Positions 1 to 64,000 of a DNA stretch of 64,000 nt are shown in pieces. The first letter of the stretch is position 1. Every line of letters starts with the position of its first letter. A program made the position numbers and the translations under genes. The stretch is from Natrialba magadii ATCC 43099 (lineage in GTDB: Archaea; Halobacteriota; Halobacteria; Halobacteriales; Natrialbaceae), in NCBI RefSeq assembly GCF_000025625.1, contig NC_013922.1:1116001-1180000 (forward strand), read 5' to 3'. The notes under the pieces are model-generated. The model saw nothing but the letters and a program-made list of their open reading frames with translations, was not told where the DNA came from and ran no database searches.

Positions 1-647
1 ACTATTCCCTGGTTGTCCTCGACTTCGATCCAGTCGCCGATCTCGAACGGGCGGGCGAACATCAGGACGAAGCCGGCGAGGACGGTACCGAGGACCTGTT
101 GGGCGGCCATCCCAACGACGATGCCGAGGAAGCCGGCACCGACGAGGAGGCCGCCGAGGTCGTCGACCCAGATGCCGAGGATCATCACGAGCGCGACCGA
201 CCAGATGATGACCTGCGAGACGCGGTGGGTGATCTCGCGCTGGTGGTCCGTCACGGCCGACGCGGAGCCGAGCACCTCGTCCAGCACGCGCTTGACGAAT
301 CGCGTGACGATGAACGAACCGACGATCAGGATGAACGAGACGATCGCCTGTGCGACGACTGCGCCGCTCAGATCGAGCCGGTCCGAGAGTTCGTATATTT
401 CGTCCGTCTGCCCCCAGACGCCGAGGACGATCGCGAGCGAGAGGACACAGGTTCCGATCAACACGACCGTCGAGGCGATATCACCGTACAGCGGCCGGCT
501 GCGGTTGCTAATCCAGGCCTGTAATCGCCTGTAGGTGAGCAACACCGCGACCAGTAACCCGGCGGCTGCGACGGTAACGACGACCCTGAGTTCGGTCGCC
601 TGGAACGTCTCTGCGAGCCAATCGAACCCCGTTATCCCGACATCCAT
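1..647 (-). CDS. MscS-family mechanosensitive ion channel (C-terminus cut off by window edge)
   Basis: The reading frame is open from an ATG at 645-647 to base 1, giving 215 N-terminal residues. Three or four hydrophobic segments are seen, the last being a Gly/Ala-rich helix (GAGFLGIVVGMAAQQVLG) that matches the pore-lining TM3 of MscS. It is followed by the beta-domain start FEIGDWIEVEDNQG, the usual MscS signature. Such channels sit in the cytoplasmic membrane and release solutes on hypo-osmotic shock, which suits a haloarchaeon. The gene lies downstream of ksgA on the same strand, as in other haloarchaeal genomes, so it may be the last gene of that block. The cytoplasmic C-terminal domain is not visible. 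Confidence 0.9.
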   Translation of the reverse strand, partial: MDVGITGFDWLAETFQATELRVVVTVAAAGLLVAVLLTYRRLQAWISNRSRPLYGDIASTVVLIGTCVLSLAIVLGVWGQTDEIYELSDRLDLSGAVVAQAIVSFILIVGSFIVTRFVKRVLDEVLGSASAVTDHQREITHRVSQVIIWSVALVMILGIWVDDLGGLLVGAGFLGIVVGMAAQQVLGTVLAGFVLMFARPFEIGDWIEVEDNQGI

Positions 648-765
648 AGCAATTGTTCGTCTCTCGACTCTCTCATCTGTGCAGCTTTGAGTATCCGTCG
701 GTCAGTGCCGAATCGACTCGCGTCGGCTACAGTTCCGTACCACGGTGACCCGTTGCACTCACCGA

Positions 766-1611
766 TTACGCCTCCGGCTCGCCGACCTCGCTTGCGAGTT
801 CCGCGAGCGCAGCGAACTCAGCCGGTGCCATCGCACCGGCGCGCTTTTGCAGAACCTCGTCGTCAGCCGCATCGACAACTGCATCTGGCTTCTGGAGCCC
901 CGAAATGTGGGCCGTGTTCCGAATCCCGTTGCGGATCGTCTTGCGCCGCTGCGTGAACAGCGCCTTGACGAACCGGAGGAAGAACGCCTCGTTCTCTACG
1001 TCGTACTCCGGCTCCCGCGGAACCAGTCGAACCACCGCACTCTGGACCGCTGGCGGCGGCGAGAACGCCTCCTTCGGAATCGACTCGACGAGTTCGGCGT
1101 CGGCGTAGTGCTGGGTTGACACCGACAGCCGGCCGTACTCCGACGTGTTGGGCTCGGCAACCATCCGCTCGGCGAACTCCTGCTGGAACATCAACACGAG
1201 CGGACGCTGTTCGGGTAGCAGCCGGAACGTGATCTCACTCGAGACGCCGTAGGGCAGATTCGACACCGAGGACGTAAACTCGGGCAGGTCGACCTCGAGT
1301 GCGTCGCCCTCGATCACCGTCAGGCGACCCGCGTCGATCGCATCGCTGAACTCTTCCTGCAGGAACTCGGCGAGCGGTGGATCTCGCTCGACGACGGTGA
1401 GCTGGTCATCCGCGCCGATCGTCTCGAGTAGTCGGTCGGTCAGCACGCCGGTGCCGCCGCCGATTTCGAGGACGTGGCTCGTATCGGCGTCGATATCGGT
1501 CAGATAGGTCGGCAGGCGGTCGAGGACGCGATCGTCGACGAGAAAGTGTTGATCGCGGTTCGGATCGCCCCGGACGCCCGCGCGGGCGATCAGTCCGTCT
1601 GGGTCTCTCAT
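766..1611 (-). CDS. rsmA: 16S rRNA dimethyladenosine transferase KsgA/Dim1
   Basis: This 281-residue enzyme dimethylates two adjacent adenines near the 3' end of 16S rRNA during small-subunit maturation, using S-adenosylmethionine. Seen in the sequence are the SAM-binding glycine motif LEIGGGTGVLT, the catalytic motif NLPYGVSS, and the C-terminal basic segment FTQRRKTIRNG. The frame stays open to 1698, but I place the start at ATG 1609-1611 because MRDPDGLIARAG is the usual family N-terminus. In archaea the gene normally follows L21e, rpoF and DUF655 on the same strand. Here that order holds but a plus-strand receiver gene lies between. Confidence 0.95.
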   Translation of the reverse strand: MRDPDGLIARAGVRGDPNRDQHFLVDDRVLDRLPTYLTDIDADTSHVLEIGGGTGVLTDRLLETIGADDQLTVVERDPPLAEFLQEEFSDAIDAGRLTVIEGDALEVDLPEFTSSVSNLPYGVSSEITFRLLPEQRPLVLMFQQEFAERMVAEPNTSEYGRLSVSTQHYADAELVESIPKEAFSPPPAVQSAVVRLVPREPEYDVENEAFFLRFVKALFTQRRKTIRNGIRNTAHISGLQKPDAVVDAADDEVLQKRAGAMAPAEFAALAELASEVGEPEA

Positions 1612-1731
1612 TGCTGGCTGTATGGATGGCAGTGGTGTAAACGCACCGTCTCGCGGTGTCCAGTTCGGTCGCGGTGGCACTTCGTGTGGTCGACCCACGT
1701 TGTTTTATTCTCTCGGTGGGAACGCACTGTA

Positions 1732-2247
1732 ATGACGGCCGCAGACAGTCCGATCGACATCTTACTCATCGAGCCGAACCCTGGTGACTCTCGTCTCTTC
1801 ACGGAATCGTTCCAGGATGCCAGTTTGACTAATACGATTCATACGGTCACGGATGGCGAGTCTGCGCTCGATTTCGTCAACCAGCGCGAGCCCTACGCGG
1901 ACGAGCCGACACCCGATCTAATCCTCCTCGAACCGCAGTTGCCCCGAACAACCGGCTTCGAAGTGCTCGCGGAGTTGAAGGGCGAACCAGCACTGTGTGA
2001 GATACCTGTCGTCGTCCTGACCAGCTCGAGTACGGGTGAAAGAATCGTCAAGTCACACGATATCGAGGCGGACTACTATCTCCAGAAGCCGGTCTCCGCG
2101 GACGAGTTTCTCGAGTTCGTCCAGTCGGTTGAGGAGTTCTGGCTGACGATTGTACAGGAGCCAGCAGAGTCATCAGAGTCAGCGGAGTCGCCAGGATCAC
2201 CGGAGTCGGCGGAAGTGGAGCCAGCACAAGAGCAGCGAACAGAGTAG
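1732..2247 (+). CDS. Receiver-domain protein with Glu at the phosphorylation site
   Basis: This 171-residue protein is a single receiver (CheY-like) domain (about 7-135) with a Ser/Glu/Pro-rich tail (143-171). It resembles the stand-alone haloarchaeal response regulators that start ILLVEDNPGD and contain LLDLNLP. Here the acidic pocket reads IEPNPGD, so the usual second acid is Pro15, and the phosphoacceptor Asp is Glu67 (LILLEPQLP). The conserved Thr97 and Lys119 (LQKP) are kept. It therefore probably cannot be phosphorylated normally and may be locked on or act as a pseudo-receiver. ATG 1732 is chosen because upstream codons overlap ksgA antisense. It stands alone on the plus strand between ksgA and DUF655. 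Confidence 0.88.
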   Translation: MTAADSPIDILLIEPNPGDSRLFTESFQDASLTNTIHTVTDGESALDFVNQREPYADEPTPDLILLEPQLPRTTGFEVLAELKGEPALCEIPVVVLTSSSTGERIVKSHDIEADYYLQKPVSADEFLEFVQSVEEFWLTIVQEPAESSESAESPGSPESAEVEPAQEQRTE

Positions 2248-2465
2248 CTGTGGCGGAAGCGCAATTCAGGGCCCTGAACGAACGATCTGTAGCACGGGAC
2301 CGATAGTCTGGGTGGTGACGTGGCTCGATATCGGCTGTCGATTCGTGGTTCAGTGATACAGCAATGCAGTGATTCAGCAATTCAGTACTTCGCACCGACG
2401 GGAAATATGTCACCATCTGCGCCGAGCTGTCACCACTCAGTTACGGAACCGACCGCCGCGCCGCC
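2248..2465. other. Convergent intergenic stretch with short imperfect repeats
   Basis: This 218-base gap lies between the converging receiver and DUF655 genes. Around 2345-2388 a motif similar to TTCAGTGATACAGCAATG recurs in imperfect tandem. No reading frame or RNA gene is recognised. Confidence 0.5.
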
Positions 2466-3062
2466 CTATTGATTCTGTTCTTGCTCACGCCGCCCGACGA
2501 ACGTCTGGTACTTCAGATCCTCGTCGCGCAACTCCTGAATAATACGCTCGACGATAATCTCGTCCGGATCGTGGAGACCGGAGACGCGTTCCGAAAGCTC
2601 CTCGAAGCTCTCGAACGGCTTTCGCTTTCGCTCGTCGAGAATCCCGTTTCGGAGTTTCTTCCCAATTCCCGGGAGCAGATTGAGCTGATGGAGCCGCAGC
2701 GTGATCGGCTGGGCGTCGTTATAGAAGTCGACGAAGCGCTGTTCGTCCTCCTCGACGAGGTCTGCGACGACGTACTCGAGTTCAGACTGGGCACCCGAGG
2801 AGAGGTCTTCGTACTCGACGCGGTTGCTCTCGGTGACGATGTCGCGTTCGGACGCGGGTTCGACGACGACCTCGCTGCCGATAGTGAGGCGCTCGTCCTC
2901 GTCGAAGGCGACTTCGTAGAGTTGGAACGCCGTCGTGCCGAGGGCGTAGCCTGCGGGTGACTTCGCGTACTGCGGTCGGCCGTCATCGGAGAGGCCATGT
3001 GCGAGGTAGTCCAACACGACCGCGCGCCGAACGTCCGTCCCATCGCTATCGACTTCGCTCAT
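2466..3062 (-). CDS. DUF655 family protein with helix-hairpin-helix, predicted nucleic-acid binding
   Basis: This 198-residue protein belongs to the archaeal DUF655 family. It has an N-terminal OB-like beta region (about 15-105) and a C-terminal helix-hairpin-helix region containing LNLLPGIGKKLRNGILDER, a typical non-specific nucleic-acid binding motif. I place the start at ATG 3060-3062 (MSEVDSDG), although the frame is open to 3086. It lies in the conserved archaeal block with L21e and rpoF, which points to a role linked to translation or transcription. The biochemical function is unknown to me. Confidence 0.9.
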   Translation of the reverse strand: MSEVDSDGTDVRRAVVLDYLAHGLSDDGRPQYAKSPAGYALGTTAFQLYEVAFDEDERLTIGSEVVVEPASERDIVTESNRVEYEDLSSGAQSELEYVVADLVEEDEQRFVDFYNDAQPITLRLHQLNLLPGIGKKLRNGILDERKRKPFESFEELSERVSGLHDPDEIIVERIIQELRDEDLKYQTFVGRREQEQNQ

Positions 3063-3172
3063 TGTCAGGCGATACGGGTACGGCATACTTAAAGAGTCGG
3101 CCCGCTTGCAGCGAGCGCTGCAGTCGTGTGTCGGTCCCCCGTCGTTCGATCGTTCGATCGGATGGTGATCGC

Positions 3173-3529
3173 TCAGGCGTACTTCGCGACAACGTTGAGG
3201 ATGTCGTCGAGTTCCTCGCCCGAGAGGGAGTAGCGCTGCTGTGCGTAGACCGAACGAAGTTCGCTTCGGTTGCGCGGCAGCAGGTTAGCGATCTTGTACG
3301 CCGTTGGTTCGTCGACTTTCTCGATCTCCTGCAGATCGGTGACGAGGTCCTGTGCGTCGTCGGGTTCGAGAACGGTGAACTGGTTGACGTGATCGATCGC
3401 TCGCGCGAGTTCGTACGGCAGTTCCCGCTCCTCGTCCAGTGCGCGGTCGGCTTCGATGTCGGCGAGCAGCCCCTTCGTCTCCGAGACCGTCAGGAACTCC
3501 TCGTCGACGATCTCTTTGAAGATCGTCAT
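3173..3529 (-). CDS. rpoF: DNA-directed RNA polymerase subunit F (Rpb4 homologue)
   Basis: This 118-residue protein matches archaeal RpoF, which pairs with RpoE' (Rpb7) to form the stalk of RNA polymerase. The N-terminus MTIFKEIVDEEFLTVSETKGLL and the C-terminal HRDC-like helices (PTAYKIANLLPRNRSELRSV) are characteristic. It lies between L21e and DUF655 on the same strand, the standard archaeal order. The gap to L21e is 33 bases, consistent with co-transcription. Confidence 0.95.
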   Translation of the reverse strand: MTIFKEIVDEEFLTVSETKGLLADIEADRALDEERELPYELARAIDHVNQFTVLEPDDAQDLVTDLQEIEKVDEPTAYKIANLLPRNRSELRSVYAQQRYSLSGEELDDILNVVAKYA

Positions 3530-3562
3530 AGTGGTATCTGTGTTCGAGGGCGCTGTGCGGTC

Positions 3563-3871
3563 TCAGACACGCTCTTCCGAGCGGTCCTGGGCGCGCAGGT
3601 GTGCTGCGGTGACGATGAGCGTCTTGTCCTTGCCACCGTCGTTGATCTCGACCTTGAAGGCGTCGCCCTGCGTACCGATGACTTCGCCGGTGTGACCGTC
3701 GAAGCGTGGGTGGTAGCGACCTTTGTGAACGCTTGGGTCGATCTTCAGGTGGACCTTCTCACCGACCTCGTACTGCTGAATTGCACGCTGTGGCGGCGAG
3801 GAGCCGCGGTCTCGTGGACTGTTGGATAGCTTGTTCCGGGTTCCCTGACGAGGGCCATTAGATTTCGGCAT
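3563..3871 (-). CDS. rpl21e: Large-subunit ribosomal protein L21e
   Basis: This 102-residue basic protein is an archaeal/eukaryotic L21e. It shows the usual basic start [17 protein letters not shown] and the SH3-like core with [20 protein letters not shown] and GHTGEVIG. The frame extends upstream to 4162, but ATG 3869-3871 fits the family N-terminus. It is the promoter-proximal gene of the L21e-rpoF-DUF655 block and is divergent from the PLP enzyme at 4045, so both promoters lie within 3872-4044. That interval is AT-richer than its surroundings. Confidence 0.96.
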
Positions 3872-4044
3872 AGTCGTACGCCCGTCTTGACCGGTGATGG
3901 TTATAAAACGCACGTCTTTCGCTGCAGTTTGGCCCGTTCGAATGTAGATGGTTCCCACAGGCCACCACGAAGTGACGTCTGTTCGCAACAGTCGCCGTGA
4001 TAGTAACAGTAACAATAATCCGACCGCGCAACGCGTTGCTCTGT

Positions 4045-5241
4045 ATGGACGACGACGCTGATACCCACACTGACGCCGACGATGAGCAGTTCCGAATCGA
4101 AACGCGTTCGATTCACGCCGGTCAGGAGCCAGATGTAGAGACTGGCGCGTTGATGACGCCAATCCATGCGAACTCGACGTACGAGCAGGACGCCCCGGGA
4201 GAACACCGCGGCTACGAGTACTCTCGAACCGGTAACCCGACCAGATCTGATCTCGAGGCCAACCTTGCCAGCCTCGAGAACGCCGAGTACGGCCGCGCGT
4301 TCGCGAGCGGGATGGCCTCGATTAACACCGTGCTCAATCTGCTCGACTCCGGCGACCACGTCGTCACCGGCAACGACGTCTACGGCGGCACCCACCGCAT
4401 CTTCACCCAGGTGTACGAGGACTACGACATCGAGTTCTCGTTCGTCGACATGACCGACCTCGACGCCATCGACGCGGCCTTCCAGGAGAACACGGAACTG
4501 CTCTGGCTCGAAACGCCGACGAACCCACTCATGTCGATCGTCGATATCGCGGGCGCAGCGGACATCGCTCACGACCACGATGCGCTCTGTGCGATCGACA
4601 ACACCTTCGCGACGCCGTACCTCCAGCAACCGCTCGACCTCGGCGCAGACATCGTCTCGCACTCGCTGACAAAGTACCTGGGCGGCCACTCCGACGTGGT
4701 CGGTGGCGCACTCCTCACGAACGACGAAGAACTGGACGAGCGCTTTGGCTTCTACCAGAACGCCGTCGGCGCGACGCCCGGCCCCTTCGATAGTTTCCTC
4801 GTCCTCCGGGGCACCAAGACCCTGCCCGTCCGGATGGACCGCCACTGCGAGAACGCCAGCGCTATCGCCGAGTGGCTCGACGACCACCCCGACGTCGACC
4901 GCGTCTACTACCCCGGACTCGAGTCCCATCCTGGCCACGAGATCGCCAGCGAACAGATGGCCGACTTCGGCGGCATGCTGAGCTTCGAACTCGACGCCAG
5001 CCTGGAGGAGGCAAGCGAGGTCGTCTCGAACACCGAAGTGTTCACGCTCGCAGAGAGTCTCGGCGGCGTCGAGAGCCTGATCGAACAGCCCGCGCCGATG
5101 ACCCACGCCGCGATTCCACGCGAGGAGCGCATCGAGGCGGGACTCACGGACGGCCTCGTCCGCGTCTCGGTCGGCATCGAGCACGTCGACGACCTGATCG
5201 GCGACCTCGAACAGGCGATCGACGGCGCACTCGAGTCCTGA
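4045..5241 (+). CDS. Cystathionine gamma-synthase/lyase family PLP enzyme
   Basis: This 398-residue protein belongs to the Cys/Met metabolism PLP family (MetB/MetC/MetZ type). Family marks are the start [19 protein letters not shown], the substrate-loop segment [11 protein letters not shown], and the PLP-lysine region [16 protein letters not shown] with Lys210 predicted to form the Schiff base. Reactions in this family are gamma-replacement (cystathionine formation) or gamma/beta-elimination, and sequence alone does not separate them. The start is ATG 4045 after a leaderless-looking AT-rich stretch; the frame is open from 3997. The first 12 residues are almost all Asp/Thr, a typical haloarchaeal acidic extension. 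Confidence 0.93.
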
Positions 5242-5341
5242 GCTGCTGCGACCTGGGACCTGGGACCTGCGAACGGGGTCATCTGAGTGCAGTCGTACTC
5301 GACTCGAGTCCCGACGCCTCAAATTCTACCCGACGTCCCAC

Positions 5342-6469
5342 CTAGCGCGGCGCGTTCCGTTTCCCAATGTGGGAACACAGGATAGTCTGGAGTCCATCGA
5401 GGTAGGCTCCGAGAGCCACGCTTGCGAGCGCATCGTCGAAGCGTGCCGCGTCGGCGCACTCGATATGCCAGCGGTCGAGGAAGTAGGCCTCGACGGAGGA
5501 GTCTTCGATCGCCTGGATGAGTGTGTCAACGTCTTTTGTCGGGGCTGGTTCTGCTCCCGTGTCTCGACCTGTAGCTGTCTTTATGCCCGTCTCTGACTCG
5601 GGTCCCGTCTCTCGATTCGTCTCTGCATCACTAGCTGGACTCGAGTACAACCCATCTCCATCCAACACGTCGCGTTCGATCACACCTGTTTCGACCGCGC
5701 GGACGACGACGCCAGAACTGTAGTCGCCCTCGACGAGTTCGCGCCGCCAGGTCGCGAGCCAGTTCCCGATCCGGGCCATGCGCTGGGTTCTGTCGAGTAC
5801 CTGTCGGAGCGACGCGAGTTCTGCCCGGTCGAACGTCGGCGCGTTCGCCAGGTCGGTGAGGGCGTGGACGAACACCATCATGTTGGAGGAATCGTAGGTC
5901 CACAGTTCCTGCTCCGAGACGAGATTGGGGTCGCGATTCGCGAGCAGCGAGTACTCGATGGCGTCGAACACCTGTCGCAGGTCGAACGCGAGGAGGTCGG
6001 CAAATTCGTCCGCACGCGGACTCGCGTCGTACAGTTCCCGAAAGTGGTTCCAGACGTCGATTGCAAGGTCGACCACCGAACCATCGACGCCCGCGCGTTC
6101 GGGGTCGGCGCGCTGGCTGTCGAACGGGACGTTTGCCAGTTGTGCGAACGTCTCCCGGTCACCGTGCAGTTCGGCAACATCGTCCGCGATCGTGACGAAC
6201 AGCGTCGAGAGCAGCTTTGCCGTCCGGACTCTCTCTTCACAGTCGTCGGCGACACACGAGAGCCGAAACTCGGGAAACGCGCTGTAGAGCCAGCGCCAAC
6301 TCGAGTACCCTCGGTCCCCGAGACACTCCTCGTAGCGTGCGAGAAGGTCGGTAACCGATTCGGGGAGCGGGTCCTGTTCTCGGTCCGTAATCGGATCGGT
6401 GTCGCTATCGAGCGCGGGAACTGGTGGGACGAGCGGGGAGTGGTGTCCGACGGTTGACTCGTTCTCCAT
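5342..6469 (-). CDS. Class I terpene-cyclase-like all-alpha protein
   Basis: This 375-residue, mostly helical protein has both metal motifs of class I isoprenoid synthases. IADDVAE at 95-100 fits the Asp-rich DDxxD/E motif. GNWLATWRRELVEGD has Asn236, Thr240 and Glu244, which matches the NSE motif NDxxSxxxE except for Trp at the second position. The 140-residue spacing between motifs is that of bacterial terpene cyclases, and the following YSSGVV also fits. The pyrophosphate-sensor Arg and C-terminal RY pair are not evident. A disordered linker (about 275-315) separates a C-terminal helical part. The start at ATG 6467-6469 is preferred. It is divergent from the MBL hydrolase at 6568. Activity is inferred, not shown. 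Confidence 0.6.
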   Translation of the reverse strand: MENESTVGHHSPLVPPVPALDSDTDPITDREQDPLPESVTDLLARYEECLGDRGYSSWRWLYSAFPEFRLSCVADDCEERVRTAKLLSTLFVTIADDVAELHGDRETFAQLANVPFDSQRADPERAGVDGSVVDLAIDVWNHFRELYDASPRADEFADLLAFDLRQVFDAIEYSLLANRDPNLVSEQELWTYDSSNMMVFVHALTDLANAPTFDRAELASLRQVLDRTQRMARIGNWLATWRRELVEGDYSSGVVVRAVETGVIERDVLDGDGLYSSPASDAETNRETGPESETGIKTATGRDTGAEPAPTKDVDTLIQAIEDSSVEAYFLDRWHIECADAARFDDALASVALGAYLDGLQTILCSHIGKRNAPR

Positions 6470-6484
6470 CACATTACCAATGGA

Positions 6485-6501
6485 AACTAAGAACCTTAGT
6501 T
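6485..6501. promoter_or_regulatory. 17-bp perfect inverted repeat between divergent genes
   Basis: AACTAAG-AAC-CTTAGTT is a perfect palindrome with 7-base arms and a 3-base centre. It sits 16-32 bases before the terpene-cyclase-like start and 66 bases before the MBL hydrolase start. In leaderless haloarchaeal promoters this is where the TATA box or the start site of the minus-strand gene would lie, so a repressor operator is a reasonable inference. Confidence 0.45.
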
Positions 6502-6567
6502 GCATCGCTGTCGTGCGGTGAGAGAACCCCGCAGAGCTATCCGGACGGCGACCCATAATCGCCACAC

Positions 6568-7266
6568 ATGGACACTGATGCCGGCCTGCACGCACTGCCG
6601 ATCACAGTCGACTACGGCGGACAGGACCTCTCGATCACGCCCGCGGTCGTCGAAACCGAGCGCGGCCTCGTCCTGTTCGATGTCGGCCCTGCCGACTCCG
6701 GCGCGGTCGACGCCATCGAAACGCACCTGCGCGCACTCGAGTACGACCTCACGGACATCTGGCTGGTCGTGCTCACACACCACGACGGCGATCACGCGGG
6801 CGCGCTCGCGACGTTGCTCGAACGCACCGACGCGGTAGTCGCGGCCCACCGCGACGAGACGCCGTACGTGACGGGCGAGCGTGATCCGATCAAGGGTAGT
6901 GGTGACGACAGGTACCCGCCAGTGTCGCTCGATATCGAACTTACTGGCGGCGTTCGCGTTCCGACGCTCGCGGGCCCGTTCGAGGTCGTCGAGACGCCGG
7001 GCCACGCGCCAGGCCACATCTCACTGTACTTCCCCGACGGCGGGCTGCTGGTTGCCGGCGACGCGCTCGTCGCGGACGGTCCGGGCGACGGTGCCGACCA
7101 GCTTTCCGGTCCGAAGCCGGAGTTCACACCGGAGATGGAGCGGGCACTCGAGTCCGCCGCGGCGCTCGCCGAACTCGACGTTGAACACACGCTCTGCTAT
7201 CACGGCGGCTACGTTCCGGCGGGAGCGGATCGGATTCGCGAGATTGCAGAAACGGACCGACACTGA
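6568..7266 (+). CDS. MBL-fold (metallo-beta-lactamase superfamily) hydrolase
   Basis: This 232-residue protein shows the superfamily metal motif as LTHHDGDHAG, a common variant of HxHxDH in which the second His is Asp. Later metal-ligand segments are TPGHAPGHISLY, VAGDAL and the final CYHGGY. The fold binds two metal ions and hydrolyses thioesters, lactones or phosphodiesters; the substrate cannot be told here. The start ATG 6568 gives the usual N-terminus with the beta-sandwich. The gene is divergent from the terpene-cyclase-like gene and shares its 98-base control region. Confidence 0.9.
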   Translation: MDTDAGLHALPITVDYGGQDLSITPAVVETERGLVLFDVGPADSGAVDAIETHLRALEYDLTDIWLVVLTHHDGDHAGALATLLERTDAVVAAHRDETPYVTGERDPIKGSGDDRYPPVSLDIELTGGVRVPTLAGPFEVVETPGHAPGHISLYFPDGGLLVAGDALVADGPGDGADQLSGPKPEFTPEMERALESAAALAELDVEHTLCYHGGYVPAGADRIREIAETDRH

Positions 7267-7278
7267 GAGCAAACACCG

Positions 7279-8562
7279 CTACTCGCGGACGATGTGCCCA
7301 TCGAGATAGTTCCGAATCGTGTCGTTGGAGGAGGGTGTCCGCTTGCAGAACGTCACGACGCGGTCGCCGTCCTCGTGGAAGTCGTCCTCGATGTCGATCG
7401 TGAGCCCCTGACCGCGAAGGTGTTCGAAGAGCACGTCGATCGTCTCGTCACTCGCGCGGACGGTGTGGCGTTCACCGAGCGTGTCGCCGTCCTCGACCGA
7501 CTGGATCGCCTCGCGCATCGAGCAGAGGATCGATTCACCGAGTTCGTGTGCGCGCTCGCGGGCGGCCTCGTCGTCCTCGTCCCACTCGACGGTCTGGTAC
7601 CCCTCTCTGAGCAGCCGGCGGAACATGAACGCCTGGCCGTAGTCGAACGGGAGCGAGAACGCGTACGCCAGATCCGAGTTCGTCGACGCCGATGTCGTGT
7701 ACTTGAGCAGTGTGTCTCCGTCGAGCGATTGCAGTATCACCCCCTCGCGGTCTTCGGCGTCGAGTTCGTGGATGAGTTCCTGCACGCTCGCGGCCGCGTC
7801 GTCGACATCGACGATCTCGAACAGCGGCGTTTGCGGGACGCCGAACGCCTCGTAGCGCTCGCGTCGCTCTCGGATCGGCAGTGGCTTGCCCGACTCCCGG
7901 TCGCGCCAGTCGAACGCCCGGAACGCAATCGAGTCGACATCCGGATACTCGTGTGCCGTATAGGGGTTTTCGGGGCCGATGATCTCCCCGCAGACCATTG
8001 CTTTGGGATATTCTTCGAACAGCGCAGCGAGGTCGACCAGCCGCCGAAGCAGACGTGTCGTAAACGGACAAACCATCCCGCTTCGGGAGAACGCGAGCTG
8101 TTCGCCGTGGATCCGGGCGACACGAACGTTGTAGCCGTTCAGCTTCTCCTCGACAGCGACCTGCTCGTGCTCGTCGAACTGCGTTGGAATGCCGGTCTCG
8201 AGTACCAGCGTTCGGGGTACCTTCGGAAAGCCCCGAACCACCTCGCCGTCGATCAGGACAGTCCCGCGCTCGACCCCGCGACGGTAGTCCGGAACGTGAC
8301 GGTACTCGAGTCCCTCATAGTTTCGCTGCTGGAGGTGTGGTTCGAGACTGGCGAAGGCGGCGTCGCCGATGCCGAGCAGGCGGTGGTAGTCGACATCGAC
8401 GTCGTCGGAGTCGGTGGTGTGGTTGGCGTTTGCTTCTGGGTCGGTCTCTGTCTCTGTTTCTGTGCCCGTATCTGTCTCTGTCTCTGTTTCTGTGCCCATA
8501 TCTGTCTCTGATTCTGTCTCTGTGCCCGTGTCTGCCTCTGTACCGTCGTCTGGTGTGCCCAT
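7279..8562 (-). CDS. ATP-dependent RNA ligase (archaeal Pab1020-type)
   Basis: This 427-residue protein carries the nucleotidyltransferase motif EEKLNGYNVR, with Lys140 the predicted AMP-accepting lysine. Further ligase motifs are FSRSGM, CGEIIGPENPY and GVILQS with a later LLKYT. Archaeal homologues of this type join or circularise RNA. The first 50 residues are a disordered Thr/Glu/Asp-rich tail encoded by a hexanucleotide repeat. I start at ATG 8560-8562, though the frame is open to 8727 through tandem repeats. The RNA ligase partner gene lies at 9332, with one unknown gene between, so the set probably works together. Confidence 0.92.
   Translation of the reverse strand: MGTPDDGTEADTGTETESETDMGTETETETDTGTETETETDPEANANHTTDSDDVDVDYHRLLGIGDAAFASLEPHLQQRNYEGLEYRHVPDYRRGVERGTVLIDGEVVRGFPKVPRTLVLETGIPTQFDEHEQVAVEEKLNGYNVRVARIHGEQLAFSRSGMVCPFTTRLLRRLVDLAALFEEYPKAMVCGEIIGPENPYTAHEYPDVDSIAFRAFDWRDRESGKPLPIRERRERYEAFGVPQTPLFEIVDVDDAAASVQELIHELDAEDREGVILQSLDGDTLLKYTTSASTNSDLAYAFSLPFDYGQAFMFRRLLREGYQTVEWDEDDEAARERAHELGESILCSMREAIQSVEDGDTLGERHTVRASDETIDVLFEHLRGQGLTIDIEDDFHEDGDRVVTFCKRTPSSNDTIRNYLDGHIVRE
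8441..8540. repeat. Hexanucleotide-type repeat coding the ligase N-terminal tail
   Basis: Variants of TCTGTCTCTGTT repeat along this 100-base stretch. On the coding (minus) strand they specify the Thr-Glu-Thr-Glu-Thr-Asp tail of the RNA ligase. Unit length is a multiple of three, so copy-number changes keep the frame. Confidence 0.85.
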
Positions 8563-8652
8563 CGGTGAACGTACGACGAGCAGCAGAAAGAATCCCGGCC
8601 CACTACTCAGTGGCGACCGTCGGCATCGAATCGGGGTTGCCAGGTGACAGTT

Positions 8653-8710
8653 CCCGGATCGTAGTTCCCGAATCGTAGTTCCCGGATCGTAGTTCCCGAA
8701 TCGTAGTTCT
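8653..8710. repeat. 14-bp tandem repeat, four copies
   Basis: The unit GAATCGTAGTTCCC / GGATCGTAGTTCCC alternates for four copies, the last ending in TTCTT. It lies in the short region between the divergent RNA ligase and the gene at 8754, where both promoters must lie. Confidence 0.85.
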
Positions 8711-8753
8711 TGAAACGGAATTCTCATCGGGCTGGCGTCCCAAACGAGTGGTA

Positions 8754-9227
8754 ATGCGAATCGAACTCCGCGTCTGCCAGCACTGTCTCGACGGCGATCA
8801 CGCGACCGAGGAAAAGTCGAAGCTGCTGCAGGACATGGTGGCCTGTGCCGAGAAAATCAAAGAGTACAAGCACGTCCTCGACCTCGATGCGGTCCACATT
8901 CGCCGCGTTCGGGACGACGAACCGGGCAAGCCGGAGGCGCTGCCAGTCGTCGCGGCGACCATCCAGAACAACCAGATTGTCCTCAACGACACCCAGCTCG
9001 TCGCGGAGGGCCAGGACGGAAACATGCTGCTGTACGCGAACCCGAGCGACATCCTGACGGTGCTCGCAGGGAACATTGACGAGATCAGCAAGGCCGTCCA
9101 CGAGGACGTGACTGTCGACCTCTCCGAGCGCGGTGCACAGATCGTCTCGCAGGCAGATCTTGGTGCCAAGGGACCGCAGGGAGGAGACGGGCAGGGCCAG
9201 GGGCCGGGACCATCGCCAGGGCCGTAA
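8754..9227 (+). CDS. Conserved haloarchaeal hypothetical protein beside RNA ligase
   Basis: I do not recognise a named domain in this 157-residue protein. It begins MRIELRVCQHCLDGDHATEE with one CxxC pair, continues as a mixed alpha/beta segment (to about 135) and ends in a Gly/Gln/Pro-rich tail. The start is ATG 8754; two codons upstream a GTG is also in frame. It is divergent from RNA ligase and lies 104 bases before the ligase partner on the same strand, so a part in RNA ligation or repair is possible but only inferred from position. Confidence 0.8.
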   Translation: MRIELRVCQHCLDGDHATEEKSKLLQDMVACAEKIKEYKHVLDLDAVHIRRVRDDEPGKPEALPVVAATIQNNQIVLNDTQLVAEGQDGNMLLYANPSDILTVLAGNIDEISKAVHEDVTVDLSERGAQIVSQADLGAKGPQGGDGQGQGPGPSPGP

Positions 9228-9331
9228 CCTGACGACTGACGCGACTGGCTGATCTTTTCGCTGCACTCGCAAGACGCTTCTTCACTGCACTCGCAACGTA
9301 GTTATTTCCTCCTTCGTCCCCTACACACCCC

Positions 9332-10012
9332 ATGACCACCTCCAGCGAGGCCTTCAAGCAACGGTTCGTCCTCGACACCTCCCTCTTCCTCACCGAGGAG
9401 ATCCGCCGCGATGGCGAGTCACTCGAGGACGCCATCCTGCACCTCCTCGAGTTGATCGCCAACGCGCGACTCAATCTGGGCATCTCGTGTTACATGCCGC
9501 CGACGATCCACGACGAGTTCACGACGATGCTCGCGGCCCGCGACGTGGGCGACGAAGTATACTCCCGACTGAACACCTGGGTGATCCGCAAGCATCCCGA
9601 CCGCTACGCCGTGACAATCCCCGCGAACGTCGTCTTCAGTTTCGTCGACGAGATGAGCGGCCGCGTCGACCGCGGACTTCGGGTGTCGGAAAAGGCGGTC
9701 AGGCGCGCTGAGGGCGCAGTCGACGAGCCACTCGAGGACCACGAGTACAAGACGGAAATCGACGCTATCGTCTCGGATCTGCGCGAGAAGTATCGTACCG
9801 CGATGCGGACGGGTGTGCTCGACTCGCGAGAGGATTTCGACCTGTTGATTCTGGCGCGCGAACTCGATGCCGGTGTGGTCACCGAAGACAGAGGGATCAT
9901 CGACTGGACGGAGGACTTCGGCCTCCGGTTCATTCGGGGCCGGGAGTTCCCGACGCTCCTAGAGCAGTATCTACGGGCGGTGGATCCAGAGACGCGGCGG
10001 ACGCTCGACTGA
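9332..10012 (+). CDS. RNA ligase partner protein, PIN-like nuclease fold
   Basis: This 226-residue protein matches the archaeal RNA ligase partner family. It has a PIN-type N-terminus with FVLDTSLFL, an internal acidic position near [14 protein letters not shown], and the C-terminal acid pair in [25 protein letters not shown]. These Asp residues form the expected metal site of PIN nucleases. The family is normally encoded beside the Pab1020-type RNA ligase, and here it is within 1 kb of that gene. Trimming RNA ends before ligation is a reasonable inference, not shown by the sequence. Confidence 0.92.
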
Positions 10013-10221
10013 GTCGCCCGGTGTTGCTGTCTACTCGGCGAATGAACACCAGTCGATCGAACGGCAGTTACTCGGCGAGTGGACACCAGCCTACTCGAGT
10101 TGAGTTGCGTCGACGACGAACGGAACTGGTGGACAGCGCAACGTGTTTCCATCGAACAGCACAGTGCTGTTGCTCATACCTGCAGAGAGTGAAACGGATC
10201 GAAAATGCGGTTCGGATCCGG

Positions 10222-10488
10222 TTAGATACGACCGACGTTCTCGACGCCGACGCTTTCGACGCCTTCGACGTCATCGAAGTTCTCTTCGACGGTTTCCGTG
10301 CCGCCGGAGCCGTCAGGGACGATCACGGTTGGGTAGAGTGCAACGAGGCCGAACGCGACTTCCTCGCGCTCGACGCCGTTGATCTTTGCACCCTCTGGGA
10401 GTGCGCTCTCGAGGCGCTCCTGCAGCGCATCCAGATCGATCTCGGGGCTGTCCGGCATGACCTTGATTTTAGCAGCTACTTTTCCCAT
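10222..10488 (-). CDS. ef1b: Translation elongation factor 1 subunit beta (aEF-1 beta)
   Basis: This 88-residue protein is the archaeal guanine nucleotide exchange factor for EF-1 alpha. It shows [20 protein letters not shown] at the start, then the ferredoxin-like fold with [19 protein letters not shown] and a C-terminal [12 protein letters not shown]. Length and composition are normal for the family. The start at ATG 10486-10488 lies 5 bases after the stop of the zinc-finger gene (10494), indicating a two-gene operon. Confidence 0.95.
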
Positions 10489-10493
10489 GGATA

Positions 10494-10673
10494 TCAGGGT
10501 CCGGTGAATCCGCACTCGTTGCACTCATAGAGGTTGCTCTGCTTGCGGCACTTGGCACAGCGGTAAATCTGCTTGCCACACTCTGGGCACTTGAACGCCG
10601 CGGCGTTCGTGCCGGCGATGTTGATCCCGCAGGAGACACAGGATCGTGTCTGCTGATCGTCCGTCGTACTCAT
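10494..10673 (-). CDS. Small zinc finger protein, HVO_2753 family
   Basis: This 59-residue protein has four CxxC pairs: CVSC, CPEC, CAKC and CNEC, enough to bind two zinc ions. It matches the haloarchaeal HVO_2753-like zinc finger proteins, which are encoded just upstream of aEF-1 beta, as here. The start is ATG 10671-10673; the long upstream extension of the frame overlaps a low-complexity region and is rejected. A regulatory or ribosome-associated role is suggested by the neighbour only. Confidence 0.92.
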
Positions 10674-10903
10674 ACCCCTTCCTTTCCGCCCGCCGTTTTT
10701 AACGGTTGTCTTTTGTGCGTTCCTGGTGTGTGTCCCCGACACGTAGGCCAGCCACGGCATCGACGACGCGCCACCGGTGTCCCTGTTTATCCCCGTTCCT
10801 CTCTGTCCCTCTCTGTTTCTCCCTGTTTCTCTCCCTTCATCCCTGTTGCTGTCTGCTGATCCCCGCTCGTCGACACTCACACCACTGGCCTCGCCAGACC
10901 GTG

Positions 10904-12232
10904 TCACGCGTCGGGATCGATCGTCGTCCCCGACTCCGTCACGTGCGCCCGGTCGGGGTACTCGAGTGCCGGCGCGCGGCCCAGTGTCAGCAGTCGCTCG
11001 ACGAGGGTCATCTCGTCTGCGGCGGGACTCGGCTTGTCGGCGGGCTCGTACGAGACGAGGAGTCCGTCGTCGTCGGTCGACATGCGAACGATACACAGGT
11101 GATATGAGGGATAGTAGACGGCTGGGAGAAGTCCGGCGACGACGTCCCGGCGGTGGAGCCGCTTGAGCCAGGTGCCGGTGTTGACGAGCAAGCGGTCGTC
11201 GACGACCGACATCATCGGTCGATGGGTGTGGCCGTAGCAGAAGACGGCGGTGTCCGGCCGCTCCTCGAAGACGTCCCGTGCGGCCCTCCGATACGGTTCG
11301 TCGGGATCGATGGTGAGGTCAGTTTCGCGGATGCCGAACCGATCGATGGTCGCGCTGAGGTCGCGAAGGACGAGGTAGACCGGAATACTCGCGAGCAGCA
11401 AGATACCGACGACAATGACGTTAGCGACGAGCAGGAAGTGGACCGCTTCACCGACGAGTCCCAGTTGTGCGAGTACGTCGTCCGTCGTCGTGACGGGCAT
11501 GGTCCAGATACCTGCGACGTCGAGCGCTGCCAACACGGTGATGGCGATGCTGACGTTGAATAGCAGGAGAACCGGAAGCAAGGCATACCGAAGCGTCGGT
11601 TTCATCTCCCGGTAGAAGTACTTCGAGAGGAGCCAGCGGGGGACGCGTTCGGTTGGCGTCACCGCCTGAACGTCCTTGAGCCAGTTGTATCGACCGCGGT
11701 CTGAGAGTCGCCCCGCTCGACTCGTCACCAGCGTATTGTAGTAGTAGCCGAGCGGCTTCTCGTAGGGATTCCCGAAGTCTTCGAGCCGATTGTTGGGGTC
11801 TTGTCTATGGCCGTGTTCGAAGTGAATCGTCCGGTCGCCGAGCTCTCGGGTCACCGATTCGGCTCGAACGAGTGTGACATTGTACTCTGCCAGCAGGCGT
11901 TCGTACGCCTCGTATGCGGCGAGTTCGCTATCGTGGTTTCCTGGAAGCAGTGTAATCGGGATTTCCGCACCCGTGGCGCGGAGTTGTTCGAACAGATTCG
12001 GATAGCGCTCGACGAGGATGTCGAACTTTTCGAGACCCTGGGACTCGGTGAACTCCCAGAGGCCGAACAGGTCTCCATTGATTACGAGTTCGGCCGGTTC
12101 GTCCGTCGTCTCGAGTCGGCGAAGGAACGCGAGCAGTTCGGGGAGAAAATCGATGTCGCCCAACTGCTCGTCGCCGCCGATGTGGAGGTCGCTGATGACG
12201 TAGTACACCGGCTCCTCGCCGTCGGCTTCCAT
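10904..12232 (-). CDS. Membrane-anchored calcineurin-like metallophosphoesterase
   Basis: This 442-residue protein begins with the phosphoesterase metal motifs [26 protein letters not shown] and, later, CYGHTHRP. Two hydrophobic segments (about 213-240 and 255-285) interrupt the catalytic domain between GNHD and GHTH. The catalytic domain is therefore split by a membrane hairpin. The substrate is unknown; membrane phosphoesterases of this class include lipid and UDP-sugar hydrolases. The start is ATG 12230-12232. The preceding 435 bases hold no gene. Confidence 0.88.
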
Positions 12233-12667
12233 GTAGCCCTGTTTGTGTGCAATTGCAATAATTGCCCGTGCGTTTCGAACTGTGTTACCCCAGACTCGCT
12301 GTCCCGAACTGAACTGACCTAGATCCGCTGTCCCGAGCCGTACTGTTCCGGGTCTGCTGTCCCGAACTGTCCTATCCCCAACCGATTGTTCCGAGTCAGT
12401 TCTCCTCCCTGCCCAGGCTCCACCTGTGCCAGGTAGTTTCTCACCCAGAAAATGCTGGACTGTCTATTTTATAACCCCGAAAGAAGGAGTAGGTACGGCC
12501 TGGTCCCACACGCCGCCGACACCGACGCAATATCGGTCTCGGCGCTGCCCGATGGGTGGTGGAGTGCCTGGCCGTGCCTCTGACATTTCGCTGGGGACGC
12601 GCACCGCCTGCCCGCGGAGCGCCGTGCAACTCAACATTCAAACCCCAGCCATCCCTACAGTGAGTGA
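12233..12667. other. Divergent intergenic region with 29-bp imperfect repeats
   Basis: This region lies between divergent genes (metallophosphoesterase and NreA). The motif CGCTGTCCCGA recurs at 12297, 12326 and 12355, a 29-base period, with a weaker copy near 12383. A palindromic AT-rich stretch GCAATTGCAATAATTGC near 12249 lies just before the metallophosphoesterase start and may be its promoter. No convincing reading frame is seen. Confidence 0.55.
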
Positions 12668-13969
12668 ATGCGCCTCGACGACTACATCGAGGACCTCGAA
12701 CCCGACGAGGAGGCCGAGCGACGGCGCCTCGCAAAGGAGAAGTCCTACGCGATTACAGACCACCTCGAGGAGTTCGAGCGTCGCTTCGACGACGCGTTGA
12801 GCGGCGACACCCTCGTCGGTTCGACCGCTCCCTCGATTTTCGTCGGCCGGTCGAACTACCCCGACATTCCGGTTGGACTGCTCTCTCCGGTCGGCGACGA
12901 GGACGACGCCGAGGAGTACGTCACCGACGGCAACTGGTACCAGCAGGGGTACGCCATCGACGACGTGCTCCAGCGCCGAACCAGTCTGTTGAACTCCAAC
13001 AAGCGCGCGAACGTCGACTCGCCCTCCATTGCGAGCCGTCTCACACCTTCCGTTCACGACACCTGGGACGGCTTCGTCGGCGTCCAGCGTGAGGTCGCCA
13101 TCGCGGGCAACCCGGTCGACCTCGAAATCGGTCTCGACGACACGCCCGACCTCGGGCTCGACGCAGGAACGGACGTCGCAACGCCGCGCGGCCCGCGCGC
13201 CAACGCACGGAACGCCGAACTCCGGGAGAACCCATACGTCCCGAAGCCGGTCAAGAAAACCTTAGAAGACGACGACTGGCAGGCTCAGGGCGCGATGACC
13301 TACCTCTACCGGCGCGGCTTCGACGTCTACGAGATCAATTCTATTCTGTCCGCCGGTGCGCTTGGTGAAACCAAGCAGCGCCGGCTCGTCCCCACCCGCT
13401 GGTCGATCACCGCAGTCGACGACACCGTCGGCCAGTTCCTCCGCGGCGGTATCCGGACCGAACAGAGCATCGACGAGGTTCAGGTCTGGGCCAACGAGTA
13501 CATGGGCAATCGCTACTGGGTCGTCCTCGCCCCCGGCACCTGGGAGTTCGAACTCGTCGAGATGAAAGCCCCCGGCAGCATCTGGAATCCAAATAGCGAC
13601 GGCGACATCTGGCTCCAGAGCGCCAGCGAGGGCTACGAGGGCCGCACCAGCTACGTCGAGGAAACCGCCGGCGCGTACTACGCGGCGAGACTGGGTGTAC
13701 TCGAGTACCTCGAGTCGATCGGGCGGCAGGCGAAGTGTCTGGTTCTCCGGGAGGTGTCGGACGACTACTGGGCTCCCGTTGGCGTCTGGCAGGTTCGAGA
13801 GAGTGTGCGAAACGCCTTCGACGGCCAGTACGGGGAGGCGGAGACGTTCCACGGGGCAATCGCAGAGATTGCGACGCAGTTGCCGGTGTCCTACGCGCGC
13901 TTACAGCGCAAGTCAGAACTTTCGGCGGGGTTACAGACGAATTTGAACGCGTTTTCCCGGGGTAACTGA
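12668..13969 (+). CDS. nreA: DNA repair protein NreA
   Basis: This 433-residue protein matches archaeal NreA (PCNA-interacting repair protein). Recognisable segments are IFVGRSNYPDIPVGLLSP, the DARRS-like RRTSLLNSNKRANVDS, and the C-terminal QTNLNAFSRGN, a degenerate PIP box (QxxLxxF) for PCNA. In Haloferax volcanii NreA is reported to be needed for resistance to DNA damage. The N-terminal zinc finger seen in some archaeal Nre proteins is absent, as in the haloarchaeal form. The start is ATG 12668. Confidence 0.92.
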   Translation: MRLDDYIEDLEPDEEAERRRLAKEKSYAITDHLEEFERRFDDALSGDTLVGSTAPSIFVGRSNYPDIPVGLLSPVGDEDDAEEYVTDGNWYQQGYAIDDVLQRRTSLLNSNKRANVDSPSIASRLTPSVHDTWDGFVGVQREVAIAGNPVDLEIGLDDTPDLGLDAGTDVATPRGPRANARNAELRENPYVPKPVKKTLEDDDWQAQGAMTYLYRRGFDVYEINSILSAGALGETKQRRLVPTRWSITAVDDTVGQFLRGGIRTEQSIDEVQVWANEYMGNRYWVVLAPGTWEFELVEMKAPGSIWNPNSDGDIWLQSASEGYEGRTSYVEETAGAYYAARLGVLEYLESIGRQAKCLVLREVSDDYWAPVGVWQVRESVRNAFDGQYGEAETFHGAIAEIATQLPVSYARLQRKSELSAGLQTNLNAFSRGN

Positions 13970-13997
13970 CGCGGGTTCGCTGCTGGCTTGCGGGAAC

Positions 13998-15305
13998 TTA
14001 GATGTAGCCAAACAGTGGCATCGCGAGTCCGACGGCCCATCCCAGCATCCCGATACCGAAGAGTACTGCACCTTCGGCATCACTGCGAGCGGATCCAGCG
14101 GCGAGCAATCCGAGTGCGAACAGCAATCCGAGCCGGTGCAACAGTAACTGGAGCGGCAACGTCGTGATTCCGATGCCGACGATATCCAGGACGAATCCCA
14201 GCCCAAGGCCGACGATCGTGAACACGAACGCCGACTGGGGCTCGAGCGGCCGTCCGAGCCAGCTTGCGAGACGTTGAAGCCTGAGGAATCGCGTCGCCCG
14301 CTCGAGTGGCTGCGTGAGCACGATCGTCACCACCGGCAAGCCGACCACCAGCGCCGGATACAGCACGCCGACGAACGCCTGCGGTGTGATCCATGGCACC
14401 GCCGCTTCCACGGCGAGGCCAGCAGCCCGAACGCCGACCACGAGTCCAGTGAGTGCACCAGCGAGGACGAAGCCGCGACTGTTCCGGTAGGCCCACCTGA
14501 GCAGCGTCCGCGTTCCGCGAACGATGCCACGCGTTGTTTCACCTCCGATCAGGCCGAGCAGGCCAAGGCCACCGATGCCGAAGAGGAGTCCAGCCACGGT
14601 GGGGCCGATGGCTGCCAACTCGACGACTGACGCCCAGCCGTCGTTCCAGCCCTGATGGGTCCCGTGATACTCGCGTCGTACCTCCTCGACGTACGGTTCG
14701 TCGAGAAACTGCGCTTCAAGTGCGTTCTGCGAGCCCTGGATGTCGGTCACCGAGTGGCGGAGCCTGAAGAAGTCGAAGTACTCCTCGTGTACCTGGATCG
14801 CCGTCCACTCGTCCTGGTCCGTCGTGTACGCTCGAATATGATACCGGCTTCCGAGGTACGTACCAGTATGAAGCTGGTAACTCTCCTCGATCCAGACGGG
14901 CTGGCCGCCGTGGGGTTCGGTGTCGACGTAGGTGTACCGCGTCGAGCCGTGAGCGTCGTCCCACTGGATCTGATCGGCGGCATCCTCGTACATCTCCGGT
15001 TCTTCTTCTTCCTCGAGGTCGAGCTCTTCCCACTCGAGTTCGTCCTGATCGACGAGCGTTTGCTGGACCTGATCGTCGGGGCCGTGAACGATGAGGTTGA
15101 TCGCGAGGGTTCGTTCGTCGACGGAGCGGTCACGACTGGTATAGGGCCAGACGTAGCTGCCGTTCTCTGCGGGTTGAACTAACTGGTCGCGGTCGATCGT
15201 TTCGGGTTCGCCAGGGTCACCTATCGGATCGATGATGCCACCGGCGATCAGGTAACTGGCGGCGAGTACGAGGAGACCGATGAGGAGGAGATGACGGCGG
15301 TTCAT
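13998..15305 (-). CDS. Haloarchaeal polytopic membrane protein of unknown function
   Basis: I do not recognise a named family. The 435-residue protein has an N-terminal membrane anchor (about 5-25), a hydrophilic acidic region (30-200) that is predicted to be outside the cell, and about six transmembrane segments in the second half. A Glu-rich patch (LDLEEEEEPEMYEDA) marks the outer region. I choose ATG 15303-15305 as start because the extension to 15449 is a low-complexity repeat. It converges with nreA, with 28 bases between stops. Confidence 0.8.
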   Translation of the reverse strand: MNRRHLLLIGLLVLAASYLIAGGIIDPIGDPGEPETIDRDQLVQPAENGSYVWPYTSRDRSVDERTLAINLIVHGPDDQVQQTLVDQDELEWEELDLEEEEEPEMYEDAADQIQWDDAHGSTRYTYVDTEPHGGQPVWIEESYQLHTGTYLGSRYHIRAYTTDQDEWTAIQVHEEYFDFFRLRHSVTDIQGSQNALEAQFLDEPYVEEVRREYHGTHQGWNDGWASVVELAAIGPTVAGLLFGIGGLGLLGLIGGETTRGIVRGTRTLLRWAYRNSRGFVLAGALTGLVVGVRAAGLAVEAAVPWITPQAFVGVLYPALVVGLPVVTIVLTQPLERATRFLRLQRLASWLGRPLEPQSAFVFTIVGLGLGFVLDIVGIGITTLPLQLLLHRLGLLFALGLLAAGSARSDAEGAVLFGIGMLGWAVGLAMPLFGYI

Positions 15306-15749
15306 CGGGGACGGGGGTTTTGATAGTGAGTCTGGGACTGGTTCCGTTTCCGTTTCCGTTCGCGTTCCCGTTCCTGTTCCGGATTCTGATTCTGGCAACA
15401 GTGTTCCCCGCCAGTGGTATCGAGGCAGTGAGCGTTGCGTTGTGTGCAAACTGTATTATCGTTCTGACACGGGTATGAGCAGCGACCAGCCGGGTTTTGT
15501 GTCGTCACGAACCGCCGTCTCATTGCTTGCCACACTACCCCGTCCTTGCATATGTATGTAGGTGCTTGCAGGAAGAGTGTCTAAAGACGTACATTTGCGG
15601 GAGCGACTTCGCAGACGAGAACGACGGTCCAGTATCACGGATACCCCGATGCTCGCCAGCGCGTGTCCAGTGATCCATCGAACATCGAACCGCGGGGCAG
15701 ACGCATACACAGGGGAACGCCTTTGCCCGAACGGTGACTTCACTGCAGT
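15306..15749. other. Gene-less divergent region with CGTTTC-type repeat
   Basis: This 444-base region separates divergent membrane-protein genes. Bases 15341-15395 are a degenerate repeat of GTTTCC/GTTCCC/GATTCT units of the same kind found inside other genes of this window. The rest, including an AT-richer stretch near 15546-15572, shows no coding potential or RNA gene that I can support. Confidence 0.6.
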
Positions 15750-16151
15750 ATGATCGCACTTCCAGTCACACTCAGGTCTTCGTTTTCGTCGCTCTTCGCT
15801 CCCTTCCCGACAGTGAATCCTGCGAACACCCTTGCGCCCGCCTCGCTCCCGTCTGATCTCGGGACGATTCTGGCAGTGCTGTTCATGCTCATTGGCTTCC
15901 CGATGATCCTCTTTGCGCTCATCTTTCTCTATACGGGGTACGTGAGATACGACGCAGAGCAGTATCTCGACGAACTCGAGAACGCGGAGGACGCGGAGGA
16001 CGCGGAGTTCGACGGAGAACCTGCGGCCCGGTCGGATATCCAGAACAATCCGGCACGAACAGACCGTGACCGCGACCGAGAACACCGGGAACAAGCCGAC
16101 GAATCGATGGCGTCTGATTCCGTGGACGCAAACGACCGACGCGGTCAGTAG
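15750..16151 (+). CDS. Small single-pass membrane protein with acidic tail
   Basis: This 133-residue reading frame has two hydrophobic stretches, a weak one near the N-terminus and a strong transmembrane segment (about 38-66, LAVLFMLIGFPMILFALIF). A highly charged cytoplasmic tail rich in Asp, Glu and Arg follows. Third-position GC bias fits coding on this strand. No family is recognised. The start at ATG 15750 is the first in frame; a later start inside the first hydrophobic stretch is possible. Confidence 0.6.
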   Translation: MIALPVTLRSSFSSLFAPFPTVNPANTLAPASLPSDLGTILAVLFMLIGFPMILFALIFLYTGYVRYDAEQYLDELENAEDAEDAEFDGEPAARSDIQNNPARTDRDRDREHREQADESMASDSVDANDRRGQ

Positions 16152-16434
16152 TCAGTAGGCACTCCCCTGATCGCGTGCATTCGGCCCTTCTCGCACTGCT
16201 CGCGCGGCTCGCGCGGCTGAAATTTTTCCGTGCATTCACCGCACGGCTGGAAGGCTTTCTGATGCAAACTCTGACCCTGGTTTGCGTTCTGGCAGCTCGT
16301 CACGAATCGTTCAGAAGCGACAGTCTCCTCCGGAAGCCAGTGCTCCGCTACCCATGCCCCGTGTTTTTGCTGCGGTATGTTGTTGCCTCGTCGTCTCGTC
16401 GTCTCGTCGTTGTGTCGTCCCGTCGACCGCGGAG

Positions 16435-17580
16435 TCAGTCGTTTGCCCCTGGCGTATTCGGACCTGCGTCTGCTGGTCCCGGTCCAGTCGGCCCGGTTGG
16501 ATCGGTTGGATCGGGAGGCTCGGGTGACTCTGGCGGCTGTGTTGGTCCACTTCCCTGCGGGCTGGCGGACAGCGACGTCTTTTTGAAGACGTTTAGTCCC
16601 GCTTTGAACACGGCGAGCAGGACCGGGCCGAGGAACAGCCCCATGATGCCGAGCAGGTAGATCCCGCCGATGACGCCGACGATGACGACTGCCGGGTGGA
16701 GCCCGGAGCCGCGGTCGACCACGTACGCCCGGAGATAGTTGTCGACCAGCGAGAGGACTGTGATGCCGTAGAGCAACATCGCGACCGCACCCACTGGCCC
16801 CGCCGTCATCAGTAGATACCCCACCGCGGGCCCCCAGACGAGCCAGACGCCGATCGCCGGCAGGAAGGAGACAATGATCATGATCACTGTCCAGAAGGCG
16901 ACGTTCGGCACACCGAGCAGGTAGAAGCCGAGTCCACCGAGCAGTCCCTCTATCACCGCGACGAGGACGTGACTCTTGATTACCGCCCAGGTCACGACGT
17001 TGATCTCGGTGAATAGCTCCTCACGAATGTGGTCTTTGAGCGGGACGACTTCGCGAAGCCAGGCGACGAAGAGGTCGCCGTCGACGAGCAGGTAGTACAG
17101 CAGGAAGATGAACACGAGCAACCCGATCCCCATCTCCATGCCGCGATTGAGCAGGCCGACGAGTTCGAACAGGGCGAGTTCGAGCGCGCCAGCCGCGGAG
17201 TTTTCGAGTTCCTGGATGACGGCGGTTTCGAGCGACTGGATCTGTTCGGTGTCGATACCGAAGTCATCGTGGGCAATCGTTCGGATTTCGTCAACAGTAC
17301 TGGCGGCGTCGAAGCCGACGACAAATGAGACGACGGTATCGAGGACGATCAGGGAGACGAGCATGAGCGGAACGATAGCACCGACGATGGCGACAACAGT
17401 TAACAGGAGCGCGCTGGGACGCGTTCCGAGTCTGGGCTCGAGTCGCTCGTGCGTTGGATAGAGGATAAACGCAAGGAGCGCAGCGCCCAGCACGTACTGG
17501 AGCAGCGGTGCGACCATCAGGGTGGCAATCGCGCCAAGGACGAGGAGGAGGAGGACAAAGGCGGCAGTTCGAACGTCCAT
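16435..17580 (-). CDS. AI-2E family transporter (PerM/YhhT-like permease)
   Basis: This 381-residue membrane protein has about eight transmembrane segments and the central family features LLVFIFLLYYLLVDGD, SFLPAIGVWLVWGP and the C-terminal GLFLGPVLLAV. AI-2E family members are exporters or exchangers; some archaeal and bacterial homologues are Na+/H+ antiporters, and autoinducer export is not implied. ATG 17578-17580 is preferred, with another ATG eight codons upstream. The last 35 residues are a Pro/Gly/Thr-rich tail coded by near-repeats such as PEPPDPTDPTGPTGP. Confidence 0.9.
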   Translation of the reverse strand: MDVRTAAFVLLLLVLGAIATLMVAPLLQYVLGAALLAFILYPTHERLEPRLGTRPSALLLTVVAIVGAIVPLMLVSLIVLDTVVSFVVGFDAASTVDEIRTIAHDDFGIDTEQIQSLETAVIQELENSAAGALELALFELVGLLNRGMEMGIGLLVFIFLLYYLLVDGDLFVAWLREVVPLKDHIREELFTEINVVTWAVIKSHVLVAVIEGLLGGLGFYLLGVPNVAFWTVIMIIVSFLPAIGVWLVWGPAVGYLLMTAGPVGAVAMLLYGITVLSLVDNYLRAYVVDRGSGLHPAVVIVGVIGGIYLLGIMGLFLGPVLLAVFKAGLNVFKKTSLSASPQGSGPTQPPESPEPPDPTDPTGPTGPGPADAGPNTPGAND

Positions 17581-17667
17581 GGCGCTACGTGACCCGTCTG
17601 ACACGTAAGTCTTGATATTTTGTAACAGACAGACAGTCGATGAAAACGGAGTGTCGTGGAGAACGAC

Positions 17668-18132
17668 TTACGACGAGACGGCGGCGTCGGAGGACTCGAG
17701 TTCCGCGAACAACGCTTCGGTGAGTTCGCCGGTTTCCGCGAGAATCTCGTCCCAGGCCTCGTTGTCCGGCGCGGTGCCAAGCAGGCGGGAGATTTTCATG
17801 ATCGACACGTGATAGACGCGCTGGCGTCCCGGTTCCTCCTCCCAGATGATCACGTTGCAGGGGAACAGGCCGCCGATCCGTTTGGTCTCGTCGAGTGCCT
17901 TGTTCGCGATTTCGGGATTGCAGGCACCGAGCACGTAGTACGGATCGCGGTCCGCATCGACCTTCTCGTTCAGCAGTTCCGAGGGTGAGAACTCGACTGG
18001 AATCCCGAAGCCACAGTCGGTACAGGCCTCACGGACGAACTCGATTGCTTCGTCGTGGTCCATCTCGAGTACGGTCTCTTTTTCGCCGTACGCGTCCGGG
18101 TCGATCGCTGCGGGATCGAAGGGGAGTGACAT
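17668..18132 (-). CDS. DUF302 domain protein
   Basis: This 154-residue soluble protein contains the DUF302 core: a heme- or thiol-independent fold with FGIPVEFSPSELLNEKV, YYVLGACNPEIANKALD and IGGLFPCNVIIWEE. These match the family segments YVLGACNP and LPCNVVV. The function of the family is not established. The gene stands alone, 60 bases after the CPBP gene stop region upstream and 87 bases before the AI-2E transporter, all on the minus strand. Confidence 0.9.
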   Translation of the reverse strand: MSLPFDPAAIDPDAYGEKETVLEMDHDEAIEFVREACTDCGFGIPVEFSPSELLNEKVDADRDPYYVLGACNPEIANKALDETKRIGGLFPCNVIIWEEEPGRQRVYHVSIMKISRLLGTAPDNEAWDEILAETGELTEALFAELESSDAAVSS

Positions 18133-18198
18133 ACAGGCGATTCGGACTGGGTGATGAAAAGCCGTTGGGTCAACCGAAGTGCTGCGACTCAGCCCACG

Positions 18199-18906
18199 CT
18201 ACAGCGGAATCGGTAGCCACTCGAGTACCCCGAGGAACAGGTTCGGATCGAATAGCGGGTCGTGGAGGACGAGCCAGTCGAGGAGGACGAGGCCGGCACC
18301 GTGTGCGATGACGGAGGGGAGGATCGAGTTCGATTTGTAGTCCACTGCGCCGAAGAGCACGTCTGTCGGCCCCGAAAGCAGGAATTCGATCGGTGGCTTC
18401 GAGGCGTGGTGAATCATGTAGACGATAGGGCTGATGAACACCGCCTTGAAGCCGATATCTCTGACGCCGACACAGAGGAGGCCGCGGTAGTAGGTTTCGG
18501 CGGCGAGCGCGAGCATGAATAGCTGAAACGCGTGTGGGATGAACTCGCCGGGTGCGGTCGAGGTCTCCCACATCGGGTAGAACTCGCGGATCGTCGGCAG
18601 CGTCGAGCCGACGAGGTAGAAGGGGAGGACGAACATCGAGAGCAAGACGGCGTTGCGGACGGCCACGCGGTTGATGTTCCAGCCGATGTGGCGTCCGTGG
18701 GTGAGGCCGAGGGCAAGCGGACCGCCGATTAACAGGACGCTGTCGACCACGACGCGGCGGTCGAGCTCTCCGGGAACGACGTACATCCACAGCAGCGTGA
18801 GCACTGCGCCGGTCAGTAACGTCTTCTGGAACCAGGAGAGGCGATCAGTCTGCTCACGAATCCAGCCGAGCAGGCCGACGACGCGCCGGTCGTCCTCGGT
18901 CGCCAC
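18199..18906 (-). CDS. CPBP-family intramembrane protease homologue, possibly inactive
   Basis: This 235-residue polytopic membrane protein resembles CPBP (Rce1/Abi) proteases. The first motif, normally EExxxR, reads AETYYRG, so the first Glu is Ala. The second motif is present as YMIHHA, and the third as IAHGAGLVL. In Rce1 the first Glu of the pair is catalytic, so this copy may not be an active protease. The start is GTG 18904-18906, only 6 bases after the stop of the DUF5789 gene, which suggests co-transcription. Confidence 0.75.
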   Translation of the reverse strand: MATEDDRRVVGLLGWIREQTDRLSWFQKTLLTGAVLTLLWMYVVPGELDRRVVVDSVLLIGGPLALGLTHGRHIGWNINRVAVRNAVLLSMFVLPFYLVGSTLPTIREFYPMWETSTAPGEFIPHAFQLFMLALAAETYYRGLLCVGVRDIGFKAVFISPIVYMIHHASKPPIEFLLSGPTDVLFGAVDYKSNSILPSVIAHGAGLVLLDWLVLHDPLFDPNLFLGVLEWLPIPL

Positions 18907-18912
18907 GGGTCG

Positions 18913-19197
18913 TTACTCGTCCGCGGTCGGGACCGGGCCGGTTCCGATCACGTCGCGAACGTGAGACTCGAACTCCTGTCGACGCTGGAAGTACGTCTCG
19001 TCGACCGACTCGAGTACCGTCGAGAGTTCGACTGGGCCCTCGGGCGTGCGGATGACGCTGTCACCTTCCATGCGGTCGACCTCGCTGCGCTCTTTCGGCC
19101 AGGTCAGTCGCGAACTTACGCGAGCGAGTGGGGCACCCTCGACGGGCACGTGCTCGCCGAGTTCGACGGCCGGCTCGGAATCGTCCTCGTCACTCAT
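18913..19197 (-). CDS. DUF5789 family small acidic protein
   Basis: This 94-residue protein matches the haloarchaeal DUF5789 family, with APLARVSSRLTWPKERSEV, EGDSVIRTPEGPVEL and the conserved end VRDVIGTGPVPTADE. Members are small soluble proteins of unknown role. The start is ATG 19195-19197. It is the first gene of a two-gene unit with the CPBP homologue. It is divergent from the ThDP enzyme at 19341 with 143 bases between starts. Confidence 0.88.
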   Translation of the reverse strand: MSDEDDSEPAVELGEHVPVEGAPLARVSSRLTWPKERSEVDRMEGDSVIRTPEGPVELSTVLESVDETYFQRRQEFESHVRDVIGTGPVPTADE

Positions 19198-19340
19198 GGC
19201 CGGAGGTTTGCAAGCGCGTCGATTCAAGGTTTCGCTTCCAGCCGCAGCCCGCAGCCAGATTCGGGCCTTCGTGGGGACTCGGAGACACGTCAATCCATCC
19301 GTGATATCCATATAAGGCCCCTCCATCGAGACGTAGCGCT

Positions 19341-21041
19341 ATGGTAGCGACGGGTGCTGATCTCTTCATCGACAGTCTCGAATCGTACGGTGTCACGAAA
19401 TTGTTCGGTAATCCCGGCACCACCGAACTCCCGCTCATGCAATCGCTCGTCGAGAGCGAACTCGAGTACGTGCTCGGCTTGCACGAGGACGTAGCGGTGG
19501 GAGCGGCGGCGGGGTATGCAATGCGGCGGCGGCATCACGCGACCGAAGCGGCAACTGGTACTGGTGGTCGCGATGCCGACGACGTCCTCCCGCTCGGCGT
19601 CGCGAACCTCCACCTCGCCGGTGGACTGGCACACGGGCTGGGGAACCTCTACAACGCAGACGTTTCGGGCGCGCCGCTGCTGGTCACGTCGGGAACCCAC
19701 AGCCGGGACTACCAGCAGGAGGAACCGATTCTCAGCGGCGACCTCGTCGAGATGGCCGAGCCGTTCACGAAGTGGAGCGCCGAGGTAAAACACGTCGATG
19801 CGCTGCCGACGATGGTTCGTCGGGCCGTCCGGACCGCGCTGACGCCGCCGACGGGACCGGTCTTCCTCTCGATTCCGGTCGACGTCCAGACGGAGGAGAC
19901 CACGGCTGAACCGGAGCCACTCGGTCGGATTCCGACGGCGGGCCGGGGCGACGAGGCGGCGATTCAGGAGGCTGCCACGATGCTCGCCGACGCCGACGAA
20001 CCCGTCTTCGTCCTCGGCGACGAGGTTGGGCGCAGCGGTCCGGCAGCGGTTGAGGCTGCGGTCGACCTCGCTGAAGCGACGGGCGCACGCGTCCACAACG
20101 AAATCCTCGCCTACGAGGCGAACTTCCCGACGGACCACGGCCAGTGGCAGGGCGCGCTCTCGACGAAAGCGCCCGGCTCGGCCGCCGCGATGGACACGGA
20201 CACGCTCGTCTTCGTCGGCTGCTCGACGAACACGACGGTAACGCGGCCGACGACTCAACTCGTCCCCGATGAGGCGACACGAGTTCACATCTCGCCCGAC
20301 GCGTGGGAACTCGGCAAGCACGCTCCCGCAGAGACTGCGGTGCTTGGCGACCCCGCGACCGTCCTTGCGGATCTCGCCGATCGTGTCAGCAACGCTGTCG
20401 ACGACGGCGAACGCGAACGGCGACTCGAGTCCGTCCGCGACTGGGCGAACGCACACGACACCGATCCTGCCCCCGAAACGATCGACGGGACGCTGACGAA
20501 AGCGGGGCTCGCTCGGGCGTTCGACAGCGTTGCGCCGGATGCGCTCGTGGTCAGCGAGGCAATCACCGCGTCGCCGCCGCTGTTCGACGAGTTCGAGTTC
20601 GAGGCCAACCAGCTCCTGGGAACGAAAGGTGGCGGCCTCGGCTACGGACTGCCGGCCAGCGTGGGCGCTGCGGTCGCAGAGCAGGAAGCCGGCGGCGACC
20701 GCTCGGTGCTTGGCTACGTCGGCGACGGCTCGTACCTCTACTACCCGCAGACGCTGTACACGGCGGTTCGAAACGACCTCGATCTCACCGTCGTCGTCCC
20801 CGACAACCGCAACTACCGCATCCTGAAGGAGAACACGGCGAACCTGCTCGGCGGCGACCCCGACGAGTACGAGTACGACGGCTTCGACTTCGAGCCGCCC
20901 GTCGACATTGCAGCGAGTGCCGCCGCCCACGGTGCGACGGGAGTGACTGTCGAGGAGCCAGGGGAACTCGAGTCGGTACTCGAGGACGCACTGACGACGG
21001 CGGGGCCTGCGGTTGTCGACGTACCGGTGACTGACGAATAA
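19341..21041 (+). CDS. Thiamine diphosphate-dependent enzyme, benzoylformate decarboxylase/acetolactate synthase-like
   Basis: This 566-residue protein has the three ThDP domains in order. The PYR domain carries FGNPGTTELP and the catalytic Glu49 (GLHEDVA). A central Rossmann-like domain spans about 200-340. The PP domain carries GDGSYLYY...NRNYRI. The start FGNPGTTELP is closer to benzoylformate decarboxylase and related 2-oxoacid decarboxylases than to acetolactate synthase large subunits. No small regulatory subunit lies nearby. The exact substrate cannot be stated. The ATG at 19341 gives the family-standard N-terminus. Confidence 0.9.
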   Translation: MVATGADLFIDSLESYGVTKLFGNPGTTELPLMQSLVESELEYVLGLHEDVAVGAAAGYAMRRRHHATEAATGTGGRDADDVLPLGVANLHLAGGLAHGLGNLYNADVSGAPLLVTSGTHSRDYQQEEPILSGDLVEMAEPFTKWSAEVKHVDALPTMVRRAVRTALTPPTGPVFLSIPVDVQTEETTAEPEPLGRIPTAGRGDEAAIQEAATMLADADEPVFVLGDEVGRSGPAAVEAAVDLAEATGARVHNEILAYEANFPTDHGQWQGALSTKAPGSAAAMDTDTLVFVGCSTNTTVTRPTTQLVPDEATRVHISPDAWELGKHAPAETAVLGDPATVLADLADRVSNAVDDGERERRLESVRDWANAHDTDPAPETIDGTLTKAGLARAFDSVAPDALVVSEAITASPPLFDEFEFEANQLLGTKGGGLGYGLPASVGAAVAEQEAGGDRSVLGYVGDGSYLYYPQTLYTAVRNDLDLTVVVPDNRNYRILKENTANLLGGDPDEYEYDGFDFEPPVDIAASAAAHGATGVTVEEPGELESVLEDALTTAGPAVVDVPVTDE

Positions 21042-21136
21042 CCCTCGACCGATCGGCTGTCAACGGGGTGGTTACTCCTCTGACGCTGACATATGTCTGA
21101 CGTATCGTTTTGTGCTGGGAACACGAACGACCCAGC

Positions 21137-22195
21137 ATGACAAGCCTGACGGAGGCGTATCAGGGGAACGCACGAGAGGTGACGAGCCTCCGGCGGCTGT
21201 ACGCGGGAACTGCCCTCGTCCTGCTCGGTGCGACGCTTGCAGTGGTCGCTGTGCTCGTCGCGACGACGGACGTCTTCGCCGAGTTCGTGCTTGGACTCAC
21301 TGATTGGGGAATGAACGACCAGTTCGCCATCGTGGCAATTGCCGGCGTTCTCGCAGGGACCGGTGTGCCGGCGGCACTCGTCGGTGTGTTCACTGTTCTC
21401 CCTGCCAGCCCCCGCGTTCGGGCCGCTGCCGCAATTAGCGCGAGTCTCTGTCTCCTCGGCGTCGTTCTCTTCTGGTACGCATACCCCCACCACTGGCGTG
21501 GCTACGGCGAGGACCTCACGCTTCACGTCTCTGCGATTTACCTGCTTGGCCTCTTCATCGCCGTCTGGTGTCTGTTCGTCGCCGTCGTCAACTTCAAGAC
21601 CCGGAACGACCCTGGCGGTATGCTCGAGATGAACGTGACGCGGCACAACCAGACCGTCGTCGAGGTCGACGAGTCGACCGACACTGGTGGCTTCAGTGGC
21701 ATTGGCTTCCTCGGTGGCACGCCCGATGGCGAAGTCGAGACGCAGACGAACGCCTCGAGCGAGGACGAAAACAAGGACACGACCGGACCCGCCGCAGCCG
21801 GCACGCAGTCTGAAACGGCCGCCAGCGACTCGACGTTCTCCTACGACGAATCACAGTCGACTACGAGCCGAACACAATCGAAATCACAGTCGAACGCCTC
21901 CCACTCTGGGGTCGGCGGACGCAGCGCCGTCACCAGCGACGGTGGCTCGACCACCCAGGATATCTCCTCGCCACTCGAGTCCCAGCCGATCGGCGACGGG
22001 CGGGATGCCGAAATCGTGACGGATGCGTCGGACGCCGACGAGTCGAAGACTGCGCCCACGGATCGATACTGTGGCAACTGTCAGCACTTCGAGTACGTGC
22101 GTTCGTCGTCGGGAATGGTGCCGTACTGCGGTCGTCACGAGCAGGCGATGGACGATATGGATGCCTGTGAGGAGTGGACGCCGAACCGTCGATAG
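21137..22195 (+). CDS. Four-helix membrane protein with C-terminal Cys/His motif (DUF7139-like)
   Basis: This 352-residue protein has four transmembrane segments (about 22-155), then a long Ser/Thr/Asp-rich disordered region (170-310). It ends with a compact Cys/His motif: CGNCQHFEY, CGRHEQAMDD and CEEW, likely binding one zinc ion. The start is ATG 21137. It follows the ThDP gene by 95 bases. Similar proteins occur across haloarchaea, but I know of no function. The linker is coded by Ser-Gln-Ser-like near-repeats. Confidence 0.82.
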   Translation: MTSLTEAYQGNAREVTSLRRLYAGTALVLLGATLAVVAVLVATTDVFAEFVLGLTDWGMNDQFAIVAIAGVLAGTGVPAALVGVFTVLPASPRVRAAAAISASLCLLGVVLFWYAYPHHWRGYGEDLTLHVSAIYLLGLFIAVWCLFVAVVNFKTRNDPGGMLEMNVTRHNQTVVEVDESTDTGGFSGIGFLGGTPDGEVETQTNASSEDENKDTTGPAAAGTQSETAASDSTFSYDESQSTTSRTQSKSQSNASHSGVGGRSAVTSDGGSTTQDISSPLESQPIGDGRDAEIVTDASDADESKTAPTDRYCGNCQHFEYVRSSSGMVPYCGRHEQAMDDMDACEEWTPNRR

Positions 22196-22229
22196 ATCGG
22201 CAGGAAACGGTTTGTAGTCGACAGATCCG

Positions 22230-22715
22230 TTACAGTCCGACTGACTGTCGCGCCAACTCAAACCCTTCTTGTGGTAGTTGAAAGATGATGACGGCTGCGA
22301 TGACGAGTTCGCCTGCAGTGACGAGCACCGTCACGAGGTCGGCACGCTTGCTGCTGACTGCGACACCGGTCGGGAGCCCGTACTCCGTCTTCAGGACCGG
22401 GTAGAAGAGCGCGATGCCGCGCTTGCTGCCCGCGATGTCGAGCACGTAGTGGGTCAGGATACCGACCCAGACCCACTCCAGATTGCCGAAGAGGTACGGA
22501 AACGCCATGAACCCGGCGAGCAGCGGGAGGTTGTGCAGCGTCTTTCGGTGCTTGCCGAACGCCGTGTCGATATCGGGGACCATCGCGCCGAGCGTGATTG
22601 GGACGCCGATGGCGATGATCATCTCGAACGTTGCCAGGCTCCCGGACGGCTCGAGGAGATACCCCAGTCCAATACTCAGCAGGACGGCGTTGAGCACGTG
22701 CCCCTTCTTGTTCAT
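22230..22715 (-). CDS. DUF457/YdjM-type membrane-bound metal-dependent hydrolase
   Basis: This 161-residue membrane protein begins MNKKGHVLNAVLLS and has metal-site features H6, DIDTAFGKHRKTLHNLPL and THYVLDIAGSKRGIALFYP. These fit the YdjM/DUF457 family of membrane-bound predicted hydrolases, in which His and Asp residues line the membrane face. The start is ATG 22713-22715. It converges with the gene ending at 22195. The substrate is unknown. Confidence 0.88.
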   Translation of the reverse strand: MNKKGHVLNAVLLSIGLGYLLEPSGSLATFEMIIAIGVPITLGAMVPDIDTAFGKHRKTLHNLPLLAGFMAFPYLFGNLEWVWVGILTHYVLDIAGSKRGIALFYPVLKTEYGLPTGVAVSSKRADLVTVLVTAGELVIAAVIIFQLPQEGFELARQSVGL

Positions 22716-22816
22716 TACCAGCAACTGGCGACCGGACCGCCGAATAGCTTTCTGTCGTGACTTTCAGTTCGCGGTATCAGTTCGTGGGCCGTCCGTCGGC
22801 GTGGAAGTTTCCGGGG

Positions 22817-23362
22817 TTAGTCCGTCGACTCGGGGTCGACCGCCTCGGGGTGCTGGCGCTCGACTGCGGCGAGAAGATCCAGCAGCGCCTGATCGACCGT
22901 CTTGGCCCGCACGTCCGCCCGGTCGCCGTCGAACTGGTAGCGCGAGACGGTTGCGAACGAGGCGTCGCTTCCCCAGGGACCAGCGTAGGAAATGGCGATA
23001 TAGACCGTCCCGACCGGTTCGTCCTCGGTGCCGCCGGTTGGGCCGGCAACACCGGTCGTCGCGATTCCCCAGGTTACGTCCGTCACGTCGCGGACGCCAC
23101 GAGCCATCTCGCGCGCGACTGGCTCCGAGACCGCACCGTGTTCGTCGAGTGCCTCGCGGCTCACGCCGAGGTGGCGGCGCTTGGCGTCGTAGGCGTAGGT
23201 CGTCAGTCCCGAATCGAAGTAGTCACTCGCACCCGGGACTGCGGTGATCGCCGCGCCGATCAGCCCGCCGGTACAGGACTCGGCGACCGCGAGGGTCTCC
23301 CCGGTCTCTCGTAAGGCATCCGCGACGTCCATCGGGAGTGTGCGGTCGATGTCGTCGTTCAT
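22817..23362 (-). CDS. pncC: CinA C-terminal family nicotinamide-nucleotide amidase
   Basis: This 181-residue protein is a stand-alone CinA amidase domain, the PncC type that deamidates nicotinamide mononucleotide in NAD salvage. Marks are the catalytic region LAVAESCTGGLIGAAIT, the strand SGLTTYAYDAKRRHLGV and the glycine motif GVAGPTGGTEDEPVGTVYI. The start is ATG 23360-23362. It is divergent from the aminotransferase at 23482. The full-length CinA N-terminal domain is absent, as in many archaea. Confidence 0.9.
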   Translation of the reverse strand: MNDDIDRTLPMDVADALRETGETLAVAESCTGGLIGAAITAVPGASDYFDSGLTTYAYDAKRRHLGVSREALDEHGAVSEPVAREMARGVRDVTDVTWGIATTGVAGPTGGTEDEPVGTVYIAISYAGPWGSDASFATVSRYQFDGDRADVRAKTVDQALLDLLAAVERQHPEAVDPESTD

Positions 23363-23481
23363 GGCTGGCACGAGGAGCGCCAGGCTTGTCAAGGCGCGGT
23401 CTTCGGCGGTGTCTGTACCTCACAGAGGAGCAAACGAGACAAACGGAAAGAACGACGGTTCCGGCGTGCACACACTCACCT

Positions 23482-24588
23482 ATGGACACGGAGTATGAGA
23501 CGCCGCTTTTCTTCCACGTCATGGAGTACGCCGGCAACGCGGACACCGACGTGATCGACATGGTCAGCGGCAACCCCGACTGGGAACCGCCCGCAGCGCT
23601 TCGCGACGGTTTACACGAGTACGCCGACAGCAACCCCGACCAGTTCCAGTACCCGCCGAGTGAGGGGGTACTCGAGTTACGCGAGGAAATCGCCGAGCGA
23701 CGCGGTGTCGCCACCGAGCAGGTCGTCATCACCAACGGCGCGGGTGAGGCGAACTATCTCGCGATGGCGCGCGCCTTAGAACGCGACCGCGGGAGCGAAA
23801 TCGTGCTGACGGAGCCGGTCTACCCCTACTATCCGGGGAAGACGACGATGCTCGGCGGGACGACGAACTTCGTCGAGACGGCGGCGGACGGGCAGCTCGA
23901 GCCCGACGACGTGCGCGCCGCCGCGAGCGACGAGACGGCCGCCATCGTCGTCAACTCGCCGAACAATCCCACAGGCGCGGTCTACTCACGAGAGACGATC
24001 CGCGAACTCGTCGCCATCGCCGAGGAGCACGACGCGATCCTCGTCAGCGACGAGGTCTACGATCACTTCGACCTCACCGGCCGGTTCGCGAGCGCACTCG
24101 AGTTCGATTCTGATCACCGGATCGTCACCAACGCGTTCTCGAAGTCACTCGCCATCACGGGCTTTCGTGTGGGCTATGCGATTTTCCCGCCAGACCTCGT
24201 CGAGAACGCGAAGAGCCGCCACATGCTGGTGAACGTGGCAGGGAGTCGGCCGTCGCAGTATGCAGTGTTGCACGCACTTCGGGAGACGGGTCCCAACTAC
24301 TACGAGCAGAATCGGGACCGCCTGCGCGAGCGCGTTGAGACGTTCACCGACGCGCTGGACGCTGCGGGTGCGGAGTATACCACACCGCAGGGGGCGTTCT
24401 ACGTGATGGCGCGCTTCGACGGCTATCCGGGGACACTCGAGAACGTCGAGCGACTGATCGACGAGACGGGCGTCGCGGGGATGCCCGGCGAGGCGTTCGG
24501 CGACTCCCGTCGGGAGTGGCTCCGATTCGCGCTGGTTTCGCCGCGCGTCGAGGAGGCAGCAGAGCGGCTGGCGCGGTACTTCGAGTAG
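23482..24588 (+). CDS. Class I/II pyridoxal-phosphate aminotransferase
   Basis: This 368-residue enzyme has the fold-type I aminotransferase marks: NGAGEANYLA (phosphate pocket), VNSPNNPTGAVYS, ILVSDEVYDHFD and the PLP-lysine segment TNAFSKSLAITGFRVGY. The C-terminal Arg region EWLRFALVS binds the substrate carboxylate. Aspartate or aromatic amino acids are typical substrates, but this cannot be settled here. ATG 23482 was chosen over the earlier frame start at 23338, which overlaps the divergent pncC. Confidence 0.92.
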   Translation: MDTEYETPLFFHVMEYAGNADTDVIDMVSGNPDWEPPAALRDGLHEYADSNPDQFQYPPSEGVLELREEIAERRGVATEQVVITNGAGEANYLAMARALERDRGSEIVLTEPVYPYYPGKTTMLGGTTNFVETAADGQLEPDDVRAAASDETAAIVVNSPNNPTGAVYSRETIRELVAIAEEHDAILVSDEVYDHFDLTGRFASALEFDSDHRIVTNAFSKSLAITGFRVGYAIFPPDLVENAKSRHMLVNVAGSRPSQYAVLHALRETGPNYYEQNRDRLRERVETFTDALDAAGAEYTTPQGAFYVMARFDGYPGTLENVERLIDETGVAGMPGEAFGDSRREWLRFALVSPRVEEAAERLARYFE

Positions 24589-24613
24589 GTGGGTGGCAAC
24601 TCGTTCTCGATGC

Positions 24614-24690
24614 CGGTCTGCCAGCCAGTGACACTCGGTACTGGTCTGCCAGCCAGTGACACTCGGTACTGGTCAACCAGCCAGTGACAC
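24614..24690. repeat. 28-bp tandem repeat, about 2.75 copies
   Basis: The unit starts TGGTCTGCCAGCCAGTGACA and continues CTCGGTAC. Copies span 24614-24641, 24642-24669 and 24670-24690 (partial, with AACC for TGCC). It lies between the aminotransferase stop and the UspA start, ending 42 bases before the start codon, so it could influence uspA expression. Confidence 0.88.
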
Positions 24691-24732
24691 GACGCCTTCA
24701 CGTTTATGCGCCGTGCCGTCCGAGTTGCCAGT

Positions 24733-25155
24733 ATGATTGACCGCGTGCTCGTCCCCTACGACGGGTCGGAGCCGGCGACTGCCGCACTCGAGTACGCACT
24801 CGACGCGCATCCTGAGGCCGACATCACCGTCCTCTACGTCATCCCGATACCGGAACTGGATTTCGAGCGCATCGACGGGCCAGATCTCACGCTGCCAGTC
24901 TCGGATCAGGCACGGGAGTACGCAGCCGGGATACTCGAGGAGGCGACGGAACGCGCGACGGCTGCGGACCGGACAATCGATACCGAAATCGCGACGGGTC
25001 GACCGGAGCGGCGGATCGTCGAGCGAGCGGGGGAGGGCTACGATTGCATCGTTATCGGGGCTCACGGGCGGCCCCGGGCCTCGCGTGTGTTGCTCGGTAG
25101 TGTTGCAGAGCCGGTCGTTCGCCGGGCACCGGTTCCGGTGACGGTGGTTCGATAG
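24733..25155 (+). CDS. Universal stress protein (UspA family), ATP-binding type
   Basis: This 140-residue protein is a single Usp domain. It starts MIDRVLVPYDGSEPA and ends with the nucleotide-binding motif GAHGRPRASRVLLGSVAEPVV, which keeps the G-2x-G-9x-GS spacing of ATP-binding Usp proteins. The start is ATG 24733. It is the first gene of a plus-strand pair with the ArsA ATPase, separated by a hexanucleotide repeat. A second Usp gene lies just beyond ArsA on the opposite strand. Confidence 0.93.
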   Translation: MIDRVLVPYDGSEPATAALEYALDAHPEADITVLYVIPIPELDFERIDGPDLTLPVSDQAREYAAGILEEATERATAADRTIDTEIATGRPERRIVERAGEGYDCIVIGAHGRPRASRVLLGSVAEPVVRRAPVPVTVVR

Positions 25156-25178
25156 CTGAGCTGTACTTGGATCAGGAT

Positions 25179-25220
25179 CGGAATCGGAATCGGAATCGGA
25201 ATCGGAATCGGAATCGGAAT
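25179..25220. repeat. CGGAAT hexanucleotide repeat, seven perfect copies
   Basis: Seven uninterrupted CGGAAT units lie between the UspA stop and the ArsA start, preceded by degenerate GGATCA units. The repeat is 73 bases before the ArsA start codon. It could be translated in the ArsA frame as an Arg-Asn tail if a more upstream start were used, which I consider unlikely. Confidence 0.92.
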
Positions 25221-25292
25221 CGAGACCAGCACATAGCTGACCGAGCACACAGGACCGACGAATACTCGTGTGGTCACCCCGAACCGCCTGTC

Positions 25293-26561
25293 ATGAGTGG
25301 AATCGACGTCGAAGTCGTCGACGAGGACGACGCGAATACTGCAGCAGACGGCGGGGACGAGGGCGATGGCGAGTCGGACAACACCATCGAGGTCACGCCC
25401 ACCAGTTCGACCGACTCCGCAGACGTAGAGCCGGACGAAGACCGCACAACCATCGATGTCGAACCGTCCGACGAGCCAATCGACGGCCCCGACTATATCC
25501 TCTACGGCGGCAAGGGTGGCGTCGGCAAGACGACCATGGCCGCGGCCACCGCACTCGACAGCGCCCGCGGCGGCACCAGTACGCTCGTCGTCTCGACGGA
25601 CCCCGCCCACTCCCTCTCTGACACCTTCGAGAGGGACGTCCCCGCAGAACCCGCCCGGCTGCGCGAGGATATCCCACTGTACGGCGCTGAAATTGACCCC
25701 GAGGCGGCCGCTGAGCGTGGACAGGCCGTCTTTGGGAGTAACGCGAGTGCAGACTCAGACACTGACCCCGAGTGGGAAGCCAATGGACTCGGCGACGACG
25801 GCTTCGGCGGCGACAGCAGCCCCTTCGGCGACGACCAGGGCGGCCTCGGCGGCATCGGCCAACTCCTCGGCGATGACAATCCCATGGACGCCCTCTTCGG
25901 CGGTTCCATGCCAGGTGCCGACGAAGCTGCCGCGATGCAGTTGCTACTCGAGTACATGGATGACCCGCGATTCGAGCGCGTCGTCATCGACACCGCGCCG
26001 ACGGGTCACACCCTTAGACTGCTCCAGTTACCCGAAATCATGGACTCGATGGTCGGGAAAATTCTGCAGTTCCGCCAGCGTATGAGCGGCCTCTTCGAGG
26101 GAATGAAGGGGATGTTCGGCGGACAGGACCAGCCGGCAGACCAGACGCCGGATCTCTCCGATCTAGACGAACTCCAGGAGCGGATCGAGCGCCTGCGGGC
26201 GGCGCTCCAGGATCCGACACGGACGGACTTCCGGATCGTGATGATTCCCGAGGAGATGAGCGTCTACGAGTCGACGCGGCTGCGCCAGCAGCTTCAGGAG
26301 TTCGACATTCCGGTCGGTACGGTCGTCGTCAACCGTGTGATGGAGCCGCTGTCGAACGTAACCGACGACGTGCGCGGCGAGTTCTTACAGCCGAATCTGG
26401 ACGACTGTGAGTTCTGCCAACGGCGCTGGGATGTCCAGCAGTCCGCCCTTGCTGAGGCACAGGACCTCTTTCGCGGACCGGACGTTCGGCGCGTCCCGCT
26501 GTTCGCGGATGAAGTCCGTGGTGAGGGCATGCTCGAGGTCGTGGCGGCCTGTCTGCGATAA
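25293..26561 (+). CDS. ArsA/Get3 family ATPase
   Basis: This 422-residue P-loop ATPase has an acidic N-terminal extension (1-68), the deviant Walker A GGKGGVGKTTMAAA, switch I STDPAHSLSDTFERD and switch II IDTAPTGHTLRLLQLPE. A C-terminal CEFCQRR pair matches the zinc-binding CxxC of Get3 dimers. This favours a Get3-like chaperone for tail-anchored proteins over an arsenite pump, and no ArsB gene is nearby. A Gly/Asp-rich insertion (about 150-205) precedes the region that in Get3 forms the client groove. The start is ATG 25293. Confidence 0.92.
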   Translation: MSGIDVEVVDEDDANTAADGGDEGDGESDNTIEVTPTSSTDSADVEPDEDRTTIDVEPSDEPIDGPDYILYGGKGGVGKTTMAAATALDSARGGTSTLVVSTDPAHSLSDTFERDVPAEPARLREDIPLYGAEIDPEAAAERGQAVFGSNASADSDTDPEWEANGLGDDGFGGDSSPFGDDQGGLGGIGQLLGDDNPMDALFGGSMPGADEAAAMQLLLEYMDDPRFERVVIDTAPTGHTLRLLQLPEIMDSMVGKILQFRQRMSGLFEGMKGMFGGQDQPADQTPDLSDLDELQERIERLRAALQDPTRTDFRIVMIPEEMSVYESTRLRQQLQEFDIPVGTVVVNRVMEPLSNVTDDVRGEFLQPNLDDCEFCQRRWDVQQSALAEAQDLFRGPDVRRVPLFADEVRGEGMLEVVAACLR

Positions 26562-26610
26562 CGGTGGTCGTTTTCGCTCGCGCTCACGCTCGTCTTCCGC
26601 CGCTGGCGGG

Positions 26611-26739
26611 TTACAGTTACAGTTACAGCCACAGTCGCAGTCGCAATCGCAGCCACAGTCGCAGTCGCAATCGCAGCCACAGTCGCAGTCGCAATCGCAG
26701 CCACAGTCGCAGTCGCAATCGCAGCCACAGTCGCAGTCG
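26611..26739. repeat. 24-bp tandem repeat, 4.75 copies, between ArsA and Usp genes
   Basis: The unit CAGCCACAGTCGCAGTCGCA (continuing ATCG) recurs exactly at 26626, 26650, 26674 and 26698, with a partial fifth at 26722, preceded by short AGTTAC units. It fills the gap between the convergent ArsA and Usp stops and ends 4 bases before the Usp stop. No spacers are present. Confidence 0.93.
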
Positions 26740-26743
26740 GAGA

Positions 26744-27241
26744 TTACGACTCCATCTCCGTCACCGGAGCCGTCATCACCGGTCGATCGCTGTCGAGAAG
26801 CACCGCCTGCGCGACGCTCCCGAACAGGATTTTCCCCACCGGCGAGCGGTCCTGAACCCCCAGCACGATGAGGTCGCTCTCGTACTCCGTCGCTGCCTCG
26901 AGAATCGTCTCGGCCGGGTCACCAGTCGTCTCGTGAACCGTGTGCACGATCGAGGCGGACTCGAGTACCTCGCTTGCGACGCTGACCGACTCCGGAAGTC
27001 GATCGAACCGGTCGACGTTTTCGGCCATCTCCTCGGCGTAGGTTTCGGAGAAGCCACCGCCAGCGGCCCACTCCGCATCGGGTCCGGTGACGTCTCCATG
27101 GACGTGGAGGATGTCGACGGTAATTGTTGGATCCGCCGAGTCGGCCGGGTGAGAGTCCGCTTGCGGGAGAGTGATGACTGCATGGGCCTGTGCTCGTGCT
27201 CGTGAGTCCCGTTTGTCGACAGGGAGTAACACGCGATACAT
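26744..27241 (-). CDS. Universal stress protein with altered nucleotide motif
   Basis: This 165-residue Usp-domain protein begins MYRVLLPVDKRDSRARAQAH. Its C-terminal motif reads LGVQDRSPVGKILFGSVAQAV. The second Gly of the ATP motif is Asp, so ATP binding may be lost. A loop insertion (about 30-70) enlarges the domain. The start is ATG 27239-27241 although the frame is open to 27457. It is divergent from the SLC13 permease, and Usp proteins are often paired with transporters in haloarchaea. Confidence 0.9.
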   Translation of the reverse strand: MYRVLLPVDKRDSRARAQAHAVITLPQADSHPADSADPTITVDILHVHGDVTGPDAEWAAGGGFSETYAEEMAENVDRFDRLPESVSVASEVLESASIVHTVHETTGDPAETILEAATEYESDLIVLGVQDRSPVGKILFGSVAQAVLLDSDRPVMTAPVTEMES

Positions 27242-27493
27242 GACCGACCGTTCGACGTACGGTCCTAAAGTGGTTTGCTGCTCATCGATTGGCTCGTCCT
27301 GGCTGTCGCCGGTGCGATTAGAATCCTCGTTGGCTCGGTTTAATATCATAATTCTGATAGAACTCTGAGCACCAGTATTGTATGTCAGAAAGGAAATCTG
27401 TTCACGCATCGTGACCAAACATGTCAGTTCCGAACATGGCGTGTCAACCCGAATCATCGGTGTTTAATACCCGTACCTGAAATCTGTAGAAAG

Positions 27494-29476
27494 ATGGCGT
27501 CTACTCGCAGAGAGAAATATCAAATATATTTACAACAGCTCTGGTCGTCCCTGTGGCGTCTCAACGAGCAGACGAAAGCGTATCTGACGCTCGACGGGCC
27601 AGCCATGCTCGCGGACATGGACGACAACCTGCCAGCCGAACACCGCCACGTTCAATCGGCTCCCGGTGACGACGAGCGGGACGTGGCTGACAGCAGTGCC
27701 AGTGCCACGAACCGAGAGACAGAACACGACGATGGCGGCGCCGAGACCGTCACCGCTGCCGACAGCCCCGATGGTAACGGTAACGGGGACGGGGGCGGGG
27801 GCGGGGACGGGAACGGAAGTGGAAACGGAGACGGCGGCAAGTCACCCTTCGACGTCGACGCGAGCTACGGGCTCCGGCAGAAGGTCGGTTTCGTCCTCGG
27901 CCCACTGCTGTTTGCCCTCCTGTTTCTCTCGCCGACACCCGAGGGACTGACGCCCGAAGGACAGGCAGTTGCAGCCGTCACCGCGTGGATCGCCGTCTGG
28001 TGGATGTCCGAGGCGATTCCGATCCCGGCTACCTCGTTGCTGCCGCTCGTCCTCTTTCCGTTGACGGGTGCACTCCCGGTCGAAGCGACAGCGCCCTCCT
28101 ACGCCCATCCGCTCATCTTCCTCTTCATGGGTGGATTCTTCCTCGCGATGGCGATGCAGCGGTGGGGCCTCCATCGACGGATCGCTCTCCGAACGATCAA
28201 GGCCGTCGGCACGGAGCCCTCGCGACTCATCCTCGGGTTCATGCTTGCCACGGCGTTCCTCTCGATGTGGGTCTCGAACAGCGCGACCGTCATGATGATG
28301 GTTCCGATCGCGCTCGCGGTGATCTATCAGACCGCGGATCTGGTCGACGAGACCGGCCTTTCGATCGACACCAGCGAGGGGAACTTCTCCTTCGGCGTCG
28401 CACTCATGCTCTGTATCGCCTACGGGGCCTCCGTCGGCGGTGTCGCGACACTCATCGGGACGCCACCGAACATCCTCTTTGCCGGTCAGGCCGGCGAACT
28501 GTTCGACACGACGATCGGATTCGCCGAGTGGATGCTCTACGGCGTTCCGATCGCGATTATTGGGCTCGCGACGGTCTACCTCTACGTGACTCGCGTCGCT
28601 ATCGCCCCGGAGTTCGATGACCTCCCGATCGGTGCGGACACGATCGACCGCGAACTCGAAGCACTCGGTGCGACGAGTCGCCAAGAGAAACTCGTGCTCG
28701 TCGTCTTCGTCGGGATGGCCGCCGCCTGGATCGGTGCCAGTCTGATCGACCAGTTCGATCAGTTCCCCGTCGCAGAACCGGATCTCGCCATCATCGGAAC
28801 ACTCGTCCTGTTCCTGACGTCGCTGCTGGCAACGGTGCTCGATCCGATCCTGGCGCTTCCGATTCCCGACGATGTCGACACGATCGTCGCTATCGGTGGC
28901 GCGCTCGTGCTCTTTACGCTGCCGACGACGACCGACGACGGCGGCCACACCTTCCTGCTCGACTGGACCCACGGCGTCGACATTCCGTGGGGCGTCATCC
29001 TCCTGTTCGGTGGCGGCCTCGCCATCGCCGCCGGTTTCGGTGAAACCGGCCTCGCTGCCTGGATCGGTCAACAACTCGCGCTCCTCGAGGGCGTCCCGAT
29101 GATCGTCATCTTGCTCGCCGTGGTCACGATGACCGTCTTCCTCACGGAAGTCACCTCGAACACGGCCACGACGGCGATGCTCATGCCGATTCTCGCCGGC
29201 GTCGCGGTCGGAATCGGCGTCCACCCGTACGGACTGATGATCGCGGGCGCAACTGCTGCCTCGTTCGCGTTCATGCTCCCGGTCGCGACACCGCCGAACG
29301 CCATCGTCTTCGGCAGCGGGTACATCACGCTCCCACAGATGGCCCGCGTCGGTGCAGGACTCAACGTGATCGGAATCGCGTTGATTACACTCGTCGCCCT
29401 CCTCTGGTTGCCAGTCGCCTGGGGAATCGACCTCACGTCAATTCCGACGGCGTTCGTCGAGGCCTGGGACGGCTAA
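27494..29476 (+). CDS. SLC13/DASS family sodium-coupled anion transporter
   Basis: This 660-residue protein has a long hydrophilic N-terminus (1-120) with an Asn/Gly/Asp repeat, then about 11-12 transmembrane segments. DASS marks are two SNT-type motifs (VSNSATVMMMVP and TSNTATTAML), each followed by a Pro-rich turn (GTPPNILFAG, ATPPNAIVFGSG). These bind Na+ and carboxylate. Substrates in the family are dicarboxylates, citrate or sulfate; which one is not visible. The start is ATG 27494, preceded by an AT-rich promoter region shared with the divergent Usp gene. Confidence 0.92.
   Translation: MASTRREKYQIYLQQLWSSLWRLNEQTKAYLTLDGPAMLADMDDNLPAEHRHVQSAPGDDERDVADSSASATNRETEHDDGGAETVTAADSPDGNGNGDGGGGGDGNGSGNGDGGKSPFDVDASYGLRQKVGFVLGPLLFALLFLSPTPEGLTPEGQAVAAVTAWIAVWWMSEAIPIPATSLLPLVLFPLTGALPVEATAPSYAHPLIFLFMGGFFLAMAMQRWGLHRRIALRTIKAVGTEPSRLILGFMLATAFLSMWVSNSATVMMMVPIALAVIYQTADLVDETGLSIDTSEGNFSFGVALMLCIAYGASVGGVATLIGTPPNILFAGQAGELFDTTIGFAEWMLYGVPIAIIGLATVYLYVTRVAIAPEFDDLPIGADTIDRELEALGATSRQEKLVLVVFVGMAAAWIGASLIDQFDQFPVAEPDLAIIGTLVLFLTSLLATVLDPILALPIPDDVDTIVAIGGALVLFTLPTTTDDGGHTFLLDWTHGVDIPWGVILLFGGGLAIAAGFGETGLAAWIGQQLALLEGVPMIVILLAVVTMTVFLTEVTSNTATTAMLMPILAGVAVGIGVHPYGLMIAGATAASFAFMLPVATPPNAIVFGSGYITLPQMARVGAGLNVIGIALITLVALLWLPVAWGIDLTSIPTAFVEAWDG
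27773..27836. repeat. GGNNAC-type repeat in the SLC13 N-terminal linker
   Basis: Degenerate hexamers such as GGTAAC, GGGGAC and GGAAAC code a Gly/Asn/Asp linker just before the first membrane helix of the transporter. All variants keep the reading frame. Confidence 0.8.
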
Positions 29477-29838
29477 GCCGGGCTCCGCCACTTCGCGACG
29501 TGTCCCCTCACGCCGTGTCCGGAACCGGTGTCCATGCTCCCCGCTGTTCGCTCACCGACTCCCCGTCGACTCACATCGTTCCCACCGATTGGGAATCGGC
29601 TCGCGTCTTGATTGTCGAACTCGATAACGGAGACAACGAGGATGGCGCTGCCGACTTCGATTCGAGACAACCGCTCGACCCCGGTATACCAGGACGCTGA
29701 TACAGTTCGTCACTCAGCGCCCATCGACGCTGTGCACACAAACACACCCCACAGAACAGCAGCGTCCGCCACTGCCGACTCGCCCGCTGCGCTTTCCACC
29801 GGCCCTCTCACCCAAACGCCCCTCTGCTCACACCACCA
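29477..29838. other. Gene-less stretch after the SLC13 gene
   Basis: This 362-base region holds open frames but none with convincing composition, start context or recognisable protein. I see no RNA gene or long repeat in it. The promoter of the small wHTH gene at 29839 must lie near its right end. Confidence 0.5.
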
Positions 29839-30066
29839 ATGACTCGACTCTCGTCACAGGACCGATCGATTCTCGCCGCACTCGACAGCGCACAGCCGGC
29901 GACCGTCGCCGAACTCGCGGACGTACTCGAGTCGAGGCCACATCCGATGACGGTCGAGCGTCGCTGCCGGGCGTTACAACAGGCGGGATATCTGAACCGC
30001 GGACCGGGTGGCGCGTATCGGTTGACGAGAGCGGGTGCGTCGACGCGGCAGACAGCTGCGGATTGA
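29839..30066 (+). CDS. Small winged-helix DNA-binding protein
   Basis: This 75-residue protein is a minimal winged helix: LSSQDRSILAALDSAQPATVAELADVL (helices 1-2), TVERRCRALQQAGYL (recognition helix) and a short wing NRGPGGAYRLT. It looks like a MarR/ArsR-type reader with no ligand domain, a common small regulator type in haloarchaea. The start is ATG 29839. It converges with the gene ending at 30112. The target is unknown. Confidence 0.8.
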   Translation: MTRLSSQDRSILAALDSAQPATVAELADVLESRPHPMTVERRCRALQQAGYLNRGPGGAYRLTRAGASTRQTAAD

Positions 30067-30111
30067 ACGGGCTGGCTCGAGAGTGTCTTCTGCGGTCTCG
30101 TTCCGTGTTGG

Positions 30112-30741
30112 TCAAGTGTCGGTGGTCTCGGCTTCGAGGTCAGCGTCAGCCGTGGTCTTGGTCGCAAGATCGGTCTGCGAATCACTGTCTGTAGTGGTGC
30201 TCCCGTCGACCTCGGAGAAAGCTTCACGCCAGTTCCCAGATTCGATTTCTTCCGCCTCGATAGCGTCCGGCAACTGAAGTTCCGCAGCTGCACACGCGAG
30301 GCAATAGTGGTTGTGTCCCACGGAATCGGTGTATACCGGCACGCCCGCGAGTGCGAATTCGGTTCGGTAGCGACGAACCATTCCCTTCTCGATCGGTGAC
30401 TGACAGGCGACACAGCGTTCGGTGCAGTCTTCCTCGGGGCGAATCACGCGCTGGTCGACGGACTGGACGCGGCCGAACGTCGAGAGTGAGTGACGCCGAC
30501 TAAGCCGGCGACGGAGGCGTGGGTTGACGAAGATACCGAGCGCGACAAAAACGAACGAAACCGCCAGCATGAGCGCAGTCAACAGCGCCTCCATACCGGC
30601 CAATCCGTCTCCGATAGCGTTCAGAGAGACCGTAACCGCAGCGAAAAGTCCGAGACCGATCAGGAGCCAGCCGACGATGCCGTAGAGGAGTTCAGAGACG
30701 GTGTCAGCGAGTGCAACGACGGCGCTGTTCGAATCAGACAT
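30112..30741 (-). CDS. Two-helix membrane protein with zinc-ribbon-like cytoplasmic domain
   Basis: This 209-residue haloarchaeal protein has two transmembrane segments (about 18-42 and 50-73) followed by a soluble part. Two Cys pairs, CVACQSPI and HYCLACAAAE, are separated by about 45 residues and are likely to bind zinc. The last 45 residues are Thr/Asp/Glu-rich and probably disordered. No function is known to me. The start is ATG 30739-30741. The SDR gene lies 53 bases upstream on the same strand. Confidence 0.82.
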   Translation of the reverse strand: MSDSNSAVVALADTVSELLYGIVGWLLIGLGLFAAVTVSLNAIGDGLAGMEALLTALMLAVSFVFVALGIFVNPRLRRRLSRRHSLSTFGRVQSVDQRVIRPEEDCTERCVACQSPIEKGMVRRYRTEFALAGVPVYTDSVGHNHYCLACAAAELQLPDAIEAEEIESGNWREAFSEVDGSTTTDSDSQTDLATKTTADADLEAETTDT

Positions 30742-30793
30742 CCGGGTTCTGTGGTCGTTCTACGTGTTCACTCGTCGTAACTCTGACGAAAAC

Positions 30794-31810
30794 TCACACC
30801 AGCCGCTGAATGAGTCCGTACGCCGCATCGCGCAGTCGATCCGGCAGGAAGCGGGCGTAGACACCGTACTGAGCGATCGGCCCGACCGGGTACCGAGCCG
30901 GCGGTTCCGGCGTCGACGCCGCGTCGAGAATCGCCGCCGCAACGTCCTTCGGTTCCGAGGCGAACGGGCCACCGGCACCGCTACCGATCAATTCCGCCTC
31001 GTCGAGCAACTCGTACAGTGTCTCGTAAGCTGGCGTCCGCTCGTCTTCCGGTAATTCCTCGTCCAGACGCTCGGAGAAGTTCGTCTGCACCGGCCCGGGT
31101 TCGATCAGCGTCACCTGAATATCGAATCCCTCAACCTCTGCACGAAGCGAGTCGGTCATCGCCTCGAGTGCATGCTTCGAGCCAGCGTAGGATCCCATCC
31201 CCGGCACCGAGATGCGGCCGACAACACTCGAGACGTTGATGATTCGACCCTCGCCCTGAGCGCGCATGTGTGGAAGTGCGGCGCGAGTGAGTCGGTGTGG
31301 ACCGTAGACGTTCACGTCGAACTGGCGGTGGAGGTCCGCCGTGGAGACGTCCTCGAGTGGCCCCGTCTGTGCGTAGCCGGCGTTGTTGACGAGGCAGTCG
31401 ATTGCGCCGCCGATCTCGACGGTTTGCTCGACGGCCCTGGCGACCTGTTCGGGGTCGGTGACGTCGAGTTCGAGTGTCGTACAGCCGGCCTCTGCGAGCT
31501 CGGCGATGTCGTCGGTGTTGCGGGCGGTCGCGACGACCTGCCAGTCGCGCTGGAGAAATGCGAGTGCGGTCGCGCGACCGATCCCGGAGGAGCAGCCGGT
31601 GATCAGGACGCACTGTTTGCGGGTGTAGCGGTCGTCGGCTGTGGTTGTGCCGGTCTTCGGATCCGTTTCCGTTTCTGTTTCCGTCTCCGTCTCTGGATCC
31701 GTCTGTGCACCCGTGTTCGTGCGCGTATCCGTCTCCCGATTCGTGTCGGCGCTATCGGCCCCGACCCCGTCGGAGTCCGCGGGACGATCGGCTTCCTCAG
31801 CGGTGGCCAT
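30794..31810 (-). CDS. SDR family oxidoreductase with acidic repeat tail
   Basis: This 338-residue classical short-chain dehydrogenase has the cofactor motif TGCSSGIG, NNAGYA, and the active-site set Ser (NVSSVVG) and YAGSK. The Arg after the second strand (ATARN) suggests NADP preference. An N-terminal extension of about 60 residues is Thr/Asp/Glu-rich and is coded by a GTTTCC/GTCTCC repeat at 31663-31696. The substrate is not predictable. The start is ATG 31808-31810; a shorter start is not available without losing the Rossmann strand. Confidence 0.92.
   Translation of the reverse strand: MATAEEADRPADSDGVGADSADTNRETDTRTNTGAQTDPETETETETETDPKTGTTTADDRYTRKQCVLITGCSSGIGRATALAFLQRDWQVVATARNTDDIAELAEAGCTTLELDVTDPEQVARAVEQTVEIGGAIDCLVNNAGYAQTGPLEDVSTADLHRQFDVNVYGPHRLTRAALPHMRAQGEGRIINVSSVVGRISVPGMGSYAGSKHALEAMTDSLRAEVEGFDIQVTLIEPGPVQTNFSERLDEELPEDERTPAYETLYELLDEAELIGSGAGGPFASEPKDVAAAILDAASTPEPPARYPVGPIAQYGVYARFLPDRLRDAAYGLIQRLV
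31663..31696. repeat. Hexanucleotide repeat in the SDR N-terminal tail
   Basis: CCGTTTCCGTTTCTGTTTCC and CGTCTC units code alternating Thr-Glu on the minus strand. The unit is the same kind as at 8441-8540 and 15341-15395. Confidence 0.8.
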
Positions 31811-31905
31811 ACGTGACCCGTTCGTGAGACGATACCTAAGTATCGACGGTTTGTCGCGCTACGTGGAAGTTCCGGATCGTGTGACTGTCAGGATGCCTCC
31901 GCAAC

Positions 31906-32754
31906 TCAATCGAGGAACTCGCGTTTGGCCTCGCTGGCATACTGATCCGCCAATCGAACCGGCTCTGGCAACTTGTAGGAGCCCGCGAGCCCGAGCACAA
32001 GGTCGGCAGCCGTCTCCGGACCGACGCGATGGCCGGGGCTCACGTACAGCGGGTTGATGTACCGGTTCGGCGAGTCGTACTGGCGCGTCTGCACCGCGTA
32101 GCCGAGCAGCGTTCCCGCGGGCGCGTCGACTGAGTCATCGGCCTCGATGGCGACGCGCGTGCCTGCAGAGAGATTGTCGGTGTCGCCCTGGAGACGACCA
32201 CAGAGCAGACTCTTCGCGACTCCGATGCTCGGCACGTCACGAACGACCCCGATGTGCGTCGCAATGCCCGCCTGTCGGAAGTGGATGCGTCCGCTCCCGT
32301 CGAACAAGAAGAGATCGGGTTCGACTGTGAGGGACTCGAGTGCAGCCAGAATTGCGCCACCTTCACGAAACGAGAGGAGACCGGGGATGTAGGGGGTTTT
32401 GAGGTCGGTGACGGCGTGGACGCGTTCGACCACTTCGCCGCCGCGCATGGCAACGACGGCGCTCAGGGCGCGGTCCTGATCGCCTGCCTCGTTGGTGAGA
32501 AACGATTGGTCGACGCCGACGACGGTGGGCTGGGAAGCGTTTGGAGAGTCGGCAGCGGAGTCAGTGTCTGTCGTCGCTGTCGCAGCGCTCGCAGCGAGCG
32601 GGTTGGTCAGCGGTTCGGGATCGAATCCGAACTCGTCTTCGAACACTGCAGCGCCGGCGATGTCGCGCTGCAGCGCTTCCATCTCCGCGTGGCCGAGGGA
32701 CGGATCGGGTGCGAGGTCGGGGCGCGGTTGTGATTCGGAGCGAGGTGAAGTCAT
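31906..32754 (-). CDS. nfi: Endonuclease V
   Basis: This 282-residue enzyme cuts near deaminated bases such as hypoxanthine. Active-site marks are VGVDQSF (catalytic Asp), YIPGLLSFREGG (Glu), LFDGSGRIHFRQAGIATHIGV (the DGxGxxHxR region) and IGVAKSLLCG. Compared with bacterial enzymes, Ser and Phe replace the usual His and Pro in the third motif, but the metal Asp and His are kept. A haloarchaeal insertion rich in Ala/Thr/Asp (about 50-75) precedes the first motif. The start is ATG 32752-32754. Confidence 0.92.
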   Translation of the reverse strand: MTSPRSESQPRPDLAPDPSLGHAEMEALQRDIAGAAVFEDEFGFDPEPLTNPLAASAATATTDTDSAADSPNASQPTVVGVDQSFLTNEAGDQDRALSAVVAMRGGEVVERVHAVTDLKTPYIPGLLSFREGGAILAALESLTVEPDLFLFDGSGRIHFRQAGIATHIGVVRDVPSIGVAKSLLCGRLQGDTDNLSAGTRVAIEADDSVDAPAGTLLGYAVQTRQYDSPNRYINPLYVSPGHRVGPETAADLVLGLAGSYKLPEPVRLADQYASEAKREFLD

Positions 32755-32871
32755 TGATACGGGTTGGTACGGTCGGACGAAAATAGGCGTTGGGTTGGCT
32801 GCTGGATGCTGAAGGCGACACCTGGAGTTGGGTAGCAGTGTGAGAACGGGTTTCGGGTGACGGTCGGTGAG

Positions 32872-33831
32872 TTAGAAGCGACGCCGTCCGCCGGGGCCGC
32901 CTGGGCCACCGGGACCGCCTGGGCCACCCGGTCCACCGCCACCGAGTTGGAACTGATTCGCGGTGCGGACGTTCTTCGTTCGTTTAATGTATGCGCCGTA
33001 GGCCAGTCCGATGACGAGGCCGACAAGGTGGGCTGCGTGAGCGATGCCACCGGCACCGCCCGCGCCAGTGCCGATGAGGCCGACGCTGATGAGCGCCGTC
33101 CCCACCGCGAGCATCCAGAGCCGAACGGGGACGATCATGTAGAGGTAGACGGTGAGGTTCGGGTTCAGGATGGTGAGCACGCCCATGATCGCGAGGGCTG
33201 CCCCGCTGGCTCCGAGGACGCCGCCGCCTCCGGGGAGCACCGGCCCCTGGTAGATCTGGATAGCGACCTGACTCAGGCCGGCGATGGCACCGCTGACGAG
33301 GAACAGAATGAGGAAGTTCCGCGACCCGATGTATCGCTCGACGAGCGGACCGAAGAAGAATATCACGATGGCGTTGAACGCGATGTGAACGATGCCGCCG
33401 TGGGCGAAGATCGAGGTCACCCAGGTCCAGACGTACTCCGGGTTCTGCGGGGTCAACACGAACAGCGAGCGCTGGAGACTGGCGGAACCAAACGTGCCGA
33501 CGAGCAACTGCGCGAAGAACGTGATCCCCATGAGCGCGAGAATCGTGTAGGTCATGTTCCCGCGGAAGTACGCGAGCGGTCCGCCGGGGCCAGTGTCGAT
33601 CGGCACTTTGTCGGCGATGCTCGCCGTTTTCGACGTGCTCCCGCTTGCGCTCCCGCTGTTGACACCCTCGTCGAAGCCGCTATCGAAGACACCGCTCGGA
33701 TCGTTCCAGTTTTGCAGTCCGGAACAGTCGTGGTTCTCCGGCAACCGATGGTCGGCACAGTAGGTTCCCCCGCAGTGCCGACAGTTGTACGGCATGCTTT
33801 CGTCCTTCCGACACACGTCGCACTTGGCCAT
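32872..33831 (-). CDS. Rhomboid-family intramembrane serine protease with N-terminal AN1 zinc finger
   Basis: This 319-residue protein joins an AN1-type zinc finger (1-40: CDVC, CRHC, YCADHRLPENHDC) to a six-helix rhomboid domain (about 92-285). Ser209 in GASGA and His268 in AHLVGLVIG form the predicted dyad; HGGIVHIAFN in helix 2 supplies the oxyanion side chains. The protease cleaves membrane segments of other proteins in the cytoplasmic membrane. The C-terminus is a GGPGGPGG repeat. The start is ATG 33829-33831. The zinc finger suggests binding of ubiquitin-like (SAMP) or other protein partners, which is inference. Confidence 0.93.
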   Translation of the reverse strand: MAKCDVCRKDESMPYNCRHCGGTYCADHRLPENHDCSGLQNWNDPSGVFDSGFDEGVNSGSASGSTSKTASIADKVPIDTGPGGPLAYFRGNMTYTILALMGITFFAQLLVGTFGSASLQRSLFVLTPQNPEYVWTWVTSIFAHGGIVHIAFNAIVIFFFGPLVERYIGSRNFLILFLVSGAIAGLSQVAIQIYQGPVLPGGGGVLGASGAALAIMGVLTILNPNLTVYLYMIVPVRLWMLAVGTALISVGLIGTGAGGAGGIAHAAHLVGLVIGLAYGAYIKRTKNVRTANQFQLGGGGPGGPGGPGGPGGPGGRRRF

Positions 33832-34041
33832 TGCCGGGGGGTATGTGCGGCGTCGCTAAGGGGTTTGGGGTTCCGGGGTTTCGACGTTTCGGGATTCCGG
33901 CGCTCCGTTCGTCGACTACATCTCGACCCGCTTCCCACTCCCCGCGGTTACCGGTCCATCCCCGTTACTTTCTATGATATTCTTTCACTCGTGACCTTGC
34001 TCGGATTTATGTCTGTCCGTGTTGACCTCTCTGTCGACTGT

Positions 34042-35262
34042 ATGACCGATATTGGGTCCGAGTCCGCTTCTCCGTCACCAGTTGCGGACGACAACGATGA
34101 CGATGCGAGGGCCGACGACACGGGCGACGACGGAGACGGAGACGGAGATGGAGACGGCGGTTCCAGTACCAACCAAAACGGATCCAGAGACGAGTTTGCG
34201 ACACTCAGCTACGAGTTTCGGCGACACCTGGCGGTCGTCTACGGCAACTCAGAACTTCTCCTCGAGGAAGCCTTCGGCTCACTCACACCAGATCAGCAAG
34301 CGGCACTCGAGGAGATCATCGTGAACACCAGCGAACTGACCGCGCTCACGGCGCACGCGTTCGAGACGAACGATATCGAGGACGCGGTCGACCGCACCGA
34401 TGCTCTCCCGGAGTCGACCGGCACGGACGAGTCGACACTGGCCGACCCCGACGAATTCGACCCGATCGTGCTGGCGTTCCAGAGCGAACCGTTCGCCGAA
34501 CTCGTCGCCGAGCAACTCGAGTTGGCTGGCCACGAGGCGGCGCTGGTCGACGGTATCGACGAGAGCGCTGGTCTGGATACCCCATACCATCTCGTCGTCG
34601 ACTGCGGGTTCCCGACGACGGAGATCGTCGAGCGGCTCGCAGCGCTCGCCCAGCCGACGAACGGACAGCGGTCGATAACGCTCGCGTCGACCGTCGATCC
34701 GGTGGTGGAGATGGAAGAAACAGCGAGAGAGCGTGCAGGAACGAAACCGGGAGCAAGATCAGCTGCAGGCACTGGCGCGACCGTCGGAGTCGCCGGTCCA
34801 CTACTCGGGATCGACGGCATCCTCGACCCGGCAGCGAGTCGCTCGACTGTCGCCGAACTGGTCGCGGACGAGCTGGTACACACGGTTGATACCCCCTCGA
34901 TTTCGACGGTTCATGTCGCCGGCGACGAGACGGAGGCACTCGCATCGTCGCTCGCAGAGCAGTCGTACACTGTCCAGCGCCAGACGACGGCGACGCTTCC
35001 GGAGCTCAACCCCGATGGAGACTCGTGTCTCTTCCTCGGGACGGACGTTTTCGACCGGTGTGACGCGCTCACACTCTCGCGATTCCGTTCGCCGGCCGAC
35101 ACGTCACAGCGTCCGATCCCAATCATCGCAGTTGCCGAAACCCCGTTCGCTGACCGGTCGTGGATACCGACCTGCGGCGCGGACCTCTTCGCACACAAAC
35201 CAGTTACTGCCACAGAGTTCGCGGCCGAACTGCTGTGTTCGCTACCGGATGGTGATGGCTGA
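34042..35262 (+). CDS. HisKA-like/pseudo-receiver scaffold protein without ATPase domain
   Basis: This 406-residue protein begins with an Asp/Gly-rich disordered region (1-48), then a helical hairpin (50-108) resembling a HisKA dimerisation domain: LSYEFRRHLAVVYGNSELL. The phosphoacceptor His of SHELRTPL is Tyr57 here. No HATPase_c follows. Instead two regions (about 125-290 and 295-405) look like degenerate receivers, with LVVDCGFP in the first and FAHKPVTATEF in the second. It probably acts as a scaffold or phosphorelay-independent adaptor. The start is ATG 34042; the open frame upstream overlaps the rhomboid gene antisense. TGATG overlaps the next gene's start. Confidence 0.75.
   Translation: MTDIGSESASPSPVADDNDDDARADDTGDDGDGDGDGDGGSSTNQNGSRDEFATLSYEFRRHLAVVYGNSELLLEEAFGSLTPDQQAALEEIIVNTSELTALTAHAFETNDIEDAVDRTDALPESTGTDESTLADPDEFDPIVLAFQSEPFAELVAEQLELAGHEAALVDGIDESAGLDTPYHLVVDCGFPTTEIVERLAALAQPTNGQRSITLASTVDPVVEMEETARERAGTKPGARSAAGTGATVGVAGPLLGIDGILDPAASRSTVAELVADELVHTVDTPSISTVHVAGDETEALASSLAEQSYTVQRQTTATLPELNPDGDSCLFLGTDVFDRCDALTLSRFRSPADTSQRPIPIIAVAETPFADRSWIPTCGADLFAHKPVTATEFAAELLCSLPDGDG
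34129..34159. repeat. GGAGAC/GGAGAT repeat coding a Gly-Asp linker
   Basis: Five GACGGA-type hexamers code Gly-Asp-Gly-Asp residues in the N-terminal disordered region of the scaffold protein. Confidence 0.75.
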
Positions 35263-35627
35263 TGCAAGTGCTCGTTGCTGAAGACGACGAGCACATCAAC
35301 GAGATGCTTGTCTACCGGCTCGAGACCGCTGGCTACGATGTCATCTCCTTCCAGAACGGAGACGAGTGCTGGGAGTACCTCAAAGATACTGACGAGCCGC
35401 CGGACGCCCTGCTCCTCGACGTGATGATGCCCGGCATGGACGGCTTCGACGTTCTCAGACGGCTCCGTGAGTACGACTTCGACCCGGAACCCGCCGTCAT
35501 CATCGTCTCCGGCCGTGGCCTGGAGCAAGACGTCCTGACCGGCTTCGATCTTGGTGTTGACGACTACGTCACGAAACCGTTCAGCCCCTCCGAAGTGGTT
35601 GCTCGACTCCGGCGGATACTCCAGTAA
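35262..35627 (+). CDS. Stand-alone response regulator receiver domain
   Basis: This 121-residue protein is an intact CheY-like receiver. It has the acid pair Asp8-Asp9 (VAEDDEHINE), the phosphoacceptor Asp in LLLDVMMPGMDG, the Ser of IVSGRG and Lys in VTKPFSPSE. Its start codon overlaps the stop of the scaffold gene by one base, indicating translational coupling. With no output domain it must act through protein contact, most plausibly on the HEAT or glycosyltransferase proteins that follow 17 bases downstream. Confidence 0.93.
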   Translation: MQVLVAEDDEHINEMLVYRLETAGYDVISFQNGDECWEYLKDTDEPPDALLLDVMMPGMDGFDVLRRLREYDFDPEPAVIIVSGRGLEQDVLTGFDLGVDDYVTKPFSPSEVVARLRRILQ

Positions 35628-35644
35628 TACCTCATTCCCACACG

Positions 35645-36721
35645 ATGAACGGACTTCTCTGGACAGTGTTCGTCGTTATCGCCGTGGTAACGGTGTTCGT
35701 CGGATTCCTCACGCTTTCGCTATCGGTCTTTCTGTTCTGGTTCGATGGCAGGCGGACGGCTGCTCGCGCGGAAATCGCACCGGCGATACTGACACGTCTC
35801 GACCAGGACGACCCGGAGTGGGACGGCTGGTACCGAGAACTGTCATTGATCGAGCGCTACGTTGCCCGCCAGGTGGTGGCGAGCTATCTGCGACGCATTC
35901 GTGGCCATGAACGGGCGCAACTCGTTCGATTTGCGGAGGACGTGGGGATCGTCGATCACGCCCGCTCGTTGCTCGGCAATCCGTTGCTGTTCAACCGGCT
36001 GCGCGGACTCGTCTGGCTCACGCTACTCGAGTATCCGGTGTCGATCGAGCGGTTGCGAGCGACGAGTACGTCGCACCCTGAAACCAGAGCTGCGGCGGCG
36101 CGGTTGCTCGCCGTTAGCGACGCACCGGAGGCGAGCCAGAACGGGACGGCGTTGCTCTGCTGGTCGGGTGAGGACCGGCTGTCGACGTTCGGACTGGATA
36201 CCCTCTATCAGCTCAACAACACCGACGCGACGGCGCTGTTGACGCTGACTGCCACGGACGGCGTCTGGTGGGACGAGGGCCTGTTGGTGCAGGCGCTGAC
36301 GACGCTTGGCTACTGCCAGTCGACGCAGGAACTCGCGCAGTTCGAGTGGCTCTTGCCGTTGCTCGAGCACGACTCGCCGCGCGTTCGGTCGGCGACGCTG
36401 ATTGCCCTCGGTCAGCACGGCTGGCGCTGGCGGCTGCGCGACCGTATCGACGTGGAGCGGGCACTCACTGATCCGGAGCCGCAGGTGCGAACGGCGGCGT
36501 ACGACCTGTTCAGTCGTTGGGGCGATTCGGACTCGATCGAGTGGCTGCAGTATGGTGTCGTGTCGGATCCCGACGAGCGTTCGCGGCTGGCCGCCGTGCG
36601 TTTTCTGAATCGTTCCGGGACGTCGCTACCTGAGGCCACCGACGACGCCGTCGTCCGAACGATCGACTGGGTTCGCGCCGAACACGCCACACAGCGGCGG
36701 GTGACGACCGGATGGACGTAG
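35645..36721 (+). CDS. Membrane-anchored HEAT-repeat protein
   Basis: This 358-residue protein has one N-terminal transmembrane helix (about 4-30) and then a series of helical pairs consistent with HEAT repeats. The clearest are LLPLLEHDSPRVRSATLIALGQ and ALTDPEPQVRTAAYDLFSRW and the segment SDPDERSRLAAVRFLNRSG. HEAT solenoids bind other proteins. It overlaps the glycosyltransferase start by 10 bases. Its position between a receiver and a polysaccharide synthase suggests it relays the signal at the membrane, which is inference. The start is ATG 35645. Confidence 0.85.
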   Translation: MNGLLWTVFVVIAVVTVFVGFLTLSLSVFLFWFDGRRTAARAEIAPAILTRLDQDDPEWDGWYRELSLIERYVARQVVASYLRRIRGHERAQLVRFAEDVGIVDHARSLLGNPLLFNRLRGLVWLTLLEYPVSIERLRATSTSHPETRAAAARLLAVSDAPEASQNGTALLCWSGEDRLSTFGLDTLYQLNNTDATALLTLTATDGVWWDEGLLVQALTTLGYCQSTQELAQFEWLLPLLEHDSPRVRSATLIALGQHGWRWRLRDRIDVERALTDPEPQVRTAAYDLFSRWGDSDSIEWLQYGVVSDPDERSRLAAVRFLNRSGTSLPEATDDAVVRTIDWVRAEHATQRRVTTGWT

Positions 36722-38112
36722 CGGTCGAAGCCGTTGTCTGGCTCATCAGCTGGTTCTTCCTCGCGTACTTCGCACTGGTAAACGGCAGCTATCTGTTCGT
36801 CCACCTGGTTTCGATTGTCACCCTCCAGCGTGGGATCCGTGACTGGCTGCTCGACCCCGTCTATCACCCCCATAACTCGCCGTTTCTGCCGGGCATTGCG
36901 GTCATCGTCCCGGCGTACAACGAGGAAGTAACCATCGTGGACACCGTCCAGTCGCTACTCAATCTCGAGTACAGCAACCACGAGATCGTCGTCGTCAACG
37001 ACGGGTCGCGAGACGAGACACTCGAGCAACTCATCTCGACGTTCGAACTCGAGCCGGTCGGCGAGGACGTTCCGTTCGATCTGCCCTGCGAGACGGTTCA
37101 CGAGGTCTACCAGTCCTCGCGGGTCGATCTCGTCGTTATCGACAAGGACAACGGCGGGAAGGCAGACGCGCTCAACGCGGGCGTGTTCTTCACGGACCAG
37201 CCGTTGTTCTGTGCGATCGACGCGGACAGTATTATCGAGCGGAACGCGCTCCTCGAGGTCGTCCAGCCGTTCCTGCGCGATCCCGAGCGAATGATCGCCT
37301 CCGGCGGCGCGGTTCGGGTCGCAAATGGCTGTTCGATTACCCGCGGTGTCATCACCGATATCGGACTCTCGCGAAGCCATCTCGCGAATCTCCAGACCGT
37401 CGAGTACCTTCGTGCGTTTCTCTCCGGTCGGATCGGGTTGAGTGGCCTCGGTAGCTTGCTCATTATCTCCGGCGCGTTCGGCCTGTTCAGGACGAGTACA
37501 GTCCGCGAGGTCGGCGGCTACTCGACGGAGACGATCACCGAGGACATGGAACTGATCGTCAGACTCCAGAAACACGTTTCGGACGAGAAACATCGAATAA
37601 CGTTCGTCCCGTACCCAGTCGTCTGGACGGAGGTGCCCGAGCGGCGGGCTGTCCTCGCCCGCCAGCGTGGTCGCTGGTTCAAAGGCATGCTCGAGACGCT
37701 CTGGGTACACCGGCGGATGATCGGCAATCCGAAGTATGGGATGGTCGGCCTGTTCGCGCTGCCCTTTTTTCTCTTCGTGGAGGCGCTCGGCCCGCTCATC
37801 GAGGGCTTGGGCTATATTATCGTCCCTGCTGCCTTTCTCCTCGGCTACCTGAACGTGCCCTTCTTCGTCGTCTTCCTCGGCGTCGCGGTTGGGGTCGGGA
37901 CGCTGCTCTCGTGGCTCTCCGTGCTCAACGAGGTTGTGAGCTTCCGCCGATACAGGAATCCGAGAGACATCGCACTCTTGCTGCTCTATGGCCTCCTCGA
38001 GCACGTGCCGTTCCGCCAGTGGAAGTCGTTCATCACCTGGGTCGCATTCGTCCAGTATCTCCGTGGCGAGACAAGCTGGGGTGAGATGTCCCGACTCGGT
38101 TTTGACCGCTGA
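36712..38112 (+). CDS. Processive family 2 glycosyltransferase (polysaccharide synthase type)
   Basis: This 466-residue membrane GT2 has an N-terminal helix, a cytosolic GT-A domain (about 60-330) and several C-terminal transmembrane helices. Catalytic marks are IVPAYNEE, VVNDGSRDET, the DxD motif AIDADS, ITEDMEL (acceptor base Asp) and QRGRW, the QxxRW motif of processive enzymes such as cellulose, chitin and hyaluronan synthases and PgaC. The enzyme is predicted to polymerise and export a beta-linked polysaccharide. It is the last gene of the 34042-38112 operon. The product is unknown. Confidence 0.92.
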   Translation: MDVAVEAVVWLISWFFLAYFALVNGSYLFVHLVSIVTLQRGIRDWLLDPVYHPHNSPFLPGIAVIVPAYNEEVTIVDTVQSLLNLEYSNHEIVVVNDGSRDETLEQLISTFELEPVGEDVPFDLPCETVHEVYQSSRVDLVVIDKDNGGKADALNAGVFFTDQPLFCAIDADSIIERNALLEVVQPFLRDPERMIASGGAVRVANGCSITRGVITDIGLSRSHLANLQTVEYLRAFLSGRIGLSGLGSLLIISGAFGLFRTSTVREVGGYSTETITEDMELIVRLQKHVSDEKHRITFVPYPVVWTEVPERRAVLARQRGRWFKGMLETLWVHRRMIGNPKYGMVGLFALPFFLFVEALGPLIEGLGYIIVPAAFLLGYLNVPFFVVFLGVAVGVGTLLSWLSVLNEVVSFRRYRNPRDIALLLLYGLLEHVPFRQWKSFITWVAFVQYLRGETSWGEMSRLGFDR

Positions 38113-38130
38113 GCCGGACGATGGTGCAGT

Positions 38131-38200
38131 GACGGAAACGGAAACAGCGACGGAGACGGAAACGGCAACGGCAACGGCAACGGAGACGGCGACCGGGACG
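38131..38200. repeat. GGAAAC/GGCAAC hexanucleotide repeat between GT2 and DUF5788
   Basis: About eleven degenerate ACGGNN hexamers fill most of the gap between the polysaccharide synthase stop and the DUF5788 start. It ends some 38 bases before the next start codon. Confidence 0.85.
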
Positions 38201-38237
38201 GTGTACACTTTTGCCCCTCAGTCCCCAACACAGAGGC

Positions 38238-38678
38238 GTGCAAGAGTTCGAGCGAAAACAACTGCTCGAGCGCGTCGAGCGCGAGGGTGCGACCGTCGGC
38301 GCGGACATTCCCGAGACGATCACGGTGCAAGGTGAGGAAATCGACCTTCGCACCTTCGTCTTCGAGATCAAACGCCGTGAGACAGTACCCCCAGGCGAGC
38401 GCGACCGCGTCGAGCAGGCGAAACGAAACCTCAGACGAGAGCGCGTCGAGCGCATAGAGCAAATCGAGGACGGTGAGATCCCCCGTACAGAGGGCGAAGA
38501 ACTCGCCCAGAGCATCATCGGGATCGACCGCGCGCTGAACGCACTCGAGAACCTCGGTCCAACAGACCTAGAGCGCGAACAGCAGGCCAAGCAGGCTGCC
38601 GACACGAAACGCTGGATGTCGTTCCTCAAACAGGCGCTTGGCCACGAGGACGACCAGAGCGCGCGGCGGGGGCGGTGA
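38238..38678 (+). CDS. DUF5788 family protein
   Basis: This 146-residue charged helical protein matches the haloarchaeal DUF5788 family: EFERKQLLERVEREGATVG, PETITVQGEEIDLRTFVFE and GIDRALNALENLG. I choose GTG 38238 as start because it gives the family N-terminus; a TTG 27 bases upstream is also in frame. The stop overlaps the PolX start by 4 bases (GTGA), so the two are translated from one transcript. The function is unknown, but the link with PolX hints at DNA repair. Confidence 0.87.
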   Translation: MQEFERKQLLERVEREGATVGADIPETITVQGEEIDLRTFVFEIKRRETVPPGERDRVEQAKRNLRRERVERIEQIEDGEIPRTEGEELAQSIIGIDRALNALENLGPTDLEREQQAKQAADTKRWMSFLKQALGHEDDQSARRGR

Positions 38679-40435
38679 TCACAGTGGCGACCAACGCCGA
38701 ACTCGCCGGCCGCTTCGAGGAGTTCGCCGATTTGCTCGAGGCTGATGACGTAGAGTACAAACCCCGCGCGTATCGCCGGGCTGCCGAGAATATCCGGGCT
38801 CATCCCGTTCCGATCGGTGACCGAGTTGCAGACGGCGACGAGGAGATTCTCGACGAAATCGACGGCGTCGGCGACGCGATTTCCGCGAAAATCGTCGAGT
38901 ACGTCGAGACCGGTGAGATCGAGGAACTCGAGGAACTCAAAGCTGAGTTGCCGATCGACATCGCGGACATCACCCGAATCGAGGGCGTCGGCCCCAAGAC
39001 GGCCGGCAAGCTGTACCGCGAACTGGGGATCGAAACGCTGGACGATCTCGAGGACGCCGCTGAGGCCGGCGAGATTCAGGAGGTCAAGGGGTTCGGTCCG
39101 AAGACGGAAGAAAACATCCGCGACAACATCGAGTTTGCACGCGAGGTCGGCCAGCGTCAGTTGCTCGGCGAGGCTCGCCCACTTGCCGACGACGTGCTCG
39201 CCTTTCTCGAGTCGCTCGACGCCGTCGAGCGCTGCGAGGTGGCGGGCTCGATTCGGCGCTGGCGTGAGACCATCGGTGACGTGGACGTGCTCGTCGCGAC
39301 GAACGAGAACGAGACGGTGGTCGAGGAGTTCGTCGGCTGGAACTCCGTCGACAGCGAAATCGAGTCCGGGCCGGCAAAGGCGAGCGTGCGCATCGGCGAG
39401 AGTCGCGTCGACCTCCGCGTGGTCGTCCCCAGCGAGTTCGGCTCCGCACTGCAGTACTTTACGGGAAGCAAGGACCACAACGTCCGACTCCGCAACTACG
39501 CCATCGACCGCGGCCTGAAGGTCAACGAGTATGGCGTCTTCGACGTCAGCGACCTCGATGAGGGAGACGAGGGCCAACGCGTCGGCGAGCGTATTGCCGG
39601 CGAGACCGAGGACGGGATGTACAACGCACTCGGGCTACCGTGGATTCCGCCGGAACTGCGAACCGACCGCGGTGAGATCACGGCCGCCGAGAACGACGTT
39701 CTGCCGGACCTGCTCACACACGAGGACATCCGCGGCGACCTGCACAGCCACACCGAGTGGTCCGACGGCAACACCTCCATCGAGGCGATGGTGGCGGCCG
39801 CCGAAGACCGGGGCTACGACTACTTCGGTATTGCAGACCACGCAGAGGGTCCCGGGATCGTCGGCGGCATGGGGCTCTCGGACGCCGAGATTCTGGAGCA
39901 AGTCGAGGAAATCCGCGCGGTCGACGATGAGAGCGAGATTACCGTCTTCGCCGGCATCGAGGCAAACGTCGACGCCGAGGGTGAGATTGGTCTCTCCGAG
40001 GAGGTCATCGACGCGCTCGACGTTATCGTCGCCTCGACCCACAGCGCACTCGACCAGGACGCCGAGCGAGCGACCAACCGGCTCATCACCGCCGTCGAAA
40101 ATCCCGCCATCGACGTTCTCGGACACCCCAGCGGGCGCATGCTGAACGAACGCTCCGGCCTCGACTTCAACGCGAGCGCACTCGGTGCGGCCGCCGCCGA
40201 GCACGGCACTGCACTCGAGGTCAACGCCAATCCGCGCCGCCTCGACCTCTGGGGCAGCGCCGCCCAGGCCGCAATCGACGAGGGCGCGGTAATCGCCGTC
40301 AACACGGACTCCCATCGGCCATCGACACTCGAGTACATGCGCTGGGGCGTCCACACGGCGCGTCGGGGGTGGGCCGAGCCCGAGGCTGTGATTAACACGT
40401 GGGAGCTAGCGGAGTTGCAGGCGTTCCTGCACTGA
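38675..40435 (+). CDS. polX: DNA polymerase X with PHP domain
   Basis: This 586-residue enzyme has the helix-hairpin-helix lead (about 1-145, with GVGDAISAKI, IEGVGPKTAGKL and KGFGPKTEENI). The family X polymerase palm follows (GSIRRWRETIGDVDVLVA plus VDLRVV for the metal Asp residues). The C-terminal PHP phosphoesterase has DLHSHTEWSDGN, IADHAEG, GIEANV and VNTDSHR. It fills short gaps in base excision repair and the PHP part gives 3' end processing. The start is GTG 38675, with another GTG at 38684. It is coupled to DUF5788. Confidence 0.95.
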   Translation: MITVATNAELAGRFEEFADLLEADDVEYKPRAYRRAAENIRAHPVPIGDRVADGDEEILDEIDGVGDAISAKIVEYVETGEIEELEELKAELPIDIADITRIEGVGPKTAGKLYRELGIETLDDLEDAAEAGEIQEVKGFGPKTEENIRDNIEFAREVGQRQLLGEARPLADDVLAFLESLDAVERCEVAGSIRRWRETIGDVDVLVATNENETVVEEFVGWNSVDSEIESGPAKASVRIGESRVDLRVVVPSEFGSALQYFTGSKDHNVRLRNYAIDRGLKVNEYGVFDVSDLDEGDEGQRVGERIAGETEDGMYNALGLPWIPPELRTDRGEITAAENDVLPDLLTHEDIRGDLHSHTEWSDGNTSIEAMVAAAEDRGYDYFGIADHAEGPGIVGGMGLSDAEILEQVEEIRAVDDESEITVFAGIEANVDAEGEIGLSEEVIDALDVIVASTHSALDQDAERATNRLITAVENPAIDVLGHPSGRMLNERSGLDFNASALGAAAAEHGTALEVNANPRRLDLWGSAAQAAIDEGAVIAVNTDSHRPSTLEYMRWGVHTARRGWAEPEAVINTWELAELQAFLH

Positions 40436-40462
40436 GTGGGCACTACGGCGTTGCTTTCGACC

Positions 40463-40957
40463 ATGCAATTCCTCCTCGACACCATGTGCGGCGGGCTCGT
40501 TGCCTACCTTCGGATGTGTGACTACGACACGGTCTACGCGGGTGACCGCGAACCGGTACTCGAGTCCGACGACGACCTGCTCGCCGTCGCGGCGGCAGAA
40601 GACCGCACGCTCGTCACGCGAGATACCGAACTCGCAGGCCGCGCGGACGATGCGATTCTGCTGACGGCACTCGAGGTGGAGGAACAACTGGGGGAACTCA
40701 GCGAGGCAGGTGTGGAACTCGAACTCGCAGCTGAGCCGTCGTACTGCGGCCGGTGCAACGGGGTACTCGAGCGCGTCGATCCGTCAGCCGAGACGCCCGA
40801 GTATGCGCCGGATCCAGTTGCGGACCCAGGCGACGACGATGGTGGCGACGACGAGGACAGCGATACGATGGCCGTCTGGCGCTGTCGTTCGTGTGGACAG
40901 TATTTCTGGCGTGGGAGTCACTGGGACCGTGTCGCGCGGACACTGAGCGAGTACTGA
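40463..40957 (+). CDS. Mut7-C RNase-like domain protein
   Basis: This 164-residue protein matches the Mut7-C domain, a PIN-related nuclease fold joined to a zinc ribbon. Seen are FLLDTMCGGLVAYLRMCDYDT, EDRTLVTRDTELAGR, and Cys pairs CGRC and CRSC ending in GQYFWRGSHWDRV. A disordered acidic stretch (about 112-138) splits the zinc ribbon. The start is ATG 40463. It follows polX by 27 bases on the same strand and probably belongs to its transcript. Confidence 0.92.
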   Translation: MQFLLDTMCGGLVAYLRMCDYDTVYAGDREPVLESDDDLLAVAAAEDRTLVTRDTELAGRADDAILLTALEVEEQLGELSEAGVELELAAEPSYCGRCNGVLERVDPSAETPEYAPDPVADPGDDDGGDDEDSDTMAVWRCRSCGQYFWRGSHWDRVARTLSEY

Positions 40958-41315
40958 CGGGTAAAGTACCACGGGTCCGGTGACCCGTGGCGTTCCCAGA
41001 GGCGCGTCACGCCCAGAACCGGGCGGTAAAGCGTGTGAATCTTTAATTCCCTTCGCGCTCCCGTTCGGTCGCGTGGAACCAGTAACACCCGAACACGACG
41101 TTCGTATCCGTGAAGGTCAGCCACTTTACGATGGCTCGACACCACCAGTCTCACCACGTCTTACCATGTTTCAGTGCGTGGGTTTTGAGAGGTTGGTAAC
41201 GGCGAGCTCCAGCATAATTCAATTATCTTACCAGTAATAAAACTATGGGTTATGACGAGGGGCGTACGCGATTCACCCACGGGTCGGGTGACCCATGGAA
41301 CTCTCGCTGTACTCT
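40958..41315. mobile_element. Probable non-autonomous IS200/IS605-type element (PATE-like), no transposase
   Basis: This 358-base gene-less segment is bounded by two related hairpins. The left reads CCACGGGT-CCGGTG-ACCCGTGG at about 40969-40990. The right reads CCACGGGT-CGGGTG-ACCCATGG near 41277-41298. Subterminal hairpins of this kind mark IS200/IS605 elements, whose single-strand transposase recognises them. The interior has lower GC near 41208-41252 and no intact TnpA or TnpB. Haloarchaeal palindrome-associated elements of this class are known in Haloquadratum. The exact ends cannot be set without other copies. A pair of hairpin terminators is an alternative. Confidence 0.5.
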
Positions 41316-41474
41316 TTAGAACCCCATCTGGACGAATACGACAGCGAACACGAGGAGCCCGAAAAGAGCGGTGAGTAGGAGCCAGATCGCAACGATGAGT
41401 CCTGCTTGCCGCCCCGTCAATTCTTGACCATCCAAGAAATCGAGCCGTTCTCCAAGCATCTCTTTAAGACCCAT
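41316..41474 (-). CDS. 52-residue single-pass membrane protein
   Basis: A short frame from ATG 41472-41474 to TAA 41316-41318 codes a protein with a charged N-terminus (MGLKEMLGERLDFLDGQELT) and one strong transmembrane helix (LIVAIWLLLTALFGLLVFAV). The composition, amphipathic start and clean hydrophobic span support a real gene rather than chance. An AT-rich stretch ATTAATACG lies about 25-35 bases upstream as a possible TATA box. No family is recognised. It is bounded by the hairpin element downstream. Confidence 0.7.
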   Translation of the reverse strand: MGLKEMLGERLDFLDGQELTGRQAGLIVAIWLLLTALFGLLVFAVVFVQMGF

Positions 41475-41605
41475 TTCTGGATGAAACTACCACCGGACGT
41501 ATTAATCGCAACAGCTGTTTTCAGGTACTGAATCTGGTGTGGATCTCCTATTGCTGCGCTTAGTGTCATCACTGGTCTTTCAGTGGACCAGGACTCGCGC
41601 ACCGT

Positions 41606-42385
41606 TCAGTACACCGCAGCATCGTCGAACCGCCCATTGTAGGCGATGTGATCCGGATGCGTCGGCTCCGTCCCCGAGAGAAACAGCCGCTCCGCCTTCT
41701 TCCACGTGTTCTCGTAGCCAAGATGGAGTAACTCCGCCGTCGTCGTCTGCCACCGGTCGAGTCCGTTCGAGCGGACAATCTGGCGTGGAGTATCGTTCTC
41801 GAACGCCTCACAGAGCTCCGCCTCGGATTCGATCACCGTCTCGAACGCCGTGTGGGCCACACCCACGGAACTCGGCAGGTGCGCATACGACGACGTGAAC
41901 GGCGGCAACTCGAGTTCGTCCGCCAGCCGGCGCGCCCGTCGATTGTGCGGCGGCAGGTGTTTCGGGTTAAAAGTCTCGATGGCGTCGATCGTCTCGCAGT
42001 ACTCGCGCAGGTCGGCGGGCGAGAGACTCACGTTCAGGAAGTCCGGATGCGGGGCGAGCACCGTCGCGTCCTGTCGGTCGAACGCTGCCATCGCGGCCTC
42101 GAGTGTGATGAAGTCCGGCACCGGCTCCTCGAGTCCGATCGCGAGCACGTGTTTTCGGTCCGACCAGGGACCGGTGAACACCTCACGACCAGGAACGACC
42201 AGCAGGTCGTCGTTCGAGTACTGTGTGGCTGTCTCCCGAATCTCTGGCAGCCGTTGGAAGTGCGGTGCGTAGACGATCACGTCGAGTTCCGCTTGCGTGG
42301 CGCGCTCGACGACGGTTTCGTCGAGCACCTTCACGTGGCAGTCGACCCGAGACGACACTCCATCACTCACGGCTGCTCGTTTCAC
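41606..42385 (-). CDS. PHP-domain associated phosphoesterase-like protein
   Basis: This 259-residue protein has the layout of a PHP domain: DCHVKVLDETVVERATQ at the start, IVYAPHF, LLVVPGREVFTG, VLAPHPDF and ETFNPKHLP, then SSYAHLPSSVG. The His and Glu residues match metal positions of PHP phosphoesterases, though the classic first motif HxH appears as DCHVKV. No ATG is available at the start; GTG 42383-42385 is used. The substrate is unknown. It converges with no neighbour and stands alone. Confidence 0.85.
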   Translation of the reverse strand: MKRAAVSDGVSSRVDCHVKVLDETVVERATQAELDVIVYAPHFQRLPEIRETATQYSNDDLLVVPGREVFTGPWSDRKHVLAIGLEEPVPDFITLEAAMAAFDRQDATVLAPHPDFLNVSLSPADLREYCETIDAIETFNPKHLPPHNRRARRLADELELPPFTSSYAHLPSSVGVAHTAFETVIESEAELCEAFENDTPRQIVRSNGLDRWQTTTAELLHLGYENTWKKAERLFLSGTEPTHPDHIAYNGRFDDAAVY

Positions 42386-42508
42386 GACCGGAGAGTTATG
42401 AATTCTGATTCGCCACAGGTCCAGCTACCGGGGTCGAACTCGTCTACTCGGTCACATGTACTACGAAAAGACCATTAGGGCGGCCCGTCCAGTTCGACGC
42501 GAAGACGA

Positions 42509-42808
42509 ATGGGAACGGGACTAGCCTGGGAATGCGAAATCGACGGCTGTGGCGAAGTCTTTGGCGACATCGAGTCGGCTGTCACCCATCAGGCGACGGC
42601 GCACGACCATCTCGAGTGTGAAATCTGTGATGCGCTCGTTCCCGATGGGTATCTCGCGATCCGCCACACGTTCACGGAACACAGCCGTGCGGAGTACGTC
42701 CGCGCGTACGGCGCGAACTCGGCCGATGTGCGCGAGCGAGAGGAATTACTGGAGACAGTTGCGGATGTGGCTGATCCGGAGTCGCTTGGCTCCGACGTTC
42801 AGGAGTAG
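42509..42808 (+). CDS. Small C2H2-type double zinc finger protein
   Basis: This 99-residue protein has two zinc fingers. The first is CEIDGCGEVFGDIESAVTHQ-ATAH (C-x4-C-x12-H-x4-H) and the second CEICDALVPDGYLAIRHTFTEH. A charged helical tail follows. Small C2H2 proteins like this are common in haloarchaea and are mostly uncharacterised; DNA, RNA or protein binding are all possible. The start is ATG 42509, divergent from the PHP gene. Confidence 0.85.
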   Translation: MGTGLAWECEIDGCGEVFGDIESAVTHQATAHDHLECEICDALVPDGYLAIRHTFTEHSRAEYVRAYGANSADVREREELLETVADVADPESLGSDVQE

Positions 42809-42891
42809 GTGCAATTCACAGCCCGGTACGAACTGTTTGACTGGCTGACTAGTGACTGACAGAGACGCCGTCTCACTCGCTCGTCGGCGTG

Positions 42892-43329
42892 CTATCGCTC
42901 GTCGGAGTCGAGCACGCGGATCTGGTCTCCGCGAACCGTCACCGGAATCGGAACCGTCGCTTCGTAGAGTTCGACCGTCACCTGATCCTTGCCTTCGTCG
43001 ATGCGCTGAACCTGTGCCTTCTCGCCTTTGAACGGCCCAGCGATGAGTTCGACGATGTCTCCCTCCGCGATCCCCTCGACGTCCGGCTTTGGCGAGAGGA
43101 AGTGCTCGACTTCGGAGATGTCGGACTCGCCGGGGACGATGCTGCGCGCGTGGGGGATGTCCTCGAGGACGCGGTTCAGGACGGCGTTACCTTCGGCTTC
43201 GACCATCACGTACGAGGTCAGCGAGTCAGGCGCGAGCGCGGCGTGAATCTCTGGCTCTTCGCGATTGATGATCATGTCCGCGACGGTGCGCTCCTGGCTC
43301 GCCGTCGTTTTGACAGCGAAGATGCCCAT
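42892..43329 (-). CDS. spt5: Transcription elongation factor Spt5 (NusG homologue)
   Basis: This 145-residue protein has the NGN domain (1-80, [20 protein letters not shown] and SYVMVEAEG) and a KOW domain (88-140, [21 protein letters not shown]). It binds the RNA polymerase clamp and increases processivity. Its ATG (43327-43329) overlaps the SecE stop codon by one base, the standard archaeal secE-spt5 coupling. Confidence 0.96.
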
Positions 43330-43508
43330 TAGACACCACCACTACCGGTCAGCAACAGCATGATGCCGCCGATGATGAAGCCGATAAATCCGACCAGTAG
43401 GATGCCTGCGCCGGCGATCTTCGACACCTGGAGGAACTCCTGGGTGGTGGGTGTCGTCGCCATTTTCAACACCCGAACGTACGAGGTGAGATCGTAGGGA
43501 ACGTCCAT
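43329..43508 (-). CDS. secE: Preprotein translocase subunit SecE (Sec61 gamma)
   Basis: This 59-residue tail-anchored protein has an amphipathic N-terminal helix ([20 protein letters not shown]), the conserved [13 protein letters not shown] stretch and a single transmembrane helix ([18 protein letters not shown]). It is a subunit of the SecYE translocon. The start is ATG 43506-43508. In many haloarchaea ftsZ lies just upstream, but here the upstream neighbour is a divergent acidic gene. Confidence 0.95.
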
Positions 43509-43672
43509 ATTTGTCTGTTCACAACGCGGGGACTTTTATCTGTCTTTCGTGTTTTCCGAGAGATCGATCCCGGCTGAACCCGCCTGTACTCGAGTACCGA
43601 CCGCCGACAACAGCCATCCGACGTTGCACTCGACGGCCGGTCGTCCAAACGGCTTGCGGCTGAAGTCGGAGT

Positions 43673-43906
43673 ATGGCAGAAGACAACACCGATCGAACGG
43701 ACGAGTACGAATCGGAGCGCAAGGCGGAGATCGAGGACGAACTCGAGCGCATCGACCGCGATCCGGACGAGGTCGACGAGGGGAGTACCGACGTTGGGTC
43801 CCAGAGCGCACCGAGGCGGGACGAACGTGGCGAGCAGGACGAACTGGGAGGCGAGGAGGGCGAGGAGGGCGAGGAGGCAGCCGAACGCGAGGAGACTGAA
43901 GAGTAG
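43673..43906 (+). CDS. Small, very acidic hypothetical protein
   Basis: This 77-residue frame codes a protein with over a third Asp and Glu. It has a short helical region (EYESERKAEIEDELERIDRD) and a Glu/Gly tail coded by a GGCGAGGAG repeat. No fold or family is recognised. A clean ATG and third-position bias favour a gene, while low complexity makes chance more likely than usual. It is divergent from secE and converges with the F420 oxidoreductase. Confidence 0.55.
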   Translation: MAEDNTDRTDEYESERKAEIEDELERIDRDPDEVDEGSTDVGSQSAPRRDERGEQDELGGEEGEEGEEAAEREETEE

Positions 43907-43938
43907 CGAGCCGACTCCTCCTCGAACAGGAGCCCGTC

Positions 43939-44895
43939 TCACTCGATCTCGGGAATGACTTCCTCCTCGTAGAACTCGACGAACTCGGCCTGATTCGAGC
44001 CGATCTGGTGGATCGTGATGTGATCGAAGCCGGCGTCGACGTACTCCTGGATCGTCTCGATATGCGCGTCGGGATCTGGTCCGCAGACCACGAGGTCGGC
44101 GATATCCTCCTCGGAAACAACCTCGGTCGCCTGCTGGAAGTGTGCAGGTGTCGCGAGTTCCCAGAGCAGTTCGCCGGGAAGCGCCGCCTGCGGCCAGATT
44201 TCGTGGGCGGTTTCGATCGCTTCCTGTTCGTCCTCTGCGTAGCAGACGTCGACCTCGGCGTACCGCGGTTTGTCCTCACCACCGCCGTCTTCGAACGCCT
44301 CGACGAGTTCTTCGTCCGGCGCGACGGCGACGAGTCCGTTGCCGATTTCGCCCGCTGCGCGTGCCGTTTTCGGCCCGTCGGCGGCGATCGGAATCGGCGG
44401 CAGTTCGTCGGGTAGCGTGTAGAGGCGTGCGTTTTCGACGGTGTAGTACTCACCGCGATAGCTCGTCGTCTCTCCTTCCCAGAGGGTGCGGATGAGGTCG
44501 ACGGCTTCGCGCAGCATCTCGAGTCGAATCGCGTGTGGCGGCCAGCGATCGCCGAAGACGTGCTCGCTCAAGTTTTCGCCGGTACCGACGCCGAGGAAGA
44601 ACTGGCCGGGAAGCTGGACGCCAGCCGTCGCGGCTGCCTGTGCGATAAGCCCGGGGTGATATCGGATGATCGGACAGGTGATGGACGTGCCGAGACGGAG
44701 GTCGTCAGTCGCCTGCGCGATTGCGCCGATGACGTTCCAGACGAACGGGCTCTCGCCCTGCGTCGAAGTCCAGGGATGAAAGTGGTCCGAGATCATCGCG
44801 AACTCGAACGCGGACTGGTCGGCCAGGGTGGCGTACTGGGTGAGGTCGGTCGGGCCGTGCTCCTCGCAGATGAGTTTGTAACCGAGTTGTGTCAT
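43939..44895 (-). CDS. F420-dependent luciferase-like oxidoreductase (TIGR03557 family)
   Basis: This 318-residue protein is a bacterial-luciferase-like TIM barrel of the F420-dependent glucose-6-phosphate dehydrogenase group. Family marks are MISDHFHPWTSTQGESPFVW, ITCPIIRYHPGLIAQAAAT and FFLGVGTGENLSEHVFG. Such enzymes transfer hydride with coenzyme F420, which haloarchaea make; the substrate of this subgroup is not known. The start is ATG 44893-44895, with an 83-base gap to the HtrA stop. Confidence 0.93.
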   Translation of the reverse strand: MTQLGYKLICEEHGPTDLTQYATLADQSAFEFAMISDHFHPWTSTQGESPFVWNVIGAIAQATDDLRLGTSITCPIIRYHPGLIAQAAATAGVQLPGQFFLGVGTGENLSEHVFGDRWPPHAIRLEMLREAVDLIRTLWEGETTSYRGEYYTVENARLYTLPDELPPIPIAADGPKTARAAGEIGNGLVAVAPDEELVEAFEDGGGEDKPRYAEVDVCYAEDEQEAIETAHEIWPQAALPGELLWELATPAHFQQATEVVSEEDIADLVVCGPDPDAHIETIQEYVDAGFDHITIHQIGSNQAEFVEFYEEEVIPEIE

Positions 44896-44979
44896 GAGTG
44901 TGGTTGTGTGAGACGTGATCGATGCTATGACGGGGCTGTCTGGTGGGATGTGGTAGTGTGGCGTCGTGTACCGCTGTCG

Positions 44980-46143
44980 CTATGGGAGGTCGACATCCGG
45001 CCGCTCCTCGAGTGTCAACTCGACCTGCTGGGACTCGCCCTCGCGGATGACTTCGAGGTCGATCGTCTCATCCGGAGCCGTCTCGAGTGCGAGCACGGCG
45101 GTAAGTCGTGCCTCGTTCGGAATCTCTTCGTCTCCAATCGAGACGATGATGTCGCCGCCGGTGGGGACGGGCTCACCGTCGATGGCCGTCTCGCCATCGA
45201 TCGGCTCGAGGACGCCATCTGCCGGTGAGTCGGGGACGACCTCTGAGACGAGGACGCCGCGGGCTTCCTCGAGGTCGTTGGCGGCAGCGATCTGGGGACC
45301 GACAGGAGAGACGCCGATTCCCATGTATGAATGCTCGTACTCGCCGTCTTCGATGAGCGCCGGGATGACGCGGTCTGCGAGTTGGGCGGAGATCGCGAAG
45401 CCGATCGTCTGACCGGCACCGGCGAAGACGACGCCGAGGACGTCGCCGTCGAGTGAGACGAGCGGGCCGCCGCTGTTGCCCGGGTTGACCGGCGCGTCGG
45501 TCTGGATCGCGGCTGGAATGGCAAAGCCCGTCGGACTCGGGAGCTGGCGGTCGACGCCGCTAACGATTCCCTGGGAGAGGGAGGCGTCGAGTCCGAGCGG
45601 GTTTCCGAGGACGAGGACCTCCTGGCCGATTACCGGGTCGTCCGCTGCGAACGACAGCCCGTCGGTGATTGCTGGACGGTCGTCGACAGCGATTGCTGCG
45701 AGGTCGCTGTGGCTGTCAGTGCCGACCACCTCGCCCTCTCGCCACTCCTCGTCGCGAAACTGGAGTTCGACGTCGTTGGCGTCGCCGACGACGTGAGCGT
45801 TGGTGACGACATGATCGCCGACGACGAAGCCAGAGCCGATACCGCCAGGGTCGCCGAACGGATCGTCGGAACCGAGCACGTTCACCAGCACCACGTCGTC
45901 GATAATGTCGTCGTAGACGTTTGCATAGGGCCCGCCAGCATCGAACGGGTCGTCTCCGTTTTCGTCGTTTTCGTCGTTTTCGGCGTTTTCGGCGTTTTCG
46001 GCGTTTTCGTTTCCGTCGTCCTGCATTCCTCGAGCGCCGCCGGTTCCGATACCTGCGCTTGCGCCGACCCCGGCGACCGCGATACCGGTGCCTGCGCGAA
46101 GAAGTCGTCGCCGTGAGAGTGTGTGCTGTCGTTGCCGTCCCAT
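44980..46143 (-). CDS. Tat-exported HtrA/DegP-type serine protease
   Basis: This 387-residue trypsin-like protease has a Tat signal (SRRRLLRAGTGIAVAGVGASA), then an Asn/Glu/Asp repeat (45-65), a protease domain with His117 (TNAHVVG), Asp147 (HSDLAAI) and Ser224 (PGNSGGPL), and one PDZ domain (about 285-380). It should degrade or refold damaged proteins outside the cell membrane. The 9-base repeat GTTTTCGGC/GTTTTCGTC at 45957-46015 codes the linker. I choose ATG 46141-46143 because it begins the twin-Arg signal. Confidence 0.94.
   Translation of the reverse strand: MGRQRQHTLSRRRLLRAGTGIAVAGVGASAGIGTGGARGMQDDGNENAENAENAENDENDENGDDPFDAGGPYANVYDDIIDDVVLVNVLGSDDPFGDPGGIGSGFVVGDHVVTNAHVVGDANDVELQFRDEEWREGEVVGTDSHSDLAAIAVDDRPAITDGLSFAADDPVIGQEVLVLGNPLGLDASLSQGIVSGVDRQLPSPTGFAIPAAIQTDAPVNPGNSGGPLVSLDGDVLGVVFAGAGQTIGFAISAQLADRVIPALIEDGEYEHSYMGIGVSPVGPQIAAANDLEEARGVLVSEVVPDSPADGVLEPIDGETAIDGEPVPTGGDIIVSIGDEEIPNEARLTAVLALETAPDETIDLEVIREGESQQVELTLEERPDVDLP
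45957..46015. repeat. 9-bp tandem repeat in the HtrA linker
   Basis: About six copies of GTTTTCGGC or GTTTTCGTC code Asn-Ala-Glu and Asn-Asp-Glu triplets on the minus strand, between the Tat signal and the protease domain. Confidence 0.9.
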
Positions 46144-46522
46144 CGTAGACGTTCCACCTCGACGAGGGCCATAAAACGACGCCCAGCACGCCATTGTTCC
46201 ACGACACCGGTCATACGACGAGGTCGTGTAGGCACTCCCTATTTGCCACACCCGGCCGCTGCTGGCCGACACTTATTCTCGCACGCGGTAGACAACGTAA
46301 CGAGTTACGGAGATTCCGTGTGTGCATTGCCCCATCCAACCGCCGCTCGCTCAGCAAGGCCACAACGCTCGCTCAGCGAGACTACAACGGACGCGGACGC
46401 AACCCATGTCTTCCACAGTCCGCTCGCAGTCTGCTCATGCTCACAGCCCAGGTCCGTGCGCCGGTCCTGGCGACTGGTCCGATCACCGCGCGACCGGTCC
46501 GATCACCGCGTGACACACAACG
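46144..46522. other. Divergent control region with two direct repeats before GH15
   Basis: This 379-base region separates HtrA and GH15. A 22-base unit CGCTCGCTCAGCAAGGCCAC(AA) recurs imperfectly at 46344 and 46366. A 20-base unit CGACYGGTCCGATCACCGCG recurs at 46471-46490 and 46491-46510, ending 12 bases before the GH15 start codon. No gene is seen. Confidence 0.6.
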
Positions 46523-48613
46523 ATGGAACACGACTATCCACCCCTTCGAGACTACGGCAGTATCGGCAACGACGACCGGTGTGCACTGGTCAGCAGATAC
46601 GGCTCGATCGACTGGTGTTGTTTCCCCCACCTCGAGTCACCGAGCGTGTTCGCCCGACTGCTCGATGCGACTGACGGGGGACACTTTACCGTCTCGCCGA
46701 CGGCCGACGACTTCGAGTCGAGTCATCAGTACGCCGACCGAACGAACGTCCTTCAAACTACTTTCGAGACGGAATCGGGCCAGGTGACGCTGACCGACTT
46801 CATGCCCATCCAGAACGGGGATGCAGCGGAGCAACAATCTCGCAACCAGGATTCCGACGACCAGCACCGGGACCAACACCAACACCCACACCAACACCCA
46901 CACCAGCACCAGCACCAACACCCACACCCCCAGCACGCAATCTACCGCCAACTCGAGTGCGACCGCGGTTCGATGGAGTGCCAGGTCGTTTTCGAACCCC
47001 GACTCGAGTACGCGCGAGTGACGCCGGCACTCGAGACGAGTGATGGTGGCGTCACAGCGGTTCGTGGGGGTGGTCGCAGCGAACCGGGCAATGATGATGA
47101 TGATGATGATGATGGTGTCGATGGCCATGTCGATGACAATGCCGACTGGCTCGAGCAGCGCCACCAGCCGCTACACTACGTCGGCGATGTCGATCTCGAA
47201 ATTAACGAGGCGGCGGCGAAAGCGACTGGAACAGTCACGCTCGAAGCCGGCGATACCTGCTGGCTCGGGGTCCAGTACGGCGGCGAGGAGCCACAGGGAT
47301 CGCCGTCGTATCAGGAGTGGCTCGACGAGACGAAGCACTACTGGCGCGAGTGGGTCGGCGATCGGGAGGGAGTCGCAGAGTCAGTCTCGGAACGGTGGCA
47401 CGAGATGGTCATCCGTTCGGAACTGGTGCTGAAACTCCTGATTCACCACGAGACGGGTGCAATTCCCGCGGCTGCAACCACGTCGGTCCCGGAGGAAATC
47501 GGCTCCGAACGCACCTGGGACTACCGGTATAACTGGATTCGGGACGCGAAGTTCACCGTACAGGCGTTGCACGACACCGGCCACCGCCAGGAGGCCAGAG
47601 ACTACTTCGACTGGTTCGTCGGTATCGCAACGGATCATCCCACCGAAATCCGGCCGCTGTACGGACTTCATGGCGAATACGACGACGATCTCGAAGAACG
47701 GACGCTCGATCATCTCTCCGGCTATCGCGATACTGGTCCGGTTCGGATCGGCAACGGTGCAGCATCACAGCTCCAACTCGACGTCTACGGCACGTTCGTC
47801 CAGGCAATCTACGAAACCATCCAGTTCGACGAGGAAGCCGAACTGAGCGAGGACAGCTGGGACGCCGTCATCGAGAGCATCAACCACGTCTGTCGCAACT
47901 GGGACCAGCCGGACGCCGGAATCTGGGAGTTCCGCGACGAACATCGTCACTTCCTGCACTCGAAGCTGCTGTGCTGGGTCGCCCTCGACCGCGGTATCGC
48001 ACTGGCTGAGGCAAACGACTTCGACGCACCGCTCGAGCACTGGAGAGACACACGCGACGAGGTTCGTGGCGCTATCGAAACGCGCGGCTACAGCGAGGAG
48101 GCCGGCAGCTTCGTCCAATACTTCGACAGTGACGAGGCGATCGACGCGACGGCACTTCTGATCCCCATTTACGAGTTTCTCCCGCCGGAGGACGAGCGCG
48201 TCCAGTCGACCATCGACACCGTCCTCGAGAAGCTCACGACGGACGATGGGCTCGTCGTGCGCTTCGTAGATACCGACGTACGGGAAGACGAGGAAGAGGG
48301 GTTCTTGCTCTGTTCGTTCTGGCTCATCGACGCGCTCGTCCTCTCGAACCGACTCGAACTCGCCACAGAGTACTTCGAATCGCTACTCGAGTACACCTCG
48401 CCGCTCGGGCTGTATTCGGAGAAGGTCGACCCCGATAGCGGTCGACTGCTCGGGAATTTCCCGCAGGCGTTCTCGCATCTGGGGTTGATCAACAGCGTGA
48501 GTTACCTCGCGCGGGCGATCGATGCGGAGGGGGACGTTTCACCCGAGGATTTCCATCCGGAGAACGTGGAGACGTTGTTTCGACGGGGTGACGAGGATGT
48601 CGTGACTGAGTAA
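46523..48613 (+). CDS. Glycoside hydrolase family 15 (glucoamylase/trehalase-like), cytoplasmic
   Basis: This 696-residue enzyme has the GH15 N-terminal beta-sandwich (PPLRDYGSIGNDDRCALVSRYGSIDWCCFP) and the (alpha/alpha)6 barrel with WDYRYNWIRDA, GIWEFRDEHRHFLHSKLLCW and GNFPQAFSHLGLI. WEF-R-E is the usual site of the general acid Glu. Members release glucose from alpha-glucans or trehalose. There is no signal peptide. A His/Gln/Pro insertion (about 112-138) and an Asp7 run (about 190-197) come from short tandem repeats. The start is ATG 46523. Confidence 0.93.
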   Translation: MEHDYPPLRDYGSIGNDDRCALVSRYGSIDWCCFPHLESPSVFARLLDATDGGHFTVSPTADDFESSHQYADRTNVLQTTFETESGQVTLTDFMPIQNGDAAEQQSRNQDSDDQHRDQHQHPHQHPHQHQHQHPHPQHAIYRQLECDRGSMECQVVFEPRLEYARVTPALETSDGGVTAVRGGGRSEPGNDDDDDDDGVDGHVDDNADWLEQRHQPLHYVGDVDLEINEAAAKATGTVTLEAGDTCWLGVQYGGEEPQGSPSYQEWLDETKHYWREWVGDREGVAESVSERWHEMVIRSELVLKLLIHHETGAIPAAATTSVPEEIGSERTWDYRYNWIRDAKFTVQALHDTGHRQEARDYFDWFVGIATDHPTEIRPLYGLHGEYDDDLEERTLDHLSGYRDTGPVRIGNGAASQLQLDVYGTFVQAIYETIQFDEEAELSEDSWDAVIESINHVCRNWDQPDAGIWEFRDEHRHFLHSKLLCWVALDRGIALAEANDFDAPLEHWRDTRDEVRGAIETRGYSEEAGSFVQYFDSDEAIDATALLIPIYEFLPPEDERVQSTIDTVLEKLTTDDGLVVRFVDTDVREDEEEGFLLCSFWLIDALVLSNRLELATEYFESLLEYTSPLGLYSEKVDPDSGRLLGNFPQAFSHLGLINSVSYLARAIDAEGDVSPEDFHPENVETLFRRGDEDVVTE
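46863..46935. repeat. CACCAACACCCA-type repeat in GH15 coding a His/Gln insertion
   Basis: Variants of CACCAACACCCACA repeat over 73 bases and code a His-Gln-His-Pro segment with about a dozen His residues inside the beta-sandwich domain. A separate (GAT)n run near 47091-47114 codes an Asp run in the same gene. Confidence 0.88.
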
Positions 48614-48731
48614 GCGGCCTGTCGCTGCCCCAGATATCGAACGCTGAATTCTCAGTTCATTTGTTGCCGATGCGACGGACGCGTCGTCGAAAACGAAATA
48701 CGAAACCCCTCAATTTTCGGGCGTGACGGGG

Positions 48732-49970
48732 TTACATCTCGTCAAAGAGCTCTTCACCCTCAACCATGTGCTCCTCGACAGTATCCAGATCGAGCGTGAC
48801 ACCGAGTCCTGGCGTTTCGGGAATCTCGATGTAGCCGTCCTCGATTACATCTTCCTCGACGAGATCCGACCACCACTCGAGTTCGTAGGAGTGGTACTCG
48901 ACGGCGAGCGAGTTCGAGATGGCTGCGCCGACGTGGGCGCTGGCCATGGTCGCGACGGGCGAGGCGACGTTGTGCATCGCGACGGGGACGTAGTAGAGAT
49001 CCGCGAGGTCGGCAATTTTCCGGGTTTCGCGCATGCCGCCGACCTTCGGCATGTCGGGGGCGATGATGTCGACGGCCTGCTCCTCTAAGAGGCGGCGCTG
49101 GCCGTGTTTTCGGTAGACGTTCTCGCCGACAGTGATCGGCGTGGTAGTGCTCTGCGTGACTTCGCGCTGGACGTCGTGGTTCTCCGGTGGGACGGGGTCT
49201 TCGAGCCACCAGACGTCGTACTCCTCGAGTCGCTTTGCGAGCCGTTTCGCGGAGCCACCGGAGAACGTCCAGTGACAGTCGAAGGCCACGTCGGCACGCG
49301 AGCCGACGCGTTCGGTGATGGCTTCGACGATACTGGCTTTGTGCTCGATCTCGGGCTTGCGAAGATGGCGGTTCGCGCGATCTTTTTCGTGGCCAGAGGG
49401 CACGTCGAGGTCGAATTTGAGGGCGTCGTAGCCGAGCTCTTCGACGACGCGTTCGGCCTCGTCAGCACACGAAATTGGGTCTGCCTCGTCCTCGGTGTGA
49501 CAGTCACAGTAGACGCGGACCTCGTCGCGGTACTTACCGCCGAGTAACTGGTAGGCAGGGACCTCGAGAATTTTGCCCGCGAGGTCGTGGAGTGCGACTT
49601 CGATTCCTGAAATCGCCGTCACGGTGACGCCGCCGATCGAACCCTCGCCGGACATTTTCTGCACGAGGTGTTCGGTGAGCCGGTCGATGTCGAGGGGATT
49701 CTCCCCGCGGAGGAAGGGGGCCATGCGTTCGATCAGTTCTGGTGCGCCCGCGCCCCAGTAGGCCTCGCCGGTGCCGACGATGCCCGCGTCCGTGTAGATC
49801 CGGACGAGCGTCCACGGGAAGTTGCCGTCGACCATCGTCGTCTGGATATCCGTGATCTCGACGTCGCGGCCGCCGCCGCGTTCGCGTGTCACGCCCATCG
49901 TCTCCGCCGAGAGCTCTCGCATCGTGTACTCGGCGTTCGGATCGTGGAGCCGCGTGTAATCTACACCCAT
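48732..49970 (-). CDS. gnaD: D-gluconate dehydratase (enolase superfamily)
   Basis: This 412-residue protein is a mandelate racemase/muconate-lactonising-type enzyme. Metal ligands lie in AFDCHWTFSGG, WWLEDPVPPEN and GENVYRKHG, and the base His in PVAMHNVASP. It closely resembles the haloarchaeal gluconate dehydratase, which makes 2-keto-3-deoxygluconate in the semi-phosphorylative Entner-Doudoroff pathway. Glucose dehydrogenase and KD(P)G aldolase lie just upstream. A near-identical paralogue starts beyond the right edge. The start is ATG 49968-49970. Activity on related sugar acids such as xylonate or galactonate cannot be excluded. Confidence 0.9.
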   Translation of the reverse strand: MGVDYTRLHDPNAEYTMRELSAETMGVTRERGGGRDVEITDIQTTMVDGNFPWTLVRIYTDAGIVGTGEAYWGAGAPELIERMAPFLRGENPLDIDRLTEHLVQKMSGEGSIGGVTVTAISGIEVALHDLAGKILEVPAYQLLGGKYRDEVRVYCDCHTEDEADPISCADEAERVVEELGYDALKFDLDVPSGHEKDRANRHLRKPEIEHKASIVEAITERVGSRADVAFDCHWTFSGGSAKRLAKRLEEYDVWWLEDPVPPENHDVQREVTQSTTTPITVGENVYRKHGQRRLLEEQAVDIIAPDMPKVGGMRETRKIADLADLYYVPVAMHNVASPVATMASAHVGAAISNSLAVEYHSYELEWWSDLVEEDVIEDGYIEIPETPGLGVTLDLDTVEEHMVEGEELFDEM

Positions 49971-49978
49971 GAAATAGA

Positions 49979-49998
49979 TACTTACACCTATGATAGTA
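49979..49998. promoter_or_regulatory. Inverted TACT...AGTA element before gluconate dehydratase
   Basis: TACTTACACCTATGATAGTA lies 9-28 bases before the start codon of the minus-strand dehydratase. Its complement (TCATAGGTGTAAGTA) resembles TTATGGTGTACTATTA before the alpha-amylase. It could be a binding site shared by the regulon, perhaps for the TrmB protein. This is a weak, two-copy observation. Confidence 0.3.
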
Positions 49999-50086
49999 AT
50001 AGTTTTGCATCCATTACGGAAGAAGGAGCTTGAAGCGCAGTGTAGACGCGCAAACGGACAGTACAGACGACGAGCAGCGATTCGGC

Positions 50087-51154
50087 TCAGACGGTGTCGA
50101 ACTCGATCGCAGTCTTGACGACTTCGTCGCCCGCATCGAAGGCGTCCTGATAGTTCTCGAGGTCGTACACCCCGGCCGCGAGTTCCTCGGTGAACCAGTC
50201 AGAAAGCTGTGCGAGCGTGTTGATCGCGGCCTCGAAGTGTCCGCGGTGGGAGTTGACCGTCCCGAGCAGCGCCTTGTTGTGCAAGACGAGTTCACGGTGG
50301 AGGCGGCCGCCGTCGACCTCGAACTCCCAGGGTTCGGGCACCCCCAGCAAGACGCCGACCCCGTTCGGCGCGAGCGCATCGACCGTCTCGAAGGCGTGCT
50401 TGGCATGCCCCGTCGCCTCGTAGACCAGGTCGACAGCCTCGTGTTCGGCCGGAATCTCGGACACCGGTGTCTCCCGCGAATCGACGTAGGTGCCGCCCAG
50501 TTTCGAGACGAGTTCGACCGTTGGGTGGGACCGATCCCGACGACCCAGACAGTAGGTCCGATCGAACTCGAGTACCGACTCGAACATCGCGAGGGTGATG
50601 AGCCCGAGCGGGCCGTTCCCGAGGACGAGCGCCGAGTCGGGCTCCCACTCGAAGGTGGATCGACTCGCGACGGCGTGCTCGAGTGCTTTCTCCGTGATGC
50701 TGATCGGTTCGACGAGGAAGCCAAGCGGTGCGAGTTCCGCGGGAATCGGGACGAGGTACTCCGCCGGGCTGGTGAAATATTCGGCCATAAAGCCGTGCGC
50801 ACCGACGATTCCGCGCTCGACGTACGCACCGCTTGGGGCCATGTCGGGCTCGCCGCGTTCGAAGAACTCGTTATTCTCGTCGGGACGGCGGCGCACAGTC
50901 GGGACGACGAACTGACCGGACTCGAGTGCGGTCCCGTTTGGCTCCTCGACGACACCGACGGCTTCGTGGCCGAGAATGAGGTCGTCCGCCCCGGCGGGGA
51001 GGTCGCCGTGGTGGCCTGCGATCACCTCGTGGTCGGTGCCATCGATACCGACGCGCAGCGTCCGGACGAGGGCCTCTCCTGGCTCGGGTTCAGGGCGGGG
51101 CCGCTCGACGAGAGCGGGTTCGCCGGCCCCGGGGTCGACAGCGATCGCTTTCAT
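50087..51154 (-). CDS. gdh: NAD(P)-dependent glucose 1-dehydrogenase
   Basis: This 355-residue medium-chain dehydrogenase oxidises glucose to gluconolactone. Haloarchaeal glucose dehydrogenase marks are VGIDGTDHEVIAG (with Asp in place of the catalytic-zinc Cys), LILGHEAVGVV, DMAPSGAYVERGIVGAHGFM, the VLGNGPLGLITLAM Rossmann loop and HNKALLGTVNSH. The single structural-zinc lobe is absent as in the Haloferax enzyme. It is followed 116 bases downstream by the dehydratase on the same strand. The start is ATG 51152-51154. Confidence 0.94.
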   Translation of the reverse strand: MKAIAVDPGAGEPALVERPRPEPEPGEALVRTLRVGIDGTDHEVIAGHHGDLPAGADDLILGHEAVGVVEEPNGTALESGQFVVPTVRRRPDENNEFFERGEPDMAPSGAYVERGIVGAHGFMAEYFTSPAEYLVPIPAELAPLGFLVEPISITEKALEHAVASRSTFEWEPDSALVLGNGPLGLITLAMFESVLEFDRTYCLGRRDRSHPTVELVSKLGGTYVDSRETPVSEIPAEHEAVDLVYEATGHAKHAFETVDALAPNGVGVLLGVPEPWEFEVDGGRLHRELVLHNKALLGTVNSHRGHFEAAINTLAQLSDWFTEELAAGVYDLENYQDAFDAGDEVVKTAIEFDTV

Positions 51155-51541
51155 ATCCGAACCACAGCACTACGGGAATAAAAATTCACCCCTCCAGTAG
51201 TAAACTTCTGAATACTGCGGTCGTGACCGGCAGTACCTGTTCGGATTCGGATAGTGGGACGCTCTTCGACGAACGCCCGGTCCAACGCTTGAATTCCTGG
51301 TTTCGTCGCTTTCGGGCCCGCTTATCGGCAATCAACTCGAGTTGACTGTTACGCCCGTCCTGTTGGCTCGACTGGGGGTCGAACTGCCGTTCGATCTCTT
51401 GGACCTAACACAGCACTGCTACTGGTAGCAACGGACCACTTGTTTGGTCGCTGAGCAGGTTTTTGTGGCAAGCGCTGCCACTGCTGGGTAGATTGTGAAC
51501 AGTGGTTCAGGGTCGGCAGTAACTATGGTGATGCCGACTAC
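51155..51541. other. Upstream region of glucose dehydrogenase with palindromes
   Basis: This 387-base region contains a perfect 14-base palindrome TCAACTCGAGTTGA at 51332-51345 and a shorter TGGCA-AGCGC-TGCCA further right (near 51469-51483). An AT-rich stretch at about 51176-51188 just before the gdh start is its likely TATA region. No gene or complete tRNA is seen. Confidence 0.5.
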
Positions 51542-52189
51542 TTATCGAGCGTCTTCGACCGCCGCAACGAACGCCTCGGCGGTTTCGCGGACCTTCTCCA
51601 TGTCGCCGCGTTCGATGGCTTCATCGTCGAGGATGGCACCGCCCGCGCCGACAGCGACGGCGCCCGCGTCGAAGAAGTCGGCGACGTTGTCCGGCGAGAC
51701 GCCACCGGTCGGAATAATGTCTACATCGCCGAGTGGGCCGCTGAGCGCGCCGATGTGACCGGGTCCGACCGTCGAGGCGGGGAACATCTTCAACAGATCC
51801 GCGCCGGCTTCCATCGCCGTGACGGCCTCCGTCGGCGTCATGACGCCGGGTGCAGCGAGCACGCCGTGGCGATTGCAGGTCCGCACGACGTCGGGACTGG
51901 TGTGTGGCGAGACGACGAACGTCGCGCCCGCGTCGATCACCGACTGGGCCGTCGCCGCGTCGAGGACGGTTCCCGCGCCGATCACGGCATCGGTGTCCGC
52001 GAGTTCACGATCCACGTCGGCGATCATCTCGGCAGAACGGGTTCCATCGGCGGTGATCTCGAGTGCTCCGACGCCGGCGTCGGCGAGGGCGCGCGAGACG
52101 GGAACGATCTGGTCCTCGCTGACGCCGCGCAGGACGGCGATAACGCCACTCTCGACGATCCGGTCCTCGACGGTTCGTTTATCGGTCAT
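51542..52189 (-). CDS. kdgA: 2-keto-3-deoxy-(6-phospho)gluconate aldolase, KDPG class I
   Basis: This 215-residue TIM-barrel enzyme cleaves KDPG (or KDG) to pyruvate and glyceraldehyde 3-phosphate (or glyceraldehyde). Marks are GVIAVLRG, LEITADGT, IGAGTVL, FVVSPHTSPDV, the Schiff-base Lys in DLLKMFPAS and PTGGVSPDN. It belongs to the bacterial Eda type used by haloarchaea. The order aldolase-gdh-dehydratase on one strand supplies three steps of the pathway, while KDG kinase is not in the window. The start is ATG 52187-52189. Confidence 0.93.
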   Translation of the reverse strand: MTDKRTVEDRIVESGVIAVLRGVSEDQIVPVSRALADAGVGALEITADGTRSAEMIADVDRELADTDAVIGAGTVLDAATAQSVIDAGATFVVSPHTSPDVVRTCNRHGVLAAPGVMTPTEAVTAMEAGADLLKMFPASTVGPGHIGALSGPLGDVDIIPTGGVSPDNVADFFDAGAVAVGAGGAILDDEAIERGDMEKVRETAEAFVAAVEDAR

Positions 52190-52327
52190 TGGGTACCTCC
52201 ACGTGGGCCCGACGGATAGTTCTCACCGGGCTGGCCGTTCCGGACGGTCGTGTCATGAGTCGCGTATTCGGACATCGCCTCCGACTTTCTGGCCACTACT
52301 CAAGAAATTTACTCACAGGCGACTCTA

Positions 52328-53419
52328 TTACTCGCCGTTCAGTTCGCGGAGCGTCACCGACTCGGCCTCGAAATCTTCGAGGAACGCGCCGGTGCCGCCG
52401 ATCGTGTAGCGCTCGGTCGCGCCGTCTCGCTCGTCCGCAACCTCGATCGTGAACGAGTTCTCGATCGGCACGGACGACGTTTCCGGGCGAACGAGACTCT
52501 GGCGCACGTCGACGACCCGCCCCGTGAGCGTGACCGGCGAAGTTTCGACATCTCCGTCGCCAACGGGTGTCCCCTCGACGGTCGCCTCGAGTGCCGTGTC
52601 CGTCGCGCGATGGAGTGCGATCTGGAACACCGCGTTCCGGAACCCGTCGTAGGTCTCGGGCAGCGCTCGCGGCGTCGTCACGTAGCGCTCCTCGGCAGTT
52701 GGCCAGTAGTTCGCCAGGAACGAGCCCGCGAGCACCGGCGCGAGCTGTTCCTGTGACAGGGAGATCGCGCGCGTATCGCTCGTCGAACTCGTGAGCAACT
52801 GACTCGGCGCGAGCAGCCCGTGCTGGCGATCCACGGTGAGCATCGTCGGTACCAGCGCATCCCACGTCCGTACCGTGCTTGCGGCACCTGCAAGCGAGGC
52901 GATATCCTGCTCGTCGCCACCGGTCGCACCGAGCAGGAGGAGCACGAGCACGCCGCGGTCGACGGTCTCCTCGAGTGTCGATCGAATCTGGGGCAGGATA
53001 CCGACGGGAATCGAGAGCGTCACTTCGGTGTCGGCGCTCGCGAGCAGTTCCTCGAGTCGCTTGACGACGGTCTGGCGGGACTTGATCACCTCGAACTGCT
53101 CGCCGGTGCGTTCGGTCGCGGTGTAGCGTTCGCGGAGTTCGGGCTCGATATCTTCGACGCTGCGGGTGAGCCGGTCGACGACGGTTTCGGGATCGACGGG
53201 TCTGATCACGGTCGGGACGGCGTGGTCGTCGACCTCGACGAAGCCACGGCTCTCGAGTTCCTCGCTGATGCTGTAGACGTAGCGCTTCGAGACGTCGGCG
53301 GCGTCGGCGATGGTACTCGCCTTCGACGCACCGTGGTCGAGAATTGCGAGATACGTGTCGATTTCCTTTTCGGAGAGTCCGAACCGTTCGAGGAGGTCAG
53401 CGAGCCCGTCAGTATCCAT
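52328..53419 (-). CDS. trmB: TrmB-family sugar-sensing transcriptional regulator
   Basis: This 363-residue protein has the TrmB layout: an N-terminal winged helix (LLERFGLSEKEIDTYLAILD, recognition part DAADVSKRYVYSISEELESRG), a middle domain (PVGILPQIRSTLEETVDRGVLVLLLL) and a C-terminal sugar-binding beta-domain (about 260-363). In Halobacterium TrmB controls sugar catabolic and gluconeogenic genes. It lies in the middle of the carbohydrate cluster and is divergent from the GH15 gene at 53578. The start is ATG 53417-53419. Direct regulation of the neighbours is inferred. Confidence 0.93.
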   Translation of the reverse strand: MDTDGLADLLERFGLSEKEIDTYLAILDHGASKASTIADAADVSKRYVYSISEELESRGFVEVDDHAVPTVIRPVDPETVVDRLTRSVEDIEPELRERYTATERTGEQFEVIKSRQTVVKRLEELLASADTEVTLSIPVGILPQIRSTLEETVDRGVLVLLLLGATGGDEQDIASLAGAASTVRTWDALVPTMLTVDRQHGLLAPSQLLTSSTSDTRAISLSQEQLAPVLAGSFLANYWPTAEERYVTTPRALPETYDGFRNAVFQIALHRATDTALEATVEGTPVGDGDVETSPVTLTGRVVDVRQSLVRPETSSVPIENSFTIEVADERDGATERYTIGGTGAFLEDFEAESVTLRELNGE

Positions 53420-53520
53420 GAGTATACAGTACCTCACGGATTGCGACGGTGCGTGAAAAAGTTTCACGGTTGTGCCGGGCTCGCAAGCCGATTGAGCCCC
53501 ACAGGCGGGCAGTTCGAAAA

Positions 53521-53550
53521 GTAAGATTACATTTTACAACAAACTTTAAT
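53521..53550 (+). promoter_or_regulatory. Candidate promoter/operator of the second GH15 gene
   Basis: GTAA-N9-TTAC forms an imperfect palindrome at 53521-53537. It is followed by AAACTTTAAT (53541-53550), a TATA-like box placed 28-37 bases before ATG 53578, as expected for a leaderless haloarchaeal transcript. The palindrome would overlap the BRE, a good place for repression by the divergently coded TrmB. Confidence 0.45.
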
Positions 53551-53577
53551 CGGTGGGGGTCGTAGTCGTTCGTCACG

Positions 53578-55725
53578 ATGAAACTTCACAGCGCCCTGAA
53601 CGACGTGAAACGCTCGTGGGGTGACGACCGCCGATTCCCCGGCGAGCGCCGGTCGACGACGGGCCGCTTCTCCGGCTTCGACGACAGGCTCGTCCACGTC
53701 GCACCGAACGGTGCACTCAGGGACTACTCCTACCCGCTCTCGGGACTGGTCGGTATCGACCATTCCCGGTTCGGTCTCGAACTCGACGACACGCTCTACT
53801 GGCTCGATAAACCGGGCGACCAGCGCTACGTCGACGACACAGCGCTCGTGGAGACGGCACACGAGGTCGCCGGCCACACGCTCACGCAGTACGATCTCAC
53901 GCTCGGCCGCCTCCACCTCACCCACTTCTCCCTCTCTACCGACGAGCACGACGACACCGACCCGGACGCGACTCTCCACGCCTGCGTCGCCTTCGCCCCC
54001 GAAGACCGCGTCAGCCGCATCGGCCAGTTGCTCCACGGTGACGCCGTCGAAGTCCACCACGACCGCGAACACGACTTCCTGACCGCCGCGACCGACATCG
54101 AGGTCACCGGCCAGATCCCCGCGACATTTGCGGAGCTACTCGAGTCCGAACCAACGGAACTCCCCCGTGGCGAGGACGATGGCCGGTACGAGGAGGCACG
54201 ACTGAGCCCGATCACGCTGGCCGAAGTCGACCTTTCGGAATCGGACGCCTCGACAACGGTGGCGACGTTGCTCGCCGATTCGGAGGCAGACGAGGAGTCC
54301 CGAACTGGTGCGCTCAAACGCGCCCGCGCTGGCGCTGCGGAGCACGCGACTCGTGACGGACTCCTCGAGGCAGCCCGAGCGCAGGCCGAAACCGCGTTCG
54401 AGGGCGTTCGAGCGACTGCAGACGACGGCGAGACTGTCGATATCGCCGATCCGATCGCCGACTTGCGAACGCTGCGCCTGCTTCGCGCGCCAACCGGGGC
54501 GCGCATCGCCGGTCCCGAGTTCGACCCGTTCTACCGCTACTCGGGCGGCTACGGCTACACGTGGTTCCGAGACGACGCCGAAATCGCCGGCTTCCTGCTC
54601 GCGGCCGACCGTCGCGCCGGACTCGGGCTCGAACAGTGGCACCGCCAGAGCGCACACTTCTACACCACGAGTCAGCTCGCAGACGGCACCTGGCCTCACC
54701 GCGTCTGGCCGCGAAACGGACGGCTCGCTCCCGGCTGGGCACACGGCCGCGTCGAGGAGGCCGCTGACTCGACGGACTACCAGGCCGACCAGACTGCGAG
54801 CGTCGCCGCCTATCTCGCGACGTACCTTCGCACCGTCGACGCCGACGACGAGCAGGTCCGGGAGGCGCTCGTCGCCGCACTCGACGGCCTCGACGCGACG
54901 CTCGCCGACGACGGCCTGCCGGAGCGCGTCCAGAACGCCTGGGAGAACATGACCGGGCGATTCACTCACACCGCCGCGACGTTCCTCGAGGCCTACGCGG
55001 CGATCGCTCGCGCTCCCATCGCGGACGAGCACCGCGAACGTGCACGCGAACGGGCTCGCACCGTCTACAGCGCGCTCGACGACCTCTGGGTCGCCGACCG
55101 CGGCTGCTACGCGCTCCGACTCGACGATGGAGTACTGGACGAGCGCCTCGACGGGAGCACCTTCGCGCTCGCTGCAGCCCATCGTGAGTTCGACGTACTC
55201 GAGTCTGAGCAATCAGCCGCTGACGGAACTGGCGAGAACGGCGGCGACGGCGTCGGGGTCGACGCCGATCGCCTCGACCGACTGGTGACACACATCGAGA
55301 CGACCATCGACGGGCTCTACCGCGATCCCGAGGGGGCACTCGAGGGCGTCGCTCGCTTCGAGGACGATCCGTGGCGTGTCGACGATCAGGCTGACGCCAA
55401 GATCTGGTCCGTGACGACGGCGTGGGGAGCACACGCCGCGGCCGAGATGGGATCGCTGCTCGCCGCACACGACCACGAGACCGCCTCGCGTTTCGACGAG
55501 CGAGCGCGTGAATTGCTCGCGCTCGTTGCGCCCGGTGGGAAACTCCGTCGCGACGGGGAGTATCTCCCCGAGCAGTTCTTCGACGACGGAACGGCCGACA
55601 GTGCGACGCCGCTGGGCTGGCCGCACGCGTTGCGGCTCGCAACGGCGGCGGAGCTGGCGACGGGTGCGCAGGAAGGAACAGCAGCGCCGGTAGTGGACTC
55701 AGATCGCGCGCCGGTTCAGGACTGA
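53578..55725 (+). CDS. Glycoside hydrolase family 15 (glucan 1,4-alpha-glucosidase-type)
   Basis: This 715-residue cytoplasmic enzyme has an N-terminal beta domain (1-230), a helical linker (240-290) and a catalytic barrel with FYRYSGGYGYTWFRDDAEI, DGTWPHRVWPRNGRLAPGW, YQADQTASV, VQNAWENMTGRFTHTAATF and a C-terminal TPLGWPHALRLA. TWFRDDAEI and NAWE are the family regions holding substrate-binding Asp and catalytic Glu residues. It should release glucose from imported maltodextrins. No signal peptide is present. The start is ATG 53578, divergent from trmB. Confidence 0.92.
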   Translation: MKLHSALNDVKRSWGDDRRFPGERRSTTGRFSGFDDRLVHVAPNGALRDYSYPLSGLVGIDHSRFGLELDDTLYWLDKPGDQRYVDDTALVETAHEVAGHTLTQYDLTLGRLHLTHFSLSTDEHDDTDPDATLHACVAFAPEDRVSRIGQLLHGDAVEVHHDREHDFLTAATDIEVTGQIPATFAELLESEPTELPRGEDDGRYEEARLSPITLAEVDLSESDASTTVATLLADSEADEESRTGALKRARAGAAEHATRDGLLEAARAQAETAFEGVRATADDGETVDIADPIADLRTLRLLRAPTGARIAGPEFDPFYRYSGGYGYTWFRDDAEIAGFLLAADRRAGLGLEQWHRQSAHFYTTSQLADGTWPHRVWPRNGRLAPGWAHGRVEEAADSTDYQADQTASVAAYLATYLRTVDADDEQVREALVAALDGLDATLADDGLPERVQNAWENMTGRFTHTAATFLEAYAAIARAPIADEHRERARERARTVYSALDDLWVADRGCYALRLDDGVLDERLDGSTFALAAAHREFDVLESEQSAADGTGENGGDGVGVDADRLDRLVTHIETTIDGLYRDPEGALEGVARFEDDPWRVDDQADAKIWSVTTAWGAHAAAEMGSLLAAHDHETASRFDERARELLALVAPGGKLRRDGEYLPEQFFDDGTADSATPLGWPHALRLATAAELATGAQEGTAAPVVDSDRAPVQD

Positions 55726-55862
55726 GACTGAAGTTGTGGCACTTTTTTAGTGGGGTGTGCGCGTCGCTGGCGGGATAATAAACAGGCCGAGAAATAGCAG
55801 TCTGCGGTGCTCCGAAACGATTTTTCGAGAATCGGATTTCGTGCTGGCCGAACCGTCCGCTG

Positions 55863-57002
55863 CTACGGCGCCGTTGCCGGCTGGGACTCCTGGTCGTGAC
55901 CGAGAATCTCCGCACCGCTGTCCATGTCGAACAGGTGGATATCCGATTCGTCGAACGTGATCGAGATGTGATCTCCGGACTCGATATCGACGTCAGACGG
56001 CACACGAGCGATGAATTCCGGGCCAACGTCGAGATGGAGGAAGTTGTCCGAGCCGACCGGTTCGACGACGTCGACGCCGGCCGTAATCGCGTTCTGGGGC
56101 TGTCCGTCTGCGAGGGAGACGTTCTCCGGCCGAATACCGAGCGTATAGCGATCCATGCCGAGCGCTGCGTCGTTCGCCGTGGCGTACGCTGCGGACAGTG
56201 TAAACGAGAAGTCGCCGTCGGTATCACGCAGTCGGAGGCCGTCGCTTACCTGATCGACAGTGACATCGATGAAGTTCATCGACGGCGAGCCGATAAAGCC
56301 ACCGACGAAGCGGTTTGTTGGGTTCTCGTAGACCTCGGTTGGCGCGCCCTGCTGTTGCAGTTCGCCGTCGTTCAGGATCACGATTCGATCACCCATCGTC
56401 ATCGCCTCGTGCTGGTCGTGTGTGACGTAGACCGCCGTGATCCCGAGTTCATCCTGCAGGCGCTGAATCTCGGCCCGCATGGTCGTCCGGAGTTTGGCGT
56501 CTAAGTTACTGAGTGGCTCGTCGAACAGGAACAGGTCGGGCTCTCTGACGATCGCGCGACCGAGTGCAACGCGCTGTTTCTGCCCACCGGACAGTTCGTC
56601 CGGCTTGTCCTCGAGTAGCTCCGAAATATCCATCATCTCGGCGGTCTCGACGACGCGTCGTTCGCGTTCGCTCGCGTCGAGATCGGTGCTCATTCGGAGT
56701 CCGAACTCCATGTTCTCGAAAACGGTCTTGTGCGGGTACAGCGCGTAGTTCTGGAACACCATCGCGACGTCCCGGTTCTTGGCGTGAACGTCGGTAACGT
56801 CCTCGTCGCCGATCTCGATCCGGCCACTGGTCGGCTCCTCGAGTCCGGCCAGCATTCGGAGCGTGGTCGTCTTTCCGCAGCCGGAAGGACCGACGACGGT
56901 AACGAACTCGCCGTCCTCGATTTCGAGGTTCAGATCGTCGACTGCGACGACCGTTCCAACGTCGTATTCCTTTCGGAGCGATTCGACCCTGACACGTGCC
57001 AT
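55863..57002 (-). CDS. Sugar ABC transporter ATP-binding protein (MalK/UgpC type)
   Basis: This 379-residue ATPase has Walker A (GPSGCGKTT), Q-loop (MVFQNYALYPHKTV), signature (LSGGQKQRVALGRA), Walker B (DLFLFDEPLSNLD), the His switch (VTHDQHEAMT) and a C-terminal TOBE domain (about 285-370). It drives uptake by the permeases at 58506 and 59537. It is divergent from the binding-protein gene, a layout seen for haloarchaeal sugar transporters. I choose ATG 57000-57002 (MARVRVESLRKEY); ATG at 57029 is an alternative. Confidence 0.94.
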   Translation of the reverse strand: MARVRVESLRKEYDVGTVVAVDDLNLEIEDGEFVTVVGPSGCGKTTTLRMLAGLEEPTSGRIEIGDEDVTDVHAKNRDVAMVFQNYALYPHKTVFENMEFGLRMSTDLDASERERRVVETAEMMDISELLEDKPDELSGGQKQRVALGRAIVREPDLFLFDEPLSNLDAKLRTTMRAEIQRLQDELGITAVYVTHDQHEAMTMGDRIVILNDGELQQQGAPTEVYENPTNRFVGGFIGSPSMNFIDVTVDQVSDGLRLRDTDGDFSFTLSAAYATANDAALGMDRYTLGIRPENVSLADGQPQNAITAGVDVVEPVGSDNFLHLDVGPEFIARVPSDVDIESGDHISITFDESDIHLFDMDSGAEILGHDQESQPATAP

Positions 57003-57221
57003 TTCCGTGTTCGTTCGGTGAGCGGCCATAAAGTCCTTTCCCAAAAATCAGGACGAAAGAAGAAATATTACACCACGAATTATAATCTGGCTGGCTGTCA
57101 GTCGTGCCGAGTCGGTGTGTTCATCCGTGTCCGTTGCTGAAGCCATAGCCGGCACCCGCGCGAAGAACGGCCGCGTGCGCTTCGCTGGCGGTCGACAGCC
57201 CAGAGTACCGGATCCTAACAA

Positions 57222-57231
57222 TTAAATATAT
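57222..57231 (+). promoter_or_regulatory. Candidate TATA box of the sugar-binding protein gene
   Basis: TTAAATATAT lies 29-38 bases before the binding-protein start (57260), the expected distance for a leaderless transcript. The whole 57003-57259 intergenic region is AT-richer than its surroundings and must also hold the divergent promoter of the ATPase gene. Confidence 0.5.
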
Positions 57232-57259
57232 GAAGATATAATTCATCACTGTTTCCACC

Positions 57260-58462
57260 ATGCCACTGCAACGCAGGCAACTCCTCGCGGGGATCGGGGG
57301 AGCCGCAACGCTGACAGTCGCAGGATGTCTCGGTGACGATGACCGCGGTACCACGCTCTGGAACGAGTTCGAAGACGCTGAAGAGGAGACGCTCGAAGAG
57401 CACCTCGAAGTGTTCAACGAGGGTCGTGACGACGAACTCAACGCGGATAACATCGCCGATATGGAAGACCAGCTCGAGACGGCGATTCCAGCCGGTGACG
57501 GTCCTGGAACGTTCGCATGGGCGCACGACTGGCTCGGGCGCTACCACGACCAGGAGTTCGGCTACGATGCCAGTGGCGACCTCTCGCTCGACCTTGAGAG
57601 CGAGTTCACCGCTGACGCTGTCGACGCAGTCCAGTGGGAGGGGCACACCTACGGCGTCCCGTACGCGTCCGAGACGGTGACGCTAATGTACAATCCAGAT
57701 CTTGTCGACGAGCCACCAGAGACGCTCGAGGAGATGGTCGACATCATGGACGACCACCACGACCCGTCCAACGGCCAGTACGGCCTCTCGTACCCACCGG
57801 TCGATCCGTACTTCGTCAGCGGCTATCTCCACGCCTTCGGCGGCCGAATCTTCCACGAGGATACCGGCGAACTCGGCATCGAAGACGACGAGTTCATCGA
57901 GGGCCTCGAACTACTCCAGGACAACCTCTGGGAGTACGTTCCTGAAGACCCAGAGTACGGGTCCCAGATGGCACCGTTCAACGACGGCAACGCACCGTTC
58001 GCGATCAACGGTCCGTGGCAGGTCGGCGGCTTCCGGGATGCTGGCGTCGACGCGACGCTCGCACCGCTGCCGGACGTCGACGGCGGATCGCCGACGCCGT
58101 ACACCGGCATTCAGGTCTGGTACTTCACTGCCGCACTCGAGGACGCAGACGAGACCACGTTCGAGACGATCATGGACTTCGCCGAGTGGTACACGACGAA
58201 CGAGGACGTCATCGTCGACAACGCCGAACGGCACGGCCTGATTCCAGTCCATCAGGAGTACGCAGAGAGCGACGACCTGGGTGAGGACGTCGAGACCTTC
58301 ATCGAAACCGTCGAGATGGGAACGCCGATGCCGGCCGACCCGCGAATGGACCTCGTCTTCACGCCACTCGAGGAGGCACTCGAGCGCGTGTTCAACGAGA
58401 GCGAAGAACCGGCCGAGGCGATGGAAGCGGCAGCCGAAGAGATTCGCGGACGCTGGGACTAA
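57260..58462 (+). CDS. Extracellular solute-binding lipoprotein for sugars (family 1)
   Basis: This 400-residue protein starts with a Tat-type lipoprotein signal (RRQLLAGIGGAATLTVAGC), with Cys23 the lipid attachment site. The rest is a MalE-like fold: PYASETVTLMYNPDLVDEPP, LHAFGGRIFHED, GNAPFAINGPWQVGG and IQVWYFTA. It would capture glucose, maltose or maltodextrins outside the membrane and deliver them to the permeases 43 bases downstream. The start is ATG 57260. The exact ligand is not visible. Confidence 0.94.
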   Translation: MPLQRRQLLAGIGGAATLTVAGCLGDDDRGTTLWNEFEDAEEETLEEHLEVFNEGRDDELNADNIADMEDQLETAIPAGDGPGTFAWAHDWLGRYHDQEFGYDASGDLSLDLESEFTADAVDAVQWEGHTYGVPYASETVTLMYNPDLVDEPPETLEEMVDIMDDHHDPSNGQYGLSYPPVDPYFVSGYLHAFGGRIFHEDTGELGIEDDEFIEGLELLQDNLWEYVPEDPEYGSQMAPFNDGNAPFAINGPWQVGGFRDAGVDATLAPLPDVDGGSPTPYTGIQVWYFTAALEDADETTFETIMDFAEWYTTNEDVIVDNAERHGLIPVHQEYAESDDLGEDVETFIETVEMGTPMPADPRMDLVFTPLEEALERVFNESEEPAEAMEAAAEEIRGRWD

Positions 58463-58505
58463 GCGTAAGCGACTGCCACCCAGTTTCAGTTAGCACCTTC
58501 ACGTC

Positions 58506-59540
58506 ATGTCTACGTCATTCCTCGATCGCGTTTCGTCGGAGGGCCAGCGGCTGCTCCCGTTCGAGACGCGTAATCTCAACCTGTTCGGGCTCTTGCTCGT
58601 TGCACCCGGCGTCGTGTTGTTCCTGTCGTTCATGCTGTTTCCGATCGCGTTCCTGGTCTATCTCTCGATGACCGACGCGACCCACGCAGGGACGATTATC
58701 GGCGGCGACACGAACTTCGTCGGGTTCGACAACTACGTCGACCTCTTCACAGATAGTCAGTTCTGGACCTCCTTCGGGATAACCTGGCTGTTCCTGGCGG
58801 TGAGTCTGGTCATCAAGATTATCGTCGGACTCGGCCTCGCGATGTTGCTCACGCACGCTCGCGTCGTCGGAAAGCGGTACATGCGAGCGATCGTCATCAT
58901 CCCGATGGGGCTGCCGGCGATTTTCATTATCACGGTCTGGCGCGGGATGTTCAGCGGTGCCCGATTCGGTCCGTTCAACGAGCTATTAGCGACGTACAAC
59001 AGCGCTGTCTCCACGCTCGCCGGCATGGTCGATCAAGCGCTGTTTTTCGTTGCCGTTTCAGTACCCGAGTTCCTGCTCGTTGACCTGCCAGTGAGCTGGC
59101 TGAGCGGTCGGTGGAGTGCGTTTATGGCGTACGTGACGACGGAGGTCTGGTTGGCGTATCCGTTCATGGTGATCATCATCGTGAGCGCGCTGCAGGACGT
59201 CCCGATGGAACTGCACGACGCTGCCAAAGTCGACGGCGCGGGCTACTTCCACCGCTTTATCCACGTGACGCTGCCGGCGGTCAAGCGGCCGGTCATGTTC
59301 GCGTCGATCCTGACTGCTGCAACCTCGTTCCAGCAGTTCCTCATTCCGTGGATCTTCAACGCGGGTGGTCCCTCGCGCCAGAACGAGTTGCTCATCGTCT
59401 ACGGCTATCGCGAGGCGATCGAACTCAATCAGTACGCCTACGCATCCGCAATCATGGTCACAGCAATCGCATTTATCGGCCTGTTCATGTGGCTCGCCGT
59501 CAGAAAAGGCAACCTCGCCGAGGGGGTGGATAGCGCATGA
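58506..59540 (+). CDS. Sugar ABC transporter permease 1 (MalF type)
   Basis: This 344-residue protein has six or seven membrane helices and the EAA loop (HDAAKVDGAGYFHRFIHVTLP) that docks on the ATPase. The N-terminus carries a short cytoplasmic lead before the first helix (FGLLLVAPGVVLFLSFMLFP). Its stop overlaps the start of the second permease by 4 bases (ATGA), showing translational coupling. The start is ATG 58506. Confidence 0.94.
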   Translation: MSTSFLDRVSSEGQRLLPFETRNLNLFGLLLVAPGVVLFLSFMLFPIAFLVYLSMTDATHAGTIIGGDTNFVGFDNYVDLFTDSQFWTSFGITWLFLAVSLVIKIIVGLGLAMLLTHARVVGKRYMRAIVIIPMGLPAIFIITVWRGMFSGARFGPFNELLATYNSAVSTLAGMVDQALFFVAVSVPEFLLVDLPVSWLSGRWSAFMAYVTTEVWLAYPFMVIIIVSALQDVPMELHDAAKVDGAGYFHRFIHVTLPAVKRPVMFASILTAATSFQQFLIPWIFNAGGPSRQNELLIVYGYREAIELNQYAYASAIMVTAIAFIGLFMWLAVRKGNLAEGVDSA

Positions 59541-60517
59541 TCGCGGTCGTTGCCATCCTCGCGAACGTCATCGGCGTGCTCACCACCTGGGCACACGAGA
59601 AGGTGGCCTGGCCGATGCGGGCCGCCAGAACGGCCAGACTCACCTTCGAACAGGTTCGCACCGGGAAGCGAAGCGTCTGGGATCTCGCCAAGACGGTCGC
59701 CAGTACCGTTGGCGCGATTGCGGTCCTCGTCGTGCTCATGTTCCCGATCTACTGGATCTTCGCGGCCTCGCTCTCCGAGGGCGCGGGGCTGATGAGCACC
59801 GACGGCGTCTTCGCGGATCCATCGACGTACAATCTGGATGCCTACCGCTGGGTGCTGTTCGAATCCGCCTTCCCGAGTGCGCTGCTCAACAGCCTGATCG
59901 TCGTCTTCGTGACCGTCTCGGTCTCGATGTCGGTCGTCATCCCAGGCGCGTACGCACTCTCACGCCACGAGTTCCGCGGTCGAAAGAAGATTCTCTACGG
60001 CTACGTCCTGTTTACGCAGGTCGGTGCCGGACTGTCGATCGCGACGCTCATCGCACTCTACGTGCTGTTCGTCAACTTCGGCCTGAGCAACAACCTGCTT
60101 GTGCTCGGGCTGTTCTACGCTGCGGGTGCGATTCCGTTCAACACCTGGCTGCTCAAGACGTTCATGGACAACATTCCGATCTCTTACGAGGAGGCCGCCG
60201 TCATCGACGGCGCGAGCCGCTGGCAGGTCATCCGCGAAGTGATCCTCCCACTCTCGAAGCCCGGTATCGCCGTCGTCCTGGTGTTTACCTTCCTCGCGGG
60301 CTGGAACGAGTTCATCGTCGCCCAGACACTGCTTCGACCCGAGAACTACACGCTCTCGGTCGAACTCTACGCGCTCGCGACGTCCGGCCAGTACGACACA
60401 CCGTGGACCCAGTTCTCGGCGTTCGCGATCCTGTTTGCGATGCCCGTGGCGCTGATCTACTTCTTCGCCCAGAGCTACGTCGAGAGCGGACTCTCGTTTG
60501 GCGGGATGGAAGGGTAA
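59537..60517 (+). CDS. Sugar ABC transporter permease 2 (MalG type)
   Basis: This 326-residue membrane protein has six main helices and the EAA loop EEAAVIDGASRWQVIREVILP. An N-terminal extension of about 55 residues, with one extra hydrophobic stretch and a basic region, precedes the usual first MalG helix (VLVVLMFPIYWIFAASLS). The C-terminus SYVESGLSFGGMEG ends with the typical VAGLTAGAVKG-like tail. It forms a heterodimer with the preceding permease. The start is ATG 59537. Confidence 0.94.
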   Translation: MIAVVAILANVIGVLTTWAHEKVAWPMRAARTARLTFEQVRTGKRSVWDLAKTVASTVGAIAVLVVLMFPIYWIFAASLSEGAGLMSTDGVFADPSTYNLDAYRWVLFESAFPSALLNSLIVVFVTVSVSMSVVIPGAYALSRHEFRGRKKILYGYVLFTQVGAGLSIATLIALYVLFVNFGLSNNLLVLGLFYAAGAIPFNTWLLKTFMDNIPISYEEAAVIDGASRWQVIREVILPLSKPGIAVVLVFTFLAGWNEFIVAQTLLRPENYTLSVELYALATSGQYDTPWTQFSAFAILFAMPVALIYFFAQSYVESGLSFGGMEG

Positions 60518-60602
60518 CGGCTGCGGCCCGCCGCTCCGTTTGCTTTTCAGCGGACCACACGACAAAACAGAGACGCCAAGAACCAGCGATTCAACAGCAG
60601 CG

Positions 60603-62861
60603 CTACTCCATACTCGATCCCGTGGACTCGAGTACCACCGCCGAATCGACAGTCACCGCCCGATCCCACTCAGGGTCGCCCCCGTCGCTCTCGCTGACGA
60701 CCTGTGCACCGGAGAGCAGATCTTGGCCCGAAACGCGCTCGCTCACTCGCACTGTCGTCGGTTCCGGGCTGAAATTGAGGACGACGAGAACACGTTGTGG
60801 TCCGTCCTCGGTGTCCGCTTGATCCGCCTGCACCGCCCGATCCGCCGTCGATGCGTCACGCGCGTACACGACTGCATGCTTCGTCGGCGTCTCGTAGGCC
60901 ACCCGCTCGAGTGCCGCCGCGCGCTGGAGCGCCGGTACCGACTGACGCAGGTCGATGAGTTGGTGGTAGTACTCGAGTACCTCCGTCTCGAACGACCCCC
61001 AGTTCATGGGTTCGCGGCGCTCGGTAAGACCGGTTTCCTGGCCGTAGTAGAGCATCGGCGAGCCGGGGAGTGTGAAGGTGGCAGCGGCAGCGGCCCGCTG
61101 TGCGTCGCGGCCGTGTTCGGTGAGGAAGCGGTCGGTGTCGTGGTTTTCGACGTAGAGGAGCCACTCCGAGTCGGGGTGTGCACCGCGGCGTGCTCGTTCC
61201 GCGACAGCGTCGAGGATAGCGCGAGCGCCGTCGCTGGCGTCGACGGACATGTCGGAGAAGGTGTCTGCGACGGCGTCTTCGGTGTCTGTGTCGTTGTTTT
61301 CTGTTTCTGCTTCTTCGTCTTCCGCTTCGTCGTCTTCCCCTTCTCCTCGCCCCCTTCCCTCAACCCGATCAGCGTCGTCGCCCGCATCTCGAGACACAGC
61401 CGCCGCGGCAACCGACTCGAGTGTATCGTGCAGCACGTCGTCGTGGTGCATGTGGAACCGGCCGCCGCCCATCTCGACGTCCGAGGGGATGGTTTCATCG
61501 AGCAGGAAGAACTCCGCGTCGTACCGGCGCAGTCGGTCGGAAACTTCCGTCCAGAAGCCAAGTGGGACGCCCCAGGCGACGTCCGTGCGGAAGCCATCGA
61601 CCAGCGGAGCCCAGAAGTCGATCACCTCAAGTAGGTACGCGCGCACGGCTGGGTTGCTGTGATCGAGGTTCGGGATGCCCTCCCAGCCGAAGTAGGTGTC
61701 TGCGTCTCGCTCGTCGAAACTCTCCCAGCGGTACCAGTCGCGGTAGCGCTCGTGCTCTGGATGGGAATCGTCGACGGCGGCCTCGTAGAACGGATGCGTA
61801 TCCCCGGTGTGGTTGATCACCAGGTCGAAGACGACTCGGATGTCGTGGTCGTGGCAGGTCTCGACCAGGGCCTCGAAATCAGCTATCGAGCCCAGATCCG
61901 GGTCGACCTGGAGGTAGTCGTCCGTGTGATAGCCGTGCGGCCCACCCTGGCTGTCCGGCGTGCCAAAGCCACGGTCCGTCTCGAGCATCGGTGTGAGCCA
62001 GAGCACGTCGATACCGAGGTCGGCGAGATGATCAACTCGATCCGCGATCGTCTCGAAGGTCGGGTCGTCCTGGTCCGGGAACCGACGCGTGAAAATTTCG
62101 TAGATGATGGCGTCCTCGACCCAGGTGGGGGGTTCGAAGGGACGCTCGAGTTGGACACCGTCAGCGTCGGCTGCTGAATCGAGTTTCACTGCGTCAGGAA
62201 TCGAATACCGTCCGTCGTCGGTGACCGCAACCGCGTAGACGCAGACGGGGTACTCGAGCCCCTCGAGTTCAGCAATGCGAATCCCGTTCCGGTCGTCCAA
62301 CTCGAGTGCGCTCCGATCGTCGACGTAGTATTCGACGGTCAGGTCGGTTTGGGTTTCGTCATCGTCGTCCGCTGTCGCGTCGCTGCCCGCCAGATTCGCC
62401 GTCGCGTCAAACTGTATTCGATCCGGGTCCTGATTCTGATTTTGATTCTGACCCTGTTCCCGATCCTGCTCCGTGTCCACAGTCGTCTCGAGTCGGACCT
62501 GCGGACGCAGCTGTTCATCCCTGCCCTCGTCCGCCTGCTGTGGAAACGCACGAACCGTGAGTTCGTGCTCGCCGTCGGGAGCCTCGAGGACGAGGGTGTA
62601 CTCGCCGGGAACGTCGGGGACGAACTCCGCGATTGGCGCGTCGGTGGGAGTGGCAGTCGAACCCTCGGGTGCGTCTGCGACGTGCCAGGCATAGTCGCCG
62701 TCAGGATTGCGGTCGAGATTCCACGGTGCGAGTTCGTCGCGCGTCTCCATCTCGTGCCCGTTCGGGTTGACCAGTCCCTCGCCGACGGTGACGAAGCGCG
62801 GCGGACCGGGATGGTGAGAGCCGTTGCCGCTTTCGAGTCTGTCGGTATTTTCGCGAGCCAT
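60603..62861 (-). CDS. Cytoplasmic GH13 alpha-amylase family enzyme
   Basis: This 752-residue protein has an N-terminal beta domain (1-240) and a GH13 barrel. Conserved regions are DLVINHT (I), GFRTDVAWG with the nucleophile Asp (II), FFLLDETIPSD with the acid Glu (III) and YVENHDTDR (IV). Two disordered insertions are coded by repeats: a Gln/Asn stretch (about 133-145) and a Glu/Asp stretch between regions III and IV. There is no signal peptide, so it acts on imported maltodextrins or stored glucan. The start is ATG 62859-62861. Confidence 0.92.
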   Translation of the reverse strand: MARENTDRLESGNGSHHPGPPRFVTVGEGLVNPNGHEMETRDELAPWNLDRNPDGDYAWHVADAPEGSTATPTDAPIAEFVPDVPGEYTLVLEAPDGEHELTVRAFPQQADEGRDEQLRPQVRLETTVDTEQDREQGQNQNQNQDPDRIQFDATANLAGSDATADDDDETQTDLTVEYYVDDRSALELDDRNGIRIAELEGLEYPVCVYAVAVTDDGRYSIPDAVKLDSAADADGVQLERPFEPPTWVEDAIIYEIFTRRFPDQDDPTFETIADRVDHLADLGIDVLWLTPMLETDRGFGTPDSQGGPHGYHTDDYLQVDPDLGSIADFEALVETCHDHDIRVVFDLVINHTGDTHPFYEAAVDDSHPEHERYRDWYRWESFDERDADTYFGWEGIPNLDHSNPAVRAYLLEVIDFWAPLVDGFRTDVAWGVPLGFWTEVSDRLRRYDAEFFLLDETIPSDVEMGGGRFHMHHDDVLHDTLESVAAAAVSRDAGDDADRVEGRGRGEGEDDEAEDEEAETENNDTDTEDAVADTFSDMSVDASDGARAILDAVAERARRGAHPDSEWLLYVENHDTDRFLTEHGRDAQRAAAAATFTLPGSPMLYYGQETGLTERREPMNWGSFETEVLEYYHQLIDLRQSVPALQRAAALERVAYETPTKHAVVYARDASTADRAVQADQADTEDGPQRVLVVLNFSPEPTTVRVSERVSGQDLLSGAQVVSESDGGDPEWDRAVTVDSAVVLESTGSSME

Positions 62862-62885
62862 ACCGCCAATACGCACAGCGGCTGT

Positions 62886-62903
62886 ATAGTTATGGTGTAC
62901 TAT
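62886..62903. promoter_or_regulatory. 18-bp inverted repeat before alpha-amylase
   Basis: ATAGT-TATGGTGT-ACTAT is a perfect inverted repeat with 5-base arms, 25-42 bases before the amylase start codon. Its TAACTATAC on the minus strand could serve as TATA box. A similar sequence precedes the gluconate dehydratase. Confidence 0.4.
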
Positions 62904-62907
62904 TACA

Positions 62908-64000
62908 TCACGCCTCGTCAAAGAGTTCTTCGCCGTCGATCATGTGCTCCGCAACGGCGTCCATATCCAGTGTGACGCCCAGTCCTGGCTCCTCCGGCAC
63001 CCCGATGTAGCCATCCTCGATCACGTCCTCCTCGACCAGGTCTTCCCACCAGCCGAGTTCGTAGGAATGGTACTCGAGTGCCAGCGAGTTCGAGATTGAG
63101 GCAGCGACGTGGACGCCGCCCATCGTCGCAACGGGAGAGGCGACGTTGTGCATGGCGACGGGCATGTAGTAGAGGTCCGCGAGGTCGGCGATCTTCTGTG
63201 TCTCGCGCATCCCCCCAACTTTCGGCATGTCGGGGGCGATGATGTCGACGGCCTGTTCCTCGATGAGCCTCCGTTGGCCGTGGGTCCGATAGACGTTCTC
63301 GCCGGCGGCGATCGGTGTCGATGTCTGGTGGGAAATCTCGCGCTGCACGTCGTGGTTCTCCGGCGGGACGGGATCCTCGAGCCACCAGATGTCGTACTCC
63401 TCGAGTCGCCTGGCGAGTCGTTTTGCGCTGCCGCCGGAGAAGGTCCAGTGACAATCGAAGGCGACATCGGCCCGCGAGCCGACGCGGTCGGTGACGGCCT
63501 CGACGATGCTGGCCTTGTGCTCGATTTCGGGTTCGCGAAGGTGGCGGTTCGCGCGATCCTTCTCGTGGCCCGAGGGGACGTCGAGGTCGAATTTGAGGGC
63601 GTCGTACCCCAGTTCGTCCACGACGCGCTCGGCTTCGTCCGCGCAGGCGATCGGATCAGCTTCTTCTTCGGTGTGGCAGTCGCAGTAGACGCGGATCTCG
63701 TCCCGATACTTCCCACCCAGCAGCTGGTAGGCGGGCACGTCGAGCACTTTGCCGGCCAGATCGTGCAGCGCGATTTCGATTCCCGAAATCGCCGTCACCG
63801 TGACACCACCAATCGAGCCCTCACCGGACATCTTCTGGACGAGGTGTTCGGTGAGCCGGTCGATATCCAGCGGATTTTCGCCACGGAGGAAGGGTGCCAT
63901 ACGTTCGATGAGTTCCGGCGCGCCCGCGCCCCAGTAGGCCTCGCCAGTGCCGACGATGCCCGCGTCGGTGTAGACCCGGACGAGCGTCCACGGGAAGTTG
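62908..64000 (-). CDS. Second gluconate dehydratase paralogue (N-terminus beyond window)
   Basis: The frame is open from base 64000 to the stop at 62908, about 364 residues. It is roughly 85-90 percent identical by eye to the dehydratase at 48732-49970, with all metal-ligand segments kept (AFDCHWTFSGG, WWLEDPVPPEN, GENVYRTHG, PVAMHNVASP). Changes cluster in surface positions such as ISHQTS for VTQSTT and GGVHVAAS for ASAHVGAA. It may have the same or a shifted sugar-acid specificity. The true start lies to the right of the window, so an internal ATG at 63900 should not be used. Confidence 0.93.
   Translation of the reverse strand, partial: NFPWTLVRVYTDAGIVGTGEAYWGAGAPELIERMAPFLRGENPLDIDRLTEHLVQKMSGEGSIGGVTVTAISGIEIALHDLAGKVLDVPAYQLLGGKYRDEIRVYCDCHTEEEADPIACADEAERVVDELGYDALKFDLDVPSGHEKDRANRHLREPEIEHKASIVEAVTDRVGSRADVAFDCHWTFSGGSAKRLARRLEEYDIWWLEDPVPPENHDVQREISHQTSTPIAAGENVYRTHGQRRLIEEQAVDIIAPDMPKVGGMRETQKIADLADLYYMPVAMHNVASPVATMGGVHVAASISNSLALEYHSYELGWWEDLVEEDVIEDGYIGVPEEPGLGVTLDMDAVAEHMIDGEELFDEA

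Follow-up and report, generated by a model that had tools for sequence, protein, structure and literature searches.

What is known of how exopolysaccharide synthases are controlled post-translationally mainly concerns c-di-GMP, and neither c-di-GMP enzymes nor PilZ receptors were found in the genome of Natrialba magadii, an archaeon whose cells are surrounded by a layer seen by electron microscopy and read as exopolysaccharide (PMC3403918). A four-gene operon in this genome, which encodes a receiver, a HEAT-repeat protein and a membrane glycosyltransferase of the GT2 type, raises the question of what could control such a synthase. Our main reading, to which we give a probability of about 0.6, is that the receiver, HEAT protein and GT2 (REC-HEAT-GT2) constitute a conserved, mobile module in which a phospho-receiver would control a processive polysaccharide synthase through the HEAT protein and without c-di-GMP, and that the first gene of the operon is a DivL-like addition. 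Two-component control of polysaccharide synthesis is a known kind of regulation, of which the REC-HEAT-GT2 arrangement would be a variant. No matching system was described in the open-access literature on HEAT, glycosyltransferase, response regulator or c-di-GMP, a body of work outside which most subscription papers lie. The Shewanella mxd cluster was considered as a relative and set aside; its published description lists a c-di-GMP-linked protein, a GT2, an efflux-pump homologue and an unknown, and mentions neither a HEAT protein nor a receiver.

The operon and its conserved products

The window, i.e. the whole 64-kb stretch of DNA that was analysed, sits in the 3.75 Mb chromosome of a haloarchaeal genome of 4.44 Mb, and the closest named relatives are N. 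chahannaoensis and N. hulunbeirensis. The four plus-strand genes form a tight operon flanked by genes unrelated to it. All four ORFs were confirmed, together with the overlaps and the 17-base spacing that the first-pass annotation had described: genes 1 and 2 overlap by 1 nt (TGATG), a gap of 17 nt separates genes 2 and 3, and genes 3 and 4 overlap by 10 nt. The features are:

Rhomboid/AN1 zinc-finger gene: 32872-33831, minus strand; upstream of the operon and divergent
Gene 1: 34042-35262, plus strand; 406 aa, with an in-frame ATG at 34009 as alternative start; degenerate kinase-less HisKA (DHp) and two pseudoreceivers
Gene 2: 35262-35627, plus strand; stand-alone receiver with a complete active site (D8/D9, D53, S83, K105)
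Gene 3: 35645-36721, plus strand; N-terminal transmembrane helix, then HEAT solenoid; proposed receiver-synthase adaptor
Gene 4: 36712-38112, plus strand; membrane GT2 with processive-synthase motifs (D97, D170xD172, ED277-278, QxxRW318-322) and without PilZ
DUF5788 gene and PolX-like polymerase gene: downstream of the operon

Short hexamer tandem repeats (GACGGA / ACGGAA) are present at 34129-34157, within the N-terminus of gene 1, and at 38131-38189, just past the operon.

Gene 2 is an intact receiver, as had been proposed (PF00072, E 4.4e-27), with the acidic pair, the phospho-Asp, the Thr/Ser and the Lys all in place. The description of gene 3 as a membrane-anchored HEAT solenoid was likewise borne out: it matches Pfam HEAT_2 (E 3.6e-15; 56.4 bits vs a cut-off of 27.7), and its AlphaFold model (pLDDT 95.7) consists of a 51-residue N-terminal helix, hydrophobic over residues 1-35, followed by the solenoid.

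Gene 4, proposed to be a QxxRW glycosyltransferase, carries D97, D170xD172, E277-D278 and Q318xxR321W322 and has transmembrane segments at its N- and C-terminal ends, which is the complete set of features of a processive GT2 synthase (D, DxD, (T/G)ED, QxxRW and transmembrane segments). The D, DxD, ED and QxxRW motifs are invariant in all 101 relatives examined, and the first position of the TED motif is mostly G or T among them. The best curated match is PgaC/IcaA (TIGR03937, NCBIfam; E 2.3e-38), at 132 bits vs an equivalog cut-off of 422, a score that places gene 4 outside the PgaC/IcaA PNAG synthases proper. The PgaC-PgaD synthase is gated by c-di-GMP. In both cases a processive GT2 would work with a neighbouring second membrane protein, PgaD there and possibly the HEAT protein here; however, the position of PgaD is held in the operon by the membrane-anchored HEAT solenoid and the receiver, and GGDEF and PilZ went undetected in the Natrialba genome. 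The nearest relatives of solved structure (PDB) are hyaluronan and cellulose synthases. Gene 4 has the GT2 motifs and the membrane synthase in common with the cellulose synthase BcsA (PDB match, E 3.6e-8) but differs from it in that no PilZ gating domain was found by domain search and no BcsB is encoded in the operon. Lacking PilZ, in a genome where GGDEF and PilZ went undetected, gene 4 does not classify as a c-di-GMP-gated synthase of the BcsA kind.

Distribution and co-inheritance of receiver, HEAT protein and GT2

A receiver, a transmembrane HEAT protein and a GT2 lie adjacent on one strand in the Natrialba operon, and this cassette is present in 22 of the 146 haloarchaeal genomes sampled. 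Separate searches of all 146 for GT2 and for HEAT gave strong matches in the same 22, always at adjacent positions. The only extra GT2 match is a remnant with an internal stop (L053:1501-1977; G005:C15:91629-92105), a probable decayed cassette. Within Natrialba, three of the seven species carry the cassette, and plasmid-borne relatives occur in Halosolutus, Salinirubellus and Haloarcula. Plasmid copies have been independently annotated as response regulator-HEAT-GT2, followed in one case by a GAF sensor kinase and in another, from Halosolutus, by a GlmU-like nucleotidyltransferase and glmS. The cassette is a patchy and probably mobile trait. The Halosolutus neighbourhood hints at a UDP-amino-sugar substrate for the GT2 and suggests that the product is an amino-sugar polymer. 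On the plasmid of Halosolutus gelatinilyticus the HEAT gene (L158:5351-6442) is annotated in two pieces, perhaps because of a frameshift.

The first-pass annotation knew of no described archaeal system with this gene set and had called for a search of the gene order across archaea and bacteria. The set is not peculiar to archaea: 68 of the 101 GT2 relatives are bacterial, and the haloarchaeal GT2s form one group. As to the order, the last three genes are conserved, while the four-gene set is not, gene 1 being lineage-limited. The HEAT gene lies directly upstream on the same strand at 95 of the 101 GT2 loci, and the receiver just before it at 80. The remaining six comprise two loci at contig ends, three with a divergent HEAT gene within about 5 kb (L072, L074, L084) and one from Izimaplasma. 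The bacterial relatives are 37-48% identical and come from Bacillota, Pseudomonadota, Gemmatimonadota, Myxococcota, Nitrospirota, Actinomycetota, Bacteroidota, Rhodothermota and Elusimicrobiota, among others, and the cassette itself is found in at least nine bacterial phyla. As archaea and bacteria share the three-gene order, it is not due to chance.

Bacterial versions may carry added Hpt, GGDEF or EAL domains or YaiO barrels. At many proteobacterial loci a YaiO outer-membrane barrel is encoded between receiver and HEAT protein. In Bacillaceae and others the receiver is carried by Hpt/REC/GGDEF proteins, and proteins of the REC-GGDEF-REC or Hpt-REC-GGDEF-REC type are encoded directly upstream at loci of Bacillaceae, Actinomycetota, FCB and Gemmatimonadota; many other bacterial cassettes have a stand-alone receiver only. 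The cassette receivers retain the phospho-Asp in 75 of 80 cases (exceptions: L068, L103, L105, L120, L155) and the Lys in 78, and no nearby receiver was found in the L104 group of Myxococcota, L153 and L154. They cluster apart from other receivers at the same loci, with 11 label changes vs 57.6 after shuffling, and the mislabelling of one cassette receiver (L060) as 'other' weakens this separation instead of inflating it; by this measure of relatedness they fall into a few clusters and are not scattered.

Co-inheritance was also apparent from pairwise distances, with a correlation of r=0.88 between GT2 and HEAT and 0.62 between GT2 and receiver; none of 500 permutations gave values as high, the correlations being uncorrected for the species tree. 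Within haloarchaea the corresponding values, also uncorrected, were 0.90 vs 0.50. In the GT2 tree, which was used unrooted as outgroup roots gave long branches, all haloarchaeal sequences lie on one side of a branch with an SH-aLRT value of 100. This fits a single transfer, whose direction is not fixed by an unrooted tree.

Several loci showed further features. In Candidatus Izimaplasma a single, longer ORF (L129:6543-9392) encodes an N-terminal transmembrane segment, a helical stretch that may be a diverged solenoid, and a GT2; as a HEAT-GT2 fusion it is suggestive only, the Pfam HEAT_2 match (0.0023) being below the cut-off and the hhalign probability 2%. The gene before it encodes an ODP (beta-lactamase fold)-GGDEF-REC protein (L129:4516-6540). 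A conserved, secreted-looking protein of ~750 aa accompanies many cassettes of haloarchaea and Bacillota (L066:9465-11774, L150:10625-12904, L088:9329-12625, L134:4286-6751; alignment A4); it gave no convincing match in Pfam, NCBIfam or PDB and none in the Natrialba genome; to the eye it resembles a TIM-barrel glycoside hydrolase. An unannotated membrane-anchored domain, 'domX' (L068:9379-10482, L104:7959-10466, L088:9329-12625), lies downstream of the GT2 in Bacillaceae, where it is joined to the conserved secreted protein; in Myxococcota it shares the open frame of the GT2. A contig labelled as a Klebsiella pneumoniae MAG (L107) has a cassette of the Myxococcota type and is most likely mislabelled or contaminated.

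The first gene and its relatives

Gene 1 had been described as a kinase-less scaffold with Tyr in place of His, no ATPase and two receiver-like regions. These features were all recovered, but the protein is better stated to be a degenerate DHp which, judging from its relatives, goes back to an ancestor that had its His intact and whose gene lay behind that of a real kinase. Its HisKA match is weak (Pfam E 7.7e-5, slightly below the gathering score), and a relative in locus L058 reaches 28.6 bits vs a cut-off of 26.9. The H-box His is replaced by Tyr57, with Arg61 at H+4, and no HATPase match was obtained in the domain search; both marks of a histidine kinase, the HisKA His and HATPase_c, are thus missing. 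The structure model, which is of modest confidence (pLDDT 64.6), comprises a DHp hairpin (46-105) and two receiver-like alpha/beta domains (142-277 and 289-400). Apart from receivers, most of what a Foldseek search with this model matched was without meaning, and the search was used only to back the receiver assignment. Strand 3 of the first pseudoreceiver ends in an Asp (D187) that is invariant in 12 relatives, the acidic pair and Lys being absent; the second has no Asp.

Tyr or Phe occupies the H-box site in 10 of the 12 aligned family members, and in these ten His-less proteins the +4 residue is Arg (His in one); the +3 Arg (R60) is invariant. The usual phosphatase residue of HisKA kinases is a Thr at +4. 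Kinase and phosphotransfer capacity appear to have been lost in gene 1, and phosphatase capacity was probably lost as well. The H-intact relatives, in L138 and in the second cassette of Natronococcus amylolyticus (L065), have the H-box ASHELRTPL; they are longer, possess receiver-like domains and, by eye, a GAF-like N-terminal region, and lack HATPase. Both are encoded directly downstream of a PAS/GAF histidine kinase gene, in the order kinase, relay-like protein, receiver, HEAT, GT2. The series from H-intact proteins behind a kinase to Tyr/Phe proteins without one would document in nature how a relay protein turned into a pseudokinase.

Gene 1 evolves fast, its products being 64-77% identical in sister species where the GT2s are 96% identical, and its dN/dS of 0.22-0.33 (vs 0.04-0.17 for genes 2-4) indicates purifying selection that is present but loose. 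Matches were found in 4 of 99 genomes, only one of them, besides the query genome, at an operon locus. At the operon position the gene occurs only in Natrialbaceae and a few others, with frame and position intact in about ten species, and it is missing from the Halovivax and Halorubrum cassettes; gene 1 is a lineage-limited, Natrialbaceae-centred accessory and not part of the cassette core.

By analogy, the closest precedent is DivL of Caulobacter, in which Tyr replaces His and which senses or binds a phospho-receiver with no kinase or phosphatase activity, the +3 Arg being required for binding of DivK (PMC4211667). Gene 1 resembles it in the Tyr at the HisKA phosphorylation site, the Arg at +3 and the predicted lack of kinase activity, and its profile matches the DivL structure 4q20 among many HisKA structures. 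DivL, however, retains CA/ATPase and PAS domains, both of which are absent from the gene 1 protein with its two pseudoreceivers. Gene 1 may work like DivL, yet is not a DivL, and its most likely role is that of a DivL-like docking or competitor module.

Source of the signal and rival explanations

The kinase was expected to be encoded elsewhere, and the domain searches agree: no HATPase match lies within the 64-kb window, and the 21 matches in the rest of the Natrialba genome (about 20 proteins) all lie over 160 kb away from the operon. Eight non-redundant loci of other haloarchaea have a histidine kinase gene on the same strand <200 bp from the cassette, and in two further loci one is immediately upstream of the gene 1 homologue. 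Searches of the Natrialba genome for GGDEF and PilZ domains, in which positive controls gave matches, detected none, and GGDEF and EAL outputs are reported to be absent from archaeal response regulators (PMC5847659); the receiver itself is therefore most likely the carrier of the signal in Natrialba. GGDEF is included in many bacterial versions, in which the real signal may be c-di-GMP.

A dedicated receiver, HEAT and processive GT2 circuit had been proposed at the outset and was supported. In the mechanism that we envisage, a histidine kinase, adjacent in many relatives and unlinked in Natrialba, would phosphorylate the stand-alone receiver, which would then dock on the membrane-anchored HEAT solenoid beside the GT2 and so switch polymer synthesis and export on, or lift a block, without c-di-GMP. 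In Natrialbaceae, gene 1 would read or buffer the receiver. The constant neighbourhood, co-inheritance and membrane anchoring make HEAT, and through it the GT2, the likely target of the receiver; in this model the HEAT protein would touch receiver and GT2 directly. Receiver and GT2 are directly linked in nature, as Methanobacteriaceae possess REC-GT2 fusions (REC-BcsA, MTH_548), in which a receiver is tied to a PF13641 glycosyltransferase; these are archaeal like the cassette but fused, with no HEAT adaptor described, and are reported only in methanogens (PMC5847659). As the last three genes co-occur across haloarchaea and at least nine bacterial phyla, the cassette is probably a widespread switch that turns the making of slime or capsule on and off. 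A broader claim, which we rate slightly short of even odds, is that of a general, previously unrecognised class of synthases, gated by phospho-receivers via HEAT in place of c-di-GMP in archaea and many bacterial phyla, with a phosphorylation-dead DHp-pseudoreceiver, derived from a working relay protein, as modulator in Natrialbaceae. Most stand-alone archaeal receivers have no conserved neighbourhood (PMC5847659); the cassette, if correctly read, would give them a concrete, testable output and explain how haloarchaea could turn on capsule or biofilm polymer as needed.

The HEAT protein could instead serve the synthase constitutively, in its assembly or stability, with a receiver that is merely co-transcribed and signals elsewhere (motility, transcription). 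HEAT-GT2 does persist where the receiver is not nearby or not intact, and the GT2 shows tighter co-evolution with HEAT than with the receiver, most of all among haloarchaea; nevertheless, this explanation is unlikely, given a receiver in 80 of 101 loci across phyla, with its active site retained and a lineage cluster of its own, and the methanogen fusions. That gene 1 is a decaying, functionless sensor-kinase fragment, so that the three-gene module alone matters, would accord with its fast evolution, narrow range and absence from some cassettes; we consider it improbable in view of the dN/dS values, the intact frame and position, and the conservation of the aromatic residue at the His site, Arg60 and Asp187.

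An ancestral system under c-di-GMP control, of which the archaeal form would be a stripped, little-regulated remnant, is suggested by the GGDEF proteins directly upstream of HEAT-GT2 in bacteria, but seems very improbable when the haloarchaeal receiver keeps its active site, many bacterial cassettes have a stand-alone receiver only, no PilZ was detected in gene 4, and neither GGDEF nor PilZ in the Natrialba genome. It is also quite improbable that the GT2 makes no polymer and transfers sugar to lipid or protein. The diversity of GT2 families, the low PgaC score and the lack of a dedicated exporter beside the Natrialba gene would allow it; the QxxRW and ED motifs, the terminal transmembrane segments and the hyaluronan and cellulose synthases as best solved relatives speak for a polymer synthase, as do the YaiO barrels of proteobacterial loci and the glmS and nucleotidyltransferase genes on one plasmid.
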